A stretch of DNA of 64,000 nt from Clostridiisalibacter paucivorans DSM 22131 (GTDB lineage: Bacteria; Bacillota; Clostridia; Tissierellales; Clostridiisalibacteraceae). Positions 1-64,000 of the stretch are shown here, in pieces. The DNA is taken from the NCBI RefSeq assembly GCF_000620125.1, contig NZ_JHVL01000001.1, positions 124,001 through 188,000 of the forward strand, given 5' to 3'. The notes under the pieces are model-generated. The model searched no databases and was not told the DNA's origin. It worked only from the letters and a program-made list of their open reading frames with translations. The position numbers and the translations under genes were made by a program. Each line of letters begins with the position of its first letter. Position 1 is the first letter of the stretch.

Positions 1-206
1 TCCTTTGGATTTTCTTTAGGTATTAGATATATCTTACCCACTTTATCTTCAGTATAATATGGCTTTAATCCCTCAACATTTACTTCCAATTTACCTTTGC
101 CTTCTCTAATCTCTAACTTTCCGTATCCCTTAACTCCCTTTATATTTTTATCAGAATAATTATTAAATATAATAAACTTTCTCTTGTAAGTATTTGAATC
201 ATTCAT
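1..206 (-). CDS. hypothetical protein, N-terminal part (runs off the window)
   Basis: The ATG at 206 follows a GGAAGGGGGG-type ribosome site (about 216-226). The visible 68 residues are charged, with short beta-prone stretches (KRKFIIFNN, GYGKLEIREGKGKLEVNV, GKIYLIP), and have no signal peptide or membrane segment. The gene lies downstream of rsmA on the same strand but is separated from it by a 115-nt hairpin region, so it is probably its own transcript. I do not recognise the family with confidence. The C-terminus is outside the window. Confidence 0.6.
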   Translation of the reverse strand, partial: MNDSNTYKRKFIIFNNYSDKNIKGVKGYGKLEIREGKGKLEVNVEGLKPYYTEDKVGKIYLIPKENPK

Positions 207-290
207 TTTTTTATTTCCCCCCTTCCATAAATTCATATACCTTTACTATTAACAATATATGTTTAGAAGGTGAAATAGTTGCAAAAAAGA

Positions 291-406
291 ACCAATATTA
301 TTGATTGTTAGAGTAATGACGAAGGTAAAAACAGTTATTAGTTAGTAGTTAACTACTAACTTACTTTATCCTTCATCATTACTACATATTTATCAATAAT
401 ATTGGT
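291..406. repeat. long inverted repeat at the 3' end of rsmA
   Basis: Outer arms at 291-305 (ACCAATATTATTGAT) and 392-406 are perfect inverted copies. Inner arms (about 313-330 and 368-385) are near-perfect, and the centre holds GTTAGTAGTTAACTACTAAC (341-360). The last codons and stop of rsmA lie in the right outer arm. The centre uses the same TTAGTAGTTAG word as the dispersed repeats elsewhere in the window. It probably folds as a large RNA hairpin that may end or stabilise the rsmA transcript. Confidence 0.7.
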
Positions 407-1265
407 TATAAATTTCTTTGGTTATTTTTGCAAAATCCTCTATATCTAGAGTCTCTGCTCTTCTTTTGGGATCTATATTTAATTTTTCTAAAATCCTCAC
501 TATATCCTTTTTTTCTATGCCTAATCCACCCGTACTTAGACTGTTGGACAGGGTTTTTCTTCTTTTCCCAAATGCAGTTTTAACAATTTTAAAAAACAAT
601 ACTTCATCATCTACACTTACCCTTGGGGACCTGTGTACTTTTAAAGCTATTACTGCTGAATCTACATTGGGCATAGGCATAAATACTGTCTTAGGTACAT
701 TAACTATTATTTCAGGCTCACAATAGTATTGTACTGCAACAGACAATGCCCCATAATCTTTTCCCCCTGGAGATGCATTCATCCTTTGGGCGACTTCTTT
801 TTGTACCATAACTACTATACTATCCAATTTCACTCTATCCTCTAATAATTTGATAATTATAGGGGTTGTTATATAGTATGGTAAATTTGCAACTACCTTT
901 ACTTCAGAATTATGGAATCTATTTTTCACGAGACCTATTAGATCTATATTCAATATATCATCATTAATAATATCTAAATTATCATATGGCGATAATGTAT
1001 CTTCTAATATTGGTATAAGTCTCTTATCTATTTCTATAGCTACTACCTTATCTGCTCTATTGCAAAGTTCTTGGGTCAATGTACCTATTCCTGGACCTAT
1101 CTCTAATATATTGTCTTTTTCAGTTATTTTAGCCCCATCACATATCTTGTCTATTATATTTCCATCTATTAAAAAATTTTGACCTAAACTCTTAGAAAAT
1201 CTAAAACCGTGGTTCTGCAATAATTCTTTTATTACCTTAGGAGAATACAGTTTATACTTCTCCAT
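393..1265 (-). CDS. rsmA: 16S rRNA (adenine(1518)-N6/adenine(1519)-N6)-dimethyltransferase
   Basis: RsmA (KsgA) dimethylates two adjacent adenines in the 3' hairpin of 16S rRNA during 30S maturation. The 290 aa are full length. Visible are the SLGQNFLID entry (residues 26-34), the SAM motif EIGPGIGTLTQEL (55-67) and the catalytic NLPY (127-130). It overlaps rnmV by 14 nt, and the rnmV-rsmA order is the usual one in Firmicutes. The two are co-transcribed with the YabE-like gene upstream. Its last codons form part of a long inverted repeat. Confidence 0.97.
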   Translation of the reverse strand: MEKYKLYSPKVIKELLQNHGFRFSKSLGQNFLIDGNIIDKICDGAKITEKDNILEIGPGIGTLTQELCNRADKVVAIEIDKRLIPILEDTLSPYDNLDIINDDILNIDLIGLVKNRFHNSEVKVVANLPYYITTPIIIKLLEDRVKLDSIVVMVQKEVAQRMNASPGGKDYGALSVAVQYYCEPEIIVNVPKTVFMPMPNVDSAVIALKVHRSPRVSVDDEVLFFKIVKTAFGKRRKTLSNSLSTGGLGIEKKDIVRILEKLNIDPKRRAETLDIEDFAKITKEIYNQYY

Positions 1266-1800
1266 ATTTATTCATCCTTTCAATACCCTGTTGAAACTCT
1301 TCTCTAGTTATACCATAATTGTTTAATCTCTTAAGAAACTGCTTGGAATTACAATATCCTATCCTTAATATCTTACCTAATTTGTCCCTTTTTTCGGCAG
1401 AATCTCTTACCCCTATAAGTCCAAACATAGTTAGGTCTCTGTTAGTAAATTCATTTCTACATTCTGTTGATTCCATTCTAGCCTTTTTAAGGGCCTCTAT
1501 TATATCTTTAGGTTTAGCATTTTCTATCCCTATATTATCATTTTTAGTGGCCTTTTCTCTGGGTAAAAATGCATGTTTACAATTTTTCACCTTCTGTGAA
1601 ATGATATTCCTTATTTTTTCTCCTGCAAAATCTGGATCTGTAAAGATTATTACTCCCCTTCTTTCAGCAGCTAGTTTTATTCTATGCATTAAATCCTTTG
1701 GAAATCCAAATCCACCAGTAATTATTATTTCTGCATCTAATGCCTTTTTTATGGCATCGGCATCATCTCTTCCTTCTACAACTATTACTTCCTTTACCAT
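1252..1800 (-). CDS. rnmV: ribonuclease M5
   Basis: RNase M5 is a Toprim endonuclease that makes the final cuts on 5S rRNA precursors. The 182 aa match the family length. The Toprim signature is clear: VVEGRDDADAI with the catalytic Glu near residue 9, and IIFTDPDFAGEKIR with the DxD-type acidic pair. It lies 14 nt after the YabE-like gene and overlaps rsmA by 14 nt, so it is translationally coupled to its neighbour. Confidence 0.95.
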   Translation of the reverse strand: MVKEVIVVEGRDDADAIKKALDAEIIITGGFGFPKDLMHRIKLAAERRGVIIFTDPDFAGEKIRNIISQKVKNCKHAFLPREKATKNDNIGIENAKPKDIIEALKKARMESTECRNEFTNRDLTMFGLIGVRDSAEKRDKLGKILRIGYCNSKQFLKRLNNYGITREEFQQGIERMNKYGEV

Positions 1801-1814
1801 CTATTTATGTCCCC

Positions 1815-2831
1815 CTACTCTAATATATATACTTTTACCTTTCTTCTTCCAAACGCCAATGCCTTACTATGACTTTCAAAAAACAAGTCTATTCTCTTCC
1901 CTTTTATCGCACTACCTGTATCTTCAGCAACAGCAAATCCGTAATCTTTGGAGCCATCTGTAGACTCAATATATAGCTTAGTGCCCAATGGTATAACCTT
2001 GGTATCTACTGCTACGACTCCAGGTCTGGCCTTAGTCCCTGATGCAGTAAGCCCATAATTACTGTCTCCAGGTTTTTTACCAGTACTTTTATAGGAAAGA
2101 TCATAGGCACTTGCATTCATTATAATCGCTTTCTTATATCTCGTATTTCCCCTTGATGCAACTAGTATATTTTTTGTGCCTTCTTCTACCACTTCAGGAA
2201 TAGGCTCTGTAATGGTTTCTTCTTTTACTACATTTTCTGAAATTAACTCATTACCTTTAAATGTCTGTTCTACAAAGAGCTTTTTTATTCCTTCTTTACC
2301 TTCTTTAAATACTCTGGTTTTTCCTATTTCCAAATCTTTAGCCTTTTTATATACCTTAGAATAGGGAATATTAACGGATTTTTCCACAAGCACCTTGTCT
2401 ATATGGGTAACCTCTACATCCATTTTTGGCGTGATCTTTGCCGATATATGTGGTTTTACTATATCGTCTCCATCTTTTTCTATATTTAGTTCCTCTAATA
2501 ACTCATTTACTGTAGAGGCATGGGTATCTATAGAAACTTGGTACCCGTTTAAATTAAGTATTACTGGTTTATTTCTTTTTATTTCTATTTCTAAATCATT
2601 TTTTATCCTTTGGGCTGAATCCACATTTATGTAGTCATCATCTTTAAGTGATATATTGTTTTCTTCTAGCAATTCTCCTACAGTCTTAGCTTTTGTGTTT
2701 ATGTCCATTTCTTTTTGGTCTATGGTGATACATACATTTTTATCCCTATAATTGTAACTAGCAAATAGAGTTAAGACCAATACTACCAATATGGCTATTG
2801 CCATATTTTTGTAATCATGGAACTTATTCAT
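1815..2831 (-). CDS. yabE: YabE-like cell-wall protein (two DUF348, G5, 3D domain)
   Basis: This is an exported wall-associated protein of the YabE/RpfB architecture. It has an N-terminal membrane anchor (residues about 10-26), two DUF348 modules (about 33-60 and 90-116), a G5 domain (about 150-225) and a C-terminal 3D domain (about 237-338). The 3D domain shows the three Asp-containing motifs ASAYD, AVDTKVIPLGTKLYIE and AEDTGSAIKGKRIDLF. The family is related to resuscitation-promoting factors and to lytic transglycosylase-like MltA folds, so peptidoglycan cleavage or remodelling is expected. It heads the rnmV-rsmA operon. The ATG at 2831 follows AGGAGGTTTTAAAG. Confidence 0.92.
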   Translation of the reverse strand: MNKFHDYKNMAIAILVVLVLTLFASYNYRDKNVCITIDQKEMDINTKAKTVGELLEENNISLKDDDYINVDSAQRIKNDLEIEIKRNKPVILNLNGYQVSIDTHASTVNELLEELNIEKDGDDIVKPHISAKITPKMDVEVTHIDKVLVEKSVNIPYSKVYKKAKDLEIGKTRVFKEGKEGIKKLFVEQTFKGNELISENVVKEETITEPIPEVVEEGTKNILVASRGNTRYKKAIIMNASAYDLSYKSTGKKPGDSNYGLTASGTKARPGVVAVDTKVIPLGTKLYIESTDGSKDYGFAVAEDTGSAIKGKRIDLFFESHSKALAFGRRKVKVYILE

Positions 2832-2866
2832 CTTTAAAACCTCCTAAAAGCTTTAAGCTTCATAAT

Positions 2867-2895
2867 AGTTTATTCTAAGTTTTTGATTTTGTCAA
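2867..2895 (-). promoter_or_regulatory. probable sigma-A promoter for yabE-rnmV-rsmA
   Basis: On the minus strand TTGACA (2890-2895) lies 17 nt from TAAACT (2867-2872), about 35 nt ahead of the start codon. The -35 is perfect and the -10 moderate. Confidence 0.5.
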
Positions 2896-2995
2896 ATTTT
2901 TTATGCACTATTTTAACACTATATTTATGTTACTCATTCTATATTTAAAACTAAATAATTAAAATATATAATAAAATTAATATTTCGGCAAAAAA

Positions 2996-3029
2996 CTAAC
3001 ACCTCGAGTTCTAGAACTCGAGGTGTTAG
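2996..3029. terminator. perfect 34-bp palindromic terminator
   Basis: CTAACACCTCGAGTTCT and its exact complement meet without a spacer, flanked by an A-run on the left and TTTT on the right. It follows the Met-rich gene (minus strand) and could act in both directions. Confidence 0.85.
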
Positions 3030-3057
3030 TTTTAGCATTATCTGTATTAAGTTTTTG

Positions 3058-3375
3058 TTACATCATATTTTCCATATCTTCTTCCATACCTGGATACATT
3101 CCATATGGATACATTGGGTACATGCCCATCATTGGGTCATTACAGCCGCTATAAGGCATCGGCATATTTCCACATAGACATTTTCGCATGCAATCAAGCA
3201 TACAGCACATCATCATCATGGGATTTACAGCCATGTACGGCATCATTCCCATATTGGGTGGCATCATTGGAGGCATCATATCCATATCAGGCATAGTAGG
3301 CCAATCAGGATATGGATTACACTCCATTGGCTCCTCAACTATGGGTTCTCTATAACAGTCATCTTCTCTTCGCAT
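3058..3375 (-). CDS. Met/Pro/Cys-rich small protein, possibly spore coat
   Basis: The 105 aa contain 29 Met, 8 Cys and many Pro, Tyr and Gly, in blocks such as MPDMDMMPPMMPPNMGMMP and MMMMCCMLDCMRKCLC. The first 20 residues are acidic and the C-terminus ends in EEDMENMM. There is no signal peptide or membrane helix. GAAGGAGATGAGTTC precedes the ATG, and a strong terminator follows, so it is a single-gene unit. Such composition is typical of spore-coat or metal-binding small proteins of Clostridia. That role is inferred from composition only. Confidence 0.75.
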   Translation of the reverse strand: MRREDDCYREPIVEEPMECNPYPDWPTMPDMDMMPPMMPPNMGMMPYMAVNPMMMMCCMLDCMRKCLCGNMPMPYSGCNDPMMGMYPMYPYGMYPGMEEDMENMM

Positions 3376-3504
3376 GAACTCATCTCCTTCTTAAGAGAAT
3401 CTTATATACTACTTAATTACATTATATGAATATTCACGCCGACTGTTACAAATACTGTAATAACTTTATTGCTTTTTCCCGGGAAATACGACAATATTTT
3501 CATA

Positions 3505-4359
3505 CTACACTCCTGAGTAGGCTGAGAACCCTCCATCTACAGGTATAACTGTTCCATTTACAAATCCAGACGCTCCATTATCTACTAACCATAAAAGTGT
3601 TCCTATTAATTCTTCAGTTTTACCAAATCTAGACATTGGAGTCTGACTTAATATCTTCTCTGACCTTTCAGTATAGCTACCATCTTCATTTAACAAAAGT
3701 GCTTCATTTTGCTTAGTTAAAAAGAATCCTGGTGCTATTGCATTTACCCTTATTCCTACCCTTGATAGATGCACTGCTAACCATTGTGTAAAGTTACTAA
3801 TGGCCGCCTTAGCTCCACTGTATGCAGGAATCTTAGTCAATGGAGTAAATGCATTCATAGAAGAAATATTTATTATAGAGCAACCTTCTTTTCCTATCAT
3901 ATCTTTAGAGAAAACTTGTGTGGGCAACAATGTTCCTAAAAAATTTAGATTAAATACAAATTCTACACCCTTTGGATCTAAATCAAAAAATGTTATTAAA
4001 TCCTCTGTGCTATCTATATCCTCTTCAAATAAGTATTCTTTAGTTGTAGTCCCTTTGGGATGATTTCCCCCAGCACCGTTTATTAATATATCACATTTTC
4101 CAAACATATCGTTTACATATTTTCTTGCCTCTTCTATGCTCTCCTTATTTAACACATCAGCAGTTACTCCTATGGCCCTGCCTCCTAAGCTATTTATTTC
4201 TTCTGCTACTTCTTCAGCCTTTTCTTTATTTAAATCAAGAATAGCTATCTTAGCACCACATTGAGCAAGGGCATGAGAAAACTCACCGCATAGTACTCCC
4301 CCACCACCTGTTACAACAACAACTTTATCATTTAAGTCTATATTAAAAGGTATCTTCAT
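3505..4359 (-). CDS. uxuB: SDR-family D-mannonate oxidoreductase (fructuronate reductase type)
   Basis: The 284-aa short-chain dehydrogenase has the nucleotide-binding VTGGGGVLCGEF (about 17-28), the NGAGG motif, a catalytic Ser in INISSMNAF and YSGAK with the catalytic Tyr and Lys. The insertion between strands (DSTEDLITFFDLDPKG) is typical of the SDR-type UxuB of Bacillus, which interconverts D-fructuronate and D-mannonate. It directly follows uxuA (54 nt), which makes the assignment much stronger. Other hexuronate genes (uxaC, kdgK, kdgA) are not in the window. Confidence 0.8.
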   Translation of the reverse strand: MKIPFNIDLNDKVVVVTGGGGVLCGEFSHALAQCGAKIAILDLNKEKAEEVAEEINSLGGRAIGVTADVLNKESIEEARKYVNDMFGKCDILINGAGGNHPKGTTTKEYLFEEDIDSTEDLITFFDLDPKGVEFVFNLNFLGTLLPTQVFSKDMIGKEGCSIINISSMNAFTPLTKIPAYSGAKAAISNFTQWLAVHLSRVGIRVNAIAPGFFLTKQNEALLLNEDGSYTERSEKILSQTPMSRFGKTEELIGTLLWLVDNGASGFVNGTVIPVDGGFSAYSGV

Positions 4360-4413
4360 AGTTTTCCTCTCCTTTATATTTACTAGCTTTAATAGAATAA
4401 GTTTAGCTATAAT

Positions 4414-5460
4414 CTATTTCGTGCTTTTTTCTATTGCTTCCCAAAGACCATTAATATATGTGGCTCCTAATGCCCTATCATATAAACCATATCCAGGTTT
4501 TCCAGTTTCTCCCCAGATCATTCTACCATGGTCTGGTCTCAATGGACCATCAAATCCTGTATCGTGATATGCCTTAATGATTTCATATACATCTAAAGAA
4601 CCATCGGCCGATCTATGCGATGACTCTTCAAAGGACTTATCACCAGTAATTTTAATATTTCTTACATGGGCAAAATGTATTCTTCCTTTTCCTCCAAAGT
4701 ATCTTATAAGCTCTGGTACATCGTTTTCTTTAGTAACCCCTAAAGATCCACTACAAAGGGCCAATCCATTATTAGGACTATCTACTAAATTTATAAATCT
4801 ATCAAGATTTTCCTTATTAGTTATTATCCTTGGCAACCCAAATATTGACCATGGTGGATCATCGGGATGTATTGCCATGTTTATATCACATTGTTCTGCA
4901 ACAGGAATAATTTGCTCTAAAAAATATTTAAGATTGTCCCACAAATCTTCCTCAGTTACATCTTGATACTGCTTTAATAGTGCTTCTAATCCCGCTTTAT
5001 CATAAGATGTATCCCATCCCGGAAGTTCTAAATCTCCAGATAATGGATTCATTTTATCTACTTCATCCTTATTATATATAAGGGCATTTGAACCATCTTC
5101 AAGCTCATAATTCAAATCTGATCTAGTCCAATCAAATACAGGCATAAAGTTGTAACATACTACTCCTATTTTAGCTTCTCCTAAATTTTTCAATGTAGTT
5201 TTATAGTTTTCAATATATTTATCTCTGGAATCTAACCCTAGTTTTATATCTTCATGTACTGGAACACTCTCTATCGCCTCTAATGTAAGTCCTTTTTTCT
5301 CTATTTTATTTTTTAATTCTAATATCTTGTCAAGAGGCCAAGGCTCTCCCACTGGTATATCATATATTGCTGAAATAACTCCTACCATTCCTGGTATCTG
5401 TCTAATTTGGTCAAGGGTAACCTTATCGTCATCTCCATACCATCTAAAAGTCATTTTCAT
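4414..5460 (-). CDS. uxuA: mannonate dehydratase
   Basis: UxuA removes water from D-mannonate to give 2-keto-3-deoxy-D-gluconate in hexuronate catabolism. The protein starts [20 protein letters not shown], as in the family, and carries the metal-site regions [32 protein letters not shown] and [13 protein letters not shown] take the ATG at 5460 (348 aa), preceded by GGGAGGAAAAATAAT. An ATG 10 codons earlier has no ribosome site. It forms a two-gene operon with the SDR gene downstream. Confidence 0.93.
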
Positions 5461-5499
5461 ATTATTTTTCCTCCCTAAAATATATTTCATCTTATATAT

Positions 5500-5528
5500 A
5501 TAATATAGCTTTTTCTGTTTCGTATCAA
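5500..5528 (-). promoter_or_regulatory. probable uxuA promoter
   Basis: On minus, TTGATA (5523-5528) lies 17 nt from TATTAT (5500-5505). The sequence GTATCAAGGAATAC across the -35 has short inverted arms (GTAT/ATAC) that could be part of an operator; this is weak. Confidence 0.5.
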
Positions 5529-5572
5529 GGAATACTGTTCTATTTTTTATATAATTTTTAAATTATATAAAA

Positions 5573-5678
5573 ATAGTTAGTAGTTATTGGTTATTAATTA
5601 GCAGTCTAATGATGAAATCCACAGGATTTCCAACATCAACTACCAACTAATAACTACTAGCTACTAACTACCAACTAT
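5573..5678. repeat. dispersed TTAGTAGTTAG inverted repeat, copy 1
   Basis: The left arm is ATAGTTAGTAGTTATTGG. The centre is TAATGATGAAATCCACAGGATTTCCAACATC-like (a hairpin of GAAATCC/GGATTTC). The right arm is CTACTAGCTACTAACTACC. It fills most of the tatD-uxuA gap and belongs to a family with at least seven copies in the window. Confidence 0.8.
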
Positions 5679-5684
5679 TTCTTA

Positions 5685-6452
5685 TTATTCTATATTAAAT
5701 AACTCTTTTGCATTTTTAGCTGTGGCATTGGCTACTTCTTCGAAAGTAATTCCCTTTAATTCGGCAATAATACCAGCAATATATCTTACATATACTGGGT
5801 CATTACGTTTACCTCTATGGGGTTCTGGAGTAAGATATGGAGAATCGGTTTCTATTAATATCCTCTCCAATGGAATAGCCTTAGCTACTTCTTTAGGAGT
5901 TTTTGCATTTTTAAATGTTATAGGACCTGCAAAGGATATATAAAATCCTAATTTTATATACTCTTTAGCCATATCAGCACTGCTGGCATAACAATGCAAA
6001 ACTCCAGTCAAATTCTCATCTTTTTCTTCCTTTATTATATCAAAGGTATCTTTATGGGCATCTCTATCATGGACTATTATAGGTAGTTTTAATTCTTTAG
6101 CCAATTTTATTTGTTCTCTAAACCACTTTTTTTGAATATCTCTAGGAGAGTTATCGTAGTAATAATCTAGTCCTATTTCTCCTATTGCTATAACCTTATC
6201 TTTTTTAGCCAAATTTCTAAGAATCTCTATGGTATCTTCATCCATTGCCTTGGCCTCATGGGGATGTACGCCCACTGCGGCATATATATTATCATATTTT
6301 TCTGCTAGAGACACTGCTCTAACAGAAGATGCCACATCAGCTCCAGGATTTATCACTAATGATACATCGTTTTCCTTCAATTCTCTTATTAATTTATCCC
6401 TATCTCTATCAAATCTCTTATCATCAAGATGTGCATGACTATCTAAAAGCAT
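5685..6452 (-). CDS. tatD: TatD-family metal-dependent DNase
   Basis: TatD proteins are TIM-barrel metal-dependent 3'-5' exonucleases and hydrolases. The 255 aa show all metal ligands: HxH in DSHAHLD (6, 8), Glu92 in GEIGLDYY, His128 in IIVHDRDA, His153 in VLHCYA and Asp203 in IETDSPYLTPE. The place between metG and yabE/rnmV is the same as in Bacillus (yabD). The next gene upstream ends 1 nt before it, so they are co-transcribed. Confidence 0.95.
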   Translation of the reverse strand: MLLDSHAHLDDKRFDRDRDKLIRELKENDVSLVINPGADVASSVRAVSLAEKYDNIYAAVGVHPHEAKAMDEDTIEILRNLAKKDKVIAIGEIGLDYYYDNSPRDIQKKWFREQIKLAKELKLPIIVHDRDAHKDTFDIIKEEKDENLTGVLHCYASSADMAKEYIKLGFYISFAGPITFKNAKTPKEVAKAIPLERILIETDSPYLTPEPHRGKRNDPVYVRYIAGIIAELKGITFEEVANATAKNAKELFNIE

Positions 6453-6453
6453 A

Positions 6454-6990
6454 TTATTTTCGCCCCTTTTTCTTTTTTTTGTTTTTATTTCCTTTGGACA
6501 GTTTAGTATTTTTCTTAATTATCTGATCAGTCTTTCCTTTATGTCCTTCTACTATAATAAACATCTTCTTTACACGGTCACTTTTATTTCTATATCTCAA
6601 TTCCAATCTATATTTATCTTTAGTTTTAGATATCTTATCCCATCTATATGATTCTACCATGTCCCACGGAGAAAAGAAATCATACTTAAGTATCCCATGT
6701 TCTGAAATCTTAGCCTTTGACATTATCTTAGATCCAAAATATAAAAACCACAATATCATAAATACAAATTGATATATGGTATCTTTATTTATCAAATTGC
6801 CTTCAACAGTCTTATATATCCATACGCCCATGGTTAACACTATTATAGCTAAAAATATAAGAAAAAAGTTACCATACTGCTTCAACTCTAAAAGGACTTC
6901 CCCCGATTTCTTCTTATTGTTGATAAATCTTAATATACTATACCCTAATAACCCTGCCATAAATAATACTAAAAATAAATAAATATTCAT
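6454..6990 (-). CDS. membrane protein with C-terminal PH-like domain (DUF5673-type)
   Basis: I take the ATG at 6990 (178 aa), 16 nt after GGAAGGG; an upstream ATG (7008) has no ribosome site. There are three or four membrane helices: residues about 1-20 (IYLFLVLFMAGLLGYSI), about 38-60 and about 70-90. A cytoplasmic part follows (SEHGILKYDFFSPWDMVESYRWDKI), built like the bacterial PH/DUF5673 type, and the protein ends in a Lys-rich tail (KGNKNKKKKKGRK). The protein at 45401-45940 shares this plan. The function is unknown. Confidence 0.75.
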   Translation of the reverse strand: MNIYLFLVLFMAGLLGYSILRFINNKKKSGEVLLELKQYGNFFLIFLAIIVLTMGVWIYKTVEGNLINKDTIYQFVFMILWFLYFGSKIMSKAKISEHGILKYDFFSPWDMVESYRWDKISKTKDKYRLELRYRNKSDRVKKMFIIVEGHKGKTDQIIKKNTKLSKGNKNKKKKKGRK

Positions 6991-7029
6991 ATTAAATCGC
7001 CCTTCCATATTTTCTATTGTCTATTCCAT

Positions 7030-7063
7030 AATTAGAAAGCAGAGGATATCCTCTGCTCTAATT
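7030..7063. terminator. inverted repeat after metG
   Basis: The core AGCAGAGGAT/ATCCTCTGCT (7037-7056) is extended outward by AATTAGA/CTAATT. It sits between the metG stop and the next gene, so it is a likely metG terminator with a weak U-tract. Confidence 0.7.
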
Positions 7064-7105
7064 ATTATTATATTATGTTTTAAGATTTTTTCAAATAGAA
7101 ATAAA

Positions 7106-9061
7106 TTAGCTTACTTCAGCACCACTTTCAATATCCTCCAATACAGATAATAGGGTCAAATTATCGCCTTTTTCTGCCGCCATTATCATACCATGGGACT
7201 TCTCGCCCCTTAATTTTATAGGTTTCAAATTGGCCACTAAAATAACCTTTTTACCTATTAATTCTTCAGGTGCATAATACTTAGATATACCCGATACCAC
7301 TTGTCTTTCTTCTTCTCCTACTTTGAGTTTGAAGATTAGTAATTTGTCAGCATTTGGGTGTTTTTTTGCTTCCACTATTTCTGCAACTCTCAAATCTAGT
7401 TTATCAAAATCATCTATAGTTATCTCTTCCACTTCTTTCTTATCCTCCTCAGGCTCATTTTTAGACACTATCTTTCTAGATTCAATAAGCTTGTCATTGG
7501 CCTCGTCCAATCTCTGAAGTTCTTTTTTTACATCTAATCTTGGGAACATTGGTCCTTCTTTTTTAACTTTAATTCCTGATAAAAGTTTGTTCCATTCAGA
7601 TAAATCTTCCCATAATGTTCCTTTACCCTCTTCAATGCCAAATTGTCTCCAAATACTGTCTGATGTCTTTTCCATAAATGGTCTTATCAACACAGAAACT
7701 ATCCTTAAAGACTCTGAAAGATTATATAATACAGTGTCTAGTCTATCCTTTTTAGATTCATCCTTGGCTAAAATCCATGGAGTAGTTTCATCTATATACT
7801 TATTAGTCCTCCTAATAAGTTTCCATATCTCCTCCAATGCATTACTGAAATCTAATTTATCAATATATTTACTTACCTTATCAGAAGTAGATGTAGCTAT
7901 TGTCTTTAAATCCTCATCATATTCACCCACTTCTTTAGGTTCAGGGATTATACCATCATTATATTTAGATATCATAGCCACTGTTCTACTGACTAGATTT
8001 CCTAAATCATTGGCTAAATCAGAATTTATTCTATTTAAGAATTTCTCTCTAGAGAAGGAGCCATCTTGACCAAATGTAAATTCCCTTAATAAGAAGTATT
8101 TTAATGTATCTATTCCGTATAAATCTATTATTGGTTCAGGATATATAACATTTCCTTTAGATTTAGACATCTTATCATTTTCAAATAATATCCAGCCATG
8201 ACCAAATACTTTTTTAGGTAGATCCATCCCTAATGCCATAAGGAGTGCTGGCCAGATTATAGTATGGAACCTCACTATCTCTTTACCTACTAAATGTACA
8301 TCTGCAGGCCAATATTTTTTAAATTCACTGTCATCATCCTGTAAATATCCTATTCTAGATATATAACTACTTAGTGCATCTATCCATACATATATTACAT
8401 GTTTTTCATCAAAGGGCACCTTTATTCCCCAATCAAATGAAGACCTTGTTACACATAAGTCTTCAAGCCCTGGCTTTAAGAAATTATTAATCATCTCATT
8501 TCTTCTAGACTCTGGCTGTAAAAACTCTGGATTTTCTTCCAATAATTTTATCAATCTATCTTGATATTTGGAAAGTTTAAAGAAATATGCCTCTTCTTTA
8601 GCCAATTGTACTTCTCTACCACAATCAGGGCATTTTCCATCCTTTAGTTGACTCTCAGTCCAAAATGCTTCACAAGGAGTACAATAATGTCCCTCATATT
8701 GACTTTTATAGATATCCCCTTGGTCATATAATTTTTTAAATATCTTTTGTACTGTTTCTGCATGGTCTTTATCTGATGTCCTTCTAAAACCATTATAACT
8801 TATCTCTAATTTTTCCCACAATTCTTTAATATTTTTTACTATACCGTCTACATATTCTTTAGGTTCCATTCCCTTTGATTGGGCTACCGTTTGAATCTTT
8901 TGACCGTGTTCATCTGTTCCCGTAACAAATTTTACATCATATCCCATAGTTCTTTTGAATCTAGCTATTGTATCTGCAGCTACTGTACAATATGTGTGTC
9001 CTATATGAAGATTGTCACTAGGATAATAAATTGGGGTTGTTACATAAAATGGTTTTTTCAT
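7106..9061 (-). CDS. metG: methionyl-tRNA synthetase
   Basis: MetG charges initiator and elongator tRNA-Met. The 651 aa hold the class I motif HIGH (19-22), a zinc knuckle CTPC...CPDC (about 127-147), KMSKSKGNV (about 300) and a C-terminal Trbp111-type tRNA-binding domain (about 550-651, [20 protein letters not shown]). This is the dimeric bacterial form. The ATG follows GAGGAGGAAGTATTT. Expression is set by the T-box leader upstream. metG next to tatD is the standard Firmicute order. Confidence 0.97.
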
Positions 9062-9104
9062 AAATACTTCCTCCTCATATTAACATTTACCTTTTCTATC
9101 CACT

Positions 9105-9350
9105 AAAAAAACCCTCCATCTCTATATAGAGACGAAGGGTGTATTCGCGATACCACTCTAATTCATTTAGACTTCACAGCCTAAAACTCAATAGGTTACA
9201 TCTATAACCTTGTATATATAACGGATACAAACCCGTAACAGCTTACTTTTATTCAGCTGTAAAGTTCAGGGGCCATCTTCAATATAGTCTTAAACACCAG
9301 CTTTCACCTAATCTGGCTCTCTACAGTAAAAGAATATATTTACTCTTCCC
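9105..9350 (-). promoter_or_regulatory. T-box riboswitch (Met specifier) of metG
   Basis: On minus, the conserved T-box core AGAGTGGTATCGCG occupies 9146-9159. It is followed by a terminator stem (ACCCTTCGTCTC...GAGATGGAGGGT then a U-run, about 9105-9142). The stem I region carries GAGAGCCAG, and the sequence GAAGATGGCCCC places an ATG specifier at 9274-9276, which matches methionine. Uncharged tRNA-Met would favour the antiterminator and allow metG transcription. The leader fills the whole 9106-9406 gap. Confidence 0.93.
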
Positions 9351-9391
9351 ATCATAACCTTTAAGATTTAAAATTCTACTATTATTTATTA

Positions 9392-9420
9392 ATGATATAT
9401 AATCCCCTATATTTTGTCAA
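9392..9420 (-). promoter_or_regulatory. promoter of the T-box/metG transcript
   Basis: On minus, TTGACA (9415-9420), a 17-nt spacer and TATCAT (9392-9397) lie just ahead of stem I. The -35 overlaps the last codons of the MFS gene. Confidence 0.7.
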
Positions 9421-10582
9421 GGGCATTTACAGAAATCTTATTTTCTCTAATTTTTAATATAATCGCTAAAACAAGCATAAGTGCAATATTGACAATTATA
9501 ACGGACATACCACCAGCAATCCCTTTTTTTTCAGCTATAACACCTGTCATATATGGCATTATAATACCACCAACTCCAGCAACTGCCAGTATTGTAGCCA
9601 TTGCAGCACTTGAACCCTTTATAATCTTTCCAGTGGAAGAAATAGTTGTGGGATATATTCCTGCGAGAAAAAAACCAAACCCAACAATAGCGCCAGTTAT
9701 AACCCAAACATCTTTAGAAATTAATAAAAGTATAAAAAATATTGTTGCCCCTGTGGAATTTATGAGTATCAAGGTTTGATTTTTAAACTTATTTGACAAA
9801 TAAGCAGTGGACAACCTGCCAAATATTATTACAACCCATAATGTAGATAAAAGTCTCTGAGCAAAGGCTGTACTCATAATACCCATATCTTTAAAATACG
9901 TTACCAACCATCCATTAACGGAGTTTTCAGCACCCAAATAAAAAAACAATAGCAATGATGCCAAATAAAAATCTATATTTCTATAAAAGACATTGCTTTT
10001 AGATTTTTCATTACTTGAATTCTTCACCTCTATTTTGCCCATATCCATAAATAAATATGTAAATACCATAGTTATAGAAAATCCAATTCCTATTACAACA
10101 ACTATCTTCCAATCAAATCCTGCACCAGTGATAAAAGATGCCAATATAGGGGTTAAAAAGGCCCCAACTGCAAAACAAGTATGTAATAAATTAAGTAAAG
10201 ATGATTTTCCCACAGCTATATCATTAATAATGGCGTTATTGACGTTACTTATACTACCCCTTCCAAGACCTGTGAGGAAAAACATAACAAAAAGTAAAGG
10301 CAAATAATCTAAGGTAATTATGCCAAAATAAGATATGGCTATAAAAGAAGAAAGAAATACTATGGATCGTTTTCTTCCAAATTTATATATGGAATACCCA
10401 GCAATAAAACTTGCAAATAAATTCCCCATTGAATGAAGAGACAAAAATATACCTGCAATGCCATAGTTAATTCCATATTCTTCAATAACAAATGGCATAA
10501 CAGAGCCTATCATTAATGCCATTAAACCGTTGACAAAGAAAGTATAAAATGTCTTTAAAATAATACCTCTATTATTATCCAT
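9407..10582 (-). CDS. MFS transporter, 12 transmembrane segments
   Basis: I take the ATG at 10582 (391 aa; MDNNRGIILKTFYTFFVNGL), preceded by AAGGAGAAAAATT. The longer frame to 10627 reads through an inverted repeat and has no ribosome site. About 12 hydrophobic helices are visible, and the loop motif GRKRSIVF (the MFS GxxxD/R-G-R-K-R type between helices 2 and 3) is present. It resembles the FucP-like or YfkF/Bsc branches of the superfamily. The substrate cannot be read from sequence and the neighbours give no clue. Confidence 0.88.
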   Translation of the reverse strand: MDNNRGIILKTFYTFFVNGLMALMIGSVMPFVIEEYGINYGIAGIFLSLHSMGNLFASFIAGYSIYKFGRKRSIVFLSSFIAISYFGIITLDYLPLLFVMFFLTGLGRGSISNVNNAIINDIAVGKSSLLNLLHTCFAVGAFLTPILASFITGAGFDWKIVVVIGIGFSITMVFTYLFMDMGKIEVKNSSNEKSKSNVFYRNIDFYLASLLLFFYLGAENSVNGWLVTYFKDMGIMSTAFAQRLLSTLWVVIIFGRLSTAYLSNKFKNQTLILINSTGATIFFILLLISKDVWVITGAIVGFGFFLAGIYPTTISSTGKIIKGSSAAMATILAVAGVGGIIMPYMTGVIAEKKGIAGGMSVIIVNIALMLVLAIILKIRENKISVNALDKI

Positions 10583-10616
10583 AATTTTTCTCCTTTGTAT
10601 TTTAAATAATATAATC

Positions 10617-10650
10617 AAAGGTTTCAAAGGAAAATTCCTTTGAAACCTTT
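10617..10650. terminator. inverted repeat between spmB and the MFS gene
   Basis: The 15-bp arms AAAGGTTTCAAAGGA and complement surround AAAT. It lies downstream of spmB and just ahead of the MFS gene. The U-tract on minus is poor, so it may be a terminator or a regulatory hairpin. Confidence 0.6.
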
Positions 10651-10757
10651 AAATAACCTATTTGCATCAAATACCACTTATTGGATTAAGTTCCAATAGC
10701 CTTTATATACATATGAGCAAATATACCATATATAATATACTTAGTCAAGATATACAA

Positions 10758-11291
10758 CTAGCCAAAAAATACTTTGCAAATCCATACAGCACTTAATACT
10801 GCTGCTATATGGGATAACAGTGCTATCCACAGTGTATATCTAGTTTTCTTTATGCCTATGGCTCCAAAATATACTGCCATAGTATAAAATATAGTCTCCG
10901 CAGAGCCCATCATAGTGGCTGCTACTCGCCCCTCTAATGAATCTGGACCAAAAAAATGTGTAATATCTTTAACTACCGTCAATGCTCCACTACCAGATAT
11001 GGGTCTAATTATTGCCAATGGAATAACGCCCTTGGGAATATTAAATGGTTTTACTATTGGATATAATATATCTGTCAATATCTCCATAAAACCTATATCT
11101 CTAAACATGCCCACTGCAATAAATAGAGCCAATAGATAAGGCATTATCTTAATAGATGTTTTAATACCCTCCTTTGCTCCTTCTACAAATTTGTCATATA
11201 TTTTTATATCCATTATGTAACCATGAACTAAAATAATAGTAATCAATATGGGTAGTACAGCTATTGATAATGCCCATATAATGTTAATCAA
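10758..11291 (-). CDS. spmB: spore maturation protein B
   Basis: SpmB acts with SpmA in dehydration of the spore core and spore heat resistance. The 177-aa polytopic membrane protein has the Gate/nucleoside-recognition domain, with GMFRDIGFMEIL, RPISGSGALTVVKDI and GSAETIFYTMAVYFG. It directly abuts spmA (no gap), as in other endospore formers. No sigma-E/G promoter was identified with confidence upstream of the pair. Confidence 0.94.
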   Translation of the reverse strand: MINIIWALSIAVLPILITIILVHGYIMDIKIYDKFVEGAKEGIKTSIKIMPYLLALFIAVGMFRDIGFMEILTDILYPIVKPFNIPKGVIPLAIIRPISGSGALTVVKDITHFFGPDSLEGRVAATMMGSAETIFYTMAVYFGAIGIKKTRYTLWIALLSHIAAVLSAVWICKVFFG

Positions 11292-11873
11292 TTAAATTCT
11301 CTCCTTAATTTGCACTATTTTAGTTATTATTATAGCTACAATCGTTGATATAGAAGTAGCTATCAAAGAGGTCCCTATAATATCTGTGGGATTAGATGCA
11401 CCTTCTTGAGCCCTTATCTTCAATACAGTCAAAGGTAATAATTGTACTGAAGACATATTTATAATCAAGAACATACACATGGCATTTGTAGCCCTATCTT
11501 TATATCTATTTAGAGTATTCATATCCTCCATAGCCTTTATGCCAAATGCTGTGGCAGAATTCCCTGCTCCAAACATATTTGCTATTATATTCATTGTTAT
11601 AGATGATATAGCTGGATGCCCCTTTGGTATTTCAGGAAACAATATCCTGATTATAGGACTCAATACTCTGCCAAGATATCTCATAAGTCCAGATTCCTTA
11701 GCTATATTCATAATCCCCATCCAAAAGGCCATAATCCCTGCTAACCCTATAGTAAACTTAATCGCCTCATGGGACTCCCTGAGTATAACTTCATTTACTA
11801 TATCTAATCTATTGGTAACTAAACCAAACATCACAGATAAAAATATGATAAAGAACCATATATGATTTATCAC
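11292..11873 (-). CDS. spmA: spore maturation protein A
   Basis: This is the 193-aa partner of SpmB, with the same Gate/nucleoside-recognition fold. Visible are GLAGIMAFWMGIMNIAKESGL, the conserved NMFGAGNSATAFGIKAMEDM and several membrane helices. The start is a GTG at 11873 after AGAGGTG. Its presence with spmB is direct evidence that the organism makes endospores. Confidence 0.94.
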   Translation of the reverse strand: MINHIWFFIIFLSVMFGLVTNRLDIVNEVILRESHEAIKFTIGLAGIMAFWMGIMNIAKESGLMRYLGRVLSPIIRILFPEIPKGHPAISSITMNIIANMFGAGNSATAFGIKAMEDMNTLNRYKDRATNAMCMFLIINMSSVQLLPLTVLKIRAQEGASNPTDIIGTSLIATSISTIVAIIITKIVQIKERI

Positions 11874-11910
11874 ACAAACACCTCTTTTTAGCTCCTATAA
11901 AACACAATAT

Positions 11911-11950
11911 CTCCAACATCAACTACTAACTATTAACTACTAACTACTAT
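11911..11950. repeat. half-copy of the dispersed TTAGTAGTTAG repeat
   Basis: CTCCAACATCAACTACTAAC and a following TATTAACTACTAACTACTAT match the right arm of the family; no left arm is visible. It lies upstream of spmA. Confidence 0.6.
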
Positions 11951-11973
11951 ATATATATTTTATAAATAAAAAA

Positions 11974-12000
11974 ACATTCCCTTAAACTAACGGGAATGTT
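11974..12000. terminator. terminator after cca
   Basis: On minus, ACATTCCCGTTAGTTTAAGGGAATGT is followed by TTTTTTT. It ends the nurA-herA-cca unit (minus strand). Confidence 0.85.
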
Positions 12001-12095
12001 TTAAAGATGTTGGCGAAATAATTAAATTAAATATAGAGGGTTTCTTCGTTGTGCTACAGACTACCTGCTACGAACTACGTATTATCATCACAAGA

Positions 12096-13511
12096 TCAGA
12101 GAACATTTTTTAAATAATCAATTACAGCATTCTTTCTAGGCGGCACTTTTCCAAGATAGATTGCCTTTTTAGCCTCTCCAATTAATTCTCCTACCTTAAT
12201 TCCTTCATCTATATTGAACTCCGACATAATATCCGTTCCTGTAATAATATGAGATATATCTTCTACATCTTTATATCTAGTCAAATAATTATTTGCCATA
12301 TATTCTATATGGACTTTAAATTTACCCATTTCTTCTTCAGGAAACAAAAGTCTACGAGTAGATACTATATCTGCTAAAGCGACTAATAATACATCCAAAG
12401 TCTCATTTCCACATTTTGTAAACATATCATATAAAAACTCTCCTCCCACATCGTTTGCCTTATATGATACCAATGGAAGCATATGATAATGTACTACTCT
12501 ATACAATATCTCCCTTTCCTTTATGCTTAAAGACCATCTCCTAGCTATATCTCTAATACTTTCTGCACCTGTTACTTCATGACCTCTAAATCTTGTCCTA
12601 CCTGTATTATCTTCCCATTTAGATATAGGTTTACCCACATCATGGAAAAATGCAGCCAATTTTATAAGCTCTAATCTCCTATGTTCTCCAGATATAGTCT
12701 GACTGCTATGTTGTTCATAGGCAGCCCTTAGATGTTCTTCAAAATAACCATTATCATTTATTATATCTTCCATTATCTTCAATGTGAATAATGAATGAGT
12801 AAACACATCTACTACATGATATTCACATCTACCAACTTCTTTCATCCCTGCAACTTCAGGAAATATCTGTTCAAATATATTTAATTCTTCATCCATAAAT
12901 TTAAAATAGTAATGGGTATTGTTGAACTTCAATATCTTGAAAAATTCATTTGCTATACGTTCTCCAGATACAGTGGTAATTTTCGTTTTATTCCTTCTTA
13001 TGGATTCCTTAGATTTACAATCTAATTCAAAATTCATTTGTGCCATAAATCTAACTGCCCTAAGCATCCTTATGGGATCATCTGTAAATGTCTTATCATG
13101 AACAGCCCTTATGACTTTATTTTTTAAATCCTTCTTTCCTCCTAATGGGTCAATAATATTTTTTATGTCTATATCATTAGATACATCTATAGCCATACTA
13201 TTTATGGTAAAATCCCTCTTAGACAAATCTTCATTTATATCTATCCCATCCATATCAGAAAAGTCTACATGAATACCCCGTTGTTTATCAATAACCTTAT
13301 ATACACTATAGGCGTTGTTTAATGACACCACTTTGCCATTTATTGCATTAGCAAAATCATTCACTACATCCTCTATACTCTTATCGACTACCACATCAAT
13401 ATCAGAGCTTTTATCCCCCATAATATAATTTCTTATATATCCACCTACTATATATATCTTTATATCCCTTTCAGTACTTATTTTTTTTAATATCTCAAAT
13501 ATTGTATCCAT
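12096..13511 (-). CDS. cca: CCA tRNA nucleotidyltransferase with HD domain
   Basis: This enzyme adds or repairs the 3' CCA of tRNAs; a poly(A) polymerase role cannot be excluded by sequence. The 471 aa start with the class II nucleotidyltransferase head (IYIVGGYIRNYIMG, catalytic DID at 37-39). The RNA-binding region has DDPIRMLRAVRFMAQM, and a HD phosphohydrolase-type domain follows (AAFFHDVGKP near 287, RGHEVTGAE). It lies 64 nt downstream of the HerA-like gene. The ATG follows GGGGTGATTTAA. The SRP/tRNA-Ser locus of this window encodes its CCA. Confidence 0.9.
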   Translation of the reverse strand: MDTIFEILKKISTERDIKIYIVGGYIRNYIMGDKSSDIDVVVDKSIEDVVNDFANAINGKVVSLNNAYSVYKVIDKQRGIHVDFSDMDGIDINEDLSKRDFTINSMAIDVSNDIDIKNIIDPLGGKKDLKNKVIRAVHDKTFTDDPIRMLRAVRFMAQMNFELDCKSKESIRRNKTKITTVSGERIANEFFKILKFNNTHYYFKFMDEELNIFEQIFPEVAGMKEVGRCEYHVVDVFTHSLFTLKIMEDIINDNGYFEEHLRAAYEQHSSQTISGEHRRLELIKLAAFFHDVGKPISKWEDNTGRTRFRGHEVTGAESIRDIARRWSLSIKEREILYRVVHYHMLPLVSYKANDVGGEFLYDMFTKCGNETLDVLLVALADIVSTRRLLFPEEEMGKFKVHIEYMANNYLTRYKDVEDISHIITGTDIMSEFNIDEGIKVGELIGEAKKAIYLGKVPPRKNAVIDYLKNVL

Positions 13512-13575
13512 TTAAATCACCCCTATTCCCTGATATATATCCTATAACCTAATGTATACCCCAAAATATATAATT

Positions 13576-15420
13576 TTATTTATTAGTATCTTCATAGGAA
13601 ATACAAAATGCAGTTTTCCTCATTTTAAGTTTGCCTTCTTCTACTAATGTTTCTAGTCTTGTTTTTAAAGTATCTATATCTAGATTAATCCCCTGTTCCT
13701 CTATCTCCATTAATACCTCTGACATATTAAGCTCTGTAATAGGTAATTTACCCTTTATAAGATCATAGAATGCATTTTGTTCCATACCTTTTCTCTCTTC
13801 CAACTCTTCAAAGGGATTTAATGTATGGGGACTAGATGTTATTGCTGCTCTAACTCTTATGGCCAAAGTTCTTCCCATTATTGCAGAAGATATAAATGCA
13901 TCTCCTGATTTTAAATATGGTAACCTTTTTGCCTCTTCTGGAGTTAAATCTGTCTCTTCTCGTATGGTCTGTATATCTGAACTCCTCACAGTCCTAAATA
14001 CTAATTTGCTATTTAACTGTGCAGTTATAGTTTCATCTAATAATGTAGGTCTCTGAGTAGCTAATATCAAAAATACGCCATATTTTCTACCCTCCTGAGA
14101 TATCTCTTTCAATATAGACTTTGAAGGAGATTCGTAACCCTTGGGAGCAAAATTATGGGCTTCATCAGTAGCTATTATAAACGGTGGAAAATATTTCTCA
14201 TTTATATTTCTGTATTGGGCATCTTTAAATGCCCTCCTTTTATGGTACAAATTATTGAGAAGATAAGTAGAAAAAACCTGTAAAAGCCTCATATTCCCCT
14301 GTATTACTATGAGCTTTGTACTACTTATGCCATCTATTATAGCAGATATATCATTGCTAAATACTCCATCATTATAAAGCCTTACCAATCTCCATACTAT
14401 TCCCTTAACAGAGCTTGGAGGACATGTTTTGTCATACTTATCAAAGAGATCTCTGCACATCTTCCATCTATCTCTTTCAACTGAAGATTTGGCGCTATTT
14501 ATCATGCTATCTATCTTAGCTGTAGAACCTAAGTCTTGTCCCTCTGACAACATCTTCAATCTATCATAAAAACTCTGATATGAGTCCCTGCTCTTATGGA
14601 GAATATCCACAACATTACTCATAGCATCGGACAATCTTCCAGATGCATCTAAAAGATTTTTAAGATCCCCAGTGGATAAATCAGTAAATTTTACTCCCAC
14701 ATCATATCCTATTTGAAGGCATTTGAATCTATGGGAAAAATCTTCTTTGTATTCATCATCCATATATGAAGCCATTGTAGAAAAGTCCATCTCAAAATGT
14801 GGATCCAATACTATTGTTGGTATTTTAAGCTTCATAGTTTCTTCTAAAATCACCCTCATACCAAAAGATTTTCCAGAGCCAGACCCACCAAATATACCTA
14901 TATGGGGATACTGATTCATGCTCTTTATATCAAATATAAACGGTATCCCATTTTGTTTTATCAGTGAACCATCTTCAAATAAAGGTGCTATCCCTCTAAG
15001 CTTTTCATCCATATCTTCTGTCATCTTATCGGAACTCTTTATTACCCCTATTACTGCACCATCATCTGGCATAGTCTTAACCAAAATATGTTTTACCTCA
15101 GAAAATAATGGGGGTCTAACATCTGACCCTGTCTCTACAGGATATTGTGCCTCATTTAAAAGCCTTACTTTAGCTATATGGATTGTTTCATCATCTATAC
15201 TATATCCTATGGCCTTTAAAGACTCCATCACTGATGAATCCACCATACCCCCATCTATATTTAATGGAATATACCTATTATAGGAACTGGTTTCAACCAC
15301 TTCTCCCATCAAATCTCCTTGAAGCTTGTCTGCTATTATGAGCATCTCATTTATCCTAAAGGGGCGTTTATTGGAACCTATATACACTTCTTGTTGAGTT
15401 GTAATACCTACTACCTTCAT
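13576..15420 (-). CDS. herA: HerA-like DNA-translocating ATPase (DUF87)
   Basis: The 614 aa have an N-terminal HAS-barrel-like region (1-100), Walker A GGSGSGKS (178-185) in a FtsK/HerA RecA fold, Walker B with FIIATDEAHNFAPKG (about 420-435) and the downstream ATQRPTLLDETITAQLNSKLVFR motif. A C-terminal winged-helix-like tail follows. HerA forms hexamers that pump DNA and pair with NurA nuclease for end resection in archaea. Here NurA is encoded directly upstream (20-nt gap), so the two probably act as one complex. It acts in the cytoplasm on DNA ends. Confidence 0.88.
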   Translation of the reverse strand: MKVVGITTQQEVYIGSNKRPFRINEMLIIADKLQGDLMGEVVETSSYNRYIPLNIDGGMVDSSVMESLKAIGYSIDDETIHIAKVRLLNEAQYPVETGSDVRPPLFSEVKHILVKTMPDDGAVIGVIKSSDKMTEDMDEKLRGIAPLFEDGSLIKQNGIPFIFDIKSMNQYPHIGIFGGSGSGKSFGMRVILEETMKLKIPTIVLDPHFEMDFSTMASYMDDEYKEDFSHRFKCLQIGYDVGVKFTDLSTGDLKNLLDASGRLSDAMSNVVDILHKSRDSYQSFYDRLKMLSEGQDLGSTAKIDSMINSAKSSVERDRWKMCRDLFDKYDKTCPPSSVKGIVWRLVRLYNDGVFSNDISAIIDGISSTKLIVIQGNMRLLQVFSTYLLNNLYHKRRAFKDAQYRNINEKYFPPFIIATDEAHNFAPKGYESPSKSILKEISQEGRKYGVFLILATQRPTLLDETITAQLNSKLVFRTVRSSDIQTIREETDLTPEEAKRLPYLKSGDAFISSAIMGRTLAIRVRAAITSSPHTLNPFEELEERKGMEQNAFYDLIKGKLPITELNMSEVLMEIEEQGINLDIDTLKTRLETLVEEGKLKMRKTAFCISYEDTNK

Positions 15421-15440
15421 AAATCATACCTCCCATATAT

Positions 15441-16451
15441 CTAAAGTGTCCTTTTTTTTCTCTCTGGAATCAATAATTTTTCCAATAACTCCTTATCAAT
15501 ATATTTATCCATAAGCATTTCCATCATTTTATCTGTTATCCTCACTTCCTTATCTACTATATCTATCCATAGGGGGACCCCCCTGCTATTTTTAGGCGTC
15601 AACGTATATACTAAATTTGCCAACTTCCGAATATGTCTCTCTTGACTTGTCAATATATCTACTCCAATAACAGAAGGTGCTTTAGATGTCCTCATGAAAC
15701 AAGAACTTAATCCCTCCTTAGATATGTTTTCATCTTTTATTAAAAGTATTTCTCCATATTCTAATATTCCATACATTAGTTCCCTATCGTAAAGACAGTG
15801 TAGTGGTGGAGATACCATCTCCAATTCTCCAAGTTTATTCCCTATAATATTGGTCTTAATATCTTTTGTCACTCCCAAAAGATATATGTTCTTATCCTCA
15901 CATATTCTTTTTAACCTTTGCCAATTATCAGAACACTCTATCTTATATCTTATCAGAGAACCGTCCATCATAACTACACAGGGGTTAAATTTTTCTATAC
16001 CTTTTATAGCAGCCTCCACTTCTATTGATGCCAATTTATAATTCTTTACAAAGGTATCCATCTCTTCTCTAGAAGGATTTTCCTTTTTAATCTTTTTCAG
16101 TATTTCCCTTTCCCTCTCTCCATATAATGGAGTATAAAAATCTACTTCAAATAGATTGCTCTCTTTTTTTGTGGAATTCTTTGCTAGTCCTTGATATAGT
16201 TCTACAAAATGGGGATAAGCTCCTCCTATACGGTTTTTAGAACCATCTACTGCCAATACTCCACCAGATTCATATATTTCAGTTAAATTTCTGTTATCTA
16301 ATTTTTCTAATGTCTCTATATATCCTATATGAGTAGATATAAAATGTCGCATATTGTCACTATTAACATCCTGTATATCTCTGTATTTTTCGTTAAGCAA
16401 ATCGTTCAATTCACTAAGTTTTAATTTTAAATTCCTGTTTATATCAAGCAT
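15441..16451 (-). CDS. nurA: NurA-domain nuclease
   Basis: The 336 aa carry the NurA acidic core: LAVDGSKNRIGG (Asp69), VVMMDGSLIRYK (Asp163) and a third Asp in APSVIGVDILTSQE near the C-terminus. In archaea NurA is a 5'-3' exonuclease and endonuclease that works inside the HerA ring on double-strand breaks. The adjacent HerA-like gene makes the same role likely here. It is the first gene of the nurA-herA-cca set. The ATG follows an AGAGGTG-type site. Confidence 0.87.
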   Translation of the reverse strand: MLDINRNLKLKLSELNDLLNEKYRDIQDVNSDNMRHFISTHIGYIETLEKLDNRNLTEIYESGGVLAVDGSKNRIGGAYPHFVELYQGLAKNSTKKESNLFEVDFYTPLYGEREREILKKIKKENPSREEMDTFVKNYKLASIEVEAAIKGIEKFNPCVVMMDGSLIRYKIECSDNWQRLKRICEDKNIYLLGVTKDIKTNIIGNKLGELEMVSPPLHCLYDRELMYGILEYGEILLIKDENISKEGLSSCFMRTSKAPSVIGVDILTSQERHIRKLANLVYTLTPKNSRGVPLWIDIVDKEVRITDKMMEMLMDKYIDKELLEKLLIPERKKRTL

Positions 16452-16496
16452 AAAAACACCTCTAAAAAAAATTTTTAAAAAAATGAAAAATTTTGG

Positions 16497-16525
16497 TTGA
16501 CTTTTATTGGAATATCTGGTACTAT
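16497..16525 (+). promoter_or_regulatory. promoter of abrB
   Basis: TTGACT (16497-16502), a 17-nt spacer and TACTAT (16520-16525) lie 52 nt ahead of the start. Confidence 0.75.
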
Positions 16526-16576
16526 TTTAGTGTAGAAATTTGTCGATTGATGGCTAAATTTGAAGGAGGTTATGAG

Positions 16577-16816
16577 ATGAAATCAACTGGTATAGTTAGA
16601 AAAGTAGACGAACTGGGTAGAGTAGTAATACCAATCGAACTTAGAAGAACTCTTGATATTGCTGAAAAAGATGCCCTAGAAATCTATGTAGATGGGGAGC
16701 AAATCATATTGAAAAAATATGCTCCAGCTTGTATATTCTGTGGTCAAGCTAAAGACATATCTGTTTTCAAAGGCAAAAACATCTGCCCTCAATGTTTAGA
16801 AGAACTAAAAAAATAA
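16577..16816 (+). CDS. abrB: AbrB-family transition-state regulator
   Basis: AbrB proteins are swapped-hairpin DNA-binding tetramers that control transition-state genes. The 79 aa start MKSTGIVRKVDELGRVVIPIELRR, the SpoVT/AbrB signature. The C-terminus holds a likely zinc ribbon, CIFC...CPQC. The ATG at 16577 has AAGGAGGT 7 nt upstream; the longer frame to 16493 is only the promoter read as protein. It is one of three plus-strand genes. It sits between rsmI and the metG side, as abrB does in Bacillus. Confidence 0.94.
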   Translation: MKSTGIVRKVDELGRVVIPIELRRTLDIAEKDALEIYVDGEQIILKKYAPACIFCGQAKDISVFKGKNICPQCLEELKK

Positions 16817-16826
16817 CATTTAACTC

Positions 16827-16857
16827 CAATAAAAGCAGCTAATAGCTGCTTTTATTG
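16827..16857. terminator. bidirectional terminator of abrB and DUF1858 gene
   Basis: CAATAAAAGCAGCT/AGCTGCTTTTATTG with an AAT loop lies between convergent genes. Confidence 0.85.
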
Positions 16858-16858
16858 T

Positions 16859-17050
16859 TTACTCAACTATTTTATTTAATTCCCTAAGCATTTCATCTAC
16901 ATCTATTCCATGAAACCTCAATGCCGACTCCAATGTTTCAGTATTTGAACCATTACACCCTTTACAACCCATTCCATACTTTTCAAAAACCTTTATAGTT
17001 CTTCTATCCTTAAATATAATTTCTGCTATAGTCATATCTTTATTAAACAT
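16859..17050 (-). CDS. DUF1858 small redox-disulfide domain protein
   Basis: The 63 aa match the DUF1858 / hybrid-cluster-associated disulfide domain: MTIAEIIFKDRRTIKVFEKYGMGCKGCNGSNTETLESA-type layout, with CxxC in MGCKGCNG (residues 29-32). Members are thought to carry a redox-active disulfide next to Fe-S or prismane proteins, with no defined substrate. It is converged upon by abrB and preceded by GGGGAGATATAT. Confidence 0.88.
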   Translation of the reverse strand: MFNKDMTIAEIIFKDRRTIKVFEKYGMGCKGCNGSNTETLESALRFHGIDVDEMLRELNKIVE

Positions 17051-17146
17051 ATATATCTCCCCTTTGTTTAGCTCTTGGTTCTTAATTACTAGGGAACAAC
17101 ACTAAAGAAATAATTAGAATTTCCAATATTACATACCAGTATAAAT

Positions 17147-17995
17147 TTACATCCCTATACTTTCCCTATATACATCTCTTTTAGGTATTCCTCTTTCTTT
17201 AGCTACCTTTTTTACTGCTTCCTTTTTGCTAAATCCAGTATCTACATAAAGGCCTATATGGTCTTTTATACTCAGATCATCCCAAAATTTATCCTTTATT
17301 ATTTCTAAACTATCTGTAGATATTCCTTCTAAAACAATAACAAATTCTCCCCTTATTTTTTCCTCAGAGAATTTTTTCAATGCCTCAGATAAATTTCCTC
17401 TAAATATCTCTTGATATCTCTTAGTCAATTCCCGTGCAACACACACTTTTCTGTCATTCAATATCTCATTTAAATCTTTCAAAGATGATTTCAATCTGTG
17501 GGGAGATTCATAAAGTATAATAGTCCGCGTTTCATTTTTTAATTCTTGAATCTGTTTTTGTCTCTCTTTTTTATTTGAAGATAGAAACCCTTCAAATACA
17601 AATCGTTCTGTAGACAATCCCGAGGATACAAGGGCAGTTATGGAAGCAGTCGCACCTGGTAATACATCTACTATTATCCCCTCATCTATACACAATCTTA
17701 TTAAATCTTCTCCTGGATCAGATATGCCCGGCATTCCTGCATCGGAGACCAATGCTATATCATTGCCATTTAATAATTTATTTATAAGCAAGGGTCCCTT
17801 TTCTTTTATATTGTGTTCATGATAACTGGTAAGAGGTTTTTTTATATCAAAATGATTCAATAATTTTATAGTATGTCTTGTATCCTCTGCAGCGACTATA
17901 TCGACGCTTTTAAGGGTGTTTAATGCCCTTAGAGTTATATCTTCTAAATTTCCTATTGGAGTGGGACATATATATAATGTACCTACTTCGGCCAT
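17147..17995 (-). CDS. rsmI: 16S rRNA (cytidine(1402)-2'-O)-methyltransferase
   Basis: RsmI 2'-O-methylates C1402 in the decoding centre of 16S rRNA. The 282 aa show TPIGNLEDITLRAL, AAEDTRHT, the tetrapyrrole-methylase-like SAM loop SDAGMPGISDPG (about 84-95), GATA in LPGATASITALV, and FEGFLSSNKKERQ. It lies 22 nt downstream of the YabB-type methylase gene, the conserved Firmicute order. Confidence 0.96.
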   Translation of the reverse strand: MAEVGTLYICPTPIGNLEDITLRALNTLKSVDIVAAEDTRHTIKLLNHFDIKKPLTSYHEHNIKEKGPLLINKLLNGNDIALVSDAGMPGISDPGEDLIRLCIDEGIIVDVLPGATASITALVSSGLSTERFVFEGFLSSNKKERQKQIQELKNETRTIILYESPHRLKSSLKDLNEILNDRKVCVARELTKRYQEIFRGNLSEALKKFSEEKIRGEFVIVLEGISTDSLEIIKDKFWDDLSIKDHIGLYVDTGFSKKEAVKKVAKERGIPKRDVYRESIGM

Positions 17996-18017
17996 TTAGT
18001 CACCTACTTTCCATATA

Positions 18018-18773
18018 TTAAATCTTATTATCTAAGCCATATATTTCATGAATTTCTGATGTAAACTCACCATTATCCTTATATACATAAAGGGGAGTAT
18101 GAAACTTCAACTCTGGTTTAGCAGCCTTTATTGCTTTTATAAGTACCATATTTGGCTTAGATGATACCTTAGGATGTACAAATCTTATCTCCTTGGGCTC
18201 TAGTTTATATTGTCTTAATATACAAAATATATCTACTATCCTATGGGGGCGATGAACCAAATAAAATTTTCCATTATGCTTAAGTAATTTACTAGCAGAT
18301 AAAATTACATCCTCTAGATTACACGCTATTTCATGTCTTGATATGGCCTTTCTATCATAGGGATTTACTATACCATTACCCCTTCCCATATATGGAGGAT
18401 TAGATACTACTACGTCATATCTATTAACTCCTAAAACATTGAAAATCTCTTTTAAATCTTCATTTAATATTTCTATTTTATGGTCCAAGCCATTAATTTT
18501 CATAGTTCTTTGGGCCATTTCAGAAACTTCTTGTTGAATTTCTATACCATATATCTTTTTTATTTGGTTCTTTCCCCATAAAATTAACGGTATAATCCCT
18601 GTACCTGTTCCCAAATCCACAACTAAAGAATTCTTTTTTATATCGCAAAAATTTGCCAGCAACACTGCATCCATTCCAAAACAAAACCCATTAGTATCTT
18701 GTATAATTTTAAGCCCTTTGAGTTGTAAATCATCTATTCTTTCATTTTCTTTTAATTTTATATCTCTATCCAT
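18018..18773 (-). CDS. trmN6: tRNA1(Val) (adenine(37)-N6)-methyltransferase family (YabB/TrmN6)
   Basis: The 251-aa class I methyltransferase has SAM motif VVDLGTGTGIIPL (about 49-61) and the amino-methylase signature VVSNPPYMGRG (about 125-135). In E. coli the family (YfiC) makes m6A37 in tRNA1-Val; the substrate in Firmicutes is inferred. It lies 7 nt downstream of the YibE/F gene and directly precedes rsmI. A GIY-YIG gene (yazA), present between these two in Bacillus, is missing. Confidence 0.88.
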   Translation of the reverse strand: MDRDIKLKENERIDDLQLKGLKIIQDTNGFCFGMDAVLLANFCDIKKNSLVVDLGTGTGIIPLILWGKNQIKKIYGIEIQQEVSEMAQRTMKINGLDHKIEILNEDLKEIFNVLGVNRYDVVVSNPPYMGRGNGIVNPYDRKAISRHEIACNLEDVILSASKLLKHNGKFYLVHRPHRIVDIFCILRQYKLEPKEIRFVHPKVSSKPNMVLIKAIKAAKPELKFHTPLYVYKDNGEFTSEIHEIYGLDNKI

Positions 18774-18780
18774 ACAATGG

Positions 18781-19926
18781 TCATTCCTTTATAAATATTG
18801 ATGCTACAAAAGCAGTTATAGGTATAGTAAATATGAGTCCTATACTTCCTGCCAACGCCCTTACTACCTCAGATGCTATCATATCTCTATTTATTATCTC
18901 TGTAAAATAAAAATCATGGGCCATAAATAAAAGCATCATGTGGAGGGCTCCACCTGTATATGCCAATATTAGAGTATTGGACATGGTACCCATAATATCC
19001 TTTCCAATATTCATACCTGACTTTATCAATGACTTCTTATCTATATCAGGATTAGTGATTTTAAGTTCATTCAATGAGGATGCTATAGACATACTTACGT
19101 CCATTACAGCCCCCAATGCCCCTAAAATAATCCCTGAAAATAATATACCCTCGAAATTGAAATTTTCAGCTCCAGGTATAAACATCAGCATTTGAGCCTC
19201 TTCACTTCCTAACCCTGTTAAATTGGCTACATTACTCATAATCCATGTAATTATCCCTGCAACTAGTACCCCACCAGTGGTACCTATTATGGCTGAAAAG
19301 GTCTTTTGATTTATACCACTTATTATCATTAAGGTGATTGTTGTAACTCCTATACATATTAATATGGATATAGCTGTGGCATTATATCCCTTTAGTATCA
19401 TAGGTAATAATATTTTAAATACAGCTAATATAGTAAGTCCCAATGTTATAATGGACTTAATACCCTTCATACCCCCAACAATTATCAATAGAAGTACAAA
19501 AAATATTCCTAAATAAACAAGATATTTATCCCTTGCTATATCACTAATATATCCATTAATTATATTTCCCTCTGTATCCTGCTCAAGATATAATAAAACT
19601 TTGTCTCCTTCTTCAACATTTATATTATATGCCAACATATCATCTATCATATTTTCTACATGTAATATTTCTCCTTTATGATCCCCTGTAAGAATCTCAA
19701 CTTTAACATTTTGAATAATAGTTGTACTATTATCTCCAAAAAAACCTTCTTCTGCAGTCTCTTCCGAAACCATCTCTATAACTTTTCCCCTAACTGGTTT
19801 AGGCTTTTCCAAATCCTCTTCTACTAATGTATCTTCAGCAAATACAATACTTGAAACACTAACAAATGTAAGTGTAAATACTATCATCATCATAAATATA
19901 TTTTTATATATATTTGAGTTCCTCAT
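18781..19926 (-). CDS. YibE/F-like multi-pass membrane protein
   Basis: The 381 aa have an N-terminal signal or anchor (about 10-30), an extracytoplasmic part (about 31-125, with a beta-rich VLTGDHKGEI-like motif, here VEILTGDHKGEILHVENM) and seven or eight membrane helices (about 130-381). The membrane part holds GGMKGIKSIITLGL and LGALGAVMDVSMSIASSLNEL, which fit the YibE/F family of unknown function. It sits between the ferredoxin and the methylase genes. Confidence 0.85.
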   Translation of the reverse strand: MRNSNIYKNIFMMMIVFTLTFVSVSSIVFAEDTLVEEDLEKPKPVRGKVIEMVSEETAEEGFFGDNSTTIIQNVKVEILTGDHKGEILHVENMIDDMLAYNINVEEGDKVLLYLEQDTEGNIINGYISDIARDKYLVYLGIFFVLLLIIVGGMKGIKSIITLGLTILAVFKILLPMILKGYNATAISILICIGVTTITLMIISGINQKTFSAIIGTTGGVLVAGIITWIMSNVANLTGLGSEEAQMLMFIPGAENFNFEGILFSGIILGALGAVMDVSMSIASSLNELKITNPDIDKKSLIKSGMNIGKDIMGTMSNTLILAYTGGALHMMLLFMAHDFYFTEIINRDMIASEVVRALAGSIGLIFTIPITAFVASIFIKE

Positions 19927-19985
19927 CTATAAACACATCCTTGCCATTATTTCAGTAAATATACATTACTTATGTTATAAAAAAA

Positions 19986-20002
19986 GATCCCTCTAGGGAC
20001 CT
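19986..20002 (-). terminator. terminator after the ferredoxin gene
   Basis: On minus, the GGTCCCT/AGGGATC stem is followed by TTTTTTTT. Confidence 0.8.
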
Positions 20003-20026
20003 TTTTTTATGTATTCCATATAGTTT

Positions 20027-20197
20027 TTACTCTGGTTGAGGTGCATCTACTGGACAAACATTCGCACACGCCCCACAATCAATGCAAGCACCTGCATCAA
20101 TTACATATTTATCGTCTCCTGCACTAATAGCATTTACTGGACATTCTGATTCACAAGCCCCACAGCTAATACAAGCTTCTGTGATTTTATAAGCCAT
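20027..20197 (-). CDS. 2[4Fe-4S] ferredoxin
   Basis: The 56-aa clostridial-type ferredoxin has two cluster motifs, [16 protein letters not shown] and [16 protein letters not shown]. The ATG at 20197 follows AAGGAGGTGAACATA; the 7-codon extension upstream lacks a site. It carries low-potential electrons, for example for the oxidoreductase encoded at 31.6-34.7 kb. It is monocistronic (own terminator) and sits between yaaT and the YibE/F gene, where Bacillus has yabA. Confidence 0.95.
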
Positions 20198-20290
20198 TAT
20201 GTTCACCTCCTTAAGCAAACATTAAGTATAATTCCTTTATATTTTAACATTTATTAGTGGTTAATAAAAGCATTTTTATTAAATTTAATA

Positions 20291-21106
20291 CTATTTATTT
20301 AAAATGTCCACCTCTTCAAGCTTAAAAGACTTTATTTCTTCTGTATCATCATTTAACCTTATTTTTAGTTTCAATGTCTCCAACAATGTATTAGTTCCCA
20401 TTACTATACCTTCTCCATATTCAGTCATCACTTTACTCCCTACTTCAGGCATTTTGCCCAAAGACTCTTCATATGCCTGATGTTCATATTTAAGACAACA
20501 CATAAGCCTTCCGCATATGCCAGATATCTTTGTTGGATTCAATGAAAGATTTTGCTCCTTAGCCATCTTTATGGAAACTGGGTCAAAATCTCCTAAAAAG
20601 CTACTACAACATAGACCTCTTCCACAAGGTCCCAATCCTCCAATCATTTTAGCCTCGTCCCTTACTCCTATCTGTCTTAACTCTATCCTAGTTCTAAATA
20701 TAGATGCAAGGTCCTTTACTAATTCTCTAAAATCAACTCTGCCATCAGCAGTAAAATAAAATATTACTTTATTATTGTCAAAGGTATATTCCACATCTAT
20801 AAGCTTCATCTCCAGTTTATGTTGTTCAATCTTCTTTAAGCATATATCAAAGGCCTCTACCTCTTTGGTCTTGTTTTCCTTATTCTTTTGCACATCTTCT
20901 TCAGTAGCTACTCTCAATACATCTTTAAGAGGGGCTACAATCTCTTCTTCTTTTATATTTTTAGGCCCTACTACTACTTGACCATATTCTATTCCTCTAG
21001 CAGTTTCTACTATAACATCATCATTAGGATTTATATCAATACCCGCAGGACTGAAATAATATATCTTACCCGCCTTTTTAAACCTTACTCCTACTACTTC
21101 TACCAT
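20291..21106 (-). CDS. yaaT: PSP1-domain stage 0 sporulation protein YaaT
   Basis: The 271 aa are PSP1-type, with VVVGPKNI, the Cys-rich GGLGPCGRGLCCSSFLGDF and KISGICGRLMCCLKYE (about 178-225). In Bacillus YaaT (RicT) forms the Y-complex with YlbF and YmcA, which carries Fe-S clusters and affects Spo0A phosphorylation and mRNA maturation. The four Cys pairs needed for that are present. It overlaps holB by 7 nt. Confidence 0.94.
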   Translation of the reverse strand: MVEVVGVRFKKAGKIYYFSPAGIDINPNDDVIVETARGIEYGQVVVGPKNIKEEEIVAPLKDVLRVATEEDVQKNKENKTKEVEAFDICLKKIEQHKLEMKLIDVEYTFDNNKVIFYFTADGRVDFRELVKDLASIFRTRIELRQIGVRDEAKMIGGLGPCGRGLCCSSFLGDFDPVSIKMAKEQNLSLNPTKISGICGRLMCCLKYEHQAYEESLGKMPEVGSKVMTEYGEGIVMGTNTLLETLKLKIRLNDDTEEIKSFKLEEVDILNK

Positions 21107-22092
21107 ATATTTTTTACCTCCTGTATTTTCAAAAGCATAGTTTCAATTGCCAACTGAAAACTTATATTTGATTTTATGTCTTCCTTTGTAGCTGTTATTG
21201 TATCTATTATATCATATATGCTTTCCACAGATATAGTATTTCCATAGTAGTTAAGCTTATCCAATTTATCTCTATTTATTATTAATTCTTGATGACCATC
21301 TGACTTAATTAAAAGTAAATCTCTAAACCATAGAAGTAATATATCTAAAATCTCCCCTATTTCCTCTTTTTTATCTTGGAAAAAATCACTCCGAGTAAAT
21401 ACCTTTATCTTATCTCCATCCATAATCTCCATAATTATACTTAGCGTATCTTCCCTGAGGGTTTTAAAATATTCCGATTGTACCAATTTTATAGCTCTTC
21501 CCACTAACCCATGGGAAAATGCAGTTAATATTAATGCATTTTCTTTAGAAATATCATAATTCTTGACAAGCATATCTATAATCATATCATTATTTACAGG
21601 GCTGAATCTTATAAGCTGTGACCTAGATAATATAGTAGGCAACATATCTCCACTATTTTTACAAATTATAATTATTATTACGTAGTTGGGAGGTTCTTCT
21701 AATGTCTTTAAAAACTTATTTTGTGCAGTTAATGTCATCTTATCTCCATCTTCTAATATAAATATCTTTCTCTTACCTTCATAGGGTTTTGTCATTATCT
21801 CTTTTTGTAATAGCTCTATTTTATCTTTTTTAAAAGAATTCCCCTCTGGATTTATAATATAAAAGTCAGGATGATTTTCTGTATCAAATTTTAAGCAGGA
21901 AGGGCATCTATTACAAGGTGCCTCTCCTGCTTTCTCACATAGAAGGGTCTTTCCTAAAACCTTTGCCATCATCTTTTTTCCTGAACCCCTTGGTCCTTCA
22001 AATATATAACTGTGGGATATATTTCCAGTTTTTATGGCGCTTTTAAAACTTTTTTTGATCATATCATGACCAAGTATATCTTCAAAATCCAT
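21100..22092 (-). CDS. holB: DNA polymerase III delta' subunit
   Basis: Delta' is the rigid clamp-loader subunit. The 330 aa have a Walker A-like GPRGSGKK (34-41), a zinc module CEKAGEAPCNRCPSC (about 53-67) and the LSRSQLIRF sensor region. It overlaps yaaT by 7 nt. The neighbours tmk, yaaQ, yaaR and yaaT give the classical Firmicute cluster. Confidence 0.95.
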   Translation of the reverse strand: MDFEDILGHDMIKKSFKSAIKTGNISHSYIFEGPRGSGKKMMAKVLGKTLLCEKAGEAPCNRCPSCLKFDTENHPDFYIINPEGNSFKKDKIELLQKEIMTKPYEGKRKIFILEDGDKMTLTAQNKFLKTLEEPPNYVIIIIICKNSGDMLPTILSRSQLIRFSPVNNDMIIDMLVKNYDISKENALILTAFSHGLVGRAIKLVQSEYFKTLREDTLSIIMEIMDGDKIKVFTRSDFFQDKKEEIGEILDILLLWFRDLLLIKSDGHQELIINRDKLDKLNYYGNTISVESIYDIIDTITATKEDIKSNISFQLAIETMLLKIQEVKNIW

Positions 22093-22131
22093 ATTTATCC
22101 TCCCTATTGTGAGTCTCTATTGAGTACTAAA

Positions 22132-22584
22132 TCACATATATATATCCAATATAAGTCCTCTAATATCATCTAATCTCTTCAATATCTTTATATTATCCTT
22201 CTCTTTTTGTAATACGTCTTTCGTTAATTCTTCTAACTCTGTATTCACTTTTTTTATTATGCCATATACCCTATGTCTGCCCCTTCGGTCCAGGAAATTA
22301 TTCTTGCTGAACTTCACCATATTATCTACTGATTCCTTCATAAATTCCGATATAAGTTTTTTATATACTACTACTTCTTTTATATCCACATTCTTAGATA
22401 TCCTAGCAGCTTGTTTATCTATTCTATCTAATAATGTATTCAATCTTTCTTTGGCACTCATTCCTTTCATAGAGTCTAATTTATCCATGAAAGTTTTGTT
22501 ATTAACTCTTGTATTGATTGCCTTTTCAGTGGACTTTACATCTATACCCTTAGATGTATTATTTAAAATATCATTTATTTTCAT
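22132..22584 (-). CDS. yaaR: YaaR/DUF327 family protein
   Basis: The 150-aa helical protein is of the YaaR family: SMKGMSAKERLNTLLDRIDKQ and VVYKKLISEFMKESVDNMVKFSK, with a coiled-coil-prone C-terminus. Function is unknown; the gene is conserved between yaaQ and holB, and here 12 nt after yaaQ. Confidence 0.92.
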   Translation of the reverse strand: MKINDILNNTSKGIDVKSTEKAINTRVNNKTFMDKLDSMKGMSAKERLNTLLDRIDKQAARISKNVDIKEVVVYKKLISEFMKESVDNMVKFSKNNFLDRRGRHRVYGIIKKVNTELEELTKDVLQKEKDNIKILKRLDDIRGLILDIYM

Positions 22585-22596
22585 AATATCTCCCTC

Positions 22597-22926
22597 TTAT
22601 ACCTTTTGAAATTGATCTACATCCAATACAAATATAGTAGCGCCTCCGACTTGCACTTCAACGGGATATGGCATATATACCCCTGATGACCATGTAGTAG
22701 GCGCTGGAGATGTAGTTAATTGAGTTCTCGTTTGACATAAATCGCTTATGATTTCAATCACATAATCTACCTTTGCCTTCTCTACCCCTATAAGAAGAGT
22801 AGTATTTCCTGCCCTTAGGAATCCCCCTGTTGATGCCAATTTTGTTACACCAAATCCTTCTTTCATAAGTCTATCTACTAATTTTGGGGCATCTTCATCT
22901 TGAACAATCGAAATAACAAGTTTCAT
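22597..22926 (-). CDS. darA: PII-like cyclic-di-AMP receptor DarA (YaaQ)
   Basis: The 109-aa PII-like trimer protein binds c-di-AMP in Bacillus (DarA/YaaQ). Visible are VISIVQDEDAPKLVDRLMKEGF, TKLASTGGFLRAGNTTLL (the nucleotide-binding B-loop region) and a C-terminal PVEVQVGGATIFVLDVDQF. It lies 37 nt after tmk, in conserved order. Output partners are not known. Confidence 0.94.
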   Translation of the reverse strand: MKLVISIVQDEDAPKLVDRLMKEGFGVTKLASTGGFLRAGNTTLLIGVEKAKVDYVIEIISDLCQTRTQLTTSPAPTTWSSGVYMPYPVEVQVGGATIFVLDVDQFQKV

Positions 22927-22963
22927 ACTAACCCTCTCCTTTCCTTTATATAGAATATAGAGC

Positions 22964-23590
22964 TTAAGAACGTGTTAAAATGCTATCTATAACACCTTTA
23001 ATTTCGTTAAATATAGTATTTATACTATTGGTTGCATCTATGGATATTATCTCATTTGGATACATCTCTTTAAGTTTTAAATACCCATTATAAACTTTCT
23101 TATGAAATAAAATATCTTCTCTTTCTAATCTATCACCTTTATTATTTCTTCTTTTTCTCTTTAATGCTATCTCTGGTGATATATCAAAAAATAATGTCAC
23201 ATCAGGTTTAATGCCTTGGATGGCAAATTGATTTATATTATTTACCTCCTCTATACCAATGCCTCTAGCTATACCTTGATAAACAAGACTAGAGTGAACA
23301 AACCTATCACATATAACTATTGTCCCCTTTTCTAAGGCAGGTTTGATTTTTTCTGATACATGTTGTGCCCTAGATGCCGCATACAATAGAGCCTCCGTTT
23401 CATATGACATCTTTGTATTTCTTTTATCAAGAATGATTTTTCTTATATATTCACCTATATTAGTTCCTCCTGGTTCTCTAGTAAACAATACATTATATCC
23501 CTTTTCATTAAGATAATGCGATAATTTCTTTATCTGAGTGCTTTTCCCCGAACCATCTGGACCTTCTATAGTAATAAATATGCCTCTCAA
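22964..23590 (-). CDS. tmk: thymidylate kinase
   Basis: Tmk phosphorylates dTMP to dTDP. The 208 aa show the P-loop EGPDGSGKST (8-17), TREPGGT, VICDRFVHSSLVYQG with the DRx motif, and the LID RKRRNNKGDRLE. It is preceded by the YaaO-type decarboxylase gene (23-nt gap), as in Bacillus. Confidence 0.96.
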   Translation of the reverse strand: MRGIFITIEGPDGSGKSTQIKKLSHYLNEKGYNVLFTREPGGTNIGEYIRKIILDKRNTKMSYETEALLYAASRAQHVSEKIKPALEKGTIVICDRFVHSSLVYQGIARGIGIEEVNNINQFAIQGIKPDVTLFFDISPEIALKRKRRNNKGDRLEREDILFHKKVYNGYLKLKEMYPNEIISIDATNSINTIFNEIKGVIDSILTRS

Positions 23591-23613
23591 ATTATTTCAT
23601 CCCCTTTTACATA

Positions 23614-25038
23614 TTATATTATAATGGCTATTTCATTTTTGTCTTCTAATCCCATAATTTCAATACCAGCATGAATTAATTCTGTTATATATTCTACTAT
23701 CTCATAGGTTATTCTTTCGCCAGGGAGTAAAATTGGAACACCTGGAGGATATGGAATTATATAATCACCTGATATACAGCCTATGGATTGATTCAAGACA
23801 GTAAATTTTTTTTGTTTCTCCACAGCTTCATATATACTCATATCGCTTATATTTCTATTAAATATATTGACCTTTAGGTTATCAGTTTTCTTAGAATCTT
23901 TATCTCTAGATTGAAATATATCCTTTAATGCATTCTTCAAGATATCTAAATCCAAAACATCATCCATAACACTTAATATCGAAAGTATATAATATTTATC
24001 GGCCATTTCTATTTGTATGTTATAGTTTTCTCTAAGAATTCTCTCTAACTCTCTTCCCTGTAACCCTTTATCTATTCCACTTACCAATAATTTTGTAATA
24101 TCAAAGTCAACCGCATATCTCTTATCTATATCTTCTGTATCAAAGAGCTTTATTCCTTCAATAAATTTTAATTTTGACTTCATTACATATATATTATCGA
24201 TTATCTTATCTAATCTTTTATATCCTTCATCTTCCATATAACTCCTAGCAAAATCTAATGAAGCCATTAGCATATATGATGGACTTGTGGTTTGAAATAA
24301 ATCCATCTTAGTTTTAAGATTCCATCTATCTATATTATCCGTTCCCAAATGTACCATAGAACTTTGAGTAAATGCAGGTAATGTCTTATGGGTACTTTGG
24401 ATTACTATATCTGCTCCCGCACTTAGAGATGACATAGGTAGTTTTCTGCTAAATGTCAAATGACTTCCATGGGCTTCATCTACTATAATTATTCTATTAT
24501 GCCTATGTACTATATCAACTATCTTTTTTATATCTATACATATCCCATAATATGATGGATATGTTATAACTACTGCCTTTATTTCTTTGTCCTTATTGAG
24601 AATTTTATCTATATCTTCAGGATCTATTCCCATAACCATATGTTTATTATTATCATATTTTGGAAAAATATATTCTAAATTCAATCTTCCCAGTATAGCA
24701 GCATTATATACAGATCTATGACAATCTCTTTGCACAAGTATCTTGTCTCCACTATTTGTTACCGATGTTATAGCCCCATATATGCCACCGGTAGTGCCAT
24801 TTACAGAAAAGAATGTTTCCTTGGCACCAAAGGCCTTAGCTGCCATAGCTTGGGCATCTTTTATGATATCCTTGGGATTATGTAAGTTATCTGTTCCTTC
24901 CACCTCAGTTACATCGATATAGGGCAATATCTTATCCCAATTAATCCCAATATTCTTCCCTTTATGTCCGGGCATATGAAACCTAGCCTGTATTTCTTTA
25001 TTATATTTCAATAGCCCCTCAACCAATGGCATACTCAT
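23614..25038 (-). CDS. Orn/Lys/Arg decarboxylase family protein (YaaO-type)
   Basis: The 474-aa PLP-dependent fold I decarboxylase has ARFHMPGHKG, GTTGGIYGAI, DEAHGSHLTF and the PLP lysine in QSTHKTLPAFTQ (about 218). The short form lacks the wing domain of inducible enterobacterial enzymes. The substrate (arginine, lysine or ornithine) cannot be read from sequence; YaaO in Bacillus is similar. The upstream 170 nt contain a dispersed repeat. Confidence 0.92.
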   Translation of the reverse strand: MSMPLVEGLLKYNKEIQARFHMPGHKGKNIGINWDKILPYIDVTEVEGTDNLHNPKDIIKDAQAMAAKAFGAKETFFSVNGTTGGIYGAITSVTNSGDKILVQRDCHRSVYNAAILGRLNLEYIFPKYDNNKHMVMGIDPEDIDKILNKDKEIKAVVITYPSYYGICIDIKKIVDIVHRHNRIIIVDEAHGSHLTFSRKLPMSSLSAGADIVIQSTHKTLPAFTQSSMVHLGTDNIDRWNLKTKMDLFQTTSPSYMLMASLDFARSYMEDEGYKRLDKIIDNIYVMKSKLKFIEGIKLFDTEDIDKRYAVDFDITKLLVSGIDKGLQGRELERILRENYNIQIEMADKYYILSILSVMDDVLDLDILKNALKDIFQSRDKDSKKTDNLKVNIFNRNISDMSIYEAVEKQKKFTVLNQSIGCISGDYIIPYPPGVPILLPGERITYEIVEYITELIHAGIEIMGLEDKNEIAIII

Positions 25039-25097
25039 ATATCATATACTCCTTCCTTTGACTATAATTATAGAACAATTATATCATAGATAACAAA

Positions 25098-25193
25098 AAA
25101 GTTAGTAGCTAACTATCAGCAATTAATAGTTCGATGTAAACTCTAGAATCCTCACCATCAACTACTAACTACTAGCTACTAACTACTAACTTT
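25098..25193. repeat. dispersed TTAGTAGTTAG inverted repeat, copy 2
   Basis: The left arm is AAAGTTAGTAGCTAACTATC, the centre TCGATGTAAACTCTAGAATCC is diverged, and the right arm is CATCAACTACTAACTACTAG continued by CTACTAACTACTAACTTT. It fills the gap between the DUF2325 gene and the YaaO gene. Confidence 0.75.
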
Positions 25194-25208
25194 ATTATAC
25201 TTTATCAT

Positions 25209-25490
25209 TCAACTAGTTATTTCTTCTAACGCCAGTTTCAATGTATTTAAACTACTATTGTGAACCCTCATCTTGGGTATCTTTTTCTTCTTAGATACTT
25301 TAAGGGCTATGTCAGTCAATCTATGGGATACAACATCAGTAAATATCAATATATAATCAGGATCTCCTATCTTTCTATGGAGATTTTTTTCAAGCTTAGT
25401 AAATACCTTTGTTCTACATCCATAGTCTTTTCCAGTATTTTTATATATCTTTTCCATTCTCTCATGTCCCCCGACTAAAACAACACTCAT
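25209..25490 (-). CDS. DUF2325 protein
   Basis: The 93 aa match DUF2325 (VVLVGGHERMEKIYKNTGKDYGC, IFTDVVSHRL, KVSKKKKIPKMRVHNSSLNTL). The fold is Rossmann-like, and the family is of unknown function and often found in Firmicutes near metal or redox genes. It lies 21 nt downstream of the HD-GYP gene, probably in one transcript. Confidence 0.88.
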   Translation of the reverse strand: MSVVLVGGHERMEKIYKNTGKDYGCRTKVFTKLEKNLHRKIGDPDYILIFTDVVSHRLTDIALKVSKKKKIPKMRVHNSSLNTLKLALEEITS

Positions 25491-25511
25491 GATATCCTCC
25501 TTTCATATATT

Positions 25512-26129
25512 TTAATATGCTACTTTTTTCCACTTATCCCAATTAGATAATGTCTTTTCTACTAAATAAGGATCGAACTGAGTACCTGCATTTATCTCTA
25601 TTTCCCTTTTACATTGTTCCCATGGTATAGGCATCCTATATGGCCTTTGGGATCTCATTGCATCTATGGTATCAAAGATTGCTATTATCCTGCTTCCAAA
25701 GGGTATATCTTCCCCACTTATTCCATGGGGATACCCCTTTCCATCCCATCTCTCATGATGGTGTAATACTATATTAGATATGTCCTTTAGAACCCACGAT
25801 TTAGATAAGATATCGCTGCTAATCTTTGGATGTTTTTTTATCCACTCCCATTCAATAGCATTTAATTTGCCTTTTTTTCTGAGTATATAATCAGGAATTC
25901 CTATTTTACCTATATCATGTAAATGGGCTGCAATATGAATTTTTTCTAACTCTTTTCCAGTTAATCCTATGCTTTTTTCAAACTCATATACCATATCTGC
26001 TACTCTTACAGAATGTCCCTTTGTATATATATCTTTAGCCTCCAATGCCTCGGTTAAACATTCTATAATATCGTGATACATCATTATATTGATTTTATTT
26101 CTTGTCATTTCTTTAGTTATTTCTACCAT
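25512..26129 (-). CDS. HD-GYP domain phosphohydrolase
   Basis: The 205 aa are a stand-alone HD-GYP domain: HSVRVADM, HDIGKIGIPDYIL, HHERWDGKGYPHG and DTIDAMRSQRPYR, so metal ligands and the GYP triad are intact. It would hydrolyse cyclic-di-GMP or a related dinucleotide in the cytosol. There is no receiver or sensor domain. A PilZ gene at 31253 could be a c-di-GMP target. The ATG follows GGAGGTATCCC. Confidence 0.9.
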   Translation of the reverse strand: MVEITKEMTRNKINIMMYHDIIECLTEALEAKDIYTKGHSVRVADMVYEFEKSIGLTGKELEKIHIAAHLHDIGKIGIPDYILRKKGKLNAIEWEWIKKHPKISSDILSKSWVLKDISNIVLHHHERWDGKGYPHGISGEDIPFGSRIIAIFDTIDAMRSQRPYRMPIPWEQCKREIEINAGTQFDPYLVEKTLSNWDKWKKVAY

Positions 26130-26159
26130 GGGATACCTCCATGTCAGTCAATATATACT

Positions 26160-28205
26160 CTAAATGCCAATGCCTAATAGCGTTCCCACTTGTACTATCA
26201 AAAATGCCACTGTCCACGCTACAACAAATTGGTATGCCACTGAAAAAATAGTCCATTTCCAAGAGTTTGTTTCTCTCTTAACTACACCTATTACCGCCAC
26301 ACAAGGAGTATAAAGTAGTACAAACACCATAAATGCATATGCAGTAAGCTGACTAAAAGATGCTGCCAATGTAGGTGCAAAACCACCAATATCTCCCTCT
26401 AAAGCTGCTTCAGCTACAACATCCCCTAATCCATAAACTATGGCCATATTACTTATAACTACCTCTTTAGCCAAAAGACCACTCAATAATGACAACGATG
26501 CTTGCCAATCTCCAAATCCTAATGGGGCAAATATAGGAGATATAACTTTACCTATGCTAGCACCAATACTGTTGGATATCTCTGCTGGACCTGAAAAATT
26601 GAATCCAAGTATAAACCATAACACTACACATGCCACAAATATAACTGTACCTGCTTTAAGTATATATGCTTTAAATCTGTCCCATACATGTAATGCTACT
26701 CCCTTTATAGTGGGTATTCTATATGCTGGCAGTTCCATAACAAAAGGTACTGAGTCACCCTTAAATAATGTATTCTTAAATATAAGTCCCATAATTATAG
26801 CCACAAATATACCTAATAAATATAATGAAAATACCACTGTTCCCTCATTGCCTTTAAAAAATGCTGCCGCGAATAGTACATATACAGGTAGCCTTGCACT
26901 ACAAGACATAAATGGAGTTAAAAGTATAGCCGCCAACCTGTCTTTTTCATTCTCTAAAGTCCTAGTTCCCATTATAGCTGGCACTGTACATCCAAATCCT
27001 ATAAGCATAGGAATAAATGCCTTACCATTAAGTCCTATCTTTCTCATAGCTCTATCCATAATAAATGCCACTCTGGCCATATATCCACTGTCTTCAAGGA
27101 TAGATATAAAGAAAAATAATATTAATATATTTGGTAGAAAAGTGAGTACTGCTCCTACCCCTCCTATTATACCGTCAACAATCAGAGATTGAAGCCATTC
27201 TGGAGTTGCTAATGCTTGAAGTGCTGTAGAGGCCCATCCCGATACTGTTTCTCCAAAAAATACATCTATTTTATCTAAATAAATATTTCCTATATTAAAT
27301 GTTGCATAAAAAACAATATACATTAAAAGTGCAAATATGGGTAATCCTAAAAACCTATTTGTAAGTACCTTATCTACTTTATCCGAAGGAGTAAGGCTTT
27401 CAACTTTTGGTCTCTTTATAGATTTACTTATCACATCAGATATGAATTCATATTTAGCTTCTGTAGCCGTCATCTCTAATTCTTCTTTATCTTCTATAGA
27501 AAATTCACTTTCATCTATATCTACTGCATCCATAACTGCTTTATCACCCTCAAGAACTTTGAGAGCCAGCCACCTGGAATTATACTTTCTAGCATTAGGT
27601 AATGTCTCTACCTTCTTTTCAATCTCTGAGATGTTTTTTTCTATATCTTTGCCATAATCTATCTTTGTTGGTTTATACTCCATAGTTCCTTCAGCCAGTG
27701 CAATAGATATTTCCATCAATTCATTTTTACCCTCAGACTTGCTTGCTATCATAGGTACAACAGGAACTCCCAATAAATTAGAAAGTTTCTTTATGTTTAT
27801 TTCATGTTTTCTTTTTTTCACTATATCCATCATATTAAGTGCAACTACAACTGGTTTGCCCAATTCTATCAATTGAAGAGTCAGATATAGATTCCTCTCT
27901 ATATTTGATGCATCAACAATATTTATAACTACATCTGGTCCTTCCTCCACTATGTAATTTCTCGCTATAATCTCTTCCATAGAATATGGTGATAAACTAT
28001 ACGTACCTGGCAAATCGATTACTTTTATTTTATTATCTTTAAACTTTGCCTCTCCTTCTTTCTTTTCAACTGTTACTCCCGGCCAGTTTCCCACATATTG
28101 TCTTGCTCCTGTTAATGCATTAAACAATGTAGTCTTGCCACTATTGGGATTCCCCGCCAATGCAAAACTAGCAGCTCCCTTTGATATAGCACATTGTTCT
28201 GCCAT
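26160..28205 (-). CDS. feoB: ferrous iron transporter B
   Basis: FeoB imports Fe2+. From the ATG at 28205 (681 aa) come a G domain (G1 GNPNSGKTT, G3 DLPGTYSLSPYS, G4 NMMD), a helical spacer, and a membrane part with two Gate motifs (AFIMDRAMRKIGLNGKAFIPMLIGFGCTVPAIMGTRT and the C-terminal LYTPCVAVIGVVKRE). AAGGAGGAGGATATT precedes this ATG; 13 codons of upstream reading frame overlap a Fur box. feoA lies directly upstream. Confidence 0.96.
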   Translation of the reverse strand: MAEQCAISKGAASFALAGNPNSGKTTLFNALTGARQYVGNWPGVTVEKKEGEAKFKDNKIKVIDLPGTYSLSPYSMEEIIARNYIVEEGPDVVINIVDASNIERNLYLTLQLIELGKPVVVALNMMDIVKKRKHEINIKKLSNLLGVPVVPMIASKSEGKNELMEISIALAEGTMEYKPTKIDYGKDIEKNISEIEKKVETLPNARKYNSRWLALKVLEGDKAVMDAVDIDESEFSIEDKEELEMTATEAKYEFISDVISKSIKRPKVESLTPSDKVDKVLTNRFLGLPIFALLMYIVFYATFNIGNIYLDKIDVFFGETVSGWASTALQALATPEWLQSLIVDGIIGGVGAVLTFLPNILILFFFISILEDSGYMARVAFIMDRAMRKIGLNGKAFIPMLIGFGCTVPAIMGTRTLENEKDRLAAILLTPFMSCSARLPVYVLFAAAFFKGNEGTVVFSLYLLGIFVAIIMGLIFKNTLFKGDSVPFVMELPAYRIPTIKGVALHVWDRFKAYILKAGTVIFVACVVLWFILGFNFSGPAEISNSIGASIGKVISPIFAPLGFGDWQASLSLLSGLLAKEVVISNMAIVYGLGDVVAEAALEGDIGGFAPTLAASFSQLTAYAFMVFVLLYTPCVAVIGVVKRETNSWKWTIFSVAYQFVVAWTVAFLIVQVGTLLGIGI

Positions 28206-28223
28206 AATATCCTCCTCCTTTTC

Positions 28224-28242
28224 GATACTGATATTCATTATC
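28224..28242 (-). promoter_or_regulatory. Fur box between feoA and feoB
   Basis: GATACTGATATTCATTATC matches the classical 19-bp Fur box GATAATGATAATCATTATC at 17 positions. It lies in the 56-nt feoA-feoB gap, just upstream of the feoB ribosome site. It suggests a separate Fur control of feoB, or a block to read-through. Confidence 0.7.
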
Positions 28243-28261
28243 ATTTGATGTTCAAAAAAAA

Positions 28262-28486
28262 TTAATCTACCAAAATATTTTGAGCATCATTCTTCCTAAT
28301 ACTTAGATTATATCCCTTGACTTTAATCTCTATTGGATCGCCTAAAGGTGCCACTTTCTCCACGTATATATCAGCGCCCATAGTCATGCCCATATCCATA
28401 AGTCTTTTTTTCAAAGGTCCCTTTACTTTCATAGAGACTATAGAAGCCTTCTCTCCAGGTTTTAATTCTTTCAATGTCCTAACCAT
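28262..28486 (-). CDS. feoA: ferrous iron transport protein A
   Basis: The 74-aa SH3-like protein (MVRTLKELKPGEKASIVSMK, GPLKKRLMDMGMTMGADIYV) modulates FeoB. I take the ATG at 28486 after GGGGGTGTTTAAC; six codons upstream are excluded. It is the first gene of a Fur-controlled feoAB unit. Confidence 0.94.
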   Translation of the reverse strand: MVRTLKELKPGEKASIVSMKVKGPLKKRLMDMGMTMGADIYVEKVAPLGDPIEIKVKGYNLSIRKNDAQNILVD

Positions 28487-28517
28487 GTTAAACACCCCCA
28501 TCAAATATCGTTATATT

Positions 28518-28571
28518 GATAACAATTCTCATTCTCAAATTTATGTTACCACTATTTTATATGCATGTCAA
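28518..28571 (-). promoter_or_regulatory. feoA promoter with overlapping Fur box
   Basis: On minus, TTGACA (28566-28571), a 17-nt spacer and TAACAT (28543-28548) form the promoter. The box at 28518-28536 (GAGAATGAGAATTGTTATC on minus) matches the 19-bp Fur consensus at 15 positions and covers the expected start site, which fits repression by Fe-Fur. Confidence 0.75.
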
Positions 28572-28585
28572 GTATTTATTAGTAC

Positions 28586-28656
28586 ATAGTTAGTGGTTAT
28601 TAATTAGTGACATAAATCCTATATCCTTCAACCACTAACTACTAACCACTAACTAT
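28586..28656. repeat. dispersed TTAGTAGTTAG inverted repeat, copy 3
   Basis: It runs ATAGTTAGTGGTTATTAATT...AACCACTAACTACTAACC, with a short variant centre. The stop codon of the fumarase beta gene lies in its right arm. Confidence 0.7.
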
Positions 28657-29204
28657 ATTCTATATTTCTCTCTCTCAACCTCGTATAAATTTCTCCCTTT
28701 ACAATCTATAGTAACTATGGCTGGAAAATTTTCTACATACAATTTTCTTATAGCCTCTGATTGTAAATCTTCATATGCTATTACCTTTGAACTCTTTATG
28801 GTACTGGAAATAAGAGCACCTGCTCCACCTATAGCTGTAAAGTATACAGCATTATATGCTTTCATCCCTTCTTTAACTATTGGACTCCGCTCTCCTTTAC
28901 CTATCATTCCTGAAAGTCCCAATTTCAATAGGGGCACAGTATAATCATCCATTCTATAACTCGTTGTAGGCCCTGCTGAACCTATAATCTGACCTGGTTT
29001 TGGTGGACATGGTCCCACATAATAAATTATTGCATTTTCTATATCAAAGGGTAATTCCTGACCATTTTTCATACCCTCTATCATTCTTTTATGAGCAGCA
29101 TCTCTAGCAGTATATATTTCACCAGTTATATATACCCTATCTCCTGCAACTAGTTTCTTCACAATTTCCTTTTTCAATGGTGTGTTTATATGGATCTCTT
29201 TCAC
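28653..29204 (-). CDS. fumarate hydratase, beta (C-terminal) subunit
   Basis: The 183 aa form the Fe-S hydro-lyase beta part: ITGEIYTARDAAHKRM, YVGPCPPKPGQIIGSAGPTTSYRMD and GGAGALISSTIKS. With the alpha subunit it makes a class I [4Fe-4S] fumarase, which hydrates fumarate to malate; a tartrate dehydratase cannot be excluded by sequence alone. It lies 37 nt downstream of the alpha gene. Confidence 0.9.
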   Translation of the reverse strand: MKEIHINTPLKKEIVKKLVAGDRVYITGEIYTARDAAHKRMIEGMKNGQELPFDIENAIIYYVGPCPPKPGQIIGSAGPTTSYRMDDYTVPLLKLGLSGMIGKGERSPIVKEGMKAYNAVYFTAIGGAGALISSTIKSSKVIAYEDLQSEAIRKLYVENFPAIVTIDCKGRNLYEVEREKYRI

Positions 29205-29241
29205 AATATCACTCCCTTTTAAAATAAATATTAACAGATTA

Positions 29242-30084
29242 TTATATTTCTATAGATTCATGCCTAGATACATGGCAATTTAAGTTCACAGCAATGGGCA
29301 ATCCCGCTATATGAGTAGGATATGTTTCTATATTTACTGCCAATGCAGTAGTTCTACCACCTAAACCTTGAGGCCCTATCCCTAAGCTGTTTATCTTAGA
29401 TAATAAATCCACTTCTAATTCTTTTATATGGGGCTTAGTATTATATTTGCCTACTTCTCTAAATAGTGACTTTTTAGCTAGTATACATGCCTTTTCCATA
29501 GTCCCTCCTATACCCACTCCTACTATTAATGGAGGACATGGATTCGGTCCTGCTTTTTCAACAGTTTCTACTACAAAATTCTTTATACCTTCTATCCCGT
29601 CCGAGGGTTTCAGCATAGACAATCTTCCCATATTTTCACTACCAAATCCCTTGGGAGCAAAATCTATCTTTAACTTATCTCCTCCTGTAATATCATAATG
29701 TATTATAGCAGGAGTATTGTCTTTGGTATTATCTCTTATAATAGGATCTTTAACTACAGACTTCCGTAAATAACCTGATTTATATCCTCTTCTAACACCT
29801 TCATTTATCGCATCTTTTATTGTTCCTCCCTTTATAAAGACTTCCTGTCCCATTTCAACAAAGAATACTGCCATTCCAGTATCTTGACATAAAGGCATGG
29901 TATTTTCATAGGCTATCTTTGAGTTTTCTATTATTTTATCTAATATGTCTTGACCTATAGGTGATTCTTCATTGCCTCTCATTTCTTTTATCTTTAATAG
30001 TAATTTGTCATCTAATTGACAATTGGCCTTTATACACATTTTTTCTATCGCTATAACTATATCTTCCCAATTAACTACTCTCAT
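29242..30084 (-). CDS. fumarate hydratase, alpha (N-terminal) subunit
   Basis: The Fe-S subunit (280 aa from the ATG at 30084, after AGAGAGGATGATATT) has three cluster Cys regions: PLCQDTGMAVF, GPNPCPPLIVGVGIGG and NLNCHVSRH. Clostridial class I fumarases are commonly split like this. It is the first of the two-gene unit. Confidence 0.9.
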   Translation of the reverse strand: MRVVNWEDIVIAIEKMCIKANCQLDDKLLLKIKEMRGNEESPIGQDILDKIIENSKIAYENTMPLCQDTGMAVFFVEMGQEVFIKGGTIKDAINEGVRRGYKSGYLRKSVVKDPIIRDNTKDNTPAIIHYDITGGDKLKIDFAPKGFGSENMGRLSMLKPSDGIEGIKNFVVETVEKAGPNPCPPLIVGVGIGGTMEKACILAKKSLFREVGKYNTKPHIKELEVDLLSKINSLGIGPQGLGGRTTALAVNIETYPTHIAGLPIAVNLNCHVSRHESIEI

Positions 30085-30128
30085 AATATCATCCTCTCTT
30101 TTCTTATTTCTATAATACATTATAAAAC

Positions 30129-30170
30129 AAAATAGTCATTACCCCCAATAAATAAGATAATGACTATTTT
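30129..30170 (-). terminator. terminator overlapping the small-ORF stop
   Basis: Arms AAAATAGTCATTA and TAATGACTATTTT enclose about 16 nt. On minus the stem ends in TTTTGTTTTAT. The TAG of the small gene (30164-30166) is in the first arm. Confidence 0.75.
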
Positions 30171-30340
30171 ATGACTCCAAAATTTCTATCTCTATTTCTT
30201 CTTATATTCTCATTAGACCTCTTTATATTGTTTACAGATCTATTTTTAGCATTATTATAACATTTTATAACATCTTTAAATATATATATTTGAAAAATAG
30301 TGAAGGGAATCAAAAATATACATACTATAATCCAATCCAT
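30164..30340 (-). CDS. 58-aa membrane-anchored small protein
   Basis: The ATG at 30340 has a clear site (GGGGAGAGGGTGTT). The protein begins MDWIIVCIFLIPFTIFQIYI, one membrane helix, followed by an Asn/Arg-rich basic tail (NNAKNRSVNNIKRSNENIRR). A terminator contains its stop codon, so it is a self-contained transcription unit between fumA and L25. No family was recognised. Confidence 0.6.
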   Translation of the reverse strand: MDWIIVCIFLIPFTIFQIYIFKDVIKCYNNAKNRSVNNIKRSNENIRRNRDRNFGVIK

Positions 30341-30604
30341 AACACCCTCTCCCCATACTTTTATAAATATTATATAACATTATGTCGACTTTTGTAATAG
30401 TCTTTGAGTAATAAGTTTCATTTGAAATATTTTAATTTCATCCATTATTCCCTGAATATTACTGTTTTTCTGTGCTAATCCTATTTTGTAGTGGTTTTTC
30501 CAATATGTAAAATTTGAATTTTTCTGAAATGTTTGTTTTAATATATATATTAGAGGAAATTAATATTTTCTCTAACCAATAAAATATTCAAAGGAGGAGT
30601 TAAT
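30341..30604. other. AT-rich leader of the L25/Ctc gene
   Basis: There is no further gene here. A short inverted repeat AGAGGAAATTAATATTTTCTCT (30552-30573) lies upstream of the ribosome site and could be an autoregulatory hairpin. No clear sigma-B site was found. Confidence 0.4.
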
Positions 30605-31225
30605 GTGGCAGCACCAAAGCTAAAAGCAAATATTAGAGAAGTAAATGGTACTACTAATGCTAAAAAGCTAAGGAATAGTGGCTTTACGCCAGCAGTGCTA
30701 TATAGTGGAGGAGCAGAAACAAAAAATATTGAATTACAAACCAAAGTTCTAAACAAGGTTATACAAGAACATGGTAATGGTGCTATGGTAAGTATTGAAC
30801 TTGGGGGAAGTTTTCTACCTGCCATAATAAAAGAAATTCAAAGAGATGTGGTTAAGGAGAAACTTCTTCATGTAGATTTCCAACAACTTTCCGAAAACGT
30901 TAAAGTAAAACTTACAATTCCAATAGTTTTGGAAAATAAAGAAAAAGTAGAAGACAACACTACTATAGTTCAACAACAGTTGATGGATATTGAGTTACAA
31001 TGTTTACCTAAATATATACCTTCTGCAATTTACGTAGATGCAAATATGCTGAAGAAAGAAAATTCCATAACTATAGGGAACTTAGATATATTTAAGGATG
31101 AAAATATTGAAGTATTGAACGATGAGCAAGAGATTATTGCTACACTTACTTATGCCTCGATGGGTGAATCTGAGGAAGAAGATGAATCTCTATATGAGAG
31201 TGATAAGAGCATATTAGACATGTAA
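30605..31225 (+). CDS. rplY: 50S ribosomal protein L25/general stress protein Ctc
   Basis: The 206-aa Ctc-type L25 binds 5S rRNA. The N-terminal L25 domain (about 1-95, TLR-like PKLKANIREVNGTTNAKKLR) is followed by the TL5-type C-terminal domain and an acidic tail. The start is GTG at 30605 after AAAGGAGGAGTTAAT; an ATG at 30603 is in another frame. In this window it stands alone, whereas in Bacillus it neighbours spoVC (pth). Confidence 0.92.
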   Translation: MAAPKLKANIREVNGTTNAKKLRNSGFTPAVLYSGGAETKNIELQTKVLNKVIQEHGNGAMVSIELGGSFLPAIIKEIQRDVVKEKLLHVDFQQLSENVKVKLTIPIVLENKEKVEDNTTIVQQQLMDIELQCLPKYIPSAIYVDANMLKKENSITIGNLDIFKDENIEVLNDEQEIIATLTYASMGESEEEDESLYESDKSILDM

Positions 31226-31228
31226 AAA

Positions 31229-31252
31229 AAGTGGCCAATATTGGCCACTTTT
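31229..31252. terminator. bidirectional terminator, L25/PilZ
   Basis: AAGTGGCCAATATTGGCCACTT with A- and T-runs on the two sides lies between convergent genes. Confidence 0.88.
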
Positions 31253-31588
31253 TTATTGCAATTCTTTTATCTCTCTAACAAGCCCATTGGGCATACCTAC
31301 AAATTCTAAACCGCTTCTATACATATGACCTATCTTATATGTCCATACTACCTTTGCCATAACTTGATAGGGCATTATATTTAATTTCAATGTAAACATC
31401 AATACATTTCCTATTTTCAAATATTCTTCTGAAATAACCCCTATACCTCCAAGAGATAGATCAAACATTATTAATTCCATAGGAGGATTATACCTCTTAA
31501 GCTCATTATTTTCATAGTATCTGTAACACTCTAATCTAGTAGAATACATAATCCTCGAATGTACCCTCTTGTAATCTAACTCTTCCAT
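31253..31588 (-). CDS. PilZ-domain protein
   Basis: The 111-aa single-domain PilZ protein has the c-di-GMP motifs YKRVHSR (RxxxR type) and DLSLGGIGV (D/NxSxxG). I take the ATG at 31588 (GGGGTGG site 5 nt upstream) over a GTG at 31597. It could read out c-di-GMP for motility or surface traits; the HD-GYP gene at 25512 is a possible partner. Confidence 0.88.
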   Translation of the reverse strand: MEELDYKRVHSRIMYSTRLECYRYYENNELKRYNPPMELIMFDLSLGGIGVISEEYLKIGNVLMFTLKLNIMPYQVMAKVVWTYKIGHMYRSGLEFVGMPNGLVREIKELQ

Positions 31589-31655
31589 AATTTCCACCCC
31601 ACCCTACTTACCACTACTAACTAGTTTAATATTTTTTCTTTTCTATGTCAAAGCA

Positions 31656-32597
31656 TTACTTTTCTTTCGCTTCACATTTACTTAATAAATTTTCCCATTT
31701 TATATCTATTTCATTTTGAAGTTCATCTAACAAACCTTTATTTTCTTCATTAAACAAATGTTTAAACCGTCCTTGTAACTTCAAAAATTCTGTTATTGGT
31801 CTTTTTTCTTTAGGTCTATAATTAAGCCTCCATTGTCCATCCTCCACTTCATATAGTGGCCAATAGCACGTATCAACAGCAAGTTTTATTATCTCCATTA
31901 GTTTAGGAGTCTCGTATCTCCATCCTCTGGGACAGGGAGTAAATACATTCAAAAATGCAGGTCCATTTTTATATATGGCCTTTTCTGACTTTTCATGTAT
32001 ATCTTTAAATGCTCCAAAGGGGGCAGTCTGTGCCACATATGGTATATTGTGGGCCGCCATTACTTCTGTCAAGTTCTTTCTAAATTGTTGCTTTCCAGGT
32101 AATACCTTTCCAGCAGGTGATGTTGTAGTATTAGCATATTTAGGCGTTGCAGAAGACCTCTGTATACCTGTATTCATATACGCCCCATTGTCATAACATA
32201 CATACACCATGTCATGCCCTCTTTCCATTGCCCCAGATAGTGACTGTAAACCTATATCATACGTTCCACCATCTCCTCCAAAGGCTATAAACTTATGATT
32301 ATCTTTTACTTTGCCCTTTTTCTTCAATATATTATATGCTGCCTCCACCCCACTCAATGTAGCTGCCGCATTCTCAAAGGCATTGTGTATAAAAGAATCC
32401 TTCCATGCTGTATATGGATATAAAAATGAAGATACCTCTAAACAACCAGTAGCTGCTGCTATTACAGCTTTATCTTCAGGTTTTATGCACCTCAATACTG
32501 CTCTTACTGTTACACCAGCACCACATCCAGCACAAAGTCTATGTCCTCCAGTAAATCTGTCTTCTAGTTTTGCAGCTTCTTTTAATGTTATAGCCAT
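31656..32597 (-). CDS. porB: 2-oxoacid:ferredoxin oxidoreductase beta subunit (TPP-binding)
   Basis: The 313 aa have cluster Cys in CAGCG (22-25) and GCLEVSSF (about 51), the thiamine-PP site GGDGGTYDIGLQSLSGAMERG with DNGAYMNTG, and CPRGW toward the C-terminus. In a four-subunit pyruvate synthase this subunit holds TPP and part of the Fe-S. Pyruvate is the likeliest substrate, though branched-chain oxoacids are possible. It is the last gene of the porGDAB unit. Confidence 0.93.
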   Translation of the reverse strand: MAITLKEAAKLEDRFTGGHRLCAGCGAGVTVRAVLRCIKPEDKAVIAAATGCLEVSSFLYPYTAWKDSFIHNAFENAAATLSGVEAAYNILKKKGKVKDNHKFIAFGGDGGTYDIGLQSLSGAMERGHDMVYVCYDNGAYMNTGIQRSSATPKYANTTTSPAGKVLPGKQQFRKNLTEVMAAHNIPYVAQTAPFGAFKDIHEKSEKAIYKNGPAFLNVFTPCPRGWRYETPKLMEIIKLAVDTCYWPLYEVEDGQWRLNYRPKEKRPITEFLKLQGRFKHLFNEENKGLLDELQNEIDIKWENLLSKCEAKEK

Positions 32598-32607
32598 TTT
32601 ATCCCTC

Positions 32608-33786
32608 CTACTCCTTTAGTCCCAAATAATTATATATATTATCTACTGTTCCCCTTTCTAATATCCAAAACATCTCATCGTATACCTTTAATATGTCATC
32701 CTTTCTTACATCCCTTCCTCCTAGTCCATATATATAATTTACAATCTTAGGACTCTCTTGTCCGTACAATGCAGATCTTACCTCTACAAACATAGGGCCT
32801 CCTGCATCTGAAAAGCTTTCAGCCTTATCCATTACTGCTACAACCTTTACATTGGAAAGGGCCTTTTTCAACTCCGAAGATGGAAATGGTCTAAATACCC
32901 TTAACTTTATAAGACCTGCCTTGGCACCATTTTCTCTTATCATATCTACAACCTCTTTTGCAGTTCCTGCTGTAGAATTTAATACTATTATTGCTACCTC
33001 TGCATCTTCCATTCTATACTCTTCAAAAAGACCATATTTTCTTCCAGATATTTGCTCGTACTCTTTTGCCACATCCAATATAATATCTTTGGCATTTTTT
33101 ATACCTTCAGCCTGTTGCCTCTTATGTTCGAAATAATGGGGCGGTAAATCTAATGGTCCCATGGCTACAGGCTCCTGGGTATTCAATAAGTATTCTGTGG
33201 GATTATATTCTCCTATAAATGCTCTGACTTTATTGGTGTCTAAAATCTCTATATTCTCTACAGAATGACTTATTATAAAGCCATCCAAACATACCATTAC
33301 TGGCAGTTTAACATTACCATGTTCCGATATCTTAATTGCTTGAATTATATTGTCATATGCCTCTTGATTATCTTCTGAATAAAGCTGTATCCACCCTGAA
33401 TCTCTAGCGCCCATGGAGTCACTATGGTCATTATGTATGTTGATAGGTCCTGATAATGCCCTATTTATAACAGACATAACTATGGGGAGTCTCATAGATG
33501 ATGCTATATATAATATTTCCCACATCAATGCCAATCCGTTGGCGGATGTTGCTGTCATTACCCTTGCTCCCGCTGCCGATGCACCTACACATGCACTCAT
33601 GGCACTATGCTCACTTTCTACTGCAACAAACTCTGTATCCACAGTCCCATTGGCTACAAATTGAGAAAAATATTGAGGTACTTCTGTCGACGGTGTTATG
33701 GGGAATGCTGCCACTACATCGGGATTAATCTGTTTCATAGCTGTTGCAATAGCTTCATTTCCACTTAATTTATCCTTTATACTCAT
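32608..33786 (-). CDS. porA: 2-oxoacid:ferredoxin oxidoreductase alpha subunit
   Basis: The 392 aa start MSIKDKLSGNEAIATAMKQI; PITPSTEVPQYF and VAVESEHSAMSACVGASAAGARVMTATSANGLALM are typical of domain I. It joins the beta subunit in oxidative decarboxylation of pyruvate to acetyl-CoA with ferredoxin reduction. It lies 10 nt ahead of porB. Confidence 0.94.
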   Translation of the reverse strand: MSIKDKLSGNEAIATAMKQINPDVVAAFPITPSTEVPQYFSQFVANGTVDTEFVAVESEHSAMSACVGASAAGARVMTATSANGLALMWEILYIASSMRLPIVMSVINRALSGPINIHNDHSDSMGARDSGWIQLYSEDNQEAYDNIIQAIKISEHGNVKLPVMVCLDGFIISHSVENIEILDTNKVRAFIGEYNPTEYLLNTQEPVAMGPLDLPPHYFEHKRQQAEGIKNAKDIILDVAKEYEQISGRKYGLFEEYRMEDAEVAIIVLNSTAGTAKEVVDMIRENGAKAGLIKLRVFRPFPSSELKKALSNVKVVAVMDKAESFSDAGGPMFVEVRSALYGQESPKIVNYIYGLGGRDVRKDDILKVYDEMFWILERGTVDNIYNYLGLKE

Positions 33787-33793
33787 ATTAAAA

Positions 33794-34138
33794 TCACTCC
33801 TTTACAAAATCATAAGCATCAAAGGGACATACCTCTACACATACTCCGCAGCCCTTACAATGGTCATAATCAATACCTGTAACCCTGCCTTCTTTATCCA
33901 CCAAAATAGATACATCTGGACAAACTGGAAAACACATACCACACTGCTTACATATATCTTTTTTCCACACTGGTTTCATAGATCTCCATTCTCCAGTTTT
34001 ATATTCTTTAGCATTTCCCGTCTTGCGAATAATCCCCGCTTTATCCATCTCACGCCAAGATAAATTCCCCTTGCTTTTATCCCCAGCTTGGTGTTTATCT
34101 CCACCTATAATCATTGCCCTATTACTCTTATCCTTCAC
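33794..34138 (-). CDS. porD: 2-oxoacid:ferredoxin oxidoreductase delta subunit (2[4Fe-4S])
   Basis: The 114 aa include two cluster motifs, CKQCGMCFPVCPD and CKGCGVCVEVCP (about 60-105), after a 50-residue N-terminal extension. It overlaps porG by 11 nt and starts with GTG. It passes electrons from the TPP site to free ferredoxin. Confidence 0.93.
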   Translation of the reverse strand: MKDKSNRAMIIGGDKHQAGDKSKGNLSWREMDKAGIIRKTGNAKEYKTGEWRSMKPVWKKDICKQCGMCFPVCPDVSILVDKEGRVTGIDYDHCKGCGVCVEVCPFDAYDFVKE

Positions 34139-34715
34139 CTCTGCTTACCTCCTCAAATGCTAATTTAACAGCATCCATATTCCCCTTTATTAGATTAGGC
34201 TTAGTGGAAAACTTATGCTGAAAAGCCTTTTCTATTGCATCTAAAAAAGTATCCCCGTCCATTATATTTATTACCTTTGCTATTGCTCCCAGCATAGGGG
34301 TATTAGGAAAATACCTTCCTATTGTATCCATAGATATTTGATGTGCATCTATACAATAGACCTTCCCTTTATATCCATTTAGATGTGTTCTAAATTCTTC
34401 AGGACTTTTTTTAGAATTTATTACTATGGCTCCCTCTGATTTTAATCCAGCTGTTACATCAATATCTTTTATTAATGACTCATCTACTACTACCACATAA
34501 TCGGGTTCATAAATATTGGAGTGTAATCTTATCTTTTCATTACTGATTCTGTTATAGGCAGTAATAGGTGCCCCCATTCTTTCTGGGCCATACTCAGGAA
34601 ACCCCTGTATATATTTCCCTGTAGCAAATGCTGCTTCAGCTAAAAGCAAAGACCCTGTTTTAGCTCCTTGTCCTCCTCTACCATGCCACCTTATCTCTAC
34701 TATTTCCTTTGACAC
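34128..34715 (-). CDS. porG: 2-oxoacid:ferredoxin oxidoreductase gamma subunit
   Basis: The 195 aa begin EIVEIRWHGRGGQGAKTGSLLLAEAA, the CoA-binding-related gamma domain; ERMGAPITAYNR is conserved. The start is GTG at 34715 after AAGGGAGGTAGAGCAT. It is first in the order gamma-delta-alpha-beta, the archaeal/Thermotoga arrangement, in contrast to the fused single-chain PFOR common in Clostridia. Confidence 0.93.
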   Translation of the reverse strand: MSKEIVEIRWHGRGGQGAKTGSLLLAEAAFATGKYIQGFPEYGPERMGAPITAYNRISNEKIRLHSNIYEPDYVVVVDESLIKDIDVTAGLKSEGAIVINSKKSPEEFRTHLNGYKGKVYCIDAHQISMDTIGRYFPNTPMLGAIAKVINIMDGDTFLDAIEKAFQHKFSTKPNLIKGNMDAVKLAFEEVSRGEG

Positions 34716-34808
34716 ATGCTCTACCTCCCTTATATATAAATTTTATTAAAGCTATACGATGATATTTTTCCTTCCATTTCAAGTTTTAATACATAATAAG
34801 CAAAAAAA

Positions 34809-34830
34809 TAAAACCCATAATGGGTTTTAT
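34809..34830 (-). terminator. terminator after bofA
   Basis: ATAAAACCCA/TGGGTTTTAT; on minus it is followed by TTTTTTTG. Confidence 0.85.
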
Positions 34831-34833
34831 CAT

Positions 34834-35106
34834 CTATAACACATATTTAATTATCAATAAGAGTATGACCCCTGGAACTCCTAAAAAGCCTACTACCAAT
34901 GCTGTAATAGGATTTATACCCAAAGATATACCAAAAAAACCCCCTACTATATTTATTAAAAATAAAGCAACACCACCTATTAGTCCGTTTATTATGAGCT
35001 TGAAAATATATTTAAGGGGAACAATAAGAATCATACCTAATACATAGAGTAATATTAGACCAAAGGCATAAGCAAATATAACACTAAGCTCAATTCCCAT
35101 ACCCAA
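34834..35106 (-). CDS. bofA: pro-sigma-K processing inhibitor BofA family
   Basis: The 90-aa two- or three-helix membrane protein is of the BofA type (VPLKYIFKLIINGLIGGVALFLIN, GINPITALVVGFLGVPGVILLLI). In Bacillus it holds SpoIVFB inactive until the late mother-cell stage. The best-spaced start is a TTG at 35106 (AAGGTGG site); an ATG lies at 35100. With yaaL it is the end of the ancestral dnaX-ebfC-recR-yaaL-bofA cluster, now split. Confidence 0.9.
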   Translation of the reverse strand: MGMGIELSVIFAYAFGLILLYVLGMILIVPLKYIFKLIINGLIGGVALFLINIVGGFFGISLGINPITALVVGFLGVPGVILLLIIKYVL

Positions 35107-35270
35107 ATAACACCACCTTCTTCTTAGCTCTTAGTTCTTAGTTCTTAGCTCTTAGTTCTCAGTTCTTAGTTCTTAGCTCTTAGTTCTCAGTTCTTAGCTC
35201 TTAGGGGGCACTAGCGCCCACCTTCTTTCCTGAGAACTAGGATCTAAGATCTAAGAACTACTTTTACCAA
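35107..35270. repeat. TTCTTAGCTCTTAG tandem and inverted repeat
   Basis: From 35121 to 35203 the words TTCTTAG, CTCTTAG and TTCTCAG alternate in tandem. At 35231-35260 the reverse sense appears (GAGAACTAGGATCTAAGATC then TAAGAACTA), so the whole can fold back. It contains no gene. The rest of the gap up to 35462 holds dispersed-repeat copy 4. Confidence 0.8.
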
Positions 35271-35340
35271 AAACTATCTTTGTCCTTACTAATAATATAT
35301 ACCCTTTTCTCTATAAATAGAACAGTAGCAAGTATAAAAT

Positions 35341-35439
35341 AAGTTAGTAGCTAATAGTTAGTAGTTCTTAGTTTTATGATGAAATCCTTCGGATTTCCAC
35401 CATCAACTACTAACTACTAGCTACGAACTACTAACTTTT
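35341..35439. repeat. dispersed TTAGTAGTTAG inverted repeat, copy 4
   Basis: The left arm is AAGTTAGTAGCTAATAGTTA, the centre ATGATGAAATCCTTCGGATT then TCCACCATC, and the right arm AACTACTAACTACTAGCTAC ending in CTAACTT. It lies between bofA and yaaL. Confidence 0.8.
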
Positions 35440-35462
35440 TTATACCTTTATAAAATTAATCG

Positions 35463-35768
35463 CTATTGTTCCATTAATATATATTTTGCCTTGCTATTTT
35501 CTCTTTTCAACTTCTTTAAGAAATAAATGTATTTAAGTCTAGCTGCTTCCATACTATATATAGCGTGGTCTACTAAATCTGGATCGGTAACATTTTCAAA
35601 ATAAATCTGGGCTATCTTCCATTCTTTGTATGCATTTCTCAAAGAGGTAACATCATCTTTTTCTTTGTCAGTATCAAATATAATTTTATTTTTCAACACT
35701 TTCAGTATATCTAATCTACTCTTCTCCCGAACTTTTTCTTCATTATTTTTAGATAGAGATTCTTCCAT
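35463..35768 (-). CDS. yaaL: YaaL/DUF2508 protein
   Basis: From the ATG at 35768 (101 aa, GGGGG site 7 nt before) the protein is helical and charged. The DUF2508 block (SLRNAYKEWKIAQIYFENVTDPDLVDHAIYSMEAARLKYIY) fills residues about 40-85. Function is unknown; in other Firmicutes it sits between recR and bofA, here 10 kb away from recR. Confidence 0.87.
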   Translation of the reverse strand: MEESLSKNNEEKVREKSRLDILKVLKNKIIFDTDKEKDDVTSLRNAYKEWKIAQIYFENVTDPDLVDHAIYSMEAARLKYIYFLKKLKRENSKAKYILMEQ

Positions 35769-35837
35769 ATTCATTCCCCCAATATCAATAATTTGACTTC
35801 TCCTTTTATTTATAATTATTGACATAGGTAGGATGTT

Positions 35838-37550
35838 TTATTCGTATATTCCAATACCTTCCTTAACTAGTTTTTTTGTATAACTATTGACTGGATTAGA
35901 AAATATATCTGAAGCCAATCCATATTCTACTATTTTGCCTTTATTCATCACATATACTATATCTGCAATCTTTCTAGCAATAAATAAATCATGGGTTATA
36001 TACAACATAGCAAACCCCTTCTTATTTTGCAGCCCTTTTAAAAGCCGCAGAATATTTGCCTGTGTAGAAGGGTCCAACATAGAGCTTATCTCATCAGCTA
36101 TCAATAGTCTAGGCTCCATCACTAATGCCCTAGCCAATGCTACCCTTTGCCTTTGACCTCCACTCAACATATGACATTTTCTAGATAAAAAACTTTCATC
36201 AAATGGCAGTTGAACATCCTGCAATGCATTTTTTGCCTTTTCTTCTCGATATTCATGACTACCGTCTTTTATTATATTTAATGGTTCCATTATAGCCTCT
36301 TTTATAGTGAACCTATCATTTATAGCAGAAAATGGATCTTGAAATACTATCTGTACACCTTCTTTCCGACTAGTTACATTATGTTTTGAAACTTTAGTAC
36401 CTTCAAATAATAATTCTCCATCATCCCATGGTAATATCCCCGCTAATATACTGGCCAAGGTAGTCTTTCCAGATCCTGATTCCCCTATAAGTGCTACTAC
36501 TTCTCCCCATCTTATCTTCATGCTACATTTATTACAAGCCCTTATTATTTCGCCTTTAAATTTATAAGACTTTTCTACACCTTTACCTTCAAGCAATGTA
36601 ACTATTCCACCTCTATTACATGCAACCTGTCGTTCCACCGATACATAATGAAGTTCTGGTTTCTTAGTCTCACATAATTCTAACTTTTGAGTACACCTTT
36701 CATAAAAAGGACATCCTAACTTTCTAAGTGCTCCAGATTTTCCTGGTATTCCCCACATATCACGATAGGGATTAATTGAAGGGGATGCATTTAGTAGCCC
36801 TCTAGTGTAAGTATGCATAGGATCTTTTATAATTTCACTGGTAATCCCCTTCTCTATTATACATCCAGAATACATAACATTGGTTCTAGATGTGAGTTCA
36901 GAAATAGTTTCTATTTCATGGGATATTACTATTAATGCAAAGCCCTGCTCCTTATGAAGTCTTGAAATCAAATTTCTGATGTCTCTTTTAGACACAGCAT
37001 CTAAGGCTGTTGTAGGTTCATCTACTATAAGTAAATCAGGGTTACACGCAAGTGCCATTGCTATAAGTGCCCTTTGCCTCATACCACCTGACAATTGATG
37101 GGGATAATATTTCCTCCATTGTCTATCAAGGCCTACCATATCCATTAAATCCACTACCCTTTTATATCCCTCTTTTTCTGAAATATTTAGATGCTTATAG
37201 ATGACCTCATATATTTGCTCTTGTATAGTTAACAGAGGATTCAATACATCTAAACTATTTTGAAAAACTATAGATATATTATTCCATCGAATACTATTTA
37301 GTTTATCCTTAGATAATCTGTTCATATCTTTGCCCTCATAATAAATATGGCCTCTTATATCACTTGGTGATTCTATAAGACCCATTATTGCCATCGCCAA
37401 AGAAGTCTTACCACTACCTGACTCCCCTATAATACCTAAGCTATCTCCTCTATTAAGAACAATATTTACATCCCTAACGGCATCAATAGTTTCTTTATCC
37501 AATTTATATTTCACTGAAAGATCTTCTATCTTTAATAATGAGCTATCCAT
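35838..37550 (-). CDS. fused two-domain ABC ATPase of nickel/peptide importer type
   Basis: The 570 aa contain two ATPase cores in one chain. The first (about 1-310) has GESGSGKTSLA, LSGGMRQR and the oligo-HPY Cys block CPFYERCTQ...C...C. The second (about 320-570) has GESGSGKTTLA and LSGGQRQRVALARAL. In most dpp/nik/opp systems these are two genes (DppD and DppF). The fused form is the last cistron of a cobalamin-riboswitch operon, so it probably drives uptake of cobalt or a corrinoid, by inference. Confidence 0.92.
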   Translation of the reverse strand: MDSSLLKIEDLSVKYKLDKETIDAVRDVNIVLNRGDSLGIIGESGSGKTSLAMAIMGLIESPSDIRGHIYYEGKDMNRLSKDKLNSIRWNNISIVFQNSLDVLNPLLTIQEQIYEVIYKHLNISEKEGYKRVVDLMDMVGLDRQWRKYYPHQLSGGMRQRALIAMALACNPDLLIVDEPTTALDAVSKRDIRNLISRLHKEQGFALIVISHEIETISELTSRTNVMYSGCIIEKGITSEIIKDPMHTYTRGLLNASPSINPYRDMWGIPGKSGALRKLGCPFYERCTQKLELCETKKPELHYVSVERQVACNRGGIVTLLEGKGVEKSYKFKGEIIRACNKCSMKIRWGEVVALIGESGSGKTTLASILAGILPWDDGELLFEGTKVSKHNVTSRKEGVQIVFQDPFSAINDRFTIKEAIMEPLNIIKDGSHEYREEKAKNALQDVQLPFDESFLSRKCHMLSGGQRQRVALARALVMEPRLLIADEISSMLDPSTQANILRLLKGLQNKKGFAMLYITHDLFIARKIADIVYVMNKGKIVEYGLASDIFSNPVNSYTKKLVKEGIGIYE

Positions 37551-37562
37551 AATCCACCTCTT

Positions 37563-38399
37563 TTACAGTTTATCATCTAATATCCTTTCGAGATCTCTAC
37601 TTATAAATGAAATAGCAAGAACCAATAATATAATAGCCATTAGTGGGCTAATAACCCACCATTTCCAATAATCAGTAAAATATATACCTTGAAAATTTAT
37701 GGCATGGTTAAGTATCAATCCCCAACTCTTTGATGTGGGATCTCCTAATCCCAAAAAAGATAGTCCTGCTTCAGCTACTATTGACTTACTGGTAAGTTTT
37801 ATAACTGTTACTAGTAAAATAGGCAATACCCCTGGCACAAAATGTTTCACCAGAAGATGTGTAAAGCTAGCACCATAGCTTTGGGCTGCCACAATATAAT
37901 TTTCACTTTTCATAGCCATTATTTTAGATCTAACTATCCTGGCAGGAGTTGTCCATGAAAATAATGCCAACACTATTATAATATTTTTAGTACTTGGTCC
38001 GAAAAAGGCACCTAATAATATCATCATCGGCAAATCGGGTAATACTAACATTATGTCAGTCATTCTCATAATAACCCTATCTACAGTACCTCCAAAATAT
38101 CCCGATATCATTCCTAATATTCCCCCTCCAAACCCTGCTATCATAGAAGCAGAAACCCCTATCAATACACTGAGTTTAGCACCAAAGCATATCTGTGACA
38201 ATAAATCGATTCCCAAATCATCTGTACCTAACCAATGCTCCTCATTAGGGTGCTCTAAAGACTGCCCCGAAGGTAAATTATATGGATATGGATACATATA
38301 TTGGGAAAATAGTCCTATAAGTATGATTATCACTATAAACAACATAGATACCTTCCCAATACTAGTAAATTTATTAAACCATAAAAACACATCTCTCAT
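37563..38399 (-). CDS. ABC permease, OppC/DppC/NikC family
   Basis: The 278-aa permease has about six helices, an N-terminal OppC_N segment, LGTDDLGIDLLSQICFGA and the EAA loop EAGLSFLGLGDPTSKSWG. It starts 12 nt before the ATPase gene and 1 nt after the other permease. It forms the membrane heterodimer. Confidence 0.94.
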   Translation of the reverse strand: MRDVFLWFNKFTSIGKVSMLFIVIIILIGLFSQYMYPYPYNLPSGQSLEHPNEEHWLGTDDLGIDLLSQICFGAKLSVLIGVSASMIAGFGGGILGMISGYFGGTVDRVIMRMTDIMLVLPDLPMMILLGAFFGPSTKNIIIVLALFSWTTPARIVRSKIMAMKSENYIVAAQSYGASFTHLLVKHFVPGVLPILLVTVIKLTSKSIVAEAGLSFLGLGDPTSKSWGLILNHAINFQGIYFTDYWKWWVISPLMAIILLVLAISFISRDLERILDDKL

Positions 38400-39371
38400 C
38401 TAATTCACCCTCGGATCAATTTTTTTATATATTATATCTGCTAAAAGATTCATAATTAATACAGTAAAAGTTACAAATAAAAATATGCCTTGGATTAAAG
38501 TATAGTCCCTGACCATAACTGCTTCCCTCATGAGTCGCCCCAATCCTGGGTAGTTAAATACATTTTCTACTAATATAGCTCCTCCAAAAACTCCTCCCAG
38601 ACTTAAAAATATCCTAGTTATAACAGGTAACATAGCATTTTTAAGTGCATGTTTAAATATAATAGTTCTATCCCTTAGACCTTTAGCCTGGGCAGTCTTC
38701 ATATAGTTTTTAGTAAGAACTGATATCATACTATTTCTTGACAATAAGTAAAATCCTCCTACCCGCGATAAGGACAATGCCATAACAGGGAGTAAACCAT
38801 GATGTATAACATCTAATATCCTTTCTACAATATTGTCATACTGTGCAAAAACTGTCATACCTCCTGACAATGGAAAAAGTCCAGTTTTAGCTGCTAATAT
38901 AAACAGCAGTAACACAGCTATTAGAAATGCTGGAATTTCGGAAAATATTATCATGACGGAATATATGGTTTTATCAATCCAACCCTTTCTATTCCATGCA
39001 GAAAAGGCACCTATAACAGTACCAATAGAACTACTTGCTATTATGGATATAATCACTATTCCCAATGTCCATATGGCCCTCTTAAGTATTATAGATAACA
39101 CTAAGTCATTATAATAAATGCTATATCCAATATTGCCTCTAAACATATTTACTATATAGTTTTTATATTGTTCTCTCAATGGTTTGTCTAATCTATAATA
39201 AGACTTATACATATCTATCTGTTCCTGTGTATATGTATAGTTTACGCTCCCTTCCTCAGACGAGAGAAAGGTAAAGGGGTCCCCAGGCATTAACCTGGGG
39301 ATGAAAAAGTTTAATGTTATTATAACTAAGAATGTAATTGCATACTCTACAATCTTTTTTGAAATCTTCAT
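38400..39371 (-). CDS. ABC permease, OppB/DppB/NikB family
   Basis: The 323 aa have about six helices, FFIPRLMPGDPFTFLSSEEG after the first helix (family mark) and FKHALKNAMLPVITRIFLSLGG as the EAA loop. I use the ATG at 39371; a TTG three codons upstream is also possible. It follows the binding-protein gene directly. Confidence 0.93.
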   Translation of the reverse strand: MKISKKIVEYAITFLVIITLNFFIPRLMPGDPFTFLSSEEGSVNYTYTQEQIDMYKSYYRLDKPLREQYKNYIVNMFRGNIGYSIYYNDLVLSIILKRAIWTLGIVIISIIASSSIGTVIGAFSAWNRKGWIDKTIYSVMIIFSEIPAFLIAVLLLFILAAKTGLFPLSGGMTVFAQYDNIVERILDVIHHGLLPVMALSLSRVGGFYLLSRNSMISVLTKNYMKTAQAKGLRDRTIIFKHALKNAMLPVITRIFLSLGGVFGGAILVENVFNYPGLGRLMREAVMVRDYTLIQGIFLFVTFTVLIMNLLADIIYKKIDPRVN

Positions 39372-39381
39372 TATTTCCAAC

Positions 39382-40944
39382 TCATTCCATTTCTAAATAA
39401 GATATTTTATTATGGGTTACTTCATGGTGGTTAAATACATGCTTCCAATTATCATATTTTGCTGGCCTAAATACAGTATATGTTGCAGTATTGTACAGTG
39501 GTATTTGAGGAACTTCCTCTGCTATGACCTCTTGAAGTTGATAAATTATATCTCTTCTATCATCTGAATTGAGTTCCAATAATTGTGACTTGCATAATTC
39601 ATTTATCTTATCATTATTATATCCTGGGATTCCTCCAATAAATGTAGATTTTGTATCATCTTTTCCATAGGCATATTGCTCCCTTAATATATCTGCATCA
39701 TTTCCCCAACCCCCATGGCCAATAAGTACCATTTCATAATCTCCATTTTTTACTGCAGCATCTCTAGATTTTTTATCTATACTCTTTATCTCTAAATCAA
39801 TGCCCACTTTTTCAAGACTTAATTTGATTAGTTCTCCAATTCTAACTTCCTTATTATCATTACCAGTTAATAATGTGAATTTGTATTCTTTATTTTCTAA
39901 TAGCTGTTTAGACTTATCTAAATCAAACCCATATTGCTTAATATTTTTATTATACCAGATATGATCTACTGGCAAATAACCTGCACTGGCAGGCTTAGCA
40001 GCTCCCCTTGCAACCTTTTCTATGAGTTCACCTTTATCTATACCGTAGGCCATAGCCTGTCTTAAATTTTTGTTTTTAAGTTCGGATCTCTTTTCCATAT
40101 TAAACATAATTCTATATCCCCAAAATGCAGGGTCATTTATAACTTTATATTGGGAATCATTTTTATATTTATTTAATATATCAGGTGTAACTTCTGTTAT
40201 ATCTATATCTCTCTTTTCAAAGGCCAATATAGTATCACTCACAGGCACAAATTGAATTATATCTGCCTTCTGTTTAGGTCCCCAATAATCATTAAATGCT
40301 TCAAATTTATATGCACCTTGCTCCTTGCTATATTCTTTAAGTATATACGGTCCACATCCTATAACTGCCTCAGGACCATTGAATTTTTTAGGGTCTTCTA
40401 CATCTTTCCATATATGTTTAGGTATAATCCTTGCTGCTCCAAATCTATTCAACAAAGTTGCATTGGGTTCATTTACATTTATGCTAATATTGTGTTCATC
40501 TATTACATTTATCTCGTTTATAAAATTGTCCTTACTTATATTTAATTCATCTGAGACTGGTGGATATTCAGCGTAGTATTCAAAGGAAAACTTTACATCC
40601 TCTGCTGTCATAGGCTGACCATCCTGCCATTTAACTCCTTCTCTCAATTTAAAGGTGTATGTTTTTCCATCTTCACTTACTTTCCAGTCTTCAGCAAGCC
40701 AAGGTATAAAGCCTTCTTCTCCTCGCTCTAATAAACTGTCAAATATAAGTCTCATCTTATATGCACCAGGACCCCTAGAATAATGGGCATAAGGACTAGG
40801 ATATCCCCAATCTCCCCCTTCAAGATTCAATACTACTTCTTCATTATTATTCCCATCTACATTGGTTACTTCTCCATTGCCACATCCCGAGAGAATCATC
40901 ATAAATGCCATTGTCAAAATCATTAGTTTATATATTTTCTTCAT
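39382..40944 (-). CDS. SBP_bac_5-type solute-binding lipoprotein
   Basis: The 520 aa have a lipoprotein signal with LSGC (Cys21) and the family 5 layout (LAEDWKVSEDGKTYTFKLREGVKWQDGQPMTAEDVKFSF). The ligand could be a metal chelate, nickel, cobalt or an oligopeptide; the signature does not tell. It sits 1 nt downstream of the methyltransferase gene in the riboswitch operon, so cobalt or a corrinoid-related compound is inferred. It acts at the outer face of the membrane. Confidence 0.92.
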   Translation of the reverse strand: MKKIYKLMILTMAFMMILSGCGNGEVTNVDGNNNEEVVLNLEGGDWGYPSPYAHYSRGPGAYKMRLIFDSLLERGEEGFIPWLAEDWKVSEDGKTYTFKLREGVKWQDGQPMTAEDVKFSFEYYAEYPPVSDELNISKDNFINEINVIDEHNISINVNEPNATLLNRFGAARIIPKHIWKDVEDPKKFNGPEAVIGCGPYILKEYSKEQGAYKFEAFNDYWGPKQKADIIQFVPVSDTILAFEKRDIDITEVTPDILNKYKNDSQYKVINDPAFWGYRIMFNMEKRSELKNKNLRQAMAYGIDKGELIEKVARGAAKPASAGYLPVDHIWYNKNIKQYGFDLDKSKQLLENKEYKFTLLTGNDNKEVRIGELIKLSLEKVGIDLEIKSIDKKSRDAAVKNGDYEMVLIGHGGWGNDADILREQYAYGKDDTKSTFIGGIPGYNNDKINELCKSQLLELNSDDRRDIIYQLQEVIAEEVPQIPLYNTATYTVFRPAKYDNWKHVFNHHEVTHNKISYLEME

Positions 40945-40945
40945 T

Positions 40946-41746
40946 TTACACCCTCCATATCATCCAACCTATTTTGGCTTTAGTATTTTCTACTATAATA
41001 CCATCTTTGGATATACTATTTAAATAATTTTTTATGTCATATACTATCTGAGGTTCTTCTTTAATATGTACAGTATACACATTTATCGCATCTTCTAATC
41101 TCCTCTTATTTTCCCATTGCACATCCCTATAATATATCTCAGGGTATATACCCAATTGCCATAATATATTAAATGCACAGTACATCTTAATTCCCCAATT
41201 ATTAATATATTTGCCTTTAGAGGATAATCTATTTATAGTATCCCTTACCTCGTCCTCTCTAGTCACAAAACCACTTAAAAAACAATATCCTTTACTAGCT
41301 TCATTCATCTTTACTAAAGTATCCTTACTATCTATTGCTGGAGACATAGATGCAAATACAAGGTCAAATCTATTATTCCATGCCCTTTGATTTAAATCTA
41401 TATGCTGCCACGGTACTGCATCAAAGGAAATATTCCTTATATTTAATTTTTCTGCATTCTCTCTAGCATACTTAATCATATTGGGAGATATATCTATACC
41501 TGTTACATATTTTGACTTTTTCGAAAATTCTACGCTATATTTACCAGGCCCACAACCTATATCTAATATCTCTGATGATTTATTGACTATATTTTTAGAT
41601 AACAAGAACTCTATTACCTCATCCATTCTAGCATTTTTATCCTTGCCATTAAATTCCTTTGCCCTTAAATCCCATACATCTTTAGTAGCTGATAAATTCA
41701 TATTTGAAGATTCTCGCCACATATCATCAAAAGTTTTTATATCCAC
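40946..41746 (-). CDS. class I SAM methyltransferase, first gene of the cobalamin-riboswitch operon
   Basis: The 266-aa enzyme has SAM motif I (ILDIGCGPGKYSVEF, about residues 61-75), VTGIDISPNM and the acidic post-I segment. The C-terminal part is family-typical of small-molecule methylases but the substrate is unknown. I take a GTG at 41746, 8 nt after AAGGAG; a GTG nine bases upstream is too close to the site. The link with the ABC importer suggests modification of a metallophore, the cargo, or a regulator. That is inferred. Confidence 0.88.
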   Translation of the reverse strand: MDIKTFDDMWRESSNMNLSATKDVWDLRAKEFNGKDKNARMDEVIEFLLSKNIVNKSSEILDIGCGPGKYSVEFSKKSKYVTGIDISPNMIKYARENAEKLNIRNISFDAVPWQHIDLNQRAWNNRFDLVFASMSPAIDSKDTLVKMNEASKGYCFLSGFVTREDEVRDTINRLSSKGKYINNWGIKMYCAFNILWQLGIYPEIYYRDVQWENKRRLEDAINVYTVHIKEEPQIVYDIKNYLNSISKDGIIVENTKAKIGWMIWRV

Positions 41747-41774
41747 TTTACCCACTCCTTTTTAGATAAGAATA

Positions 41775-41820
41775 AAACTAAAAGACACCTCAATAAAACA
41801 GTTAAGAGGTGTCTCACATT
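41775..41820 (-). terminator. riboswitch-controlled terminator
   Basis: On minus, AGACACCTC/GAGGTGTCT (41783-41814) is followed by TTTTAGTTTTAT. It lies between the cobalamin aptamer and the first gene, as an expression platform. Confidence 0.85.
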
Positions 41821-41867
41821 TCAAAAATCATTAAAACGTAATAAAACATACCCCCCTATCTTCCGTA

Positions 41868-42050
41868 GAGTTCCTGGCACATGATATAGGCAGGTCTTCT
41901 GACTTAAGAATCATAGTTTTTCCATACCTTCCCGAAGATCAGTGGTAATAACTTGGAAAAACTCCTCTAATACAGCGGCGGGACCGTGCAGGCATCTCAC
42001 CTGTCTTCCCTTTTCATAGATATCTTAAAAATAATATCTAAACCTATACC
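41868..42050 (-). promoter_or_regulatory. cobalamin riboswitch
   Basis: On minus the aptamer reads ...GACAGGTGAGATGCCTGCAC, GGTCCCGCCGCTGTA, then ACCACTGATCTTCGGGAAGG and AGTCAGAAGACCTGCC. These are the expected conserved blocks (B12 box region and the GCCxCTG-type motif, here ACCACTG). It is followed by a terminator stem. Binding of B12 would switch off the methyltransferase/ABC operon. The whole 41756-42159 gap is this leader, its promoter and the peroxiredoxin terminator. Confidence 0.92.
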
Positions 42051-42075
42051 CATTTATTAACTTATCGTTAAATTA

Positions 42076-42104
42076 ATAATATATTATGGGCATATGTATG
42101 TCAA
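42076..42104 (-). promoter_or_regulatory. promoter of the cobalamin-riboswitch operon
   Basis: On minus, TTGACA (42099-42104), a 17-nt spacer and TATTAT (42076-42081) lie upstream of the aptamer. Confidence 0.8.
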
Positions 42105-42116
42105 GAGCAATTAGAA

Positions 42117-42146
42117 AAGGGATATTTCACTATGAAATATCCCTTA
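42117..42146 (-). terminator. terminator after the peroxiredoxin gene
   Basis: AAGGGATATTTCA/TGAAATATCCCTT; on minus it is followed by TTTCTAATTG, so the U-tract is modest. Confidence 0.75.
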
Positions 42147-42159
42147 GTTTTTATATCAC

Positions 42160-42825
42160 TTATTTTAAATCCTTATAGCAGAACCACCAGTCTAAACACT
42201 CTATCTCTCCAGACTCTGCCTTTTTAAGTCTTTCCTCTACTAATTCTTCAGTACCAGCAGGAGGTATTATTACCTTTTCCCCTATCAATGGGTTATTTGG
42301 CCAATTTTCAGGTACTGCTACTCCATTATTATCCGATGTCTGTAATGCCTTTACTGCTCTTAAAACTTCGTCTACACTTCTTCCTATCTCTTGTGGATAA
42401 TACATCATAAGCCTTAAAATTCCTTTATCGTCTACTATAAATACTGCCCTTACAGTATTAGTTCCCTTGCTCTCATGTAACATACCTAATTTATTAGAAA
42501 CTCTACCCAATTCATCTGCTATAACAGGGAATGGTACCTTTACATCTGTTTTTTCATTAATCCATTGTACCCATTTTATATGAGAAAATACTTGGTCTAC
42601 AGATAATCCTATAAGCTCTGTATTTAATTTCTTGAATTCATCTGCTTTCTTAGCAAAGCTTACAAATTCAGTAGTACAAACTGGAGTAAAGTCCCCTGGA
42701 TGACTAAATAATACAAACCATTTCCCTTTATAATCTTCTGGTAATTTCTTTACTCCATGGGTAGTATTGACCTCCATTTCTGGAAATGCATCTCCTAATA
42801 ATGGTAATTTGTTTTGTTTTTCCAC
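42160..42825 (-). CDS. peroxiredoxin, Prx6/archaeal AhpC type
   Basis: The 221 aa have the peroxidatic Cys in [15 protein letters not shown] (about 48-52) and Arg near RAVFIVDD. The C-terminus contains CLDWWFC, two Cys like those of archaeal decameric Prx6-type enzymes. It reduces peroxides in the cytosol. Two PerR-like boxes cover its start region (42892-42923), so hydrogen peroxide induction is likely. Confidence 0.93.
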
Positions 42826-42891
42826 AAAAATCTCCTCCTTATATTTTATAAATAATATATTTTAATCTAATTCATATTAGACATATGTAAT

Positions 42892-42957
42892 TTGTAATTA
42901 TTCTTAATTTGTAATGATTACATTTTTAATTATAGTTCAATTATTTTCCTTTGTCAA
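42892..42957 (-). promoter_or_regulatory. peroxiredoxin promoter with two PerR-like boxes
   Basis: A perfect minus-strand promoter (TTGACA 42952-42957, 17-nt spacer, TATAAT 42929-42934) is followed by TTGTAATGATTACAT (42909-42923) and TTGTAATTATTCTTA (42892-42906). Each differs from the Bacillus Per box TTATAATNATTATAA at three positions. The first starts 5 nt after the -10, which fits repression. Confidence 0.75.
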
Positions 42958-42998
42958 GTGTTATTGATAATATTTATCAAAATTATTTTTTAAAAAAA

Positions 42999-43069
42999 AT
43001 AGTTAGTAGTAAGTAGTTTAATGATGAAATCCATAGGATTTCTACCATCAACTACTAACCACTAACTAT
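42999..43069. repeat. dispersed TTAGTAGTTAG inverted repeat, copy 5
   Basis: ATAGTTAGTAGTAAGTAG, TTTAATGATGAAATCCATAG, GATTTCTACCATCAAC, TACTAACCACTAACTAT in order. Confidence 0.85.
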
Positions 43070-43101
43070 TACCTACTGACTCATTATATACTTTCTTAAA
43101 T

Positions 43102-43347
43102 TCAAAACCTATGTCTCATATATCTATACAAAAATACTATAGCTATAGATATTAAGACTAATATTACAATAAAATTCGTATTATTACTAGTTGTTAAAAA
43201 TATAGCTGTGGGACCATCAGCTCCCCCTATTATGTCTACACTAGCACGAGTAGTCATATATGTTGATATCAAATTGGCAATTATAATACACAAAAATAAG
43301 AATAATAGACATTTTATAAAATTATTTATATTCAATAATTTTTTCAT
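43102..43347 (-). CDS. mini-protein with the GGADGPT motif of Na+-translocating decarboxylase beta subunits
   Basis: The 81 aa have two membrane helices (about 10-30 and 58-75) around SVDIIGGADGPTAIFLTTSN. The IIGGADGPTAI(F/Y) block is the hallmark of the beta subunits of oxaloacetate, glutaconyl-CoA and methylmalonyl-CoA decarboxylase Na+ pumps, which are about 400 aa long. There are no such subunits nearby. It lies 31 nt downstream of the flavodoxin gene. Either this is a separate small-protein family or a relic of a beta subunit; the intact frame and own site (GGAGATAAGTAT) favour the former. Confidence 0.75.
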   Translation of the reverse strand: MKKLLNINNFIKCLLFLFLCIIIANLISTYMTTRASVDIIGGADGPTAIFLTTSNNTNFIVILVLISIAIVFLYRYMRHRF

Positions 43348-43378
43348 ATATACTTATCTCCTTAGACCTTTCACGTTT

Positions 43379-43921
43379 TTATTTATTAAGGCCTTTAATA
43401 TACATAATCAATGGCTCTATTGCATCTATATTTGTAAAATCAACCTTCTTTCCATATGATTCTAACATATCTTTATCATCTTTAGACATTTCATCAGGTT
43501 TTTTCTTAGAAACTATTTTTTTAAGCATTGCCATCATAGCCTTATGGGTAAAACTTAGATTCTTATAATCAATTCCACCCCGAAAGTGAAAAAACTTTAT
43601 TCTTTCTGCCATTCCATTTGAGAAATTCTTTTCAATAATTGGCTTAAAGATATCTATATCGTCTGTAGATGCAAGACCCACTGTAAAAACAATGATATTT
43701 TTATCCTTCAGTCTCTCAAAATTTTTAGTTATAATAGATACTCCATTAATCCCACTGGCATAAAGTCCGCCCCCAAAAATTACTGTATTATATAGTAATA
43801 AATCTTTAATTTCAACCTCTGAAACCTCAAGCAGATCTCCATGGGATTCATTAGCTATCCACTGTGCATATTTTTTTGTGCTACCATATTTGGATTTATA
43901 TATAATTGCAATTTTGTTCAT
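43379..43921 (-). CDS. flavodoxin-domain protein (HemG-like)
   Basis: The 180 aa start MNKIAIIYKSKYGSTKKYAQWIA, the FMN-binding flavodoxin_5 type (phosphate loop SKYGSTKKYA), with GGGLYASGI. I use the ATG at 43921 (AAGGGGG site); another ATG two codons upstream is too close. The HemG-like group can reduce quinones, protoporphyrinogen or be stand-alone; which one is open. It is inside the 43.1-45.9 kb membrane-protein operon. Confidence 0.85.
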   Translation of the reverse strand: MNKIAIIYKSKYGSTKKYAQWIANESHGDLLEVSEVEIKDLLLYNTVIFGGGLYASGINGVSIITKNFERLKDKNIIVFTVGLASTDDIDIFKPIIEKNFSNGMAERIKFFHFRGGIDYKNLSFTHKAMMAMLKKIVSKKKPDEMSKDDKDMLESYGKKVDFTNIDAIEPLIMYIKGLNK

Positions 43922-43941
43922 ATACATCCCCCTTAAATCTT

Positions 43942-44493
43942 TTATCCTTTTTTTAAATCTTTATCAAATGTATTTCTAAAACCATAGGTCATCACCATCA
44001 GATATATCCTCAACACAATAAATATAATACCTACTAAAATATGCAAATATGTTATGTTGAACATAAGTGTAAAGTTCAATAATATAAGATTAGTTATTGA
44101 AACTACAGTATAAAATCTCAGCTTTTTTATACACTCATTAGCCCATTCTTCATAATCGTTATTGTTAAAATATTCTATAGAACCCTCAATATATTTATAA
44201 AACATAATTACTTCCATTACAGTATAAAACACTATTAATAATTGACTAAATATAGAAAATCTCATTGCTTGAATGGATAAAAAAAATCCAATAAAGGTTC
44301 CAATGACTGTCATTATTCCAAAAATTTTAGCCCTATTAAATGATTCTATATGGGTATGTCTGTATAAAGAACCCATTCCACTTAATATAATCATAAACCC
44401 TATAAACCCTGGTAATATCTTTATCATTCCTAATTTTATATTGAATGTTGCAATAAATATCCCCCAAAATATTTTATTATATCCATTATACAT
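43942..44493 (-). CDS. multi-pass membrane protein of unknown family
   Basis: The 183 aa hold five to six hydrophobic segments (IFWGIFIATF, GFIGFMIILSGMG, FGIMTVIGTFIGFFLS, LLIVFYTVMEVIMFY, TVVSITNLILLNFTLMF, LHILVGIIFIVLRIYLMV) and a basic C-terminus. It starts 1 nt downstream of the preceding gene and is followed by flavodoxin (20 nt). No family was recognised. Confidence 0.75.
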   Translation of the reverse strand: MYNGYNKIFWGIFIATFNIKLGMIKILPGFIGFMIILSGMGSLYRHTHIESFNRAKIFGIMTVIGTFIGFFLSIQAMRFSIFSQLLIVFYTVMEVIMFYKYIEGSIEYFNNNDYEEWANECIKKLRFYTVVSITNLILLNFTLMFNITYLHILVGIIFIVLRIYLMVMTYGFRNTFDKDLKKG

Positions 44494-44494
44494 A

Positions 44495-45394
44495 TTAGAT
44501 TGCCCCCCTTGCCCTCAAATAGTTAAATATACCCTTCAAGTCAAAATCATAAGGGGTATAATCTATATTATATATCCTCTCATATGCTTTTTCTCCATTT
44601 TTATCTTGATAATATAGTTTGGGCTTTATGTCATAGAAAGTATATCTTCCTAATATATTTTCTGGCGTTTTAAATTTAGTATATATACTCAAGGTCTGAT
44701 TTTGTTTGCATTTAATTCCTGAAATCTCCCTATAATCAATATCTCCTATGGAAATATCCAGATAATCCTTTAAATCTTCTAATAGTGGAGACCTAATATC
44801 CAATAATTCTATATCCTTTTCTACATTGCCATGAAAAGACGATGTCCCATCGGAAGAACTGCTAGAACTTATAGATGTTATATTATTACTTCTTCTTTCA
44901 TCTCTATATATTATTATCCTTCCTAGATCAACATCTATTGTACTTCTATCATTGAATTCTATATGGGCATTGTTAAGCTCAATTTCATAGTTTTCCCTAT
45001 CTATATTGTTTAGATCTATCTTAAGATACAATGTTCGAAGTACATATCTTCCATATATATCTTCCCTTTGATTGTTATTGCTATTATCAAAAAAAGAGAA
45101 TCCCCCTCCTCCAAAGGGCTGATGGGAAACAAGGACTTCAATATTAGGTTCCTCTTCAAAGTATATATCTGTAACCTTTCTATCATCGGATAAATTAGTT
45201 ATATATTTAAGTTCAATCCTATCTACCATATTATAATTTTTATTGCTAGATACATATTCTTCAACATACATCTTCAAAAACACAGGATTATCCAGTCTAT
45301 ATATTATTACAAATCCAACTGTAAAAATTAATGACAGTACAATTAGGAATAACCCAAACCTCAATATCTTTCTATTCAATTCCAATATATTCAC
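44495..45394 (-). CDS. single-pass exported protein of unknown function
   Basis: The 299 aa have one N-terminal membrane segment (about 12-32, FGLFLIVLSLIFTVGFVIIY) and an external beta-rich domain with a low-complexity Ser linker (SISSSSSSDGTSSF). Its gene lies between two multi-pass membrane protein genes (6 nt and 1 nt), so a joint envelope complex is plausible. No known domain was recognised. Confidence 0.75.
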   Translation of the reverse strand: MNILELNRKILRFGLFLIVLSLIFTVGFVIIYRLDNPVFLKMYVEEYVSSNKNYNMVDRIELKYITNLSDDRKVTDIYFEEEPNIEVLVSHQPFGGGGFSFFDNSNNNQREDIYGRYVLRTLYLKIDLNNIDRENYEIELNNAHIEFNDRSTIDVDLGRIIIYRDERRSNNITSISSSSSSDGTSSFHGNVEKDIELLDIRSPLLEDLKDYLDISIGDIDYREISGIKCKQNQTLSIYTKFKTPENILGRYTFYDIKPKLYYQDKNGEKAYERIYNIDYTPYDFDLKGIFNYLRARGAI

Positions 45395-45400
45395 ATCCTA

Positions 45401-45940
45401 TTACAGTATATTTTCTCTTAGTATTTTATCTACATATTCAACTTTATCTTCAGATACTTTTATATCGTATTCTTCATCGTTATAATGAAGGATAATCTCA
45501 TACTTTCTCTCTTTTTTCCATTCAAAAGAATTAATATTAATAAATTCCAATGCTTCTCCATGATATACTAATCCATTATCATAAAAATACACTCTTCTGT
45601 CATCATTTAAAAAATTTAATAGTATCAAAGGAATAATTATAATTATAAAGCCATCAAATTCTTCATAAAATCCCTTAGTAATCATTAAACGAATGTTTAT
45701 AATTGCTAAAATGATGGAAAGTATTGCTATACTACATTTAGAAATATTAGCTATTATAGTTCTATGTATATAATAATCAGGTTTTGGTAAGGTCTTTTTG
45801 TTTAATATTGTAATAATCAAATCTATCCATAATACAGCTGCTACTATACAAACAGCCATAACATTGTCTCTATAAAATATGTATACAATAAAAAGTAATA
45901 TTATAAAAAATATAGATAATACATCTTTTAACTTCCCCAT
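45401..45940 (-). CDS. membrane protein with C-terminal PH-like domain (DUF5673-type)
   Basis: From the ATG at 45940 (179 aa, site GAGGGGGATATGAT) there are four to five helices, then a cytoplasmic RVYFYDNGLVYHGEALEFINI...YEIILHYNDEEYDIKV domain like bacterial PH/DUF5673 proteins. The protein at 6454-6990 has the same plan. It is the first gene of an uncharacterised five-gene unit. Confidence 0.75.
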   Translation of the reverse strand: MGKLKDVLSIFFIILLFIVYIFYRDNVMAVCIVAAVLWIDLIITILNKKTLPKPDYYIHRTIIANISKCSIAILSIILAIINIRLMITKGFYEEFDGFIIIIIPLILLNFLNDDRRVYFYDNGLVYHGEALEFININSFEWKKERKYEIILHYNDEEYDIKVSEDKVEYVDKILRENIL

Positions 45941-46084
45941 ATCATATCCCCCTCTTAAATATATTTCTATTTTATTATAGACATCAATAATAATTATATC
46001 ATAGCAATAAAAAGACATATCAAATATATTTTATGTTAAAAAAGCAGGAGACTTTTATAGAGTTTTTCAAAAATAAATAAAAAA

Positions 46085-46114
46085 CATGCTGTTAAAGATA
46101 TCTTTAACAGCATG
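46085..46114. terminator. terminator of the dnaX-ebfC-recR unit
   Basis: CATGCTGTTAAAGAT/ATCTTTAACAGCATG, followed on minus by TTTTTTATTTATTTTT. Confidence 0.9.
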
Positions 46115-46192
46115 CTTTTGATAAAACTTTGTTTTCAGTTATAAATTTTTATTTGTAATGAAAGAAGTTTATTTTCTTTTTAAAAGGCCTTT

Positions 46193-46795
46193 CTATATAT
46201 CCCTACGCCCCTCCAATGCCTTGGACAGAGTTACCTCATCTGCATATTCTAAATCTCCTCCAACTGGTATACCATGGGCTATTCTTGTGGTCTTTATCCC
46301 TAAGGGTTTTATGAGTTTAGATATATACATAGCCGTGGCTTCTCCCTCTATTGTGGGATTAGTCGCTAATATTATCTCTTTTATATCTTTACTTTCCCTT
46401 ATTCTATTTAACAACTCTTTGATTTTTATCTGTTCAGGCCCTATGCCTTCCATGGGTGATATACTGCCATGGAGGACATGATATAGTCCATTGTATTCTC
46501 TTATTCTTTCCATGGCTATTACATCCCTAGGGTCCTCTACCACACATATGGAGGTTTGATCTCGCTTCTTATTTCTACATATATTACAAGGATCTATATC
46601 AGTAAGATTAGTGCATATACTACAATACTTTATATTCTTCTTTGCACTTACTATAGCCTTTGCCAAATCATTGGCATTGGATTCACTCATATTTAATACA
46701 TGAAATGCCAATCTCTGGGCTGTTTTTTTCCCTATCCCCGGCAATTTAGAAAATTCTTCTATAAGTTTAGCTACAGGCGCTGCAAGGTAATCCAT
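46193..46795 (-). CDS. recR: recombination mediator RecR
   Basis: RecR clamps DNA with RecO and loads RecA. The 200 aa from ATG 46795 (AGAGGTGAAATT site; longer frame rejected) have a helix-hairpin-helix ([13 protein letters not shown]), a zinc finger [16 protein letters not shown] and Toprim [12 protein letters not shown]. It is 82 nt downstream of ebfC. Confidence 0.96.
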
Positions 46796-46877
46796 AATTT
46801 CACCTCTTGAGAGCATAATACATACCAAAATTTTGTAATATTAAAATCACACTAAAGGTATATCTTACGCTAAATTT

Positions 46878-47210
46878 CTATAACCCTGGTATGTTTAATC
46901 CTCCAGTAATCTTTTGCATTTCTGTGGTCATCATCTCTTCTGCCTTTCTCAATGCCTCATTAGTTGCTGCCAATATAAGGTCTTGAAGCATCTCTACATC
47001 ATCTGGATCAACTACATCTTGTTCTATAACTATATCCAATATCTCTTTTTTTCCATTTGCTTTAACTGTAACTGCTCCACCACCTGCTGACGCCTCTACT
47101 TCTCTTTCTTCGATTTCTCCTTGAACCTTTGCCATCTTCTTTTGCATTTGTTGAACTTGTTTCATCATATTCCCCATATTTCCCATTCCTTTAAACTTTC
47201 CTTTAGCCAT
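46878..47210 (-). CDS. ebfC: YbaB/EbfC nucleoid-associated protein
   Basis: The 110 aa have the coiled [38 protein letters not shown] pattern. It binds DNA as a tweezer-like dimer. It lies between dnaX and recR as in most bacteria. Confidence 0.95.
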
Positions 47211-47246
47211 AAATTTTCCTCCTTCAAAGTAATTTTATTCCATTTT

Positions 47247-48968
47247 TTATTCTTCTATTTTTACAATATCTTCTCCAAAGATATCTTTTGCCTTATTTAT
47301 CATCTTTTCTACATCGTCTTCAGTACCAGTTTTTGGATCTTTTGTGCTGACCTCATATGCCATAACAAAATTAATTTTTATATCTGCACCTACAAACTGT
47401 TTAACTACATCTTCAATAAATGTCCTATGCTCTTTTTTGTTTATTGCTTCTTTATGTATACCAAATTGCTCGTCAAATGCTACTGTTAGAACATTACCTT
47501 CAACATATGCTGGCTTTCCTTCCATCAAAAGAGCATGGGTAGTTATTCGCTTCTTCTTCACCTGTTTTAATATTTGAGGCCACATATTGATTATACCTTC
47601 ACCATTAACTTCACTAATACTATTTTGTACCTTTTCATCTTCACTAACCCTTGTATCTCTTTTATCCCCATTATCCAATTCAATGTCCTTATCCTCGTCT
47701 TTTACCTTTTTAGGTATTTCTTCTTTTTTTGTATCCATAGCTTTAATTGGATCTGGTTTTTTATCTTCTTTAGGTTTGGATATGTTCTGTTTACTGAAAT
47801 CATTTTCTCCAATCATCTTTTCCAATGTGGATATTCTCTGAGCCAATGCCTCTATTGTATAGTCATTTTGTGGTGTAATAATCTTTACTAATCCAGTCTC
47901 CAAATATATCCTAGGATGTGATGCCCACTTAGTCTTATTTTCTATATCAGATAATATATTCAATATCCTTATAACCTCTGAAAGTTGTATGGTCTGACTT
48001 TGCTCTTTAAGCATATTTATCATTTCTTCAGTGCCATCTATGATATCATATACATCTTCAGTAGTTTTTATTATCATTATATTCCTAAAATGGATTATTA
48101 ACTCTTTTACAAATTGCTTAATATCTCTCCCCTGTCTCATTATATAATCTATCAACTTTAGACCTTCATCTAAATTTTTACTTATTATATAATCTGACAT
48201 TTGAAAAAGTGTATCATTATTTACTGTTCCCAGTACTGAAGTCACATAGTCATAAGTTATAGTATTTGCCCCTTCAGAAGTATCCACAAAGGATATACAT
48301 TGATCTAAAATGCTAAGGGCATCTCTCATGGCACCATCGGCATTTCTAGCTATGAGGCTCATTGCTTTATCTTCTATATTGACCCCTATTTCTTCACATA
48401 TATTCTGCATATTGGTCTTTAACGTATCTACAGTAAGTCTTTTAAAGTCAAACCTTTGACATCGTGATAGTATTGTAGCTGGTAACCTTTGGGGTTCTGT
48501 TGTGGCCAATATAAACAATAAATGCTTTGGAGGTTCTTCTAATGTCTTTAATAATGCATTGAAAGCACCCTTTGACAGCATATGGACCTCGTCTATAATA
48601 TAGACCTTGTATCTACCCTTTGCAGGTAAATACTTGACTTTTTCCCTCAATTCTCTAATATCATCTACGCTATTATTAGATGCAGCATCCATTTCTACAA
48701 CATCCATTATGTTTTCCTCTAGTATCCCATTACATACTTCACAGTTATTACAGGGATTGCCATCAATATTATCTGTGCAATTTACAGCTCTAGCAAATAT
48801 CTTGGCAGTAGATGTTTTACCTGTTCCCCTGGTTCCAGAAAAAAGGTAGGCATGGGCTATATTATCATTTTTTAATTGATTTTTTAATATGGTAGTAATA
48901 TGCTCTTGCCCTAAAACCTCGTCAAAGGTCTTGGGTCTAAACTTTCTATATATTGCCTGATACGCCAT
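47247..48968 (-). CDS. dnaX: DNA polymerase III subunits gamma/tau
   Basis: The clamp-loader ATPase has Walker A GTRGTGKTSTAK (about 44-55), zinc CTDNIDGNPCNNCEVC (about 63-78) and DEVHMLS. Residues about 390-470 are a Lys/Glu/Asp-rich linker and the C-terminus (about 470-573) is the tau part. At 573 aa it is full length; a programmed frameshift to gamma was not seen. Transcription ends after recR. Confidence 0.95.
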   Translation of the reverse strand: MAYQAIYRKFRPKTFDEVLGQEHITTILKNQLKNDNIAHAYLFSGTRGTGKTSTAKIFARAVNCTDNIDGNPCNNCEVCNGILEENIMDVVEMDAASNNSVDDIRELREKVKYLPAKGRYKVYIIDEVHMLSKGAFNALLKTLEEPPKHLLFILATTEPQRLPATILSRCQRFDFKRLTVDTLKTNMQNICEEIGVNIEDKAMSLIARNADGAMRDALSILDQCISFVDTSEGANTITYDYVTSVLGTVNNDTLFQMSDYIISKNLDEGLKLIDYIMRQGRDIKQFVKELIIHFRNIMIIKTTEDVYDIIDGTEEMINMLKEQSQTIQLSEVIRILNILSDIENKTKWASHPRIYLETGLVKIITPQNDYTIEALAQRISTLEKMIGENDFSKQNISKPKEDKKPDPIKAMDTKKEEIPKKVKDEDKDIELDNGDKRDTRVSEDEKVQNSISEVNGEGIINMWPQILKQVKKKRITTHALLMEGKPAYVEGNVLTVAFDEQFGIHKEAINKKEHRTFIEDVVKQFVGADIKINFVMAYEVSTKDPKTGTEDDVEKMINKAKDIFGEDIVKIEE

Positions 48969-49050
48969 TTAATCACCTTCAACACTATAATTTGTGGTAC
49001 ATTTATTATAACAGATTATATTATTCAATTCCAGAATTGTATATATCTTA

Positions 49051-49087
49051 AAAAAATGCCACGACTTTAAAGTCGTGGCATTTTTTT
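49051..49087 (-). terminator. terminator after SRP RNA
   Basis: Arms AATGCCACGACTTT/AAAGTCGTGGCATT with A/T runs on both sides. Confidence 0.9.
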
Positions 49088-49089
49088 AA

Positions 49090-49355
49090 GCCGTGCACCT
49101 ATCTTCGACATAATACTCCAAGCGTTACCTGAGCAGTTTTCTCGGACTAGGCATCCCTACGGCACACGAAAGTGTCTACTTACCGCTGCTTCCTTCCGGA
49201 TCTGACGGGGTTCATAGATTTTCGTTGCGTAGGACCCAATCTTCAACGACACTTACTCAGGGCAGACCTTACAGCATCAAGCCTCAGATAGGAATTCAAC
49301 CCTGCTATAGCGGTTTGCAGGTACAGGGCACCGCTACCTCCCCATCTAGCACGGC
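49090..49355 (-). ncRNA. ffs: signal recognition particle RNA, large bacterial form
   Basis: On minus it starts GCCGTGCTAGATGGGGAGG and ends in GGTGCACGGC-like sequence that pairs with the start. The apical domain IV is clear: GGAAGGAAGCAGCGG near 49186-49199. About 266 nt with an Alu domain fits Firmicutes. It is 11 nt downstream of tRNA-Ser, on one transcript. Its Ffh partner is not in the window. Confidence 0.94.
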
Positions 49356-49366
49356 AAACCTCAAAC

Positions 49367-49459
49367 TGGCGGAGAGAGGGGGATTCGAACCCCCGAGACG
49401 GTTAGGCCGTCTACCCGCTTTCCAGGCGAGCGCCTTCAGCCAGACTCAGCCATCTCTCC
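49367..49459 (-). tRNA. tRNA-Ser (anticodon GGA)
   Basis: It starts GGAGAGATGGCTGAGT and ends in TCTCTCCGCCA with encoded CCA. The anticodon loop CTGGAAA gives GGA (reads UCC/UCU). A long variable arm (GTAGACGGCCTAACCGTCTC) confirms Ser type. Length is 93 nt with CCA. Confidence 0.96.
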
Positions 49460-49494
49460 TCAAATTTTATTCAGATTTAACTCGACAGATATAT

Positions 49495-49523
49495 ATTATA
49501 TCCTAGAAAAATATATATGTCAA
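49495..49523 (-). promoter_or_regulatory. consensus promoter of tRNA-Ser/SRP RNA
   Basis: On minus, TTGACA (49518-49523), a 17-nt spacer and TATAAT (49495-49500): a perfect sigma-A promoter. Confidence 0.9.
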
Positions 49524-49567
49524 CCTAAACGCTAGTCTATAATTCTTGACCTCAATTCAAACAAAAA

Positions 49568-49586
49568 GAGCCAAAACCACTGGCTC
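49568..49586 (-). terminator. terminator after perR
   Basis: On minus, GAGCCAGTGGTTTTGGCTC is followed by TTTTTGTTTG. Confidence 0.8.
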
Positions 49587-49651
49587 AACCTAATTATAAG
49601 CACATAATATATGAAACTGTAATCCTCATTATGGTATATATGGAATTATGT

Positions 49652-50062
49652 TTAATCTTTTAAACACTTTTTACATATACCTTTAAAGTATATATGCTTT
49701 TCTTCTACTTTAAATCCATCTAGACTGTCACTATCCATATAAGATAAATCTGTATGAAAGTCATATACATTTCCACATTGTCTACATTTAAAATGTCCAT
49801 GCATTGATGTATTTGCATCATATCGTGTCTCTTTTTCTTCAATAGTTATTACAGTCACTATACCCTTCTCTATAAATAAATTTAAAGTATTATATACCGT
49901 AGTTTTAGATAAAGTAGGTATTTCATTAGATAAATACTTGTATATCTCATCTACTGTGGGATGAGTTTCATGCTCCAACAAATATTCAAATATCTTTAAT
50001 CTCTGGTATGAAGGTTTTATACCATGCTCTATTAAATATTTATCGGTATTTTTTTTGTTCAT
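49652..50062 (-). CDS. perR: PerR-type peroxide sensor (Fur family)
   Basis: The 136 aa have the winged-helix N-domain (PSYQRLKIFEYLLEHETHPTVDEIYKYL), the regulatory metal residues (His in ETHPTVDEI, Asp and His-x-His in RYDANTSMHGHF, Asp in VYDFHTD) and structural zinc CxxC pairs (KCRQC, KKCLK region). Asp in the NVYDFH position, as in Bacillus PerR, argues for PerR over Fur. It lies downstream of the HTH gene, which has a PerR-like box. Confidence 0.88.
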   Translation of the reverse strand: MNKKNTDKYLIEHGIKPSYQRLKIFEYLLEHETHPTVDEIYKYLSNEIPTLSKTTVYNTLNLFIEKGIVTVITIEEKETRYDANTSMHGHFKCRQCGNVYDFHTDLSYMDSDSLDGFKVEEKHIYFKGICKKCLKD

Positions 50063-50080
50063 TTAAAGGACTCCTCACTA

Positions 50081-50263
50081 TTAATCAACTTTTATATCAT
50101 AATAACATCTTTTAGGAGAAAATATTTTCTCTTCCTTCTTTAACTTCTTTATAGCTTTATCAATCTCTTTCTTTTCTATTCCTGATTTTTCAGCTATATC
50201 TTTAGATTTCAATGGTTCTCCAGCATCTTTAAGTGTATTTAAAACCTTATCCAAATTATCCAT
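50081..50263 (-). CDS. small winged-helix-like protein
   Basis: The 60 aa from ATG 50263 (AAAGGAGGTTTTACT) form a MarR-like mini HTH: LNTLKDAGEPLKSKDIAEKSGIEKKEIDKAIKKLKKEEKI, ending in SPKRCYYDIKVD. It lies 18 nt upstream of perR. It may be a DNA-binding accessory. The longer upstream frame covers a PerR-like box and has no site. Confidence 0.8.
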   Translation of the reverse strand: MDNLDKVLNTLKDAGEPLKSKDIAEKSGIEKKEIDKAIKKLKKEEKIFSPKRCYYDIKVD

Positions 50264-50294
50264 AGTAAAACCTCCTTTTATATTCATTCTAAAT

Positions 50295-50342
50295 TTGTAA
50301 TGATTATAATTATAAATTATCAAAAACCCCCTTTTATGTCAA
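50295..50342 (-). promoter_or_regulatory. promoter with PerR-like box for HTH-perR
   Basis: TTGTAATGATTATAA (50295-50309) differs from the Per box consensus TTATAATNATTATAA at one position. A likely promoter (TTGACA 50337-50342, 17-nt spacer, TAATTT 50314-50319) ends 4 nt upstream of it. The peroxiredoxin gene shows the same geometry and shares AATTTGTAATGATTA. Confidence 0.75.
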
Positions 50343-50352
50343 GGGGTTTTTG
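50322..50352 (-). terminator. terminator after the Fe-S protein gene
   Basis: CAAAAACCCCCTTTT and the AAGGGGTTTTTG arm. The promoter for the HTH-perR genes overlaps it. Confidence 0.85.
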
Positions 50353-50362
50353 ATATGGTCAA

Positions 50363-51100
50363 TTATTTTTTAGATACTATTTCGCCTTCTGGGCTAACTA
50401 TAATTTCACTATATGGTACTATCTTGCTAGACTTCAACATGGCATTTTTTACTGATTGTACTATTCCTCCACAACAAGGTACTGACATCCTTACTACTTT
50501 TATACTCTTTATATCATTTTCATTTAATATTTCAGTAAGCTTTTCTTCATAATATTTATTATCATCTAGTTTAGGACAACCTATTATAGTTATATGTCCT
50601 TTGATAAAATCTCTATGAAAATTGGCATATGCATAAGCTGTACAATCTGCTGCTATTAGTAAATCTGCCCCATCAAGATAAGATGCCTTAGTATTGATCA
50701 AATTCAACTGTACAGGCCATTGTCTAAGCTCTGATGACATATGTTCTGATGCCACTTTTTCTGGTGCTTTTTTATCTGTAGCGGTTGATTTTCTCTCTAT
50801 TACCTTAGCTGCAGTTCCTGGACATCCACAAGGCATAGGTTTATCCTCTTTTGCCTTTTTTCTTTCTGCCATTCTCTTTTTTACTGCGTCATCATCATAT
50901 GCAGCTGCTTCCCTCTCTATCATAGTAATAGCTCCAGTTGGGCACTCTGGTAAACAATCTCCTAATCCATCACAGTATTCATCACTTACTAATTGAGCCT
51001 TACCATTTACCATCTCTATAGCTCCTTCATGACAAGCTGTAACACATAGTCCACATCCATTACATTTTTCTTGATTTATATTTATAATTTTTCTCTTCAT
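50363..51100 (-). CDS. 4Fe-4S ferredoxin-type protein linked to Hcp
   Basis: The 245 aa start with two cluster motifs (CNGCGLCVTACHEG and CDGLGDCLPECPTG, residues 14-55). A Lys/Ala linker with CGCPG follows, and a C-terminal domain has CTAYAY, IIGCPKLD and VPCCGG. It sits between the PerR block and a crp/fnr gene, with hcp on the other side of that gene. Electron transfer to Hcp is a likely role. Its promoter has the same Crp/Fnr-type site as hcp. Confidence 0.88.
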   Translation of the reverse strand: MKRKIININQEKCNGCGLCVTACHEGAIEMVNGKAQLVSDEYCDGLGDCLPECPTGAITMIEREAAAYDDDAVKKRMAERKKAKEDKPMPCGCPGTAAKVIERKSTATDKKAPEKVASEHMSSELRQWPVQLNLINTKASYLDGADLLIAADCTAYAYANFHRDFIKGHITIIGCPKLDDNKYYEEKLTEILNENDIKSIKVVRMSVPCCGGIVQSVKNAMLKSSKIVPYSEIIVSPEGEIVSKK

Positions 51101-51118
51101 CTTTTATCTCCTCCATTA

Positions 51119-51147
51119 TTGATTTTCTATCTTAATTATAATAGAAT
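51119..51147 (+). promoter_or_regulatory. possible crp promoter
   Basis: TTGATT (51119-51124), a 17-nt spacer and TAGAAT (51142-51147). The 14-bp palindrome at 51163 would lie just downstream of the start, which could give autorepression. Confidence 0.45.
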
Positions 51148-51176
51148 ATTATTAGTAAATCGGTAACATGTGTTAC
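51135..51176 (-). promoter_or_regulatory. Crp/Fnr-type operator and promoter of the Fe-S protein gene
   Basis: GTAACATGTGTTAC (51163-51176; 6-bp arms) is followed on minus, after 22 nt, by TATAAT (51135-51140). This puts the palindrome centre at about -41.5, a class II activator position. The identical layout is upstream of hcp. Confidence 0.8.
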
Positions 51177-51201
51177 TAAAAAATATTTAATGGTGATAAT
51201 T

Positions 51202-51885
51202 ATGAAATATTTAATACAGGCACTTAAAGAGAGTTCCCTATTCAAATCCTTAGATAGTGAATTTATCAAATCTGTACTAGCTAAAACTAAATTTAAAACT
51301 AATATGTACAAAAAAAATAGTGTTGTTGCATTTGAAGGAGATCTCTGTAATAAAATTGGTATCATTATAAATGGTCATATAGAGGTCCAAAAGATATATC
51401 CTTCTGGTAAAACTGTGACTATAAGTAAGATGGGTAGGGGCAATATATTTGGTGAAGTCATTATCTTTTCTAATATGGGACAATATCCTTCAAGTATAAT
51501 ATCCTCTACAGATTCAGAAATTATGTTTATCCCAAAGGATGATATTATAAATCTATGTACAAAAAATACTATAATTTTAAATAATTTTATGGAATTATTG
51601 TCAAATAAAATACTCATGCTTAATAACAAACTAAAAAATATTTCCTATCATACTATAAAGGAAAAACTGGCCAATTTTATATTAGAAGAATATAGTAAGC
51701 AAAATAGTCTGAAAATAAAAATCAAGCTCTCTAAAAAAGAATTAGCAGAACATTTTGGTATCCCTAGGCCATCTCTATCTAGAGAGCTTATAAATATGAA
51801 AAATGATAACATTATTGATTACGATAGAAAGACTATAGAAATCCTTGATTTAGATGGATTAGAAGATATATTAATTAAGACCTGA
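51202..51885 (+). CDS. Crp/Fnr-family regulator, likely controlling hcp
   Basis: The 227 aa have a cNMP-like beta-roll domain (about 20-130, KKNSVVAFEGDLCNKIGIIINGHIEV) and a C-terminal HTH (KKELAEHFGIPRPSLSRELINM, about 178-205). There is no N-terminal Cys set for an Fnr cluster, so a haem, cluster or nitrosylation-type input is open. I take the ATG at 51202 (GGTGAT site). It is one of three plus-strand genes and divergent from the Fe-S gene. HcpR-type regulators of this family control hcp in many anaerobes. Confidence 0.88.
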   Translation: MKYLIQALKESSLFKSLDSEFIKSVLAKTKFKTNMYKKNSVVAFEGDLCNKIGIIINGHIEVQKIYPSGKTVTISKMGRGNIFGEVIIFSNMGQYPSSIISSTDSEIMFIPKDDIINLCTKNTIILNNFMELLSNKILMLNNKLKNISYHTIKEKLANFILEEYSKQNSLKIKIKLSKKELAEHFGIPRPSLSRELINMKNDNIIDYDRKTIEILDLDGLEDILIKT

Positions 51886-51941
51886 CAATAAATGGTCAAA
51901 TCAAATTGTTGACAAACATAAAATTATTACAAGGTATAGAA

Positions 51942-52031
51942 TAAGTTAATAGTTAGTGGTTAGTAGTTATTAGTTTAATGATGAAATCCATAAGATTTCT
52001 TCCATCAACTACTAACTACGGACTACTAACT
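51942..52031. repeat. dispersed TTAGTAGTTAG inverted repeat, copy 6
   Basis: AAGTTAATAGTTAGTGGTTA, TTAATGATGAAATCCATAAG, ATTTCTTCCATCAAC, TACTAACTACGGACTACTAA. It lies between crp and the 3' end of hcp. Confidence 0.82.
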
Positions 52032-52057
52032 GTTCTTTAGACCTTTGTCATTAAAAT

Positions 52058-52084
52058 GACCTGACCAATATAAATGGTCAGGTC
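52058..52084 (-). terminator. terminator after hcp
   Basis: GACCTGACCA/TGGTCAGGTC; on minus the following ATTTTAATG gives a modest U-tract. Confidence 0.7.
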
Positions 52085-52091
52085 TTAATTT

Positions 52092-53738
52092 TTATCCTAA
52101 AAACATTTCTAAGTCTTCATCTGCTGTAGTTATTCCACCTATTCCAAAATTCTCAACTAATACATTAGTTATATTAGGTGAAAGGAATGCAGGTAATGTT
52201 GGTCCAAGGTGAATATTTTTAACTCCTAAATACAATAATGCTAACAATACTATAACGGCCTTTTGCTCATACCAAGCTATATTATATGATATTGGAAGTT
52301 CATTTACATCTTCCAGCTCAAATACCTCTTTAAGTTTTAATGCTATTACTGCCAATGAATAAGAGTCATTACATTGACCAGCATCTAATACTCTAGGTAT
52401 GCCCCCTATATCTCCTAAGTTTAATTTGTTGTATCTATATTTTGCACATCCAGCTGTCAAGATTACTGTATCTTTAGGTAATTTCTCTGCAAATTCCCTA
52501 TAATAATCTCTACTCTTCATTCTACCATCACAACCTGCCATTACAAAAAATCTCTTAATAGCACCATCCTTAACTGCATTTACTATTTTATCGGCTAAAG
52601 TTAATACTTGATTATGTGCAAATCCCCCTATAATCTCTCCTTTTTCTATTTCCACTGGAGAGCTACATTTTTTAGCATGTTCAATGATTTGAGAAAAATC
52701 TTTAGGGTTGTCTCCTTCCCTATCTGATATATGCTTTATTCCATCATATCCTGCAGCACCAGTAGTATATACTCTATCTTTATATGAATCTTTTGGTGGC
52801 ACTATACAATTAGTCGTCATAAGAATTGGACCATTAAATTTTTCAAACTCTTCTTTCTGTTTCCACCATGCATTACCATAGTTGCCTACAAAATGGTCAT
52901 ATCTTTTAAATGCTGGATAATAATTAGCTGGTAACATCTCACTATGTGTATATACATCTACTCCTGTACCTTCTGTTTGTTTCAATAATTCTTCCATATC
53001 CTTTAAGTCATGTCCGCTTATAAGTATTGCTGGATTGTTTCTTACACCTATATTAACTTTAGTCATCTCTGGATTGCCATATGCGCTAGTATTGGCTTTA
53101 TCTAACAATGCCATTGCATCTACACCATATTTACCACATTCCAATACTAACTCCACTAACTCATCAGCACCTAGCTTATCATCCGTAGTAGACGCAAGGG
53201 CCTTTTGCATAAATGCAGAAACTTCTTTGTCTTCATAGCCTAGATTGTAACTATGATGGGCATAGGCTGCCATTCCCTTTATTCCATAGATTGTTAATTC
53301 TCTTAGCGACCTTATATCTTCGTTTTCAGTATTTAGCACTCCAACATTATGGGATTTATCTATTATATCTTCATCAGAATTAGGTGTCCATATTGCAGAA
53401 TCATGGATATCCTCTGGCATACTCCAATTATCATTAAGTAATTTTTCTTTTATTTCATCCCTTAACCTTATTCCCTCTTTTATTCTATTCATAAATACTT
53501 CTTTATCAAAATTAGCATTCGTTATAGTAGTAAACAAACTCTCCATTATAAATAAATCTGTATACGGGACATTAATTCCCTTTTTTCTAGCCTCCAAATT
53601 GTATATAGATATACCCTTTAATGTATATATCAATACATCCTGAAGATTTGCTAAATCAGAAGTTTTACCACATACTCCCTTTACAGTACAACCCTTACCT
53701 CCTGCTGCTTCTTGACATTGATAACAAAACATACTCAT
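52092..53738 (-). CDS. hcp: hydroxylamine reductase/hybrid cluster protein
   Basis: The 548 aa have the N-terminal CxxC-x8-C-x5-C cluster ([21 protein letters not shown]) and hybrid-cluster ligand regions ([32 protein letters not shown]). Hcp reduces nitric oxide or hydroxylamine and can S-nitrosylate proteins. I take ATG 53738 (AAGGAGGG, 8 nt). It has a Crp/Fnr-type class II site and its own terminator. Confidence 0.96.
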
Positions 53739-53842
53739 CAACAAAACCCTCCTTAATATTTTATAATTTTACACCTTTTACATATATACCCTTATTTTTT
53801 GTTGAAATTTATTATATTCAATATTTATTTCTATTTGCACTC

Positions 53843-53884
53843 ATTATATCTTCTACACCTCTCATATGCTGTACCATATGTTAC
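53843..53884 (-). promoter_or_regulatory. Crp/Fnr-type operator and promoter of hcp
   Basis: On minus, GTAACATATGGTAC (53871-53884) is followed 22 nt later by TATAAT (53843-53848), giving a centre near -41.5. One base differs from the perfect palindrome near crp. The rest of the 53745-54069 gap holds a terminator and no gene. Confidence 0.82.
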
Positions 53885-54000
53885 AGTATTAAAATTTTAT
53901 ATTTTTTATAAAAAAGGATAGACAAAGATAATTTTTATTGTTATAATAATAACGAAATGTGCATAGAGTTAACCCACAGATATACCCATAATATATAAAA

Positions 54001-54034
54001 AATAACCTTATTCACTATAGTGAATAAGGTTATT
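54001..54034. terminator. 34-bp palindromic terminator
   Basis: AATAACCTTATTCACTA and its complement are adjacent, flanked by A- and T-runs, after the 54070-54501 gene. Confidence 0.85.
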
Positions 54035-54069
54035 TTTGTTAATTAATAGTCAAATAATGTAATATTGGT

Positions 54070-54501
54070 CTATGTACTCTGTACATTTATATTCCTAATA
54101 TAAAACTTTTCTGTGGTTTTAGTATCTCTTTCCCACTTTATGTCTACTAATATCTCTTCGTCTTCCTTAGTTGTTCCTTTCATATCATATGATATACATG
54201 TGAAATACTTCTCTTTAACAGGTTTGTCAATAAAAATAGCTCCTGCACCACCATCTGTGGTAGTCTCATATATATATCTCAATTCTTTCATATTTTCTAT
54301 TTCCTTTAAATCCCCCTTATATATGAGGGTAAATTCTTTCTTAATATTTCTCAATATTTTATTGCCCCTTATTTTATATTGGGCTATCCAATAATCTCCC
54401 TCTCCCATATAAGTATATTGAAAGTCTTCTTTTCTTGTCCCTTTAAATAGAGCTGTAGCACCCAATATGGATGAAAGAAAAAGTAATGTTCCCTTTTTCA
54501 T
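54070..54501 (-). CDS. exported hypothetical protein
   Basis: The 143 aa have a short signal-like N-terminus (MKKGTLLFLSSILGATALF) and a soluble domain with YMGEGDYWIAQYKIRGN, IYETTTDGGAGAIFIDKP and VDIKWERDTKTTEKFYIRN. No lipobox Cys is present. The AGGAGGAAG site precedes the ATG. It has its own terminator. Family not recognised. Confidence 0.75.
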   Translation of the reverse strand: MKKGTLLFLSSILGATALFKGTRKEDFQYTYMGEGDYWIAQYKIRGNKILRNIKKEFTLIYKGDLKEIENMKELRYIYETTTDGGAGAIFIDKPVKEKYFTCISYDMKGTTKEDEEILVDIKWERDTKTTEKFYIRNINVQST

Positions 54502-54551
54502 ATCTTCCTCCTTTCTTCCTTAGCTGGAATTTTCCAAAGCTAATATATAGA

Positions 54552-54668
54552 GACGACTAATGGACATCTCTAACTGATGATGAATGCATAAAAACAGTCA
54601 CTGTTCTTACCAATTTGGAAAATAGTATTTTTGTCAATAATCTAAGACGACCAATGGTCGTCCCTAAC
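54552..54668. repeat. repeat-bounded segment downstream of buk
   Basis: Two direct copies, GACGACTAATGGACATCTCT then AACT (54552-54575) and GACGACCAATGGTCGTCCCT then AACT (54646-54668), agree at about 20 of 24 positions. The second is also a near-perfect palindrome (GACGACCA/TGGTCGTC). The segment between holds no gene. It resembles a degraded miniature element. Confidence 0.55.
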
Positions 54669-55741
54669 TATTCTATATATTCATAAGGTTTTTCTTCTTT
54701 TCTTAATACCCTTAATGCTCCTAAGGCTAAGGCTTCTAATTCATTTTCCCCTGGTACTATTTCTATAGGAGCTATAAAATCTACTCTTTCCTTAATCCAA
54801 TTAGTAATCATATCAGAATGGGCAATACCTCCTGTTATAATTATTCTATCTACTTCACCCTTTAAAACTGTTGCTAGTTCTCCTATACACTTAGATATCT
54901 GATATGCCATAGCGGAATATATTAGCTCTGCATCTTTATCTCCATTGGATATCCTTTTCTCTACTTCCAATGCCTTATTAGTATTTAAATATGCCGAAAG
55001 ACCTCCTGCCCCTCTAAATTTATTTAACATAGTCTTTTGATCATACTTTCCAGAATAGCAAGCCTTAATCAAGGGTTTAGTAGCTATCCTTCCTCCTCTT
55101 TCTGGAGAAAATGGACCTTCGTCATCTGTGACCACATCTATCATTTCTCCATATCTATGGGCACTTAATGAGATTCCCCCACCTAGATGTGCTATTATAA
55201 ATTTACAATCCCAGTAATCTTTATTTAATTTTTTTGCCGTTTTTATAGCCACTGCTCTCATATTTAATGCATGGGTAAGACTTCTTCTGGGAAACTCGGG
55301 CAATCCAGATATTCTAGCTATGTCTTGTAATTCATCAACTGCCACAGAATCATATATATATGCATCTATTCCTAAATCATTTGCCATATCGAATGCAATA
55401 ATAGCACCTAGATTTGATGCATGTTCAACTATGGGCTTCGTCCTAAGTCTATCAACCATTAATTGGTTTACTTTATATGCCCCTGATTTCACTGGAGGCA
55501 ATATACCACCACGGGCTACTATTGCTGATATATCTTTAGAATCAAATCCTATCTTATTTAAAAACAGTTGTATAGAGTTTCTTCGCATCTCATATTGATC
55601 AGCTATTTTAGCATATTTACTTAATTCTTCACTATTATGCTCTAAAGACTCTTTAAACAGCTCTTTTTCATTTTCATATAAAGCAACCTTGGTAGAGGTA
55701 GAACCGGGATTAATTACTAATAAATTGAATTTATTATTCAT
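54668..55741 (-). CDS. buk: butyrate kinase
   Basis: The 357 aa (ATG 55741, GGGAGGGAAAAT site) show the acetate-kinase fold entry LLVINPGSTSTKVALYENE, VARGGILPPVKSGAY and IAHLGGGISLSAHR. It makes ATP from butyryl-phosphate. No phosphotransbutyrylase gene is next to it here, so partner genes must be elsewhere, or it serves branched acyl-phosphates. Confidence 0.94.
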   Translation of the reverse strand: MNNKFNLLVINPGSTSTKVALYENEKELFKESLEHNSEELSKYAKIADQYEMRRNSIQLFLNKIGFDSKDISAIVARGGILPPVKSGAYKVNQLMVDRLRTKPIVEHASNLGAIIAFDMANDLGIDAYIYDSVAVDELQDIARISGLPEFPRRSLTHALNMRAVAIKTAKKLNKDYWDCKFIIAHLGGGISLSAHRYGEMIDVVTDDEGPFSPERGGRIATKPLIKACYSGKYDQKTMLNKFRGAGGLSAYLNTNKALEVEKRISNGDKDAELIYSAMAYQISKCIGELATVLKGEVDRIIITGGIAHSDMITNWIKERVDFIAPIEIVPGENELEALALGALRVLRKEEKPYEYIE

Positions 55742-55847
55742 ATTTTCCCTCCCACTTTTAATTTTAATCAATTCTCAAATATACTATTATATATGCTATT
55801 TTATCATATTTACAAACTTTTTTGAATGATTAAAATATTTTTGGTGC

Positions 55848-57119
55848 TCATAGAAATTTTATATCTAACTCTTTCAATTGTTCATGTCGTGAAATATCAT
55901 TGCCATTTATCACAATAAAATCCACATTAGAGTTTCTATTCCTCCAAGTATAGTATTTTATGAATTTATAAGATACATTATCTATCCACGATAGATTATC
56001 TATTTGAATATTTATATGATTGTCTTTTGAAATAATATTTAACAAATTTTCTAATGCTAAAAATATCCTATTTTTTTCACTCATAACTGTCAAATTACAA
56101 GTATTTAAATCCTGTACTATATTTCTTACCTTCCCATTTACCCTTAATAAATCTATCCAAATATTTTCTGATATATTTTTTAATAAGTTCATATCATACG
56201 ACTCTATTATATGGTCTATTAAATTAGATATCCAATAATAATTAACACCTACAGGATAGCAAGGTATCTTTATTATATTTTTTTTATGTCCCAGTATTTT
56301 TATATTTTCTTTTCTTTCATTATCTGAATGTCCTTTGTTTTCTTTCATAGTATCTACAGTATCTTTGTTTTTTATCTCTTTATACAGCTCTTTTATTTTA
56401 ACACCAGGTCCTATATTTAATTCTTCCCTTAATATGGTACAGCATCGTTTATAATGTTTTAAAGCAGCACTTCTATCTTCCTTTGCAAGATAAATCTTTA
56501 TAAGCTTTTCATATAATTCCTCCTGTAGTGGATTTATCTTTAACATTTCTTCTAACAAATCTATACTCTTATAATACATTCCCTTATGTACATATTGTTC
56601 AACTAATAAATGGGATATCTCAAAATATTTTCTCTGATATTTTTCTCGTTTATAAAAAATCCAATCATTGAACTCTGGACAACCCTTTATATAAAATCCT
56701 TCTAAAAACTCTCCCCTATATAATTCATATAACTCTTCAAGTTTAAATATATTATTGTTATTATTACTATAGTCTTGTATATTAAAATTCTCTAATCTAT
56801 ATATATCAACATATATATTACTATTATCATTAATCCTACATATATCTTTATCTGCATACAATATATTTGAATTCTTTTTTTTATCTTTCAATATTTTTCT
56901 TAGCGACCATAGATTATACCTCAAATTGTATCTTGCAGCATCTTCATTGCTAAAATTCCAAAACATAGAAGAAATCCTATCCCTATTAAAATCCTTCCCC
57001 TTATTTAAAACAAGGTAACATAATATTCCCATTGCCTTTGCACTCATATTTTCAATTATAGAACTGCCATCGAGCAATATCTTCAGATTACCTAACATAT
57101 ATATCTCTAGTTTCGCCAA
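55848..57119 (-). CDS. BTAD-domain transcriptional regulator (SARP-like)
   Basis: The 423 aa have an OmpR-type winged helix (KLEIYMLGNLKILLDG...GILCYLVLNKGKDFNRDRISSMFWNFSNEDAARYNLRYNLWSLR, about 1-100), a BTAD helical-repeat domain (about 100-245) and a C-terminal part (about 280-423) of unknown type. It starts with TTG at 57119 inside the amidohydrolase gene (13-nt overlap), so the two are translationally coupled. It may sense a signal relevant to that enzyme. Confidence 0.85.
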   Translation of the reverse strand: MAKLEIYMLGNLKILLDGSSIIENMSAKAMGILCYLVLNKGKDFNRDRISSMFWNFSNEDAARYNLRYNLWSLRKILKDKKKNSNILYADKDICRINDNSNIYVDIYRLENFNIQDYSNNNNNIFKLEELYELYRGEFLEGFYIKGCPEFNDWIFYKREKYQRKYFEISHLLVEQYVHKGMYYKSIDLLEEMLKINPLQEELYEKLIKIYLAKEDRSAALKHYKRCCTILREELNIGPGVKIKELYKEIKNKDTVDTMKENKGHSDNERKENIKILGHKKNIIKIPCYPVGVNYYWISNLIDHIIESYDMNLLKNISENIWIDLLRVNGKVRNIVQDLNTCNLTVMSEKNRIFLALENLLNIISKDNHINIQIDNLSWIDNVSYKFIKYYTWRNRNSNVDFIVINGNDISRHEQLKELDIKFL

Positions 57120-58672
57120 TTTATATCACATCCTTGCTTTATAAACAAAAGGTTCCCTTCTTTGATAGTTGCAGCAATCTGTATATCTTTTAGTCTATCC
57201 TTTTTTACTTTAAAAGGATTTTCATTTAATATTACAAAATCCCCATATTTACCTATTTCTATACTTCCCTTATATTCCTCTTCAAAAACTGCCTTAGCTC
57301 CATTTATTGTAAACATTTTTAATGCCTCATAAACTGTTATGGCATGTTCTTCTATGGGATGATTTACTGCAGTATGAATCCCTAGAATTGGATTTATAGG
57401 TGTCACATCACTATCTGATCCCCCTGCTACAATCAATCCCTTATCCAATATTCTTCTTAATGGGTTAGTCTTTTGCCTTAACTCTCCCAATCTTGTATCG
57501 TACATTCCTCCTTTGTCGCCCCAATAGTACTCATATGCTGGTTGCATAGATAGTACAATATTTAACCTAGCAGCCCTTTCTATATGTTCTTCTGTGGGCA
57601 TTTCAAAATGTTCTATTCTATGTCTATGATTTTTTCTAGGGTATATCTTCTGACAATATTCATATGCAGTCAATATCTGATCTATAGCCCTAGTTCCAAT
57701 GGCATGAACTGTCACCTGAATATTGTTTCTATGGGCCTCCAATACAAATTCATTTAATTCCTCCTGAGTAAAGTAAAGGTCACCTCTGGTATCACCTTTA
57801 TCAGCATAACCAGAAGATATAGCTGCTGTTCTAGAACCAAAAGAACCATCTAAGAATATACATCCTCCAATCCTCTTCAAATCATTTTTTATTATTCTAT
57901 CAACATCTATGGTTTGATAAAATAATGTTATATCTATGGGAAATATATGACTATTTTTCATCATAAACTGTGCATCCTTATCATGAAATGTTGCTCCACC
58001 CTCCAACGCATTTAATGATGTAACCCCTTGTTCTACAGCATGATTAAGAGCTATATTTACCCCTTCTAACCTTATATTATTATTCATATTTTTGTATATT
58101 TGATTTCTTACTAATGCACTGGCCTTACCAGTCAATTTACCATTAGGAATATTTCTCTCATTTCTAATTATGCCATCTACATTAAATGGTATATTTATCA
58201 TATGTAAAGCCATAGAATTCACTATACTGGTATGATATTCTATACTATTTATCCAGACTGGATTATTGGGGGCACATATATCCAATTCATGTCTTGTTGG
58301 AAATCTTCCTTCTTTTATCTTTAATGGATCTAAACCTATCCCCCTTATAATTTCACCTCTATCCTTTTTTTTGGCTTCCTCTCCTACTACCTCTAATAAT
58401 TCATTTATACTTTCTACATTAGACAAGTTTAATCCCATAATATTAAGCCCTGTTTGTACCAAATGTACATGACTATCATAAAATCCAGGAAGTAGTGTTT
58501 TTCCCTTAAGATTTACAAACTCCTTTGCCATATCTTTATACTTTAAATATCCCTCTTCTATACCTAAATCTATAATTCTTCCATCATTAACTGCAACCCA
58601 ATTTATATCAATATCTTTATCATTCATTGCTATTATCTGGGCATTGTATAATATTAAATCTACTTGCAGCAT
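57107..58672 (-). CDS. YtcJ-like metal-dependent amidohydrolase
   Basis: The 521 aa (ATG 58672; AAAGGGG site 7 nt upstream) are of the LAF3/YtcJ type. Visible are GFYDSHVHLVQTG (HxH), DGSFGSRTAA, VHAIGTRAID, HRIEHFEMPT and the catalytic Asp in AGGSDSDVTPINP. Family members hydrolyse formamide or amide bonds; the real substrate is unknown. The upstream region holds a 70-nt hairpin. It overlaps the BTAD regulator gene. Confidence 0.9.
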   Translation of the reverse strand: MLQVDLILYNAQIIAMNDKDIDINWVAVNDGRIIDLGIEEGYLKYKDMAKEFVNLKGKTLLPGFYDSHVHLVQTGLNIMGLNLSNVESINELLEVVGEEAKKKDRGEIIRGIGLDPLKIKEGRFPTRHELDICAPNNPVWINSIEYHTSIVNSMALHMINIPFNVDGIIRNERNIPNGKLTGKASALVRNQIYKNMNNNIRLEGVNIALNHAVEQGVTSLNALEGGATFHDKDAQFMMKNSHIFPIDITLFYQTIDVDRIIKNDLKRIGGCIFLDGSFGSRTAAISSGYADKGDTRGDLYFTQEELNEFVLEAHRNNIQVTVHAIGTRAIDQILTAYEYCQKIYPRKNHRHRIEHFEMPTEEHIERAARLNIVLSMQPAYEYYWGDKGGMYDTRLGELRQKTNPLRRILDKGLIVAGGSDSDVTPINPILGIHTAVNHPIEEHAITVYEALKMFTINGAKAVFEEEYKGSIEIGKYGDFVILNENPFKVKKDRLKDIQIAATIKEGNLLFIKQGCDINWRN

Positions 58673-58708
58673 TTTCATACCCCTTTCTACTTTTGGTTCA
58701 TATATAAA

Positions 58709-58780
58709 AATATAACTAATATAGGACATAGTTAAAGAATTTCTATGTATTCCTTGACTATGTCCTATATTAGTTATATT
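58709..58780. repeat. large perfect inverted repeat upstream of the amidohydrolase gene
   Basis: Arms of 24 bp, AATATAACTAATATAGGACATAGT-type (58709-58732) and complement (58757-58780), with a 24-nt loop that itself has a small inverted repeat (AAAGAAT...ATTCCTT). In the transcript leader it would form a very stable hairpin. A regulator operator or attenuator is possible. Confidence 0.8.
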
Positions 58781-58855
58781 TTATCACAAATGAATTCAAA
58801 TATTAACAATCAAAAACTTTTGTTGAGAAAATTCTGTGAACAATTTAAATGAAAA

Positions 58856-59449
58856 TTATTTATTTGGTTTAAGTCCCTTTACAAATAATTCTATCAATTC
58901 AGTAGTATACTCTACTAAATCATAAGGACCTTCTCTTCTAGCCCAGTCGAAACAATACCCCCTTATTATCACAATAATCATATCAACCAATTTATCTGTA
59001 CTGTAAGCAGTAGTAATTTGCCCTTTTTTCTGTCCTCTACTTATGATTTTATTTAACTCACTATAAAGTATACGGCCCTTTTCTTCATGATGGCCTCCTC
59101 TACTATAAATAGGAAACATTGAATTAATCAATTTACTTCTTGGTACTCCTGTCAATGTTACAAATTCAGCAAATCCTTCACAAAACTTAATTATATTTAC
59201 AATCTCATCTTCATGATTCAATCTCTGTAAAACATTTTCTCTAAAATATCCATCTATTAAACCAAATAACTCTATAATTAATTCTGATTTATTTTCAAAA
59301 TAATGATAGAATGTCCCAGCAGAAATATTAGCAGCCTCACAAATCATTCGGACGGTCATTCTTTCAAATCCCACTTCATTCATCAGCTCTGTTGCCTTAT
59401 CTATAATCATTTTCCGTTTTTCTGATTGTCTCTTTTCTATATTGGTCAT
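58856..59449 (-). CDS. TetR-family transcriptional regulator
   Basis: The 197 aa have a typical TetR N-terminus (KMIIDKATELMNEVGFERMTVRMICEAANISAGTFYHYFENKSELI, about 13-58) and an all-helical ligand domain. The ATG follows GGAGGTGAGTTCACATT. It is separate from the genes on both sides. Its targets are unknown; the amidohydrolase hairpin upstream region and the MCP gene are nearby candidates. Confidence 0.9.
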   Translation of the reverse strand: MTNIEKRQSEKRKMIIDKATELMNEVGFERMTVRMICEAANISAGTFYHYFENKSELIIELFGLIDGYFRENVLQRLNHEDEIVNIIKFCEGFAEFVTLTGVPRSKLINSMFPIYSRGGHHEEKGRILYSELNKIISRGQKKGQITTAYSTDKLVDMIIVIIRGYCFDWARREGPYDLVEYTTELIELFVKGLKPNK

Positions 59450-59603
59450 AATGTGAACTCACCTCCTCAAATATATCATTATAATACTATAAAGTTTTAA
59501 TGTCAAGATTTTTCTTTCATTTTTGGTAAAATATGTATTAAAATGTTAAAGCCTTTTTCTTTTATACCCTCATACACACAAAAAAACCAGATTGATTGCA
59601 AAC

Positions 59604-59675
59604 AGTAGTTAATGGTTAGTAGTAAGTAGTCTAATGATGAAATCCCTAGGATTTCCACCATCAACTACTAACTAT
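59604..59675. repeat. dispersed TTAGTAGTTAG inverted repeat, copy 7
   Basis: AGTAGTTAATGGTTAGTAGT, CTAATGATGAAATCCCTAGG, ATTTCCACCATCAAC, TACTAACTAT. Confidence 0.82.
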
Positions 59676-59702
59676 ATTTATACCTTTATCATTAGACTAA
59701 AA

Positions 59703-59730
59703 AAACCTACCTTATTAAAGATAGGTTTTT
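59703..59730 (-). terminator. terminator after the chemoreceptor gene
   Basis: AAAACCTAC...GATAGGTTTT; on minus it is followed by TTTTTTAGTC. Confidence 0.75.
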
Positions 59731-59733
59731 TTT

Positions 59734-61746
59734 CTATATATTAAATCTCTTTATTAAATCATTTAATTCTTGGGCTAATTCTGCTAAACCCTGACTAGCA
59801 TTAGCTAACTCTTCTATAGATGCAGATTGTTCTTCAACTGATGCCGATGACTCCTCTGTTCCCGCTGCATTTTCCTCAGCTATAGATGACAAGTTATTCA
59901 TTATCCCTGACATATCTCCTTTCTTAATCTCCAATTTGTCTGATGATAAATTTAAACTATGAATAATATCTTTTATCTTTTCTATAGCCTTTGTAATACC
60001 CTGAAATTTTTCCTCAGTTTCCATTACCTTATTGGTCTGTTGAACCACTACTTCTTCTACATTCTTCATAGTGTCCACTGCCTCCTCAGATCTTAAGGTA
60101 AGACCATTTACAATATTTCTAATATCCTCTGTAAATCTATTGGTATCTTCTGCTAATTTCCTGATTTCATCTGCTACTACTGCAAAACCTTTACCTGCTT
60201 CTCCTGCTCTGGCAGCTTCAATAGCTGCATTCAATGCTAATAAATTAGTTTGTTGGGCTATAGACTGTATCATTTCACTTGATGTTTCTATTTGTTTGGC
60301 ACTTTCATTAGTACTTATAATCACCCTATTTATTTCTTTAGAACCTGCTTGATTTTCTCTAGTCTTATTAACCAATTCATTAACTGCATCTATCCCCTCA
60401 TCTTTAAATCTATCTACTTGATCTATAGCTAAATTTAAACTCTTTATATTATTTTGATTTTGCTCTAATTCTTCACCCATCCTCTGCATAGCATGGGCTC
60501 CTTTTTCTGTATCTTCTGCTTGTTCTGATGCCCCTCTAGCTATTTCTTCTATAGTCCTAGCCACTTCCTCTGAAGCTGTAGCCGACTGTTGGCTAGTAGC
60601 AGTAAGTTCTTGAGATGATGCAGATACCTGTTGGGATACATCCCCTACGTTTTCTATAAGTTCTAAAAAATTATTTTGCATAGTACGCAGGGCATTACTA
60701 ATCTTTCCTATCTCGTCTGTTCTTTTTAAATACTTTATGGCCTCTGCATTTTCATCAAAACTTAAATCATAATTAGCAAATTTCTGTAAAACCTTTGTCA
60801 ATACTACTATTGGCTTAGTTAAACTACCACTAGCAATATATGTAATAATTATTCCAATTAATACTGCTATTAGACTAAACATAACTAAACGGTTTCTTAG
60901 TTTATTTACACTTTGCAATATTTCAGCTTTTTCTGCGGCTACTATCATAATCCAATCAGTACCTTTTATAGGTGAAAATCCTACAATTCTTTCCTTACCA
61001 TCATAAAAATATTCACCACTACCTACTTCTCCCTTTATTATTTCATTTTCAGTAAGTTGGGCTAACTCTTTCATATCTGTATCCTGTTCAGCAATATCTA
61101 TAAAATTCAATTGTTCTAATACGTAATCAATATTTGAATGTCCCACTGCCACACCCTTAGTATTGATAATATAACCATATCCTGTTTTTCCATGTCCTAT
61201 CTCTTTGGCAATATCACTTAAACTAGTTGCATCCCTTATCCCGTAAAAGACACCTTTTATTTCTTCATCACTCTTTATTGGTACTGCATAAATAACAATG
61301 GGACTACCCGTAACTTTGTTGATAAGCACATCAGAAGAATTTTTCTCTCCTTTGATGGCTTTTTTATAAAAATCTCTATCACTAATATTAGCTGCTGATC
61401 CTTTCCTATCAAACCCTGTTGCTTCTCCGTTTCTATCTGCAAATACAAAGGTTTCATATCCTGATCGTTCACATTCCTTTTCAAAATATGCCACTTTATC
61501 TTCCCATGGAATCTCTTTATCAATTATTATTTCATTTTGTGCCAAAGCATCTATATAGGCTATTTGTTCATCTACTCGTGCCTCTATATATTTTGCTTCT
61601 GCCTTAGCCATCTTCTTAAATTCATCATGGGTATCGTCCATTAAGTTTTTATTGACAATACTTGTAGATATACTTCCCAGACCTAGTAATAACAATAATA
61701 TCAATATAGCGAAAATTAAAACTAACCTTGTTTTAATTGACTTCAT
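59734..61746 (-). CDS. methyl-accepting chemotaxis protein
   Basis: The 670 aa have an N-terminal helix (about 8-30), an external dCache-type sensor (about 35-275, with [43 protein letters not shown]), a second helix (about 285-305), HAMP and a cytoplasmic signalling domain with [34 protein letters not shown]. It senses a small molecule outside the cell. It forms its own unit, with hairpins on both sides. Confidence 0.94.
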
Positions 61747-61774
61747 TCTATATCTCCCCTCTTCTTAGGTGCCT

Positions 61775-61824
61775 CAATATAAAATGGTGGATATATAATA
61801 CTAAATATCCATCATTTTATATTG
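61775..61824. repeat. 20-bp inverted repeat upstream of the chemoreceptor gene
   Basis: CAATATAAAATGGTGGATAT (61775-61794) and its near-complement (61805-61824, one mismatch) enclose ATAATACTAA. It may be the terminator of the YczE-like gene or a regulatory hairpin in the MCP leader; there is no strong U-run on minus. Confidence 0.6.
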
Positions 61825-61869
61825 TCTTTAAATTAAGATTGTAATTTATTCTCATTGTATTATTTAATT

Positions 61870-62514
61870 TTAGTCATCGTAAAATGCAACCTTCTTTAGC
61901 CATGGTTTGCAAGGCTTTGATATGACTTCTATAATCTTGCCAATTAACAGTGCTGATATGATAGTCCCTTCTCTCATTGATGAAATATGTCCTAAAAATA
62001 TGAAAGATAGAGTTGCCGCCAAAACTACTGAGATAGTGTCAAACCATACCTTCATTTTAGGAAAATGTATACCTGTCACATCACATAGGGCAAGCATAAG
62101 ACCCTCAGGTGCACCGGGCACTATGTCCATGGCAATAATTAACATAATACCTACTGCAACAACAAACATGCTTATAAGTATCAATAATACTTGGGTAAAA
62201 TAACTATTTGCTTCTACCCATACCAATAGAATAGTTGCAAAATCTACAAAGAACCCAAATACAAATCCAAAAAATATCTGTAAAAGACTTTTGAATTTAA
62301 ATTTTCCTCTTAAAATCAAAATCTGCAATACTACATAAAAGGCGAATATACCAGCTGTCATCGTTCCTAGACTAATCCCAATAATATTACTCAAAGACAA
62401 GGGTATAGAAGAGACAGGTGAGACACCTAAATCAGATTTTATAGCCAATACTATGCCCAACGCAAGACAAAACAAACCTATTAAATACAATGTCAAACGA
62501 ATCGTATGCTTCAT
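61870..62514 (-). CDS. YczE/YyaS/YitT-type membrane protein
   Basis: The 214 aa have about five helices with DLGVSPVSSIPLSLSNIIGISLGTMT (conserved in YczE/DUF6198), FVFGFFVDFATIL, PGAPEGLMLAL and a second half with SSMREGTIISALLIGKI. Function is unknown. It starts 29 nt after etfA. Confidence 0.87.
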   Translation of the reverse strand: MKHTIRLTLYLIGLFCLALGIVLAIKSDLGVSPVSSIPLSLSNIIGISLGTMTAGIFAFYVVLQILILRGKFKFKSLLQIFFGFVFGFFVDFATILLVWVEANSYFTQVLLILISMFVVAVGIMLIIAMDIVPGAPEGLMLALCDVTGIHFPKMKVWFDTISVVLAATLSFIFLGHISSMREGTIISALLIGKIIEVISKPCKPWLKKVAFYDD

Positions 62515-62543
62515 AACTTCACCTTTCTCTAAAGAACTCTAGA

Positions 62544-63761
62544 TTATTTAGCCTTAACAGCTTCCAATAATGAATCAGCATTATCTAATGATTCCATAAA
62601 TTGTGGAATAACTGTATATAGATCTCCCACTATACCATAATCTGCTATTTCAAATATTGGAGCATTTTCATTTTTATTTATTGCAATAATAATATCTGAA
62701 TCAGACATTCCAGCAACATGTTGAATAGCTCCAGATATACCACATGCAATATAAATTTTAGGTTTAACTGTTGTTCCCGTTTGTCCTACTTGATAAGCAT
62801 GATCAATCCATCCTATATCTACACATGCACGAGAACTTGCTATAATGCCTCCAAGTTTATCTGCTAACTGTTTTAAAAGTTTGAAACCATCAGCATTTCC
62901 TAAACCCATACCTCCTGATACAATAATCTCAGCATCTGTTAATGATACCATCTCTTTATCAGATTTTACAACCTCTATTACCTTTGTTCGTATATCTTCA
63001 TCTCTAAGTTCAAATTCAACCTCTATTATTTCACCTTTTCTATTATTATCAAATTTGGCTTTTTCCATAACCCCAGGTCTAACTGTAGACATCTGTGGAC
63101 GATGATTTGGACATATTATAGTTGCCATTATGTTTCCACCAAATGCAGGTCTCGTCTGCCTAATCTTTTTATCATCAGGATCTATTTCAAGTTTTGTACA
63201 ATCTGCTGTTAACCCTGTATCTACCCTTGCAGCAACTCTAGGTGCAAGGTCACGACCTATATGAGTAGCACCCATCAATACAATCTCAGGCTTATATTTG
63301 TTTATAGCTTGAGTAATAACTGTTGTATATCCATCTGTTGTAAATTTTTCTAACCTTTCATCTTGTATTGAGTAAACCTTATCGGCACCATATCCTATAA
63401 GTTCATCTGCTAGTTTAGATACATCATTACCCACAAGCACTGCACAAAGGTCAGTATCTACTTCATTGGCTAATTTTCTACCTTCTCCCAAAAGTTCTAT
63501 TACAACAGGCATGATCTTTCCATTTCTTTGTTCTGCAAAAACCCATACCCCTTTATAGCCACTAAGGTCCTTCTTTGGTTTTTTGTCTTCTTCTTTTTCA
63601 ATAGCCTCAAAAGGACATGCCGATACACATGCACCACATAATGTACATTTATTTACATCTATTACTGCAATTTTATTCTGTATAGTTATTGCTCCAAAAG
63701 GACAAGCCTTTGCACATAGATTACATCCTTTACATTTATCTTTCAATATATTAATAGCCAT
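62544..63761 (-). CDS. etfA: electron transfer flavoprotein alpha subunit with N-terminal 2[4Fe-4S] domain
   Basis: The 405 aa have two N-terminal clusters ([14 protein letters not shown] and [16 protein letters not shown], residues about 9-55) and the ETF-alpha body with the FAD signature ([41 protein letters not shown]). Ferredoxin-fused EtfA is found in bifurcating Etfs of caffeyl-CoA and lactate systems. It lies 17 nt downstream of etfB. The partner dehydrogenase is outside the window. Confidence 0.94.
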
Positions 63762-63778
63762 AATAACCTCCTCATAAA

Positions 63779-64000
63779 TTAAATAATATGCTTAACCTTA
63801 AGTTCCCTAACTAAGTCATCAGTCATATCTCTTACTGTACCTTCAAGCATAACACCCTTGCCCTTTGGCTCTGGTGCAAAGGACCTAAACACTTGAGTTG
63901 GAGATGCCTTCAGTCCCACTTCTTCAGCTCCCACATCTAAATCCTTTAAGGTCCATAGTGTTATTTCCTGATCATAGGCATCTACTATACCCCTAATACT
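63779..64000 (-). CDS. etfB: electron transfer flavoprotein beta subunit, C-terminal part
   Basis: The visible end ([49 protein letters not shown]) matches the ETF-beta C-terminus. The start is outside the window. It precedes etfA in one operon. Confidence 0.88.

Follow-up and report, generated by a model that had tools for sequence, protein, structure and literature searches.

The window (64,000 nucleotides of Clostridiisalibacter paucivorans DSM 22131, contig NZ_JHVL01000001.1, positions 124,001 to 188,000) carries on its minus strand a leader followed by five genes coding for a methyltransferase, an SBP_bac_5 lipoprotein, two permeases and a 570-aa double ATPase, with intergenic gaps of 1, 1, 0 and 12 bases. 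Open reading frames and domains agree with the five tightly packed cistrons described in an earlier sequence-only reading of this DNA. The features are as follows.

42076..42104 (-), sigma-70 type promoter, TTGACA-17-TATTAT, 11 of 12 consensus positions matched
41872..42062 (-), cobalamin riboswitch aptamer, RF00174, 108.5 bits, E 3e-26
~41836..41865 (-), candidate antiterminator segment, predicted to pair with the 5' arm of the terminator, duplex -15.8 kcal/mol
~41782..41815 (-), intrinsic terminator hairpin of 10 pairs, -15.3 kcal/mol, followed by a T tract that reaches about 41774
40946..41746 (-), class I SAM-dependent methyltransferase, listed ORF start 41755, GTG 41746 likelier
39382..40944 (-), SBP_bac_5 substrate-binding lipoprotein, PF00496 E 9e-82, lipobox LSGC
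38400..39380 (-), permease 1, BPD_transp_1, PF00528 E 2e-44, alternative start ATG 39371
37563..38399 (-), permease 2, BPD_transp_1, PF00528 E 3e-19
35838..37550 (-), fused double ATPase, 570 aa, with a Cys-containing oligo_HPY domain between both nucleotide-binding domains
35463..35825 (-), DUF2508 (YaaL-like) gene, PF10704, 12-base gap after the ATPase

The leader is a genuine, strong cobalamin riboswitch. The RF00174 match spans the full model (1-189) and its score lies far above the gathering score of 31.5, confirming the aptamer that the sequence-only reading had placed at 41868-42050. The terminator claimed there was also recovered, as was the promoter, a loose pattern for which about two chance occurrences are expected in a region of such size. 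Computation predicts both a terminator and a candidate antiterminator, an expression platform that could switch, with competing pairings of nearly equal energy. With plentiful corrinoid the aptamer would be bound, the terminator would form and the operon would be off, and with scarce corrinoid the antiterminator would form and the operon would be transcribed. All riboswitch statements made here rest on Rfam RF00174 searches, because a quick B12-box pattern, which recovered 10 of 12 known riboswitches, also gave false matches.

The SBP_bac_5 protein, two BPD_transp_1 permeases and OppD/F-type ATPases place the importer in the Opp/Dpp/Nik class, and Walker A and signature motifs are complete in both ATPase halves. 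By profile, Lmo0135 and DppA outscore NikA for the substrate-binding protein (SBP), whose sequence does not discriminate a metal chelate from a peptide; an AlphaFold model of this protein, built from three sequences, had a pLDDT of 38. The SBP carries D[WY]GYPxP...RGPG residues and a C-terminal DHH. The E. coli nickel importer NikABCDE likewise consists of an SBP_bac_5 protein, two BPD permeases and two ATPase domains, whereas the window has fused ATPases, a methyltransferase and a cobalamin riboswitch. Scores fell short of the NikABCDE equivalog cut-offs (NikA 160 vs. 393; NikB 157 vs. 447; NikC 165 vs. 358); the fused ATPase passed the score cut-offs of both NikD and NikE, and separate NikD and NikE subunits are absent. 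The staphylopine importer CntABCDF is of the same transporter class and imports metal chelates, but its cut-offs were far from reached (CntA 159.5 vs. 800; CntC 150.7 vs. 440) and, unlike the Cnt system, the window operon holds no metallophore synthesis gene. An opine dehydrogenase search of the genome gave no match, as it did in the control genomes.

In C. tetani and D. hafniense, importers of the NikABCDE family that lie behind B12 riboswitches were predicted to be cobalt-specific (Zhang et al., 2009; PMC2667541). The importer studied here is of this known kind, a peptide/nickel-class ABC importer of Clostridia directly behind a cobalamin riboswitch, and the claim of an undescribed system therefore does not hold for it. 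The part of that account available to us mentions neither a methyltransferase nor a fused ATPase, both of which are present in the window. CbtJKL of Sinorhizobium meliloti, likewise an ABC importer, is preceded by an adenosylcobalamin riboswitch and is reported to carry Co(II) (reviewed in PMC7689651); it has a BtuF-like binding protein instead of SBP_bac_5, and the part of the review available to us does not mention a methyltransferase.

Orthologous importer cassettes were found repeatedly across Firmicutes, many with the same methyltransferase. A cobalamin riboswitch preceded 9 of the 35 cassettes tested, in varied gene orders, with about 0.0014 per cassette expected by chance (a rough estimate). 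Among methyltransferase-bearing cassettes the count was 6/18. Two loci (L164, L219) share the window's order of riboswitch, methyltransferase, SBP, two permeases and ATPase; in L050 and L082 (Tindallia) the riboswitch is followed by SBP, ATPase, two permeases and methyltransferase, and the cassettes of L174, L208, L210 and L211 also lie behind cobalamin riboswitches. CbiM genes under riboswitch control adjoin the cassette in two lineages. In L174 the order by Pfam is riboswitch, CbiM, PDGLE (CbiN-like), DUF3842, SBP, two permeases, ATPase, methyltransferase, riboswitch, CbiM, CbiQ, ABC ATPase and CbiJ, and in L211 the cassette is followed by a riboswitch-controlled ABC ATPase and CbiM. The methyltransferase gene of Desulfosporosinus (L081) is flanked by riboswitch-headed CbiM-like and CbiMNQO-like genes, as judged by eye rather than by Pfam. 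The remaining 26 of the 35 cassettes tested lacked a riboswitch at the head, a count that speaks against a cobalt reading; their recognised neighbours were usually FmdE or the methyltransferase, and they may carry other cargo. The sequence-only reading would have been undermined by riboswitch-less orthologues linked to peptide utilisation; most orthologous cassettes do lack the riboswitch, but no peptide-utilisation operon was seen beside the cassettes among the part of the neighbours covered by annotation.

The genome contains 12 cobalamin riboswitches, the window's included, and encodes B12 synthesis by the anaerobic cbi/cob pathway together with its own CbiMNQO. The cbi/cob operon with CbiM sits under another riboswitch on another contig (CbiM alone was family-confirmed, the other genes being identified by reading ORFs). 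CbiMNQO resembles the window's operon in importing cobalt for B12 and in belonging to the same regulon, and differs in being of ECF type and encoded outside the operon, at cbi/cob. Elsewhere in the genome, riboswitch-driven DUF4430/SLH surface proteins occur with ECF-type ABC genes, a combination that looks like a corrinoid uptake route.

We consider it probable that the operon is a B12-repressed high-affinity cobalt importer, with cobalt most likely taken up as a small organic chelate; the direction of the OFF switch, the cobalt cargo and the chelated form are all inferred. The riboswitch, the recurrence of cassettes behind riboswitches and the adjacency to cobalt-transport genes support cobalt, and of the cargoes named in the sequence-only reading (cobalt, a cobalt chelate or a corrinoid-related compound) it is the link to cobalt that was strengthened, by the 9/35 cassettes and the CbiM adjacency. 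The lipoprotein would catch the cobalt complex, the permeases and fused ATPase would carry it inward, and the imported cobalt would enter the cbi/cob pathway, the system working beside CbiMNQO, which would serve for free Co2+. With CbiMNQO already in the genome, the cell could in principle do without another cobalt importer, a point against the cobalt reading. If the cobalt reading is true, the operon represents a second cobalt route, besides CbiMNQO, into B12-making Clostridia.

Corrinoid import is the main rival to cobalt import, although we hold it to be unlikely. The cargo would then be cobinamide, cobyric acid or some other incomplete corrinoid, taken up for salvage, which would suit control by a cobalamin riboswitch, and some members of the transporter class (DppABCDF/HbpA) carry haem. 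In L208 the cassette appears to share an operon with genes for a BtuF-like protein and a TonB receptor; this receptor scores best against the B12 receptor family (240.7 bits vs. a cut-off of 599.7), and the context fits corrinoid import too. The BtuFCD corrinoid importer needs a Peripla_BP_2 binding protein, in contrast to the PF00496 protein of the window, and because no Peripla_BP_2 gene lies on any riboswitch-bearing contig of the genome, no BtuFCD route under a riboswitch was found there, which again favours a corrinoid cargo. Against this, the DUF4430/SLH and ECF-type genes look like a separate corrinoid route, and L174 and L211 link the cassette to CbiM rather than to corrinoid salvage.

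Less likely again is import of another B12-linked nutrient, nickel or mixed metal, recruited at low B12 for reasons unrelated to cobalt supply. Another riboswitch of the genome precedes an anaerobic ribonucleotide reductase-like (NrdD-like) gene (by eye), and riboswitch-less cassettes are widespread and often adjoined by FmdE, which would agree with such a cargo, but the riboswitch-linked cassettes stand repeatedly in a cobalt-gene context. FmdE is present in the genome, standing alone. That the system is a conventional peptide importer which a riboswitch has captured, the methyltransferase being unrelated, is very improbable despite the nearness of the family 5 SBP to peptide binders by profile, given that methyltransferase adjacency is repeated in many lineages, that the riboswitch recurs with differing gene orders and that peptide-utilisation genes were not seen beside the cassettes.

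For the methyltransferase, GTG 41746 is the probable start codon: it lies 8 bases past AAGGAG, and relatives begin MDI. It has a Rossmann methyltransferase fold with motif I, and the family shares the motif [AS]SM[ST]PAI. An AlphaFold model (pLDDT 89) compared best with UbiG (5dpm; Z 19.4, rmsd 2.8, 179 aligned), tied with many others. Neither Foldseek/VIA-align, in which many small-molecule methyltransferases tie in score, nor family searches indicated a substrate, and the proposal that the enzyme modifies a metallophore is unsupported because the operon lacks a metallophore synthesis gene. The corrinoid protein-associated methyltransferase CpaM (NF043040) was rejected at 53.7 bits vs. a curated cut-off of 180, and a CbiT-like corrin-ring enzyme was set aside, since the methyltransferase also accompanies FecBCD and non-riboswitch systems.

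A contig profile search with the methyltransferase alignment gave generic SAM-motif matches, with useful loci only in L081-L088. A metal-type importer shared a gene block with 36 of 76 methyltransferase relatives (18 Nik-type, 17 FecBCD-type and 1 Znu-type), and the importer partners switched repeatedly among relatives. A cluster of E. coli and Proteus, which we take to be prrA-modD-yc73-fepC, has a distant relative (20-22% identity) within a metal-type importer operon ordered SBP, permease, ATPase, methyltransferase, ModD and TonB receptor; it differs in its FecBCD-type importer, ModD and outer-membrane receptor. The family thus accompanies several unrelated metal-importer classes, this Enterobacterales cluster included. 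As a tentative guess, the enzyme might act in the cytosol on the imported ligand and aid metal release. More speculatively, anaerobes might possess a general, unnamed metal-import step in which a dedicated SAM-dependent enzyme methylates the imported ligand or acts on the metal, releasing or committing it whichever ABC system (Nik-, FecBCD- or Znu-type) is used, and which in the window would form part of B12-controlled cobalt supply; we regard this as unlikely. Knowing what the enzyme methylates could shed light on the way in which metal chelates, once imported, are taken apart in the cytosol. No description of this enzyme in cobalt operons was found in a literature search that covered few subscription papers, so that an earlier report is possible; this part of the system is apparently unreported so far.

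Finally, the DUF2508 gene, the sixth ORF, may be co-transcribed by read-through from the operon and is probably unrelated to it in function.

The cobalamin aptamer claimed by the sequence-only reading was confirmed with Rfam, whose cobalamin family it matches over the full length at 108.5 bits, the gathering score being 31.5. The five tightly packed cistrons claimed behind it were also recovered, as five ORFs after the leader with gaps of 1, 1, 0 and 12 bases. The features follow in order of transcription:

Upstream of the riboswitch, minus strand: promoter TTGACA-17-TATTAT
41872-42062, minus strand: cobalamin riboswitch
First ORF, minus strand: class I methyltransferase
Second ORF, minus strand: SBP_bac_5 lipoprotein (SBP)
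Third and fourth ORFs, minus strand: two BPD permeases
Fifth ORF, minus strand: 570-aa double ABC ATPase

Downstream of the riboswitch, a 10-pair hairpin is followed by a T tract; a further segment, at about 41865-41836, was computed to be able to pair with the 5' arm of the hairpin at a strength approximately equal to that of the hairpin itself. Hairpin and competing segment are arranged as is typical of riboswitches that act by transcription termination. In cobalamin riboswitches so arranged, a bound corrinoid turns transcription off, and it would be expected to turn off the window operon in the same way. GTG 41746 is the probable start codon of the methyltransferase gene, since AAGGAG is present at 41760-41755 and relatives of the enzyme begin with MDI. 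Its predicted structural model was good (pLDDT 89); the fold is ordinary for a small-molecule methyltransferase, and many structural neighbours tie in score. No second copy was detected in the window's genome at E 1e-20.

The importer is of a known, predicted kind. NikABCDE-family importers behind a B12 riboswitch in C. tetani and D. hafniense were named as exceptions to nickel specificity by Zhang et al. (2009; PMC2667541), and the claim of an undescribed system therefore falls for the importer. Co(II) is reported as the cargo of S. meliloti CbtJKL, which is under an adenosylcobalamin riboswitch (PMC7689651). The window operon differs from NikABCDE in scoring below the NikA, NikB and NikC cut-offs and from the Cnt importer in scoring below those of CntA and CntC, its own distinguishing features being the fused ATPase and the methyltransferase. 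No description of the methyltransferase in such operons was found in the open-access literature, most subscription papers being outside its reach.

The SBP has approximately 30 relatives above 390 bits in other genomes of the phylum sample, with more at 280-310 bits. About a dozen of the former are adjoined by the methyltransferase, and in several of the others (compared loci L201, L202, L204, L209 and L212-L214) FmdE stands beside the SBP instead. In L201 (domain-scanned) and L202 it is joined by an ECF S component and by a small methyltransferase of another kind. The SBPs have in common an N-terminal motif, D[WY]GYPxP...RGPG, and most also have DHHxxTHNKLSY close to the C terminus. The L191 cassette (SBP, permeases and ATPase) is looser, in that its ATPases are separate and its SBP is distant.

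A cobalamin riboswitch heads the gene block in six of 18 methyltransferase-bearing cassettes tested (the window, L050, L082, L164, L174, L219; the other twelve were L044, L045, L069, L161, L175, L178, L182, L185, L191, L195, L199 and L217) and does so at three (L208, L210, L211) of the 17 SBP or cassette loci lacking the methyltransferase (L201-L216 and L218, where contig ends truncate some). Chance would place ~0.0014 riboswitches within 1.5 kb of a cassette, given ~6 per 3.2 Mb. This yardstick is rough, because related genomes were compared, loci were not sampled blindly and the L174 riboswitch is separated from its cassette by cobalt genes. Cassettes without a riboswitch may have a different cargo.

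Cobalt genes adjoin several of these loci. In L174, where the genes were identified by Pfam, a riboswitch is followed by CbiM, a PDGLE protein (a CbiN-like partner), DUF3842, the SBP, two permeases, the double ATPase and the methyltransferase, and then by a second riboswitch, CbiM, CbiQ, an ABC ATPase and CbiJ; its close relative L178, of the same genus label, has the same cassette and the trailing riboswitch. L211, which bears another family label, shows a pair of riboswitches ahead of the cassette and, after it, a UbiE-like small methyltransferase, a riboswitch, an ABC ATPase, a riboswitch and CbiM. L211 (1349-15409) carries five same-strand cobalamin riboswitches in a 16-kb stretch around its Nik-type (peptide/nickel-class) cassette and CbiM. 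In L081 (Desulfosporosinus) the methyltransferase gene is flanked by riboswitch-headed CbiM-like and CbiMNQO-like genes. L208 is a counter-case, its cassette being accompanied by a TrmO-domain protein, a BtuF-like protein and a TonB receptor closest to the B12 receptor family.

Methyltransferase relatives were present in 22 of 391 class-sample genomes at E 1e-15 (the window's own counted, the others at 26-47% identity) and in 61 of 398 phylum-sample genomes at E 1e-40. Neighbourhoods were read for 76 relatives, many neighbour genes being named by eye from sequence. A same-strand block with a metal-type importer was shared by 36 (18 Nik-type, 17 FecBCD-type, one Znu-type), with an FmdE gene (PF02663) in 15 of these blocks; the remaining 40 lacked an importer block under this strict rule, some being borderline (e.g., L161, with a convergent cassette). 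Mapping the Nik label on the maximum-likelihood methyltransferase tree takes 11 changes, and well-supported branches force seven or more of these, indicating that the partnership was gained or lost several times. Riboswitch-linked methyltransferases are spread over four regions of this tree (that of the window; that of L164, L050 and L082; that of L219; that of L174).

Because the methyltransferase keeps company with different importers, its gene context argues for the handling of imported metal complexes rather than corrin ring building; as a guess, it could methylate a chelating group and so free the metal. Peptide/nickel-class importers carry small chelates or peptides, and from gene context we infer cobalt as the cargo of the window importer.

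The window's genome holds 12 cobalamin riboswitches. One, on contig 10, heads a long operon read by eye as cobQ, cbiB, cobD, cobU, cobS, cobC and cbiA, then cbi genes, haem-precursor genes and a CbiMNQO set, of which CbiM was confirmed by Pfam (196 bits). Judged from these genes, the organism is very probably an anaerobic B12 producer that already owns a cobalt importer. The presence of CbiMNQO points to a division of labour in which it would take up free Co2+ and the window importer chelated cobalt. Further riboswitches precede genes resembling NrdD and CobT, and DUF4430/SLH surface-protein-like genes with ECF-type ABC genes.

Giant secreted proteins of 1819, 1916 and 2242 aa are encoded behind cobalamin riboswitches in two regions of this genome (L076, 5042-12708; L077, 1073-16879); the two proteins that were scanned have SLH or DUF4430 domains, and all are possibly surface corrinoid catchers. 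Two tandem, very similar cobalamin riboswitches (64.6 and 59.4 bits) lie at L077 17104-17596 (G000, the window's genome, contig 44). Within 34834-46828 of the window, recR (46193-46828), a DUF2508/YaaL-like gene (35463-35825) and BofA (34834-35106) retain their B. subtilis order. The riboswitch operon, with peroxiredoxin and flavodoxin genes, parts recR from DUF2508/BofA by ~10 kb, and this split of a B. subtilis-like gene order suggests an insertion between recR and DUF2508.

Elsewhere, ModD adjoins the methyltransferase in Clostridium ljungdahlii (L083, near 9001-9816) and in E. coli and Proteus records (L042, L043), and the pair as read from these sequences is thus present in two phyla. In L053 (5343-15629, minus strand) a cobalamin riboswitch stands at the head of a block encoding NifH-like (PF00142) and nitrogenase-component-1-like (PF00148) proteins, two importers of FecBCD type, FmdE and the methyltransferase. 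In L067 (8626-11200), behind a cobalamin riboswitch, a methyltransferase gene preceding FecBCD genes is split in two; the reverse-strand ORF of 485 aa that it encloses is probably a mobile element.
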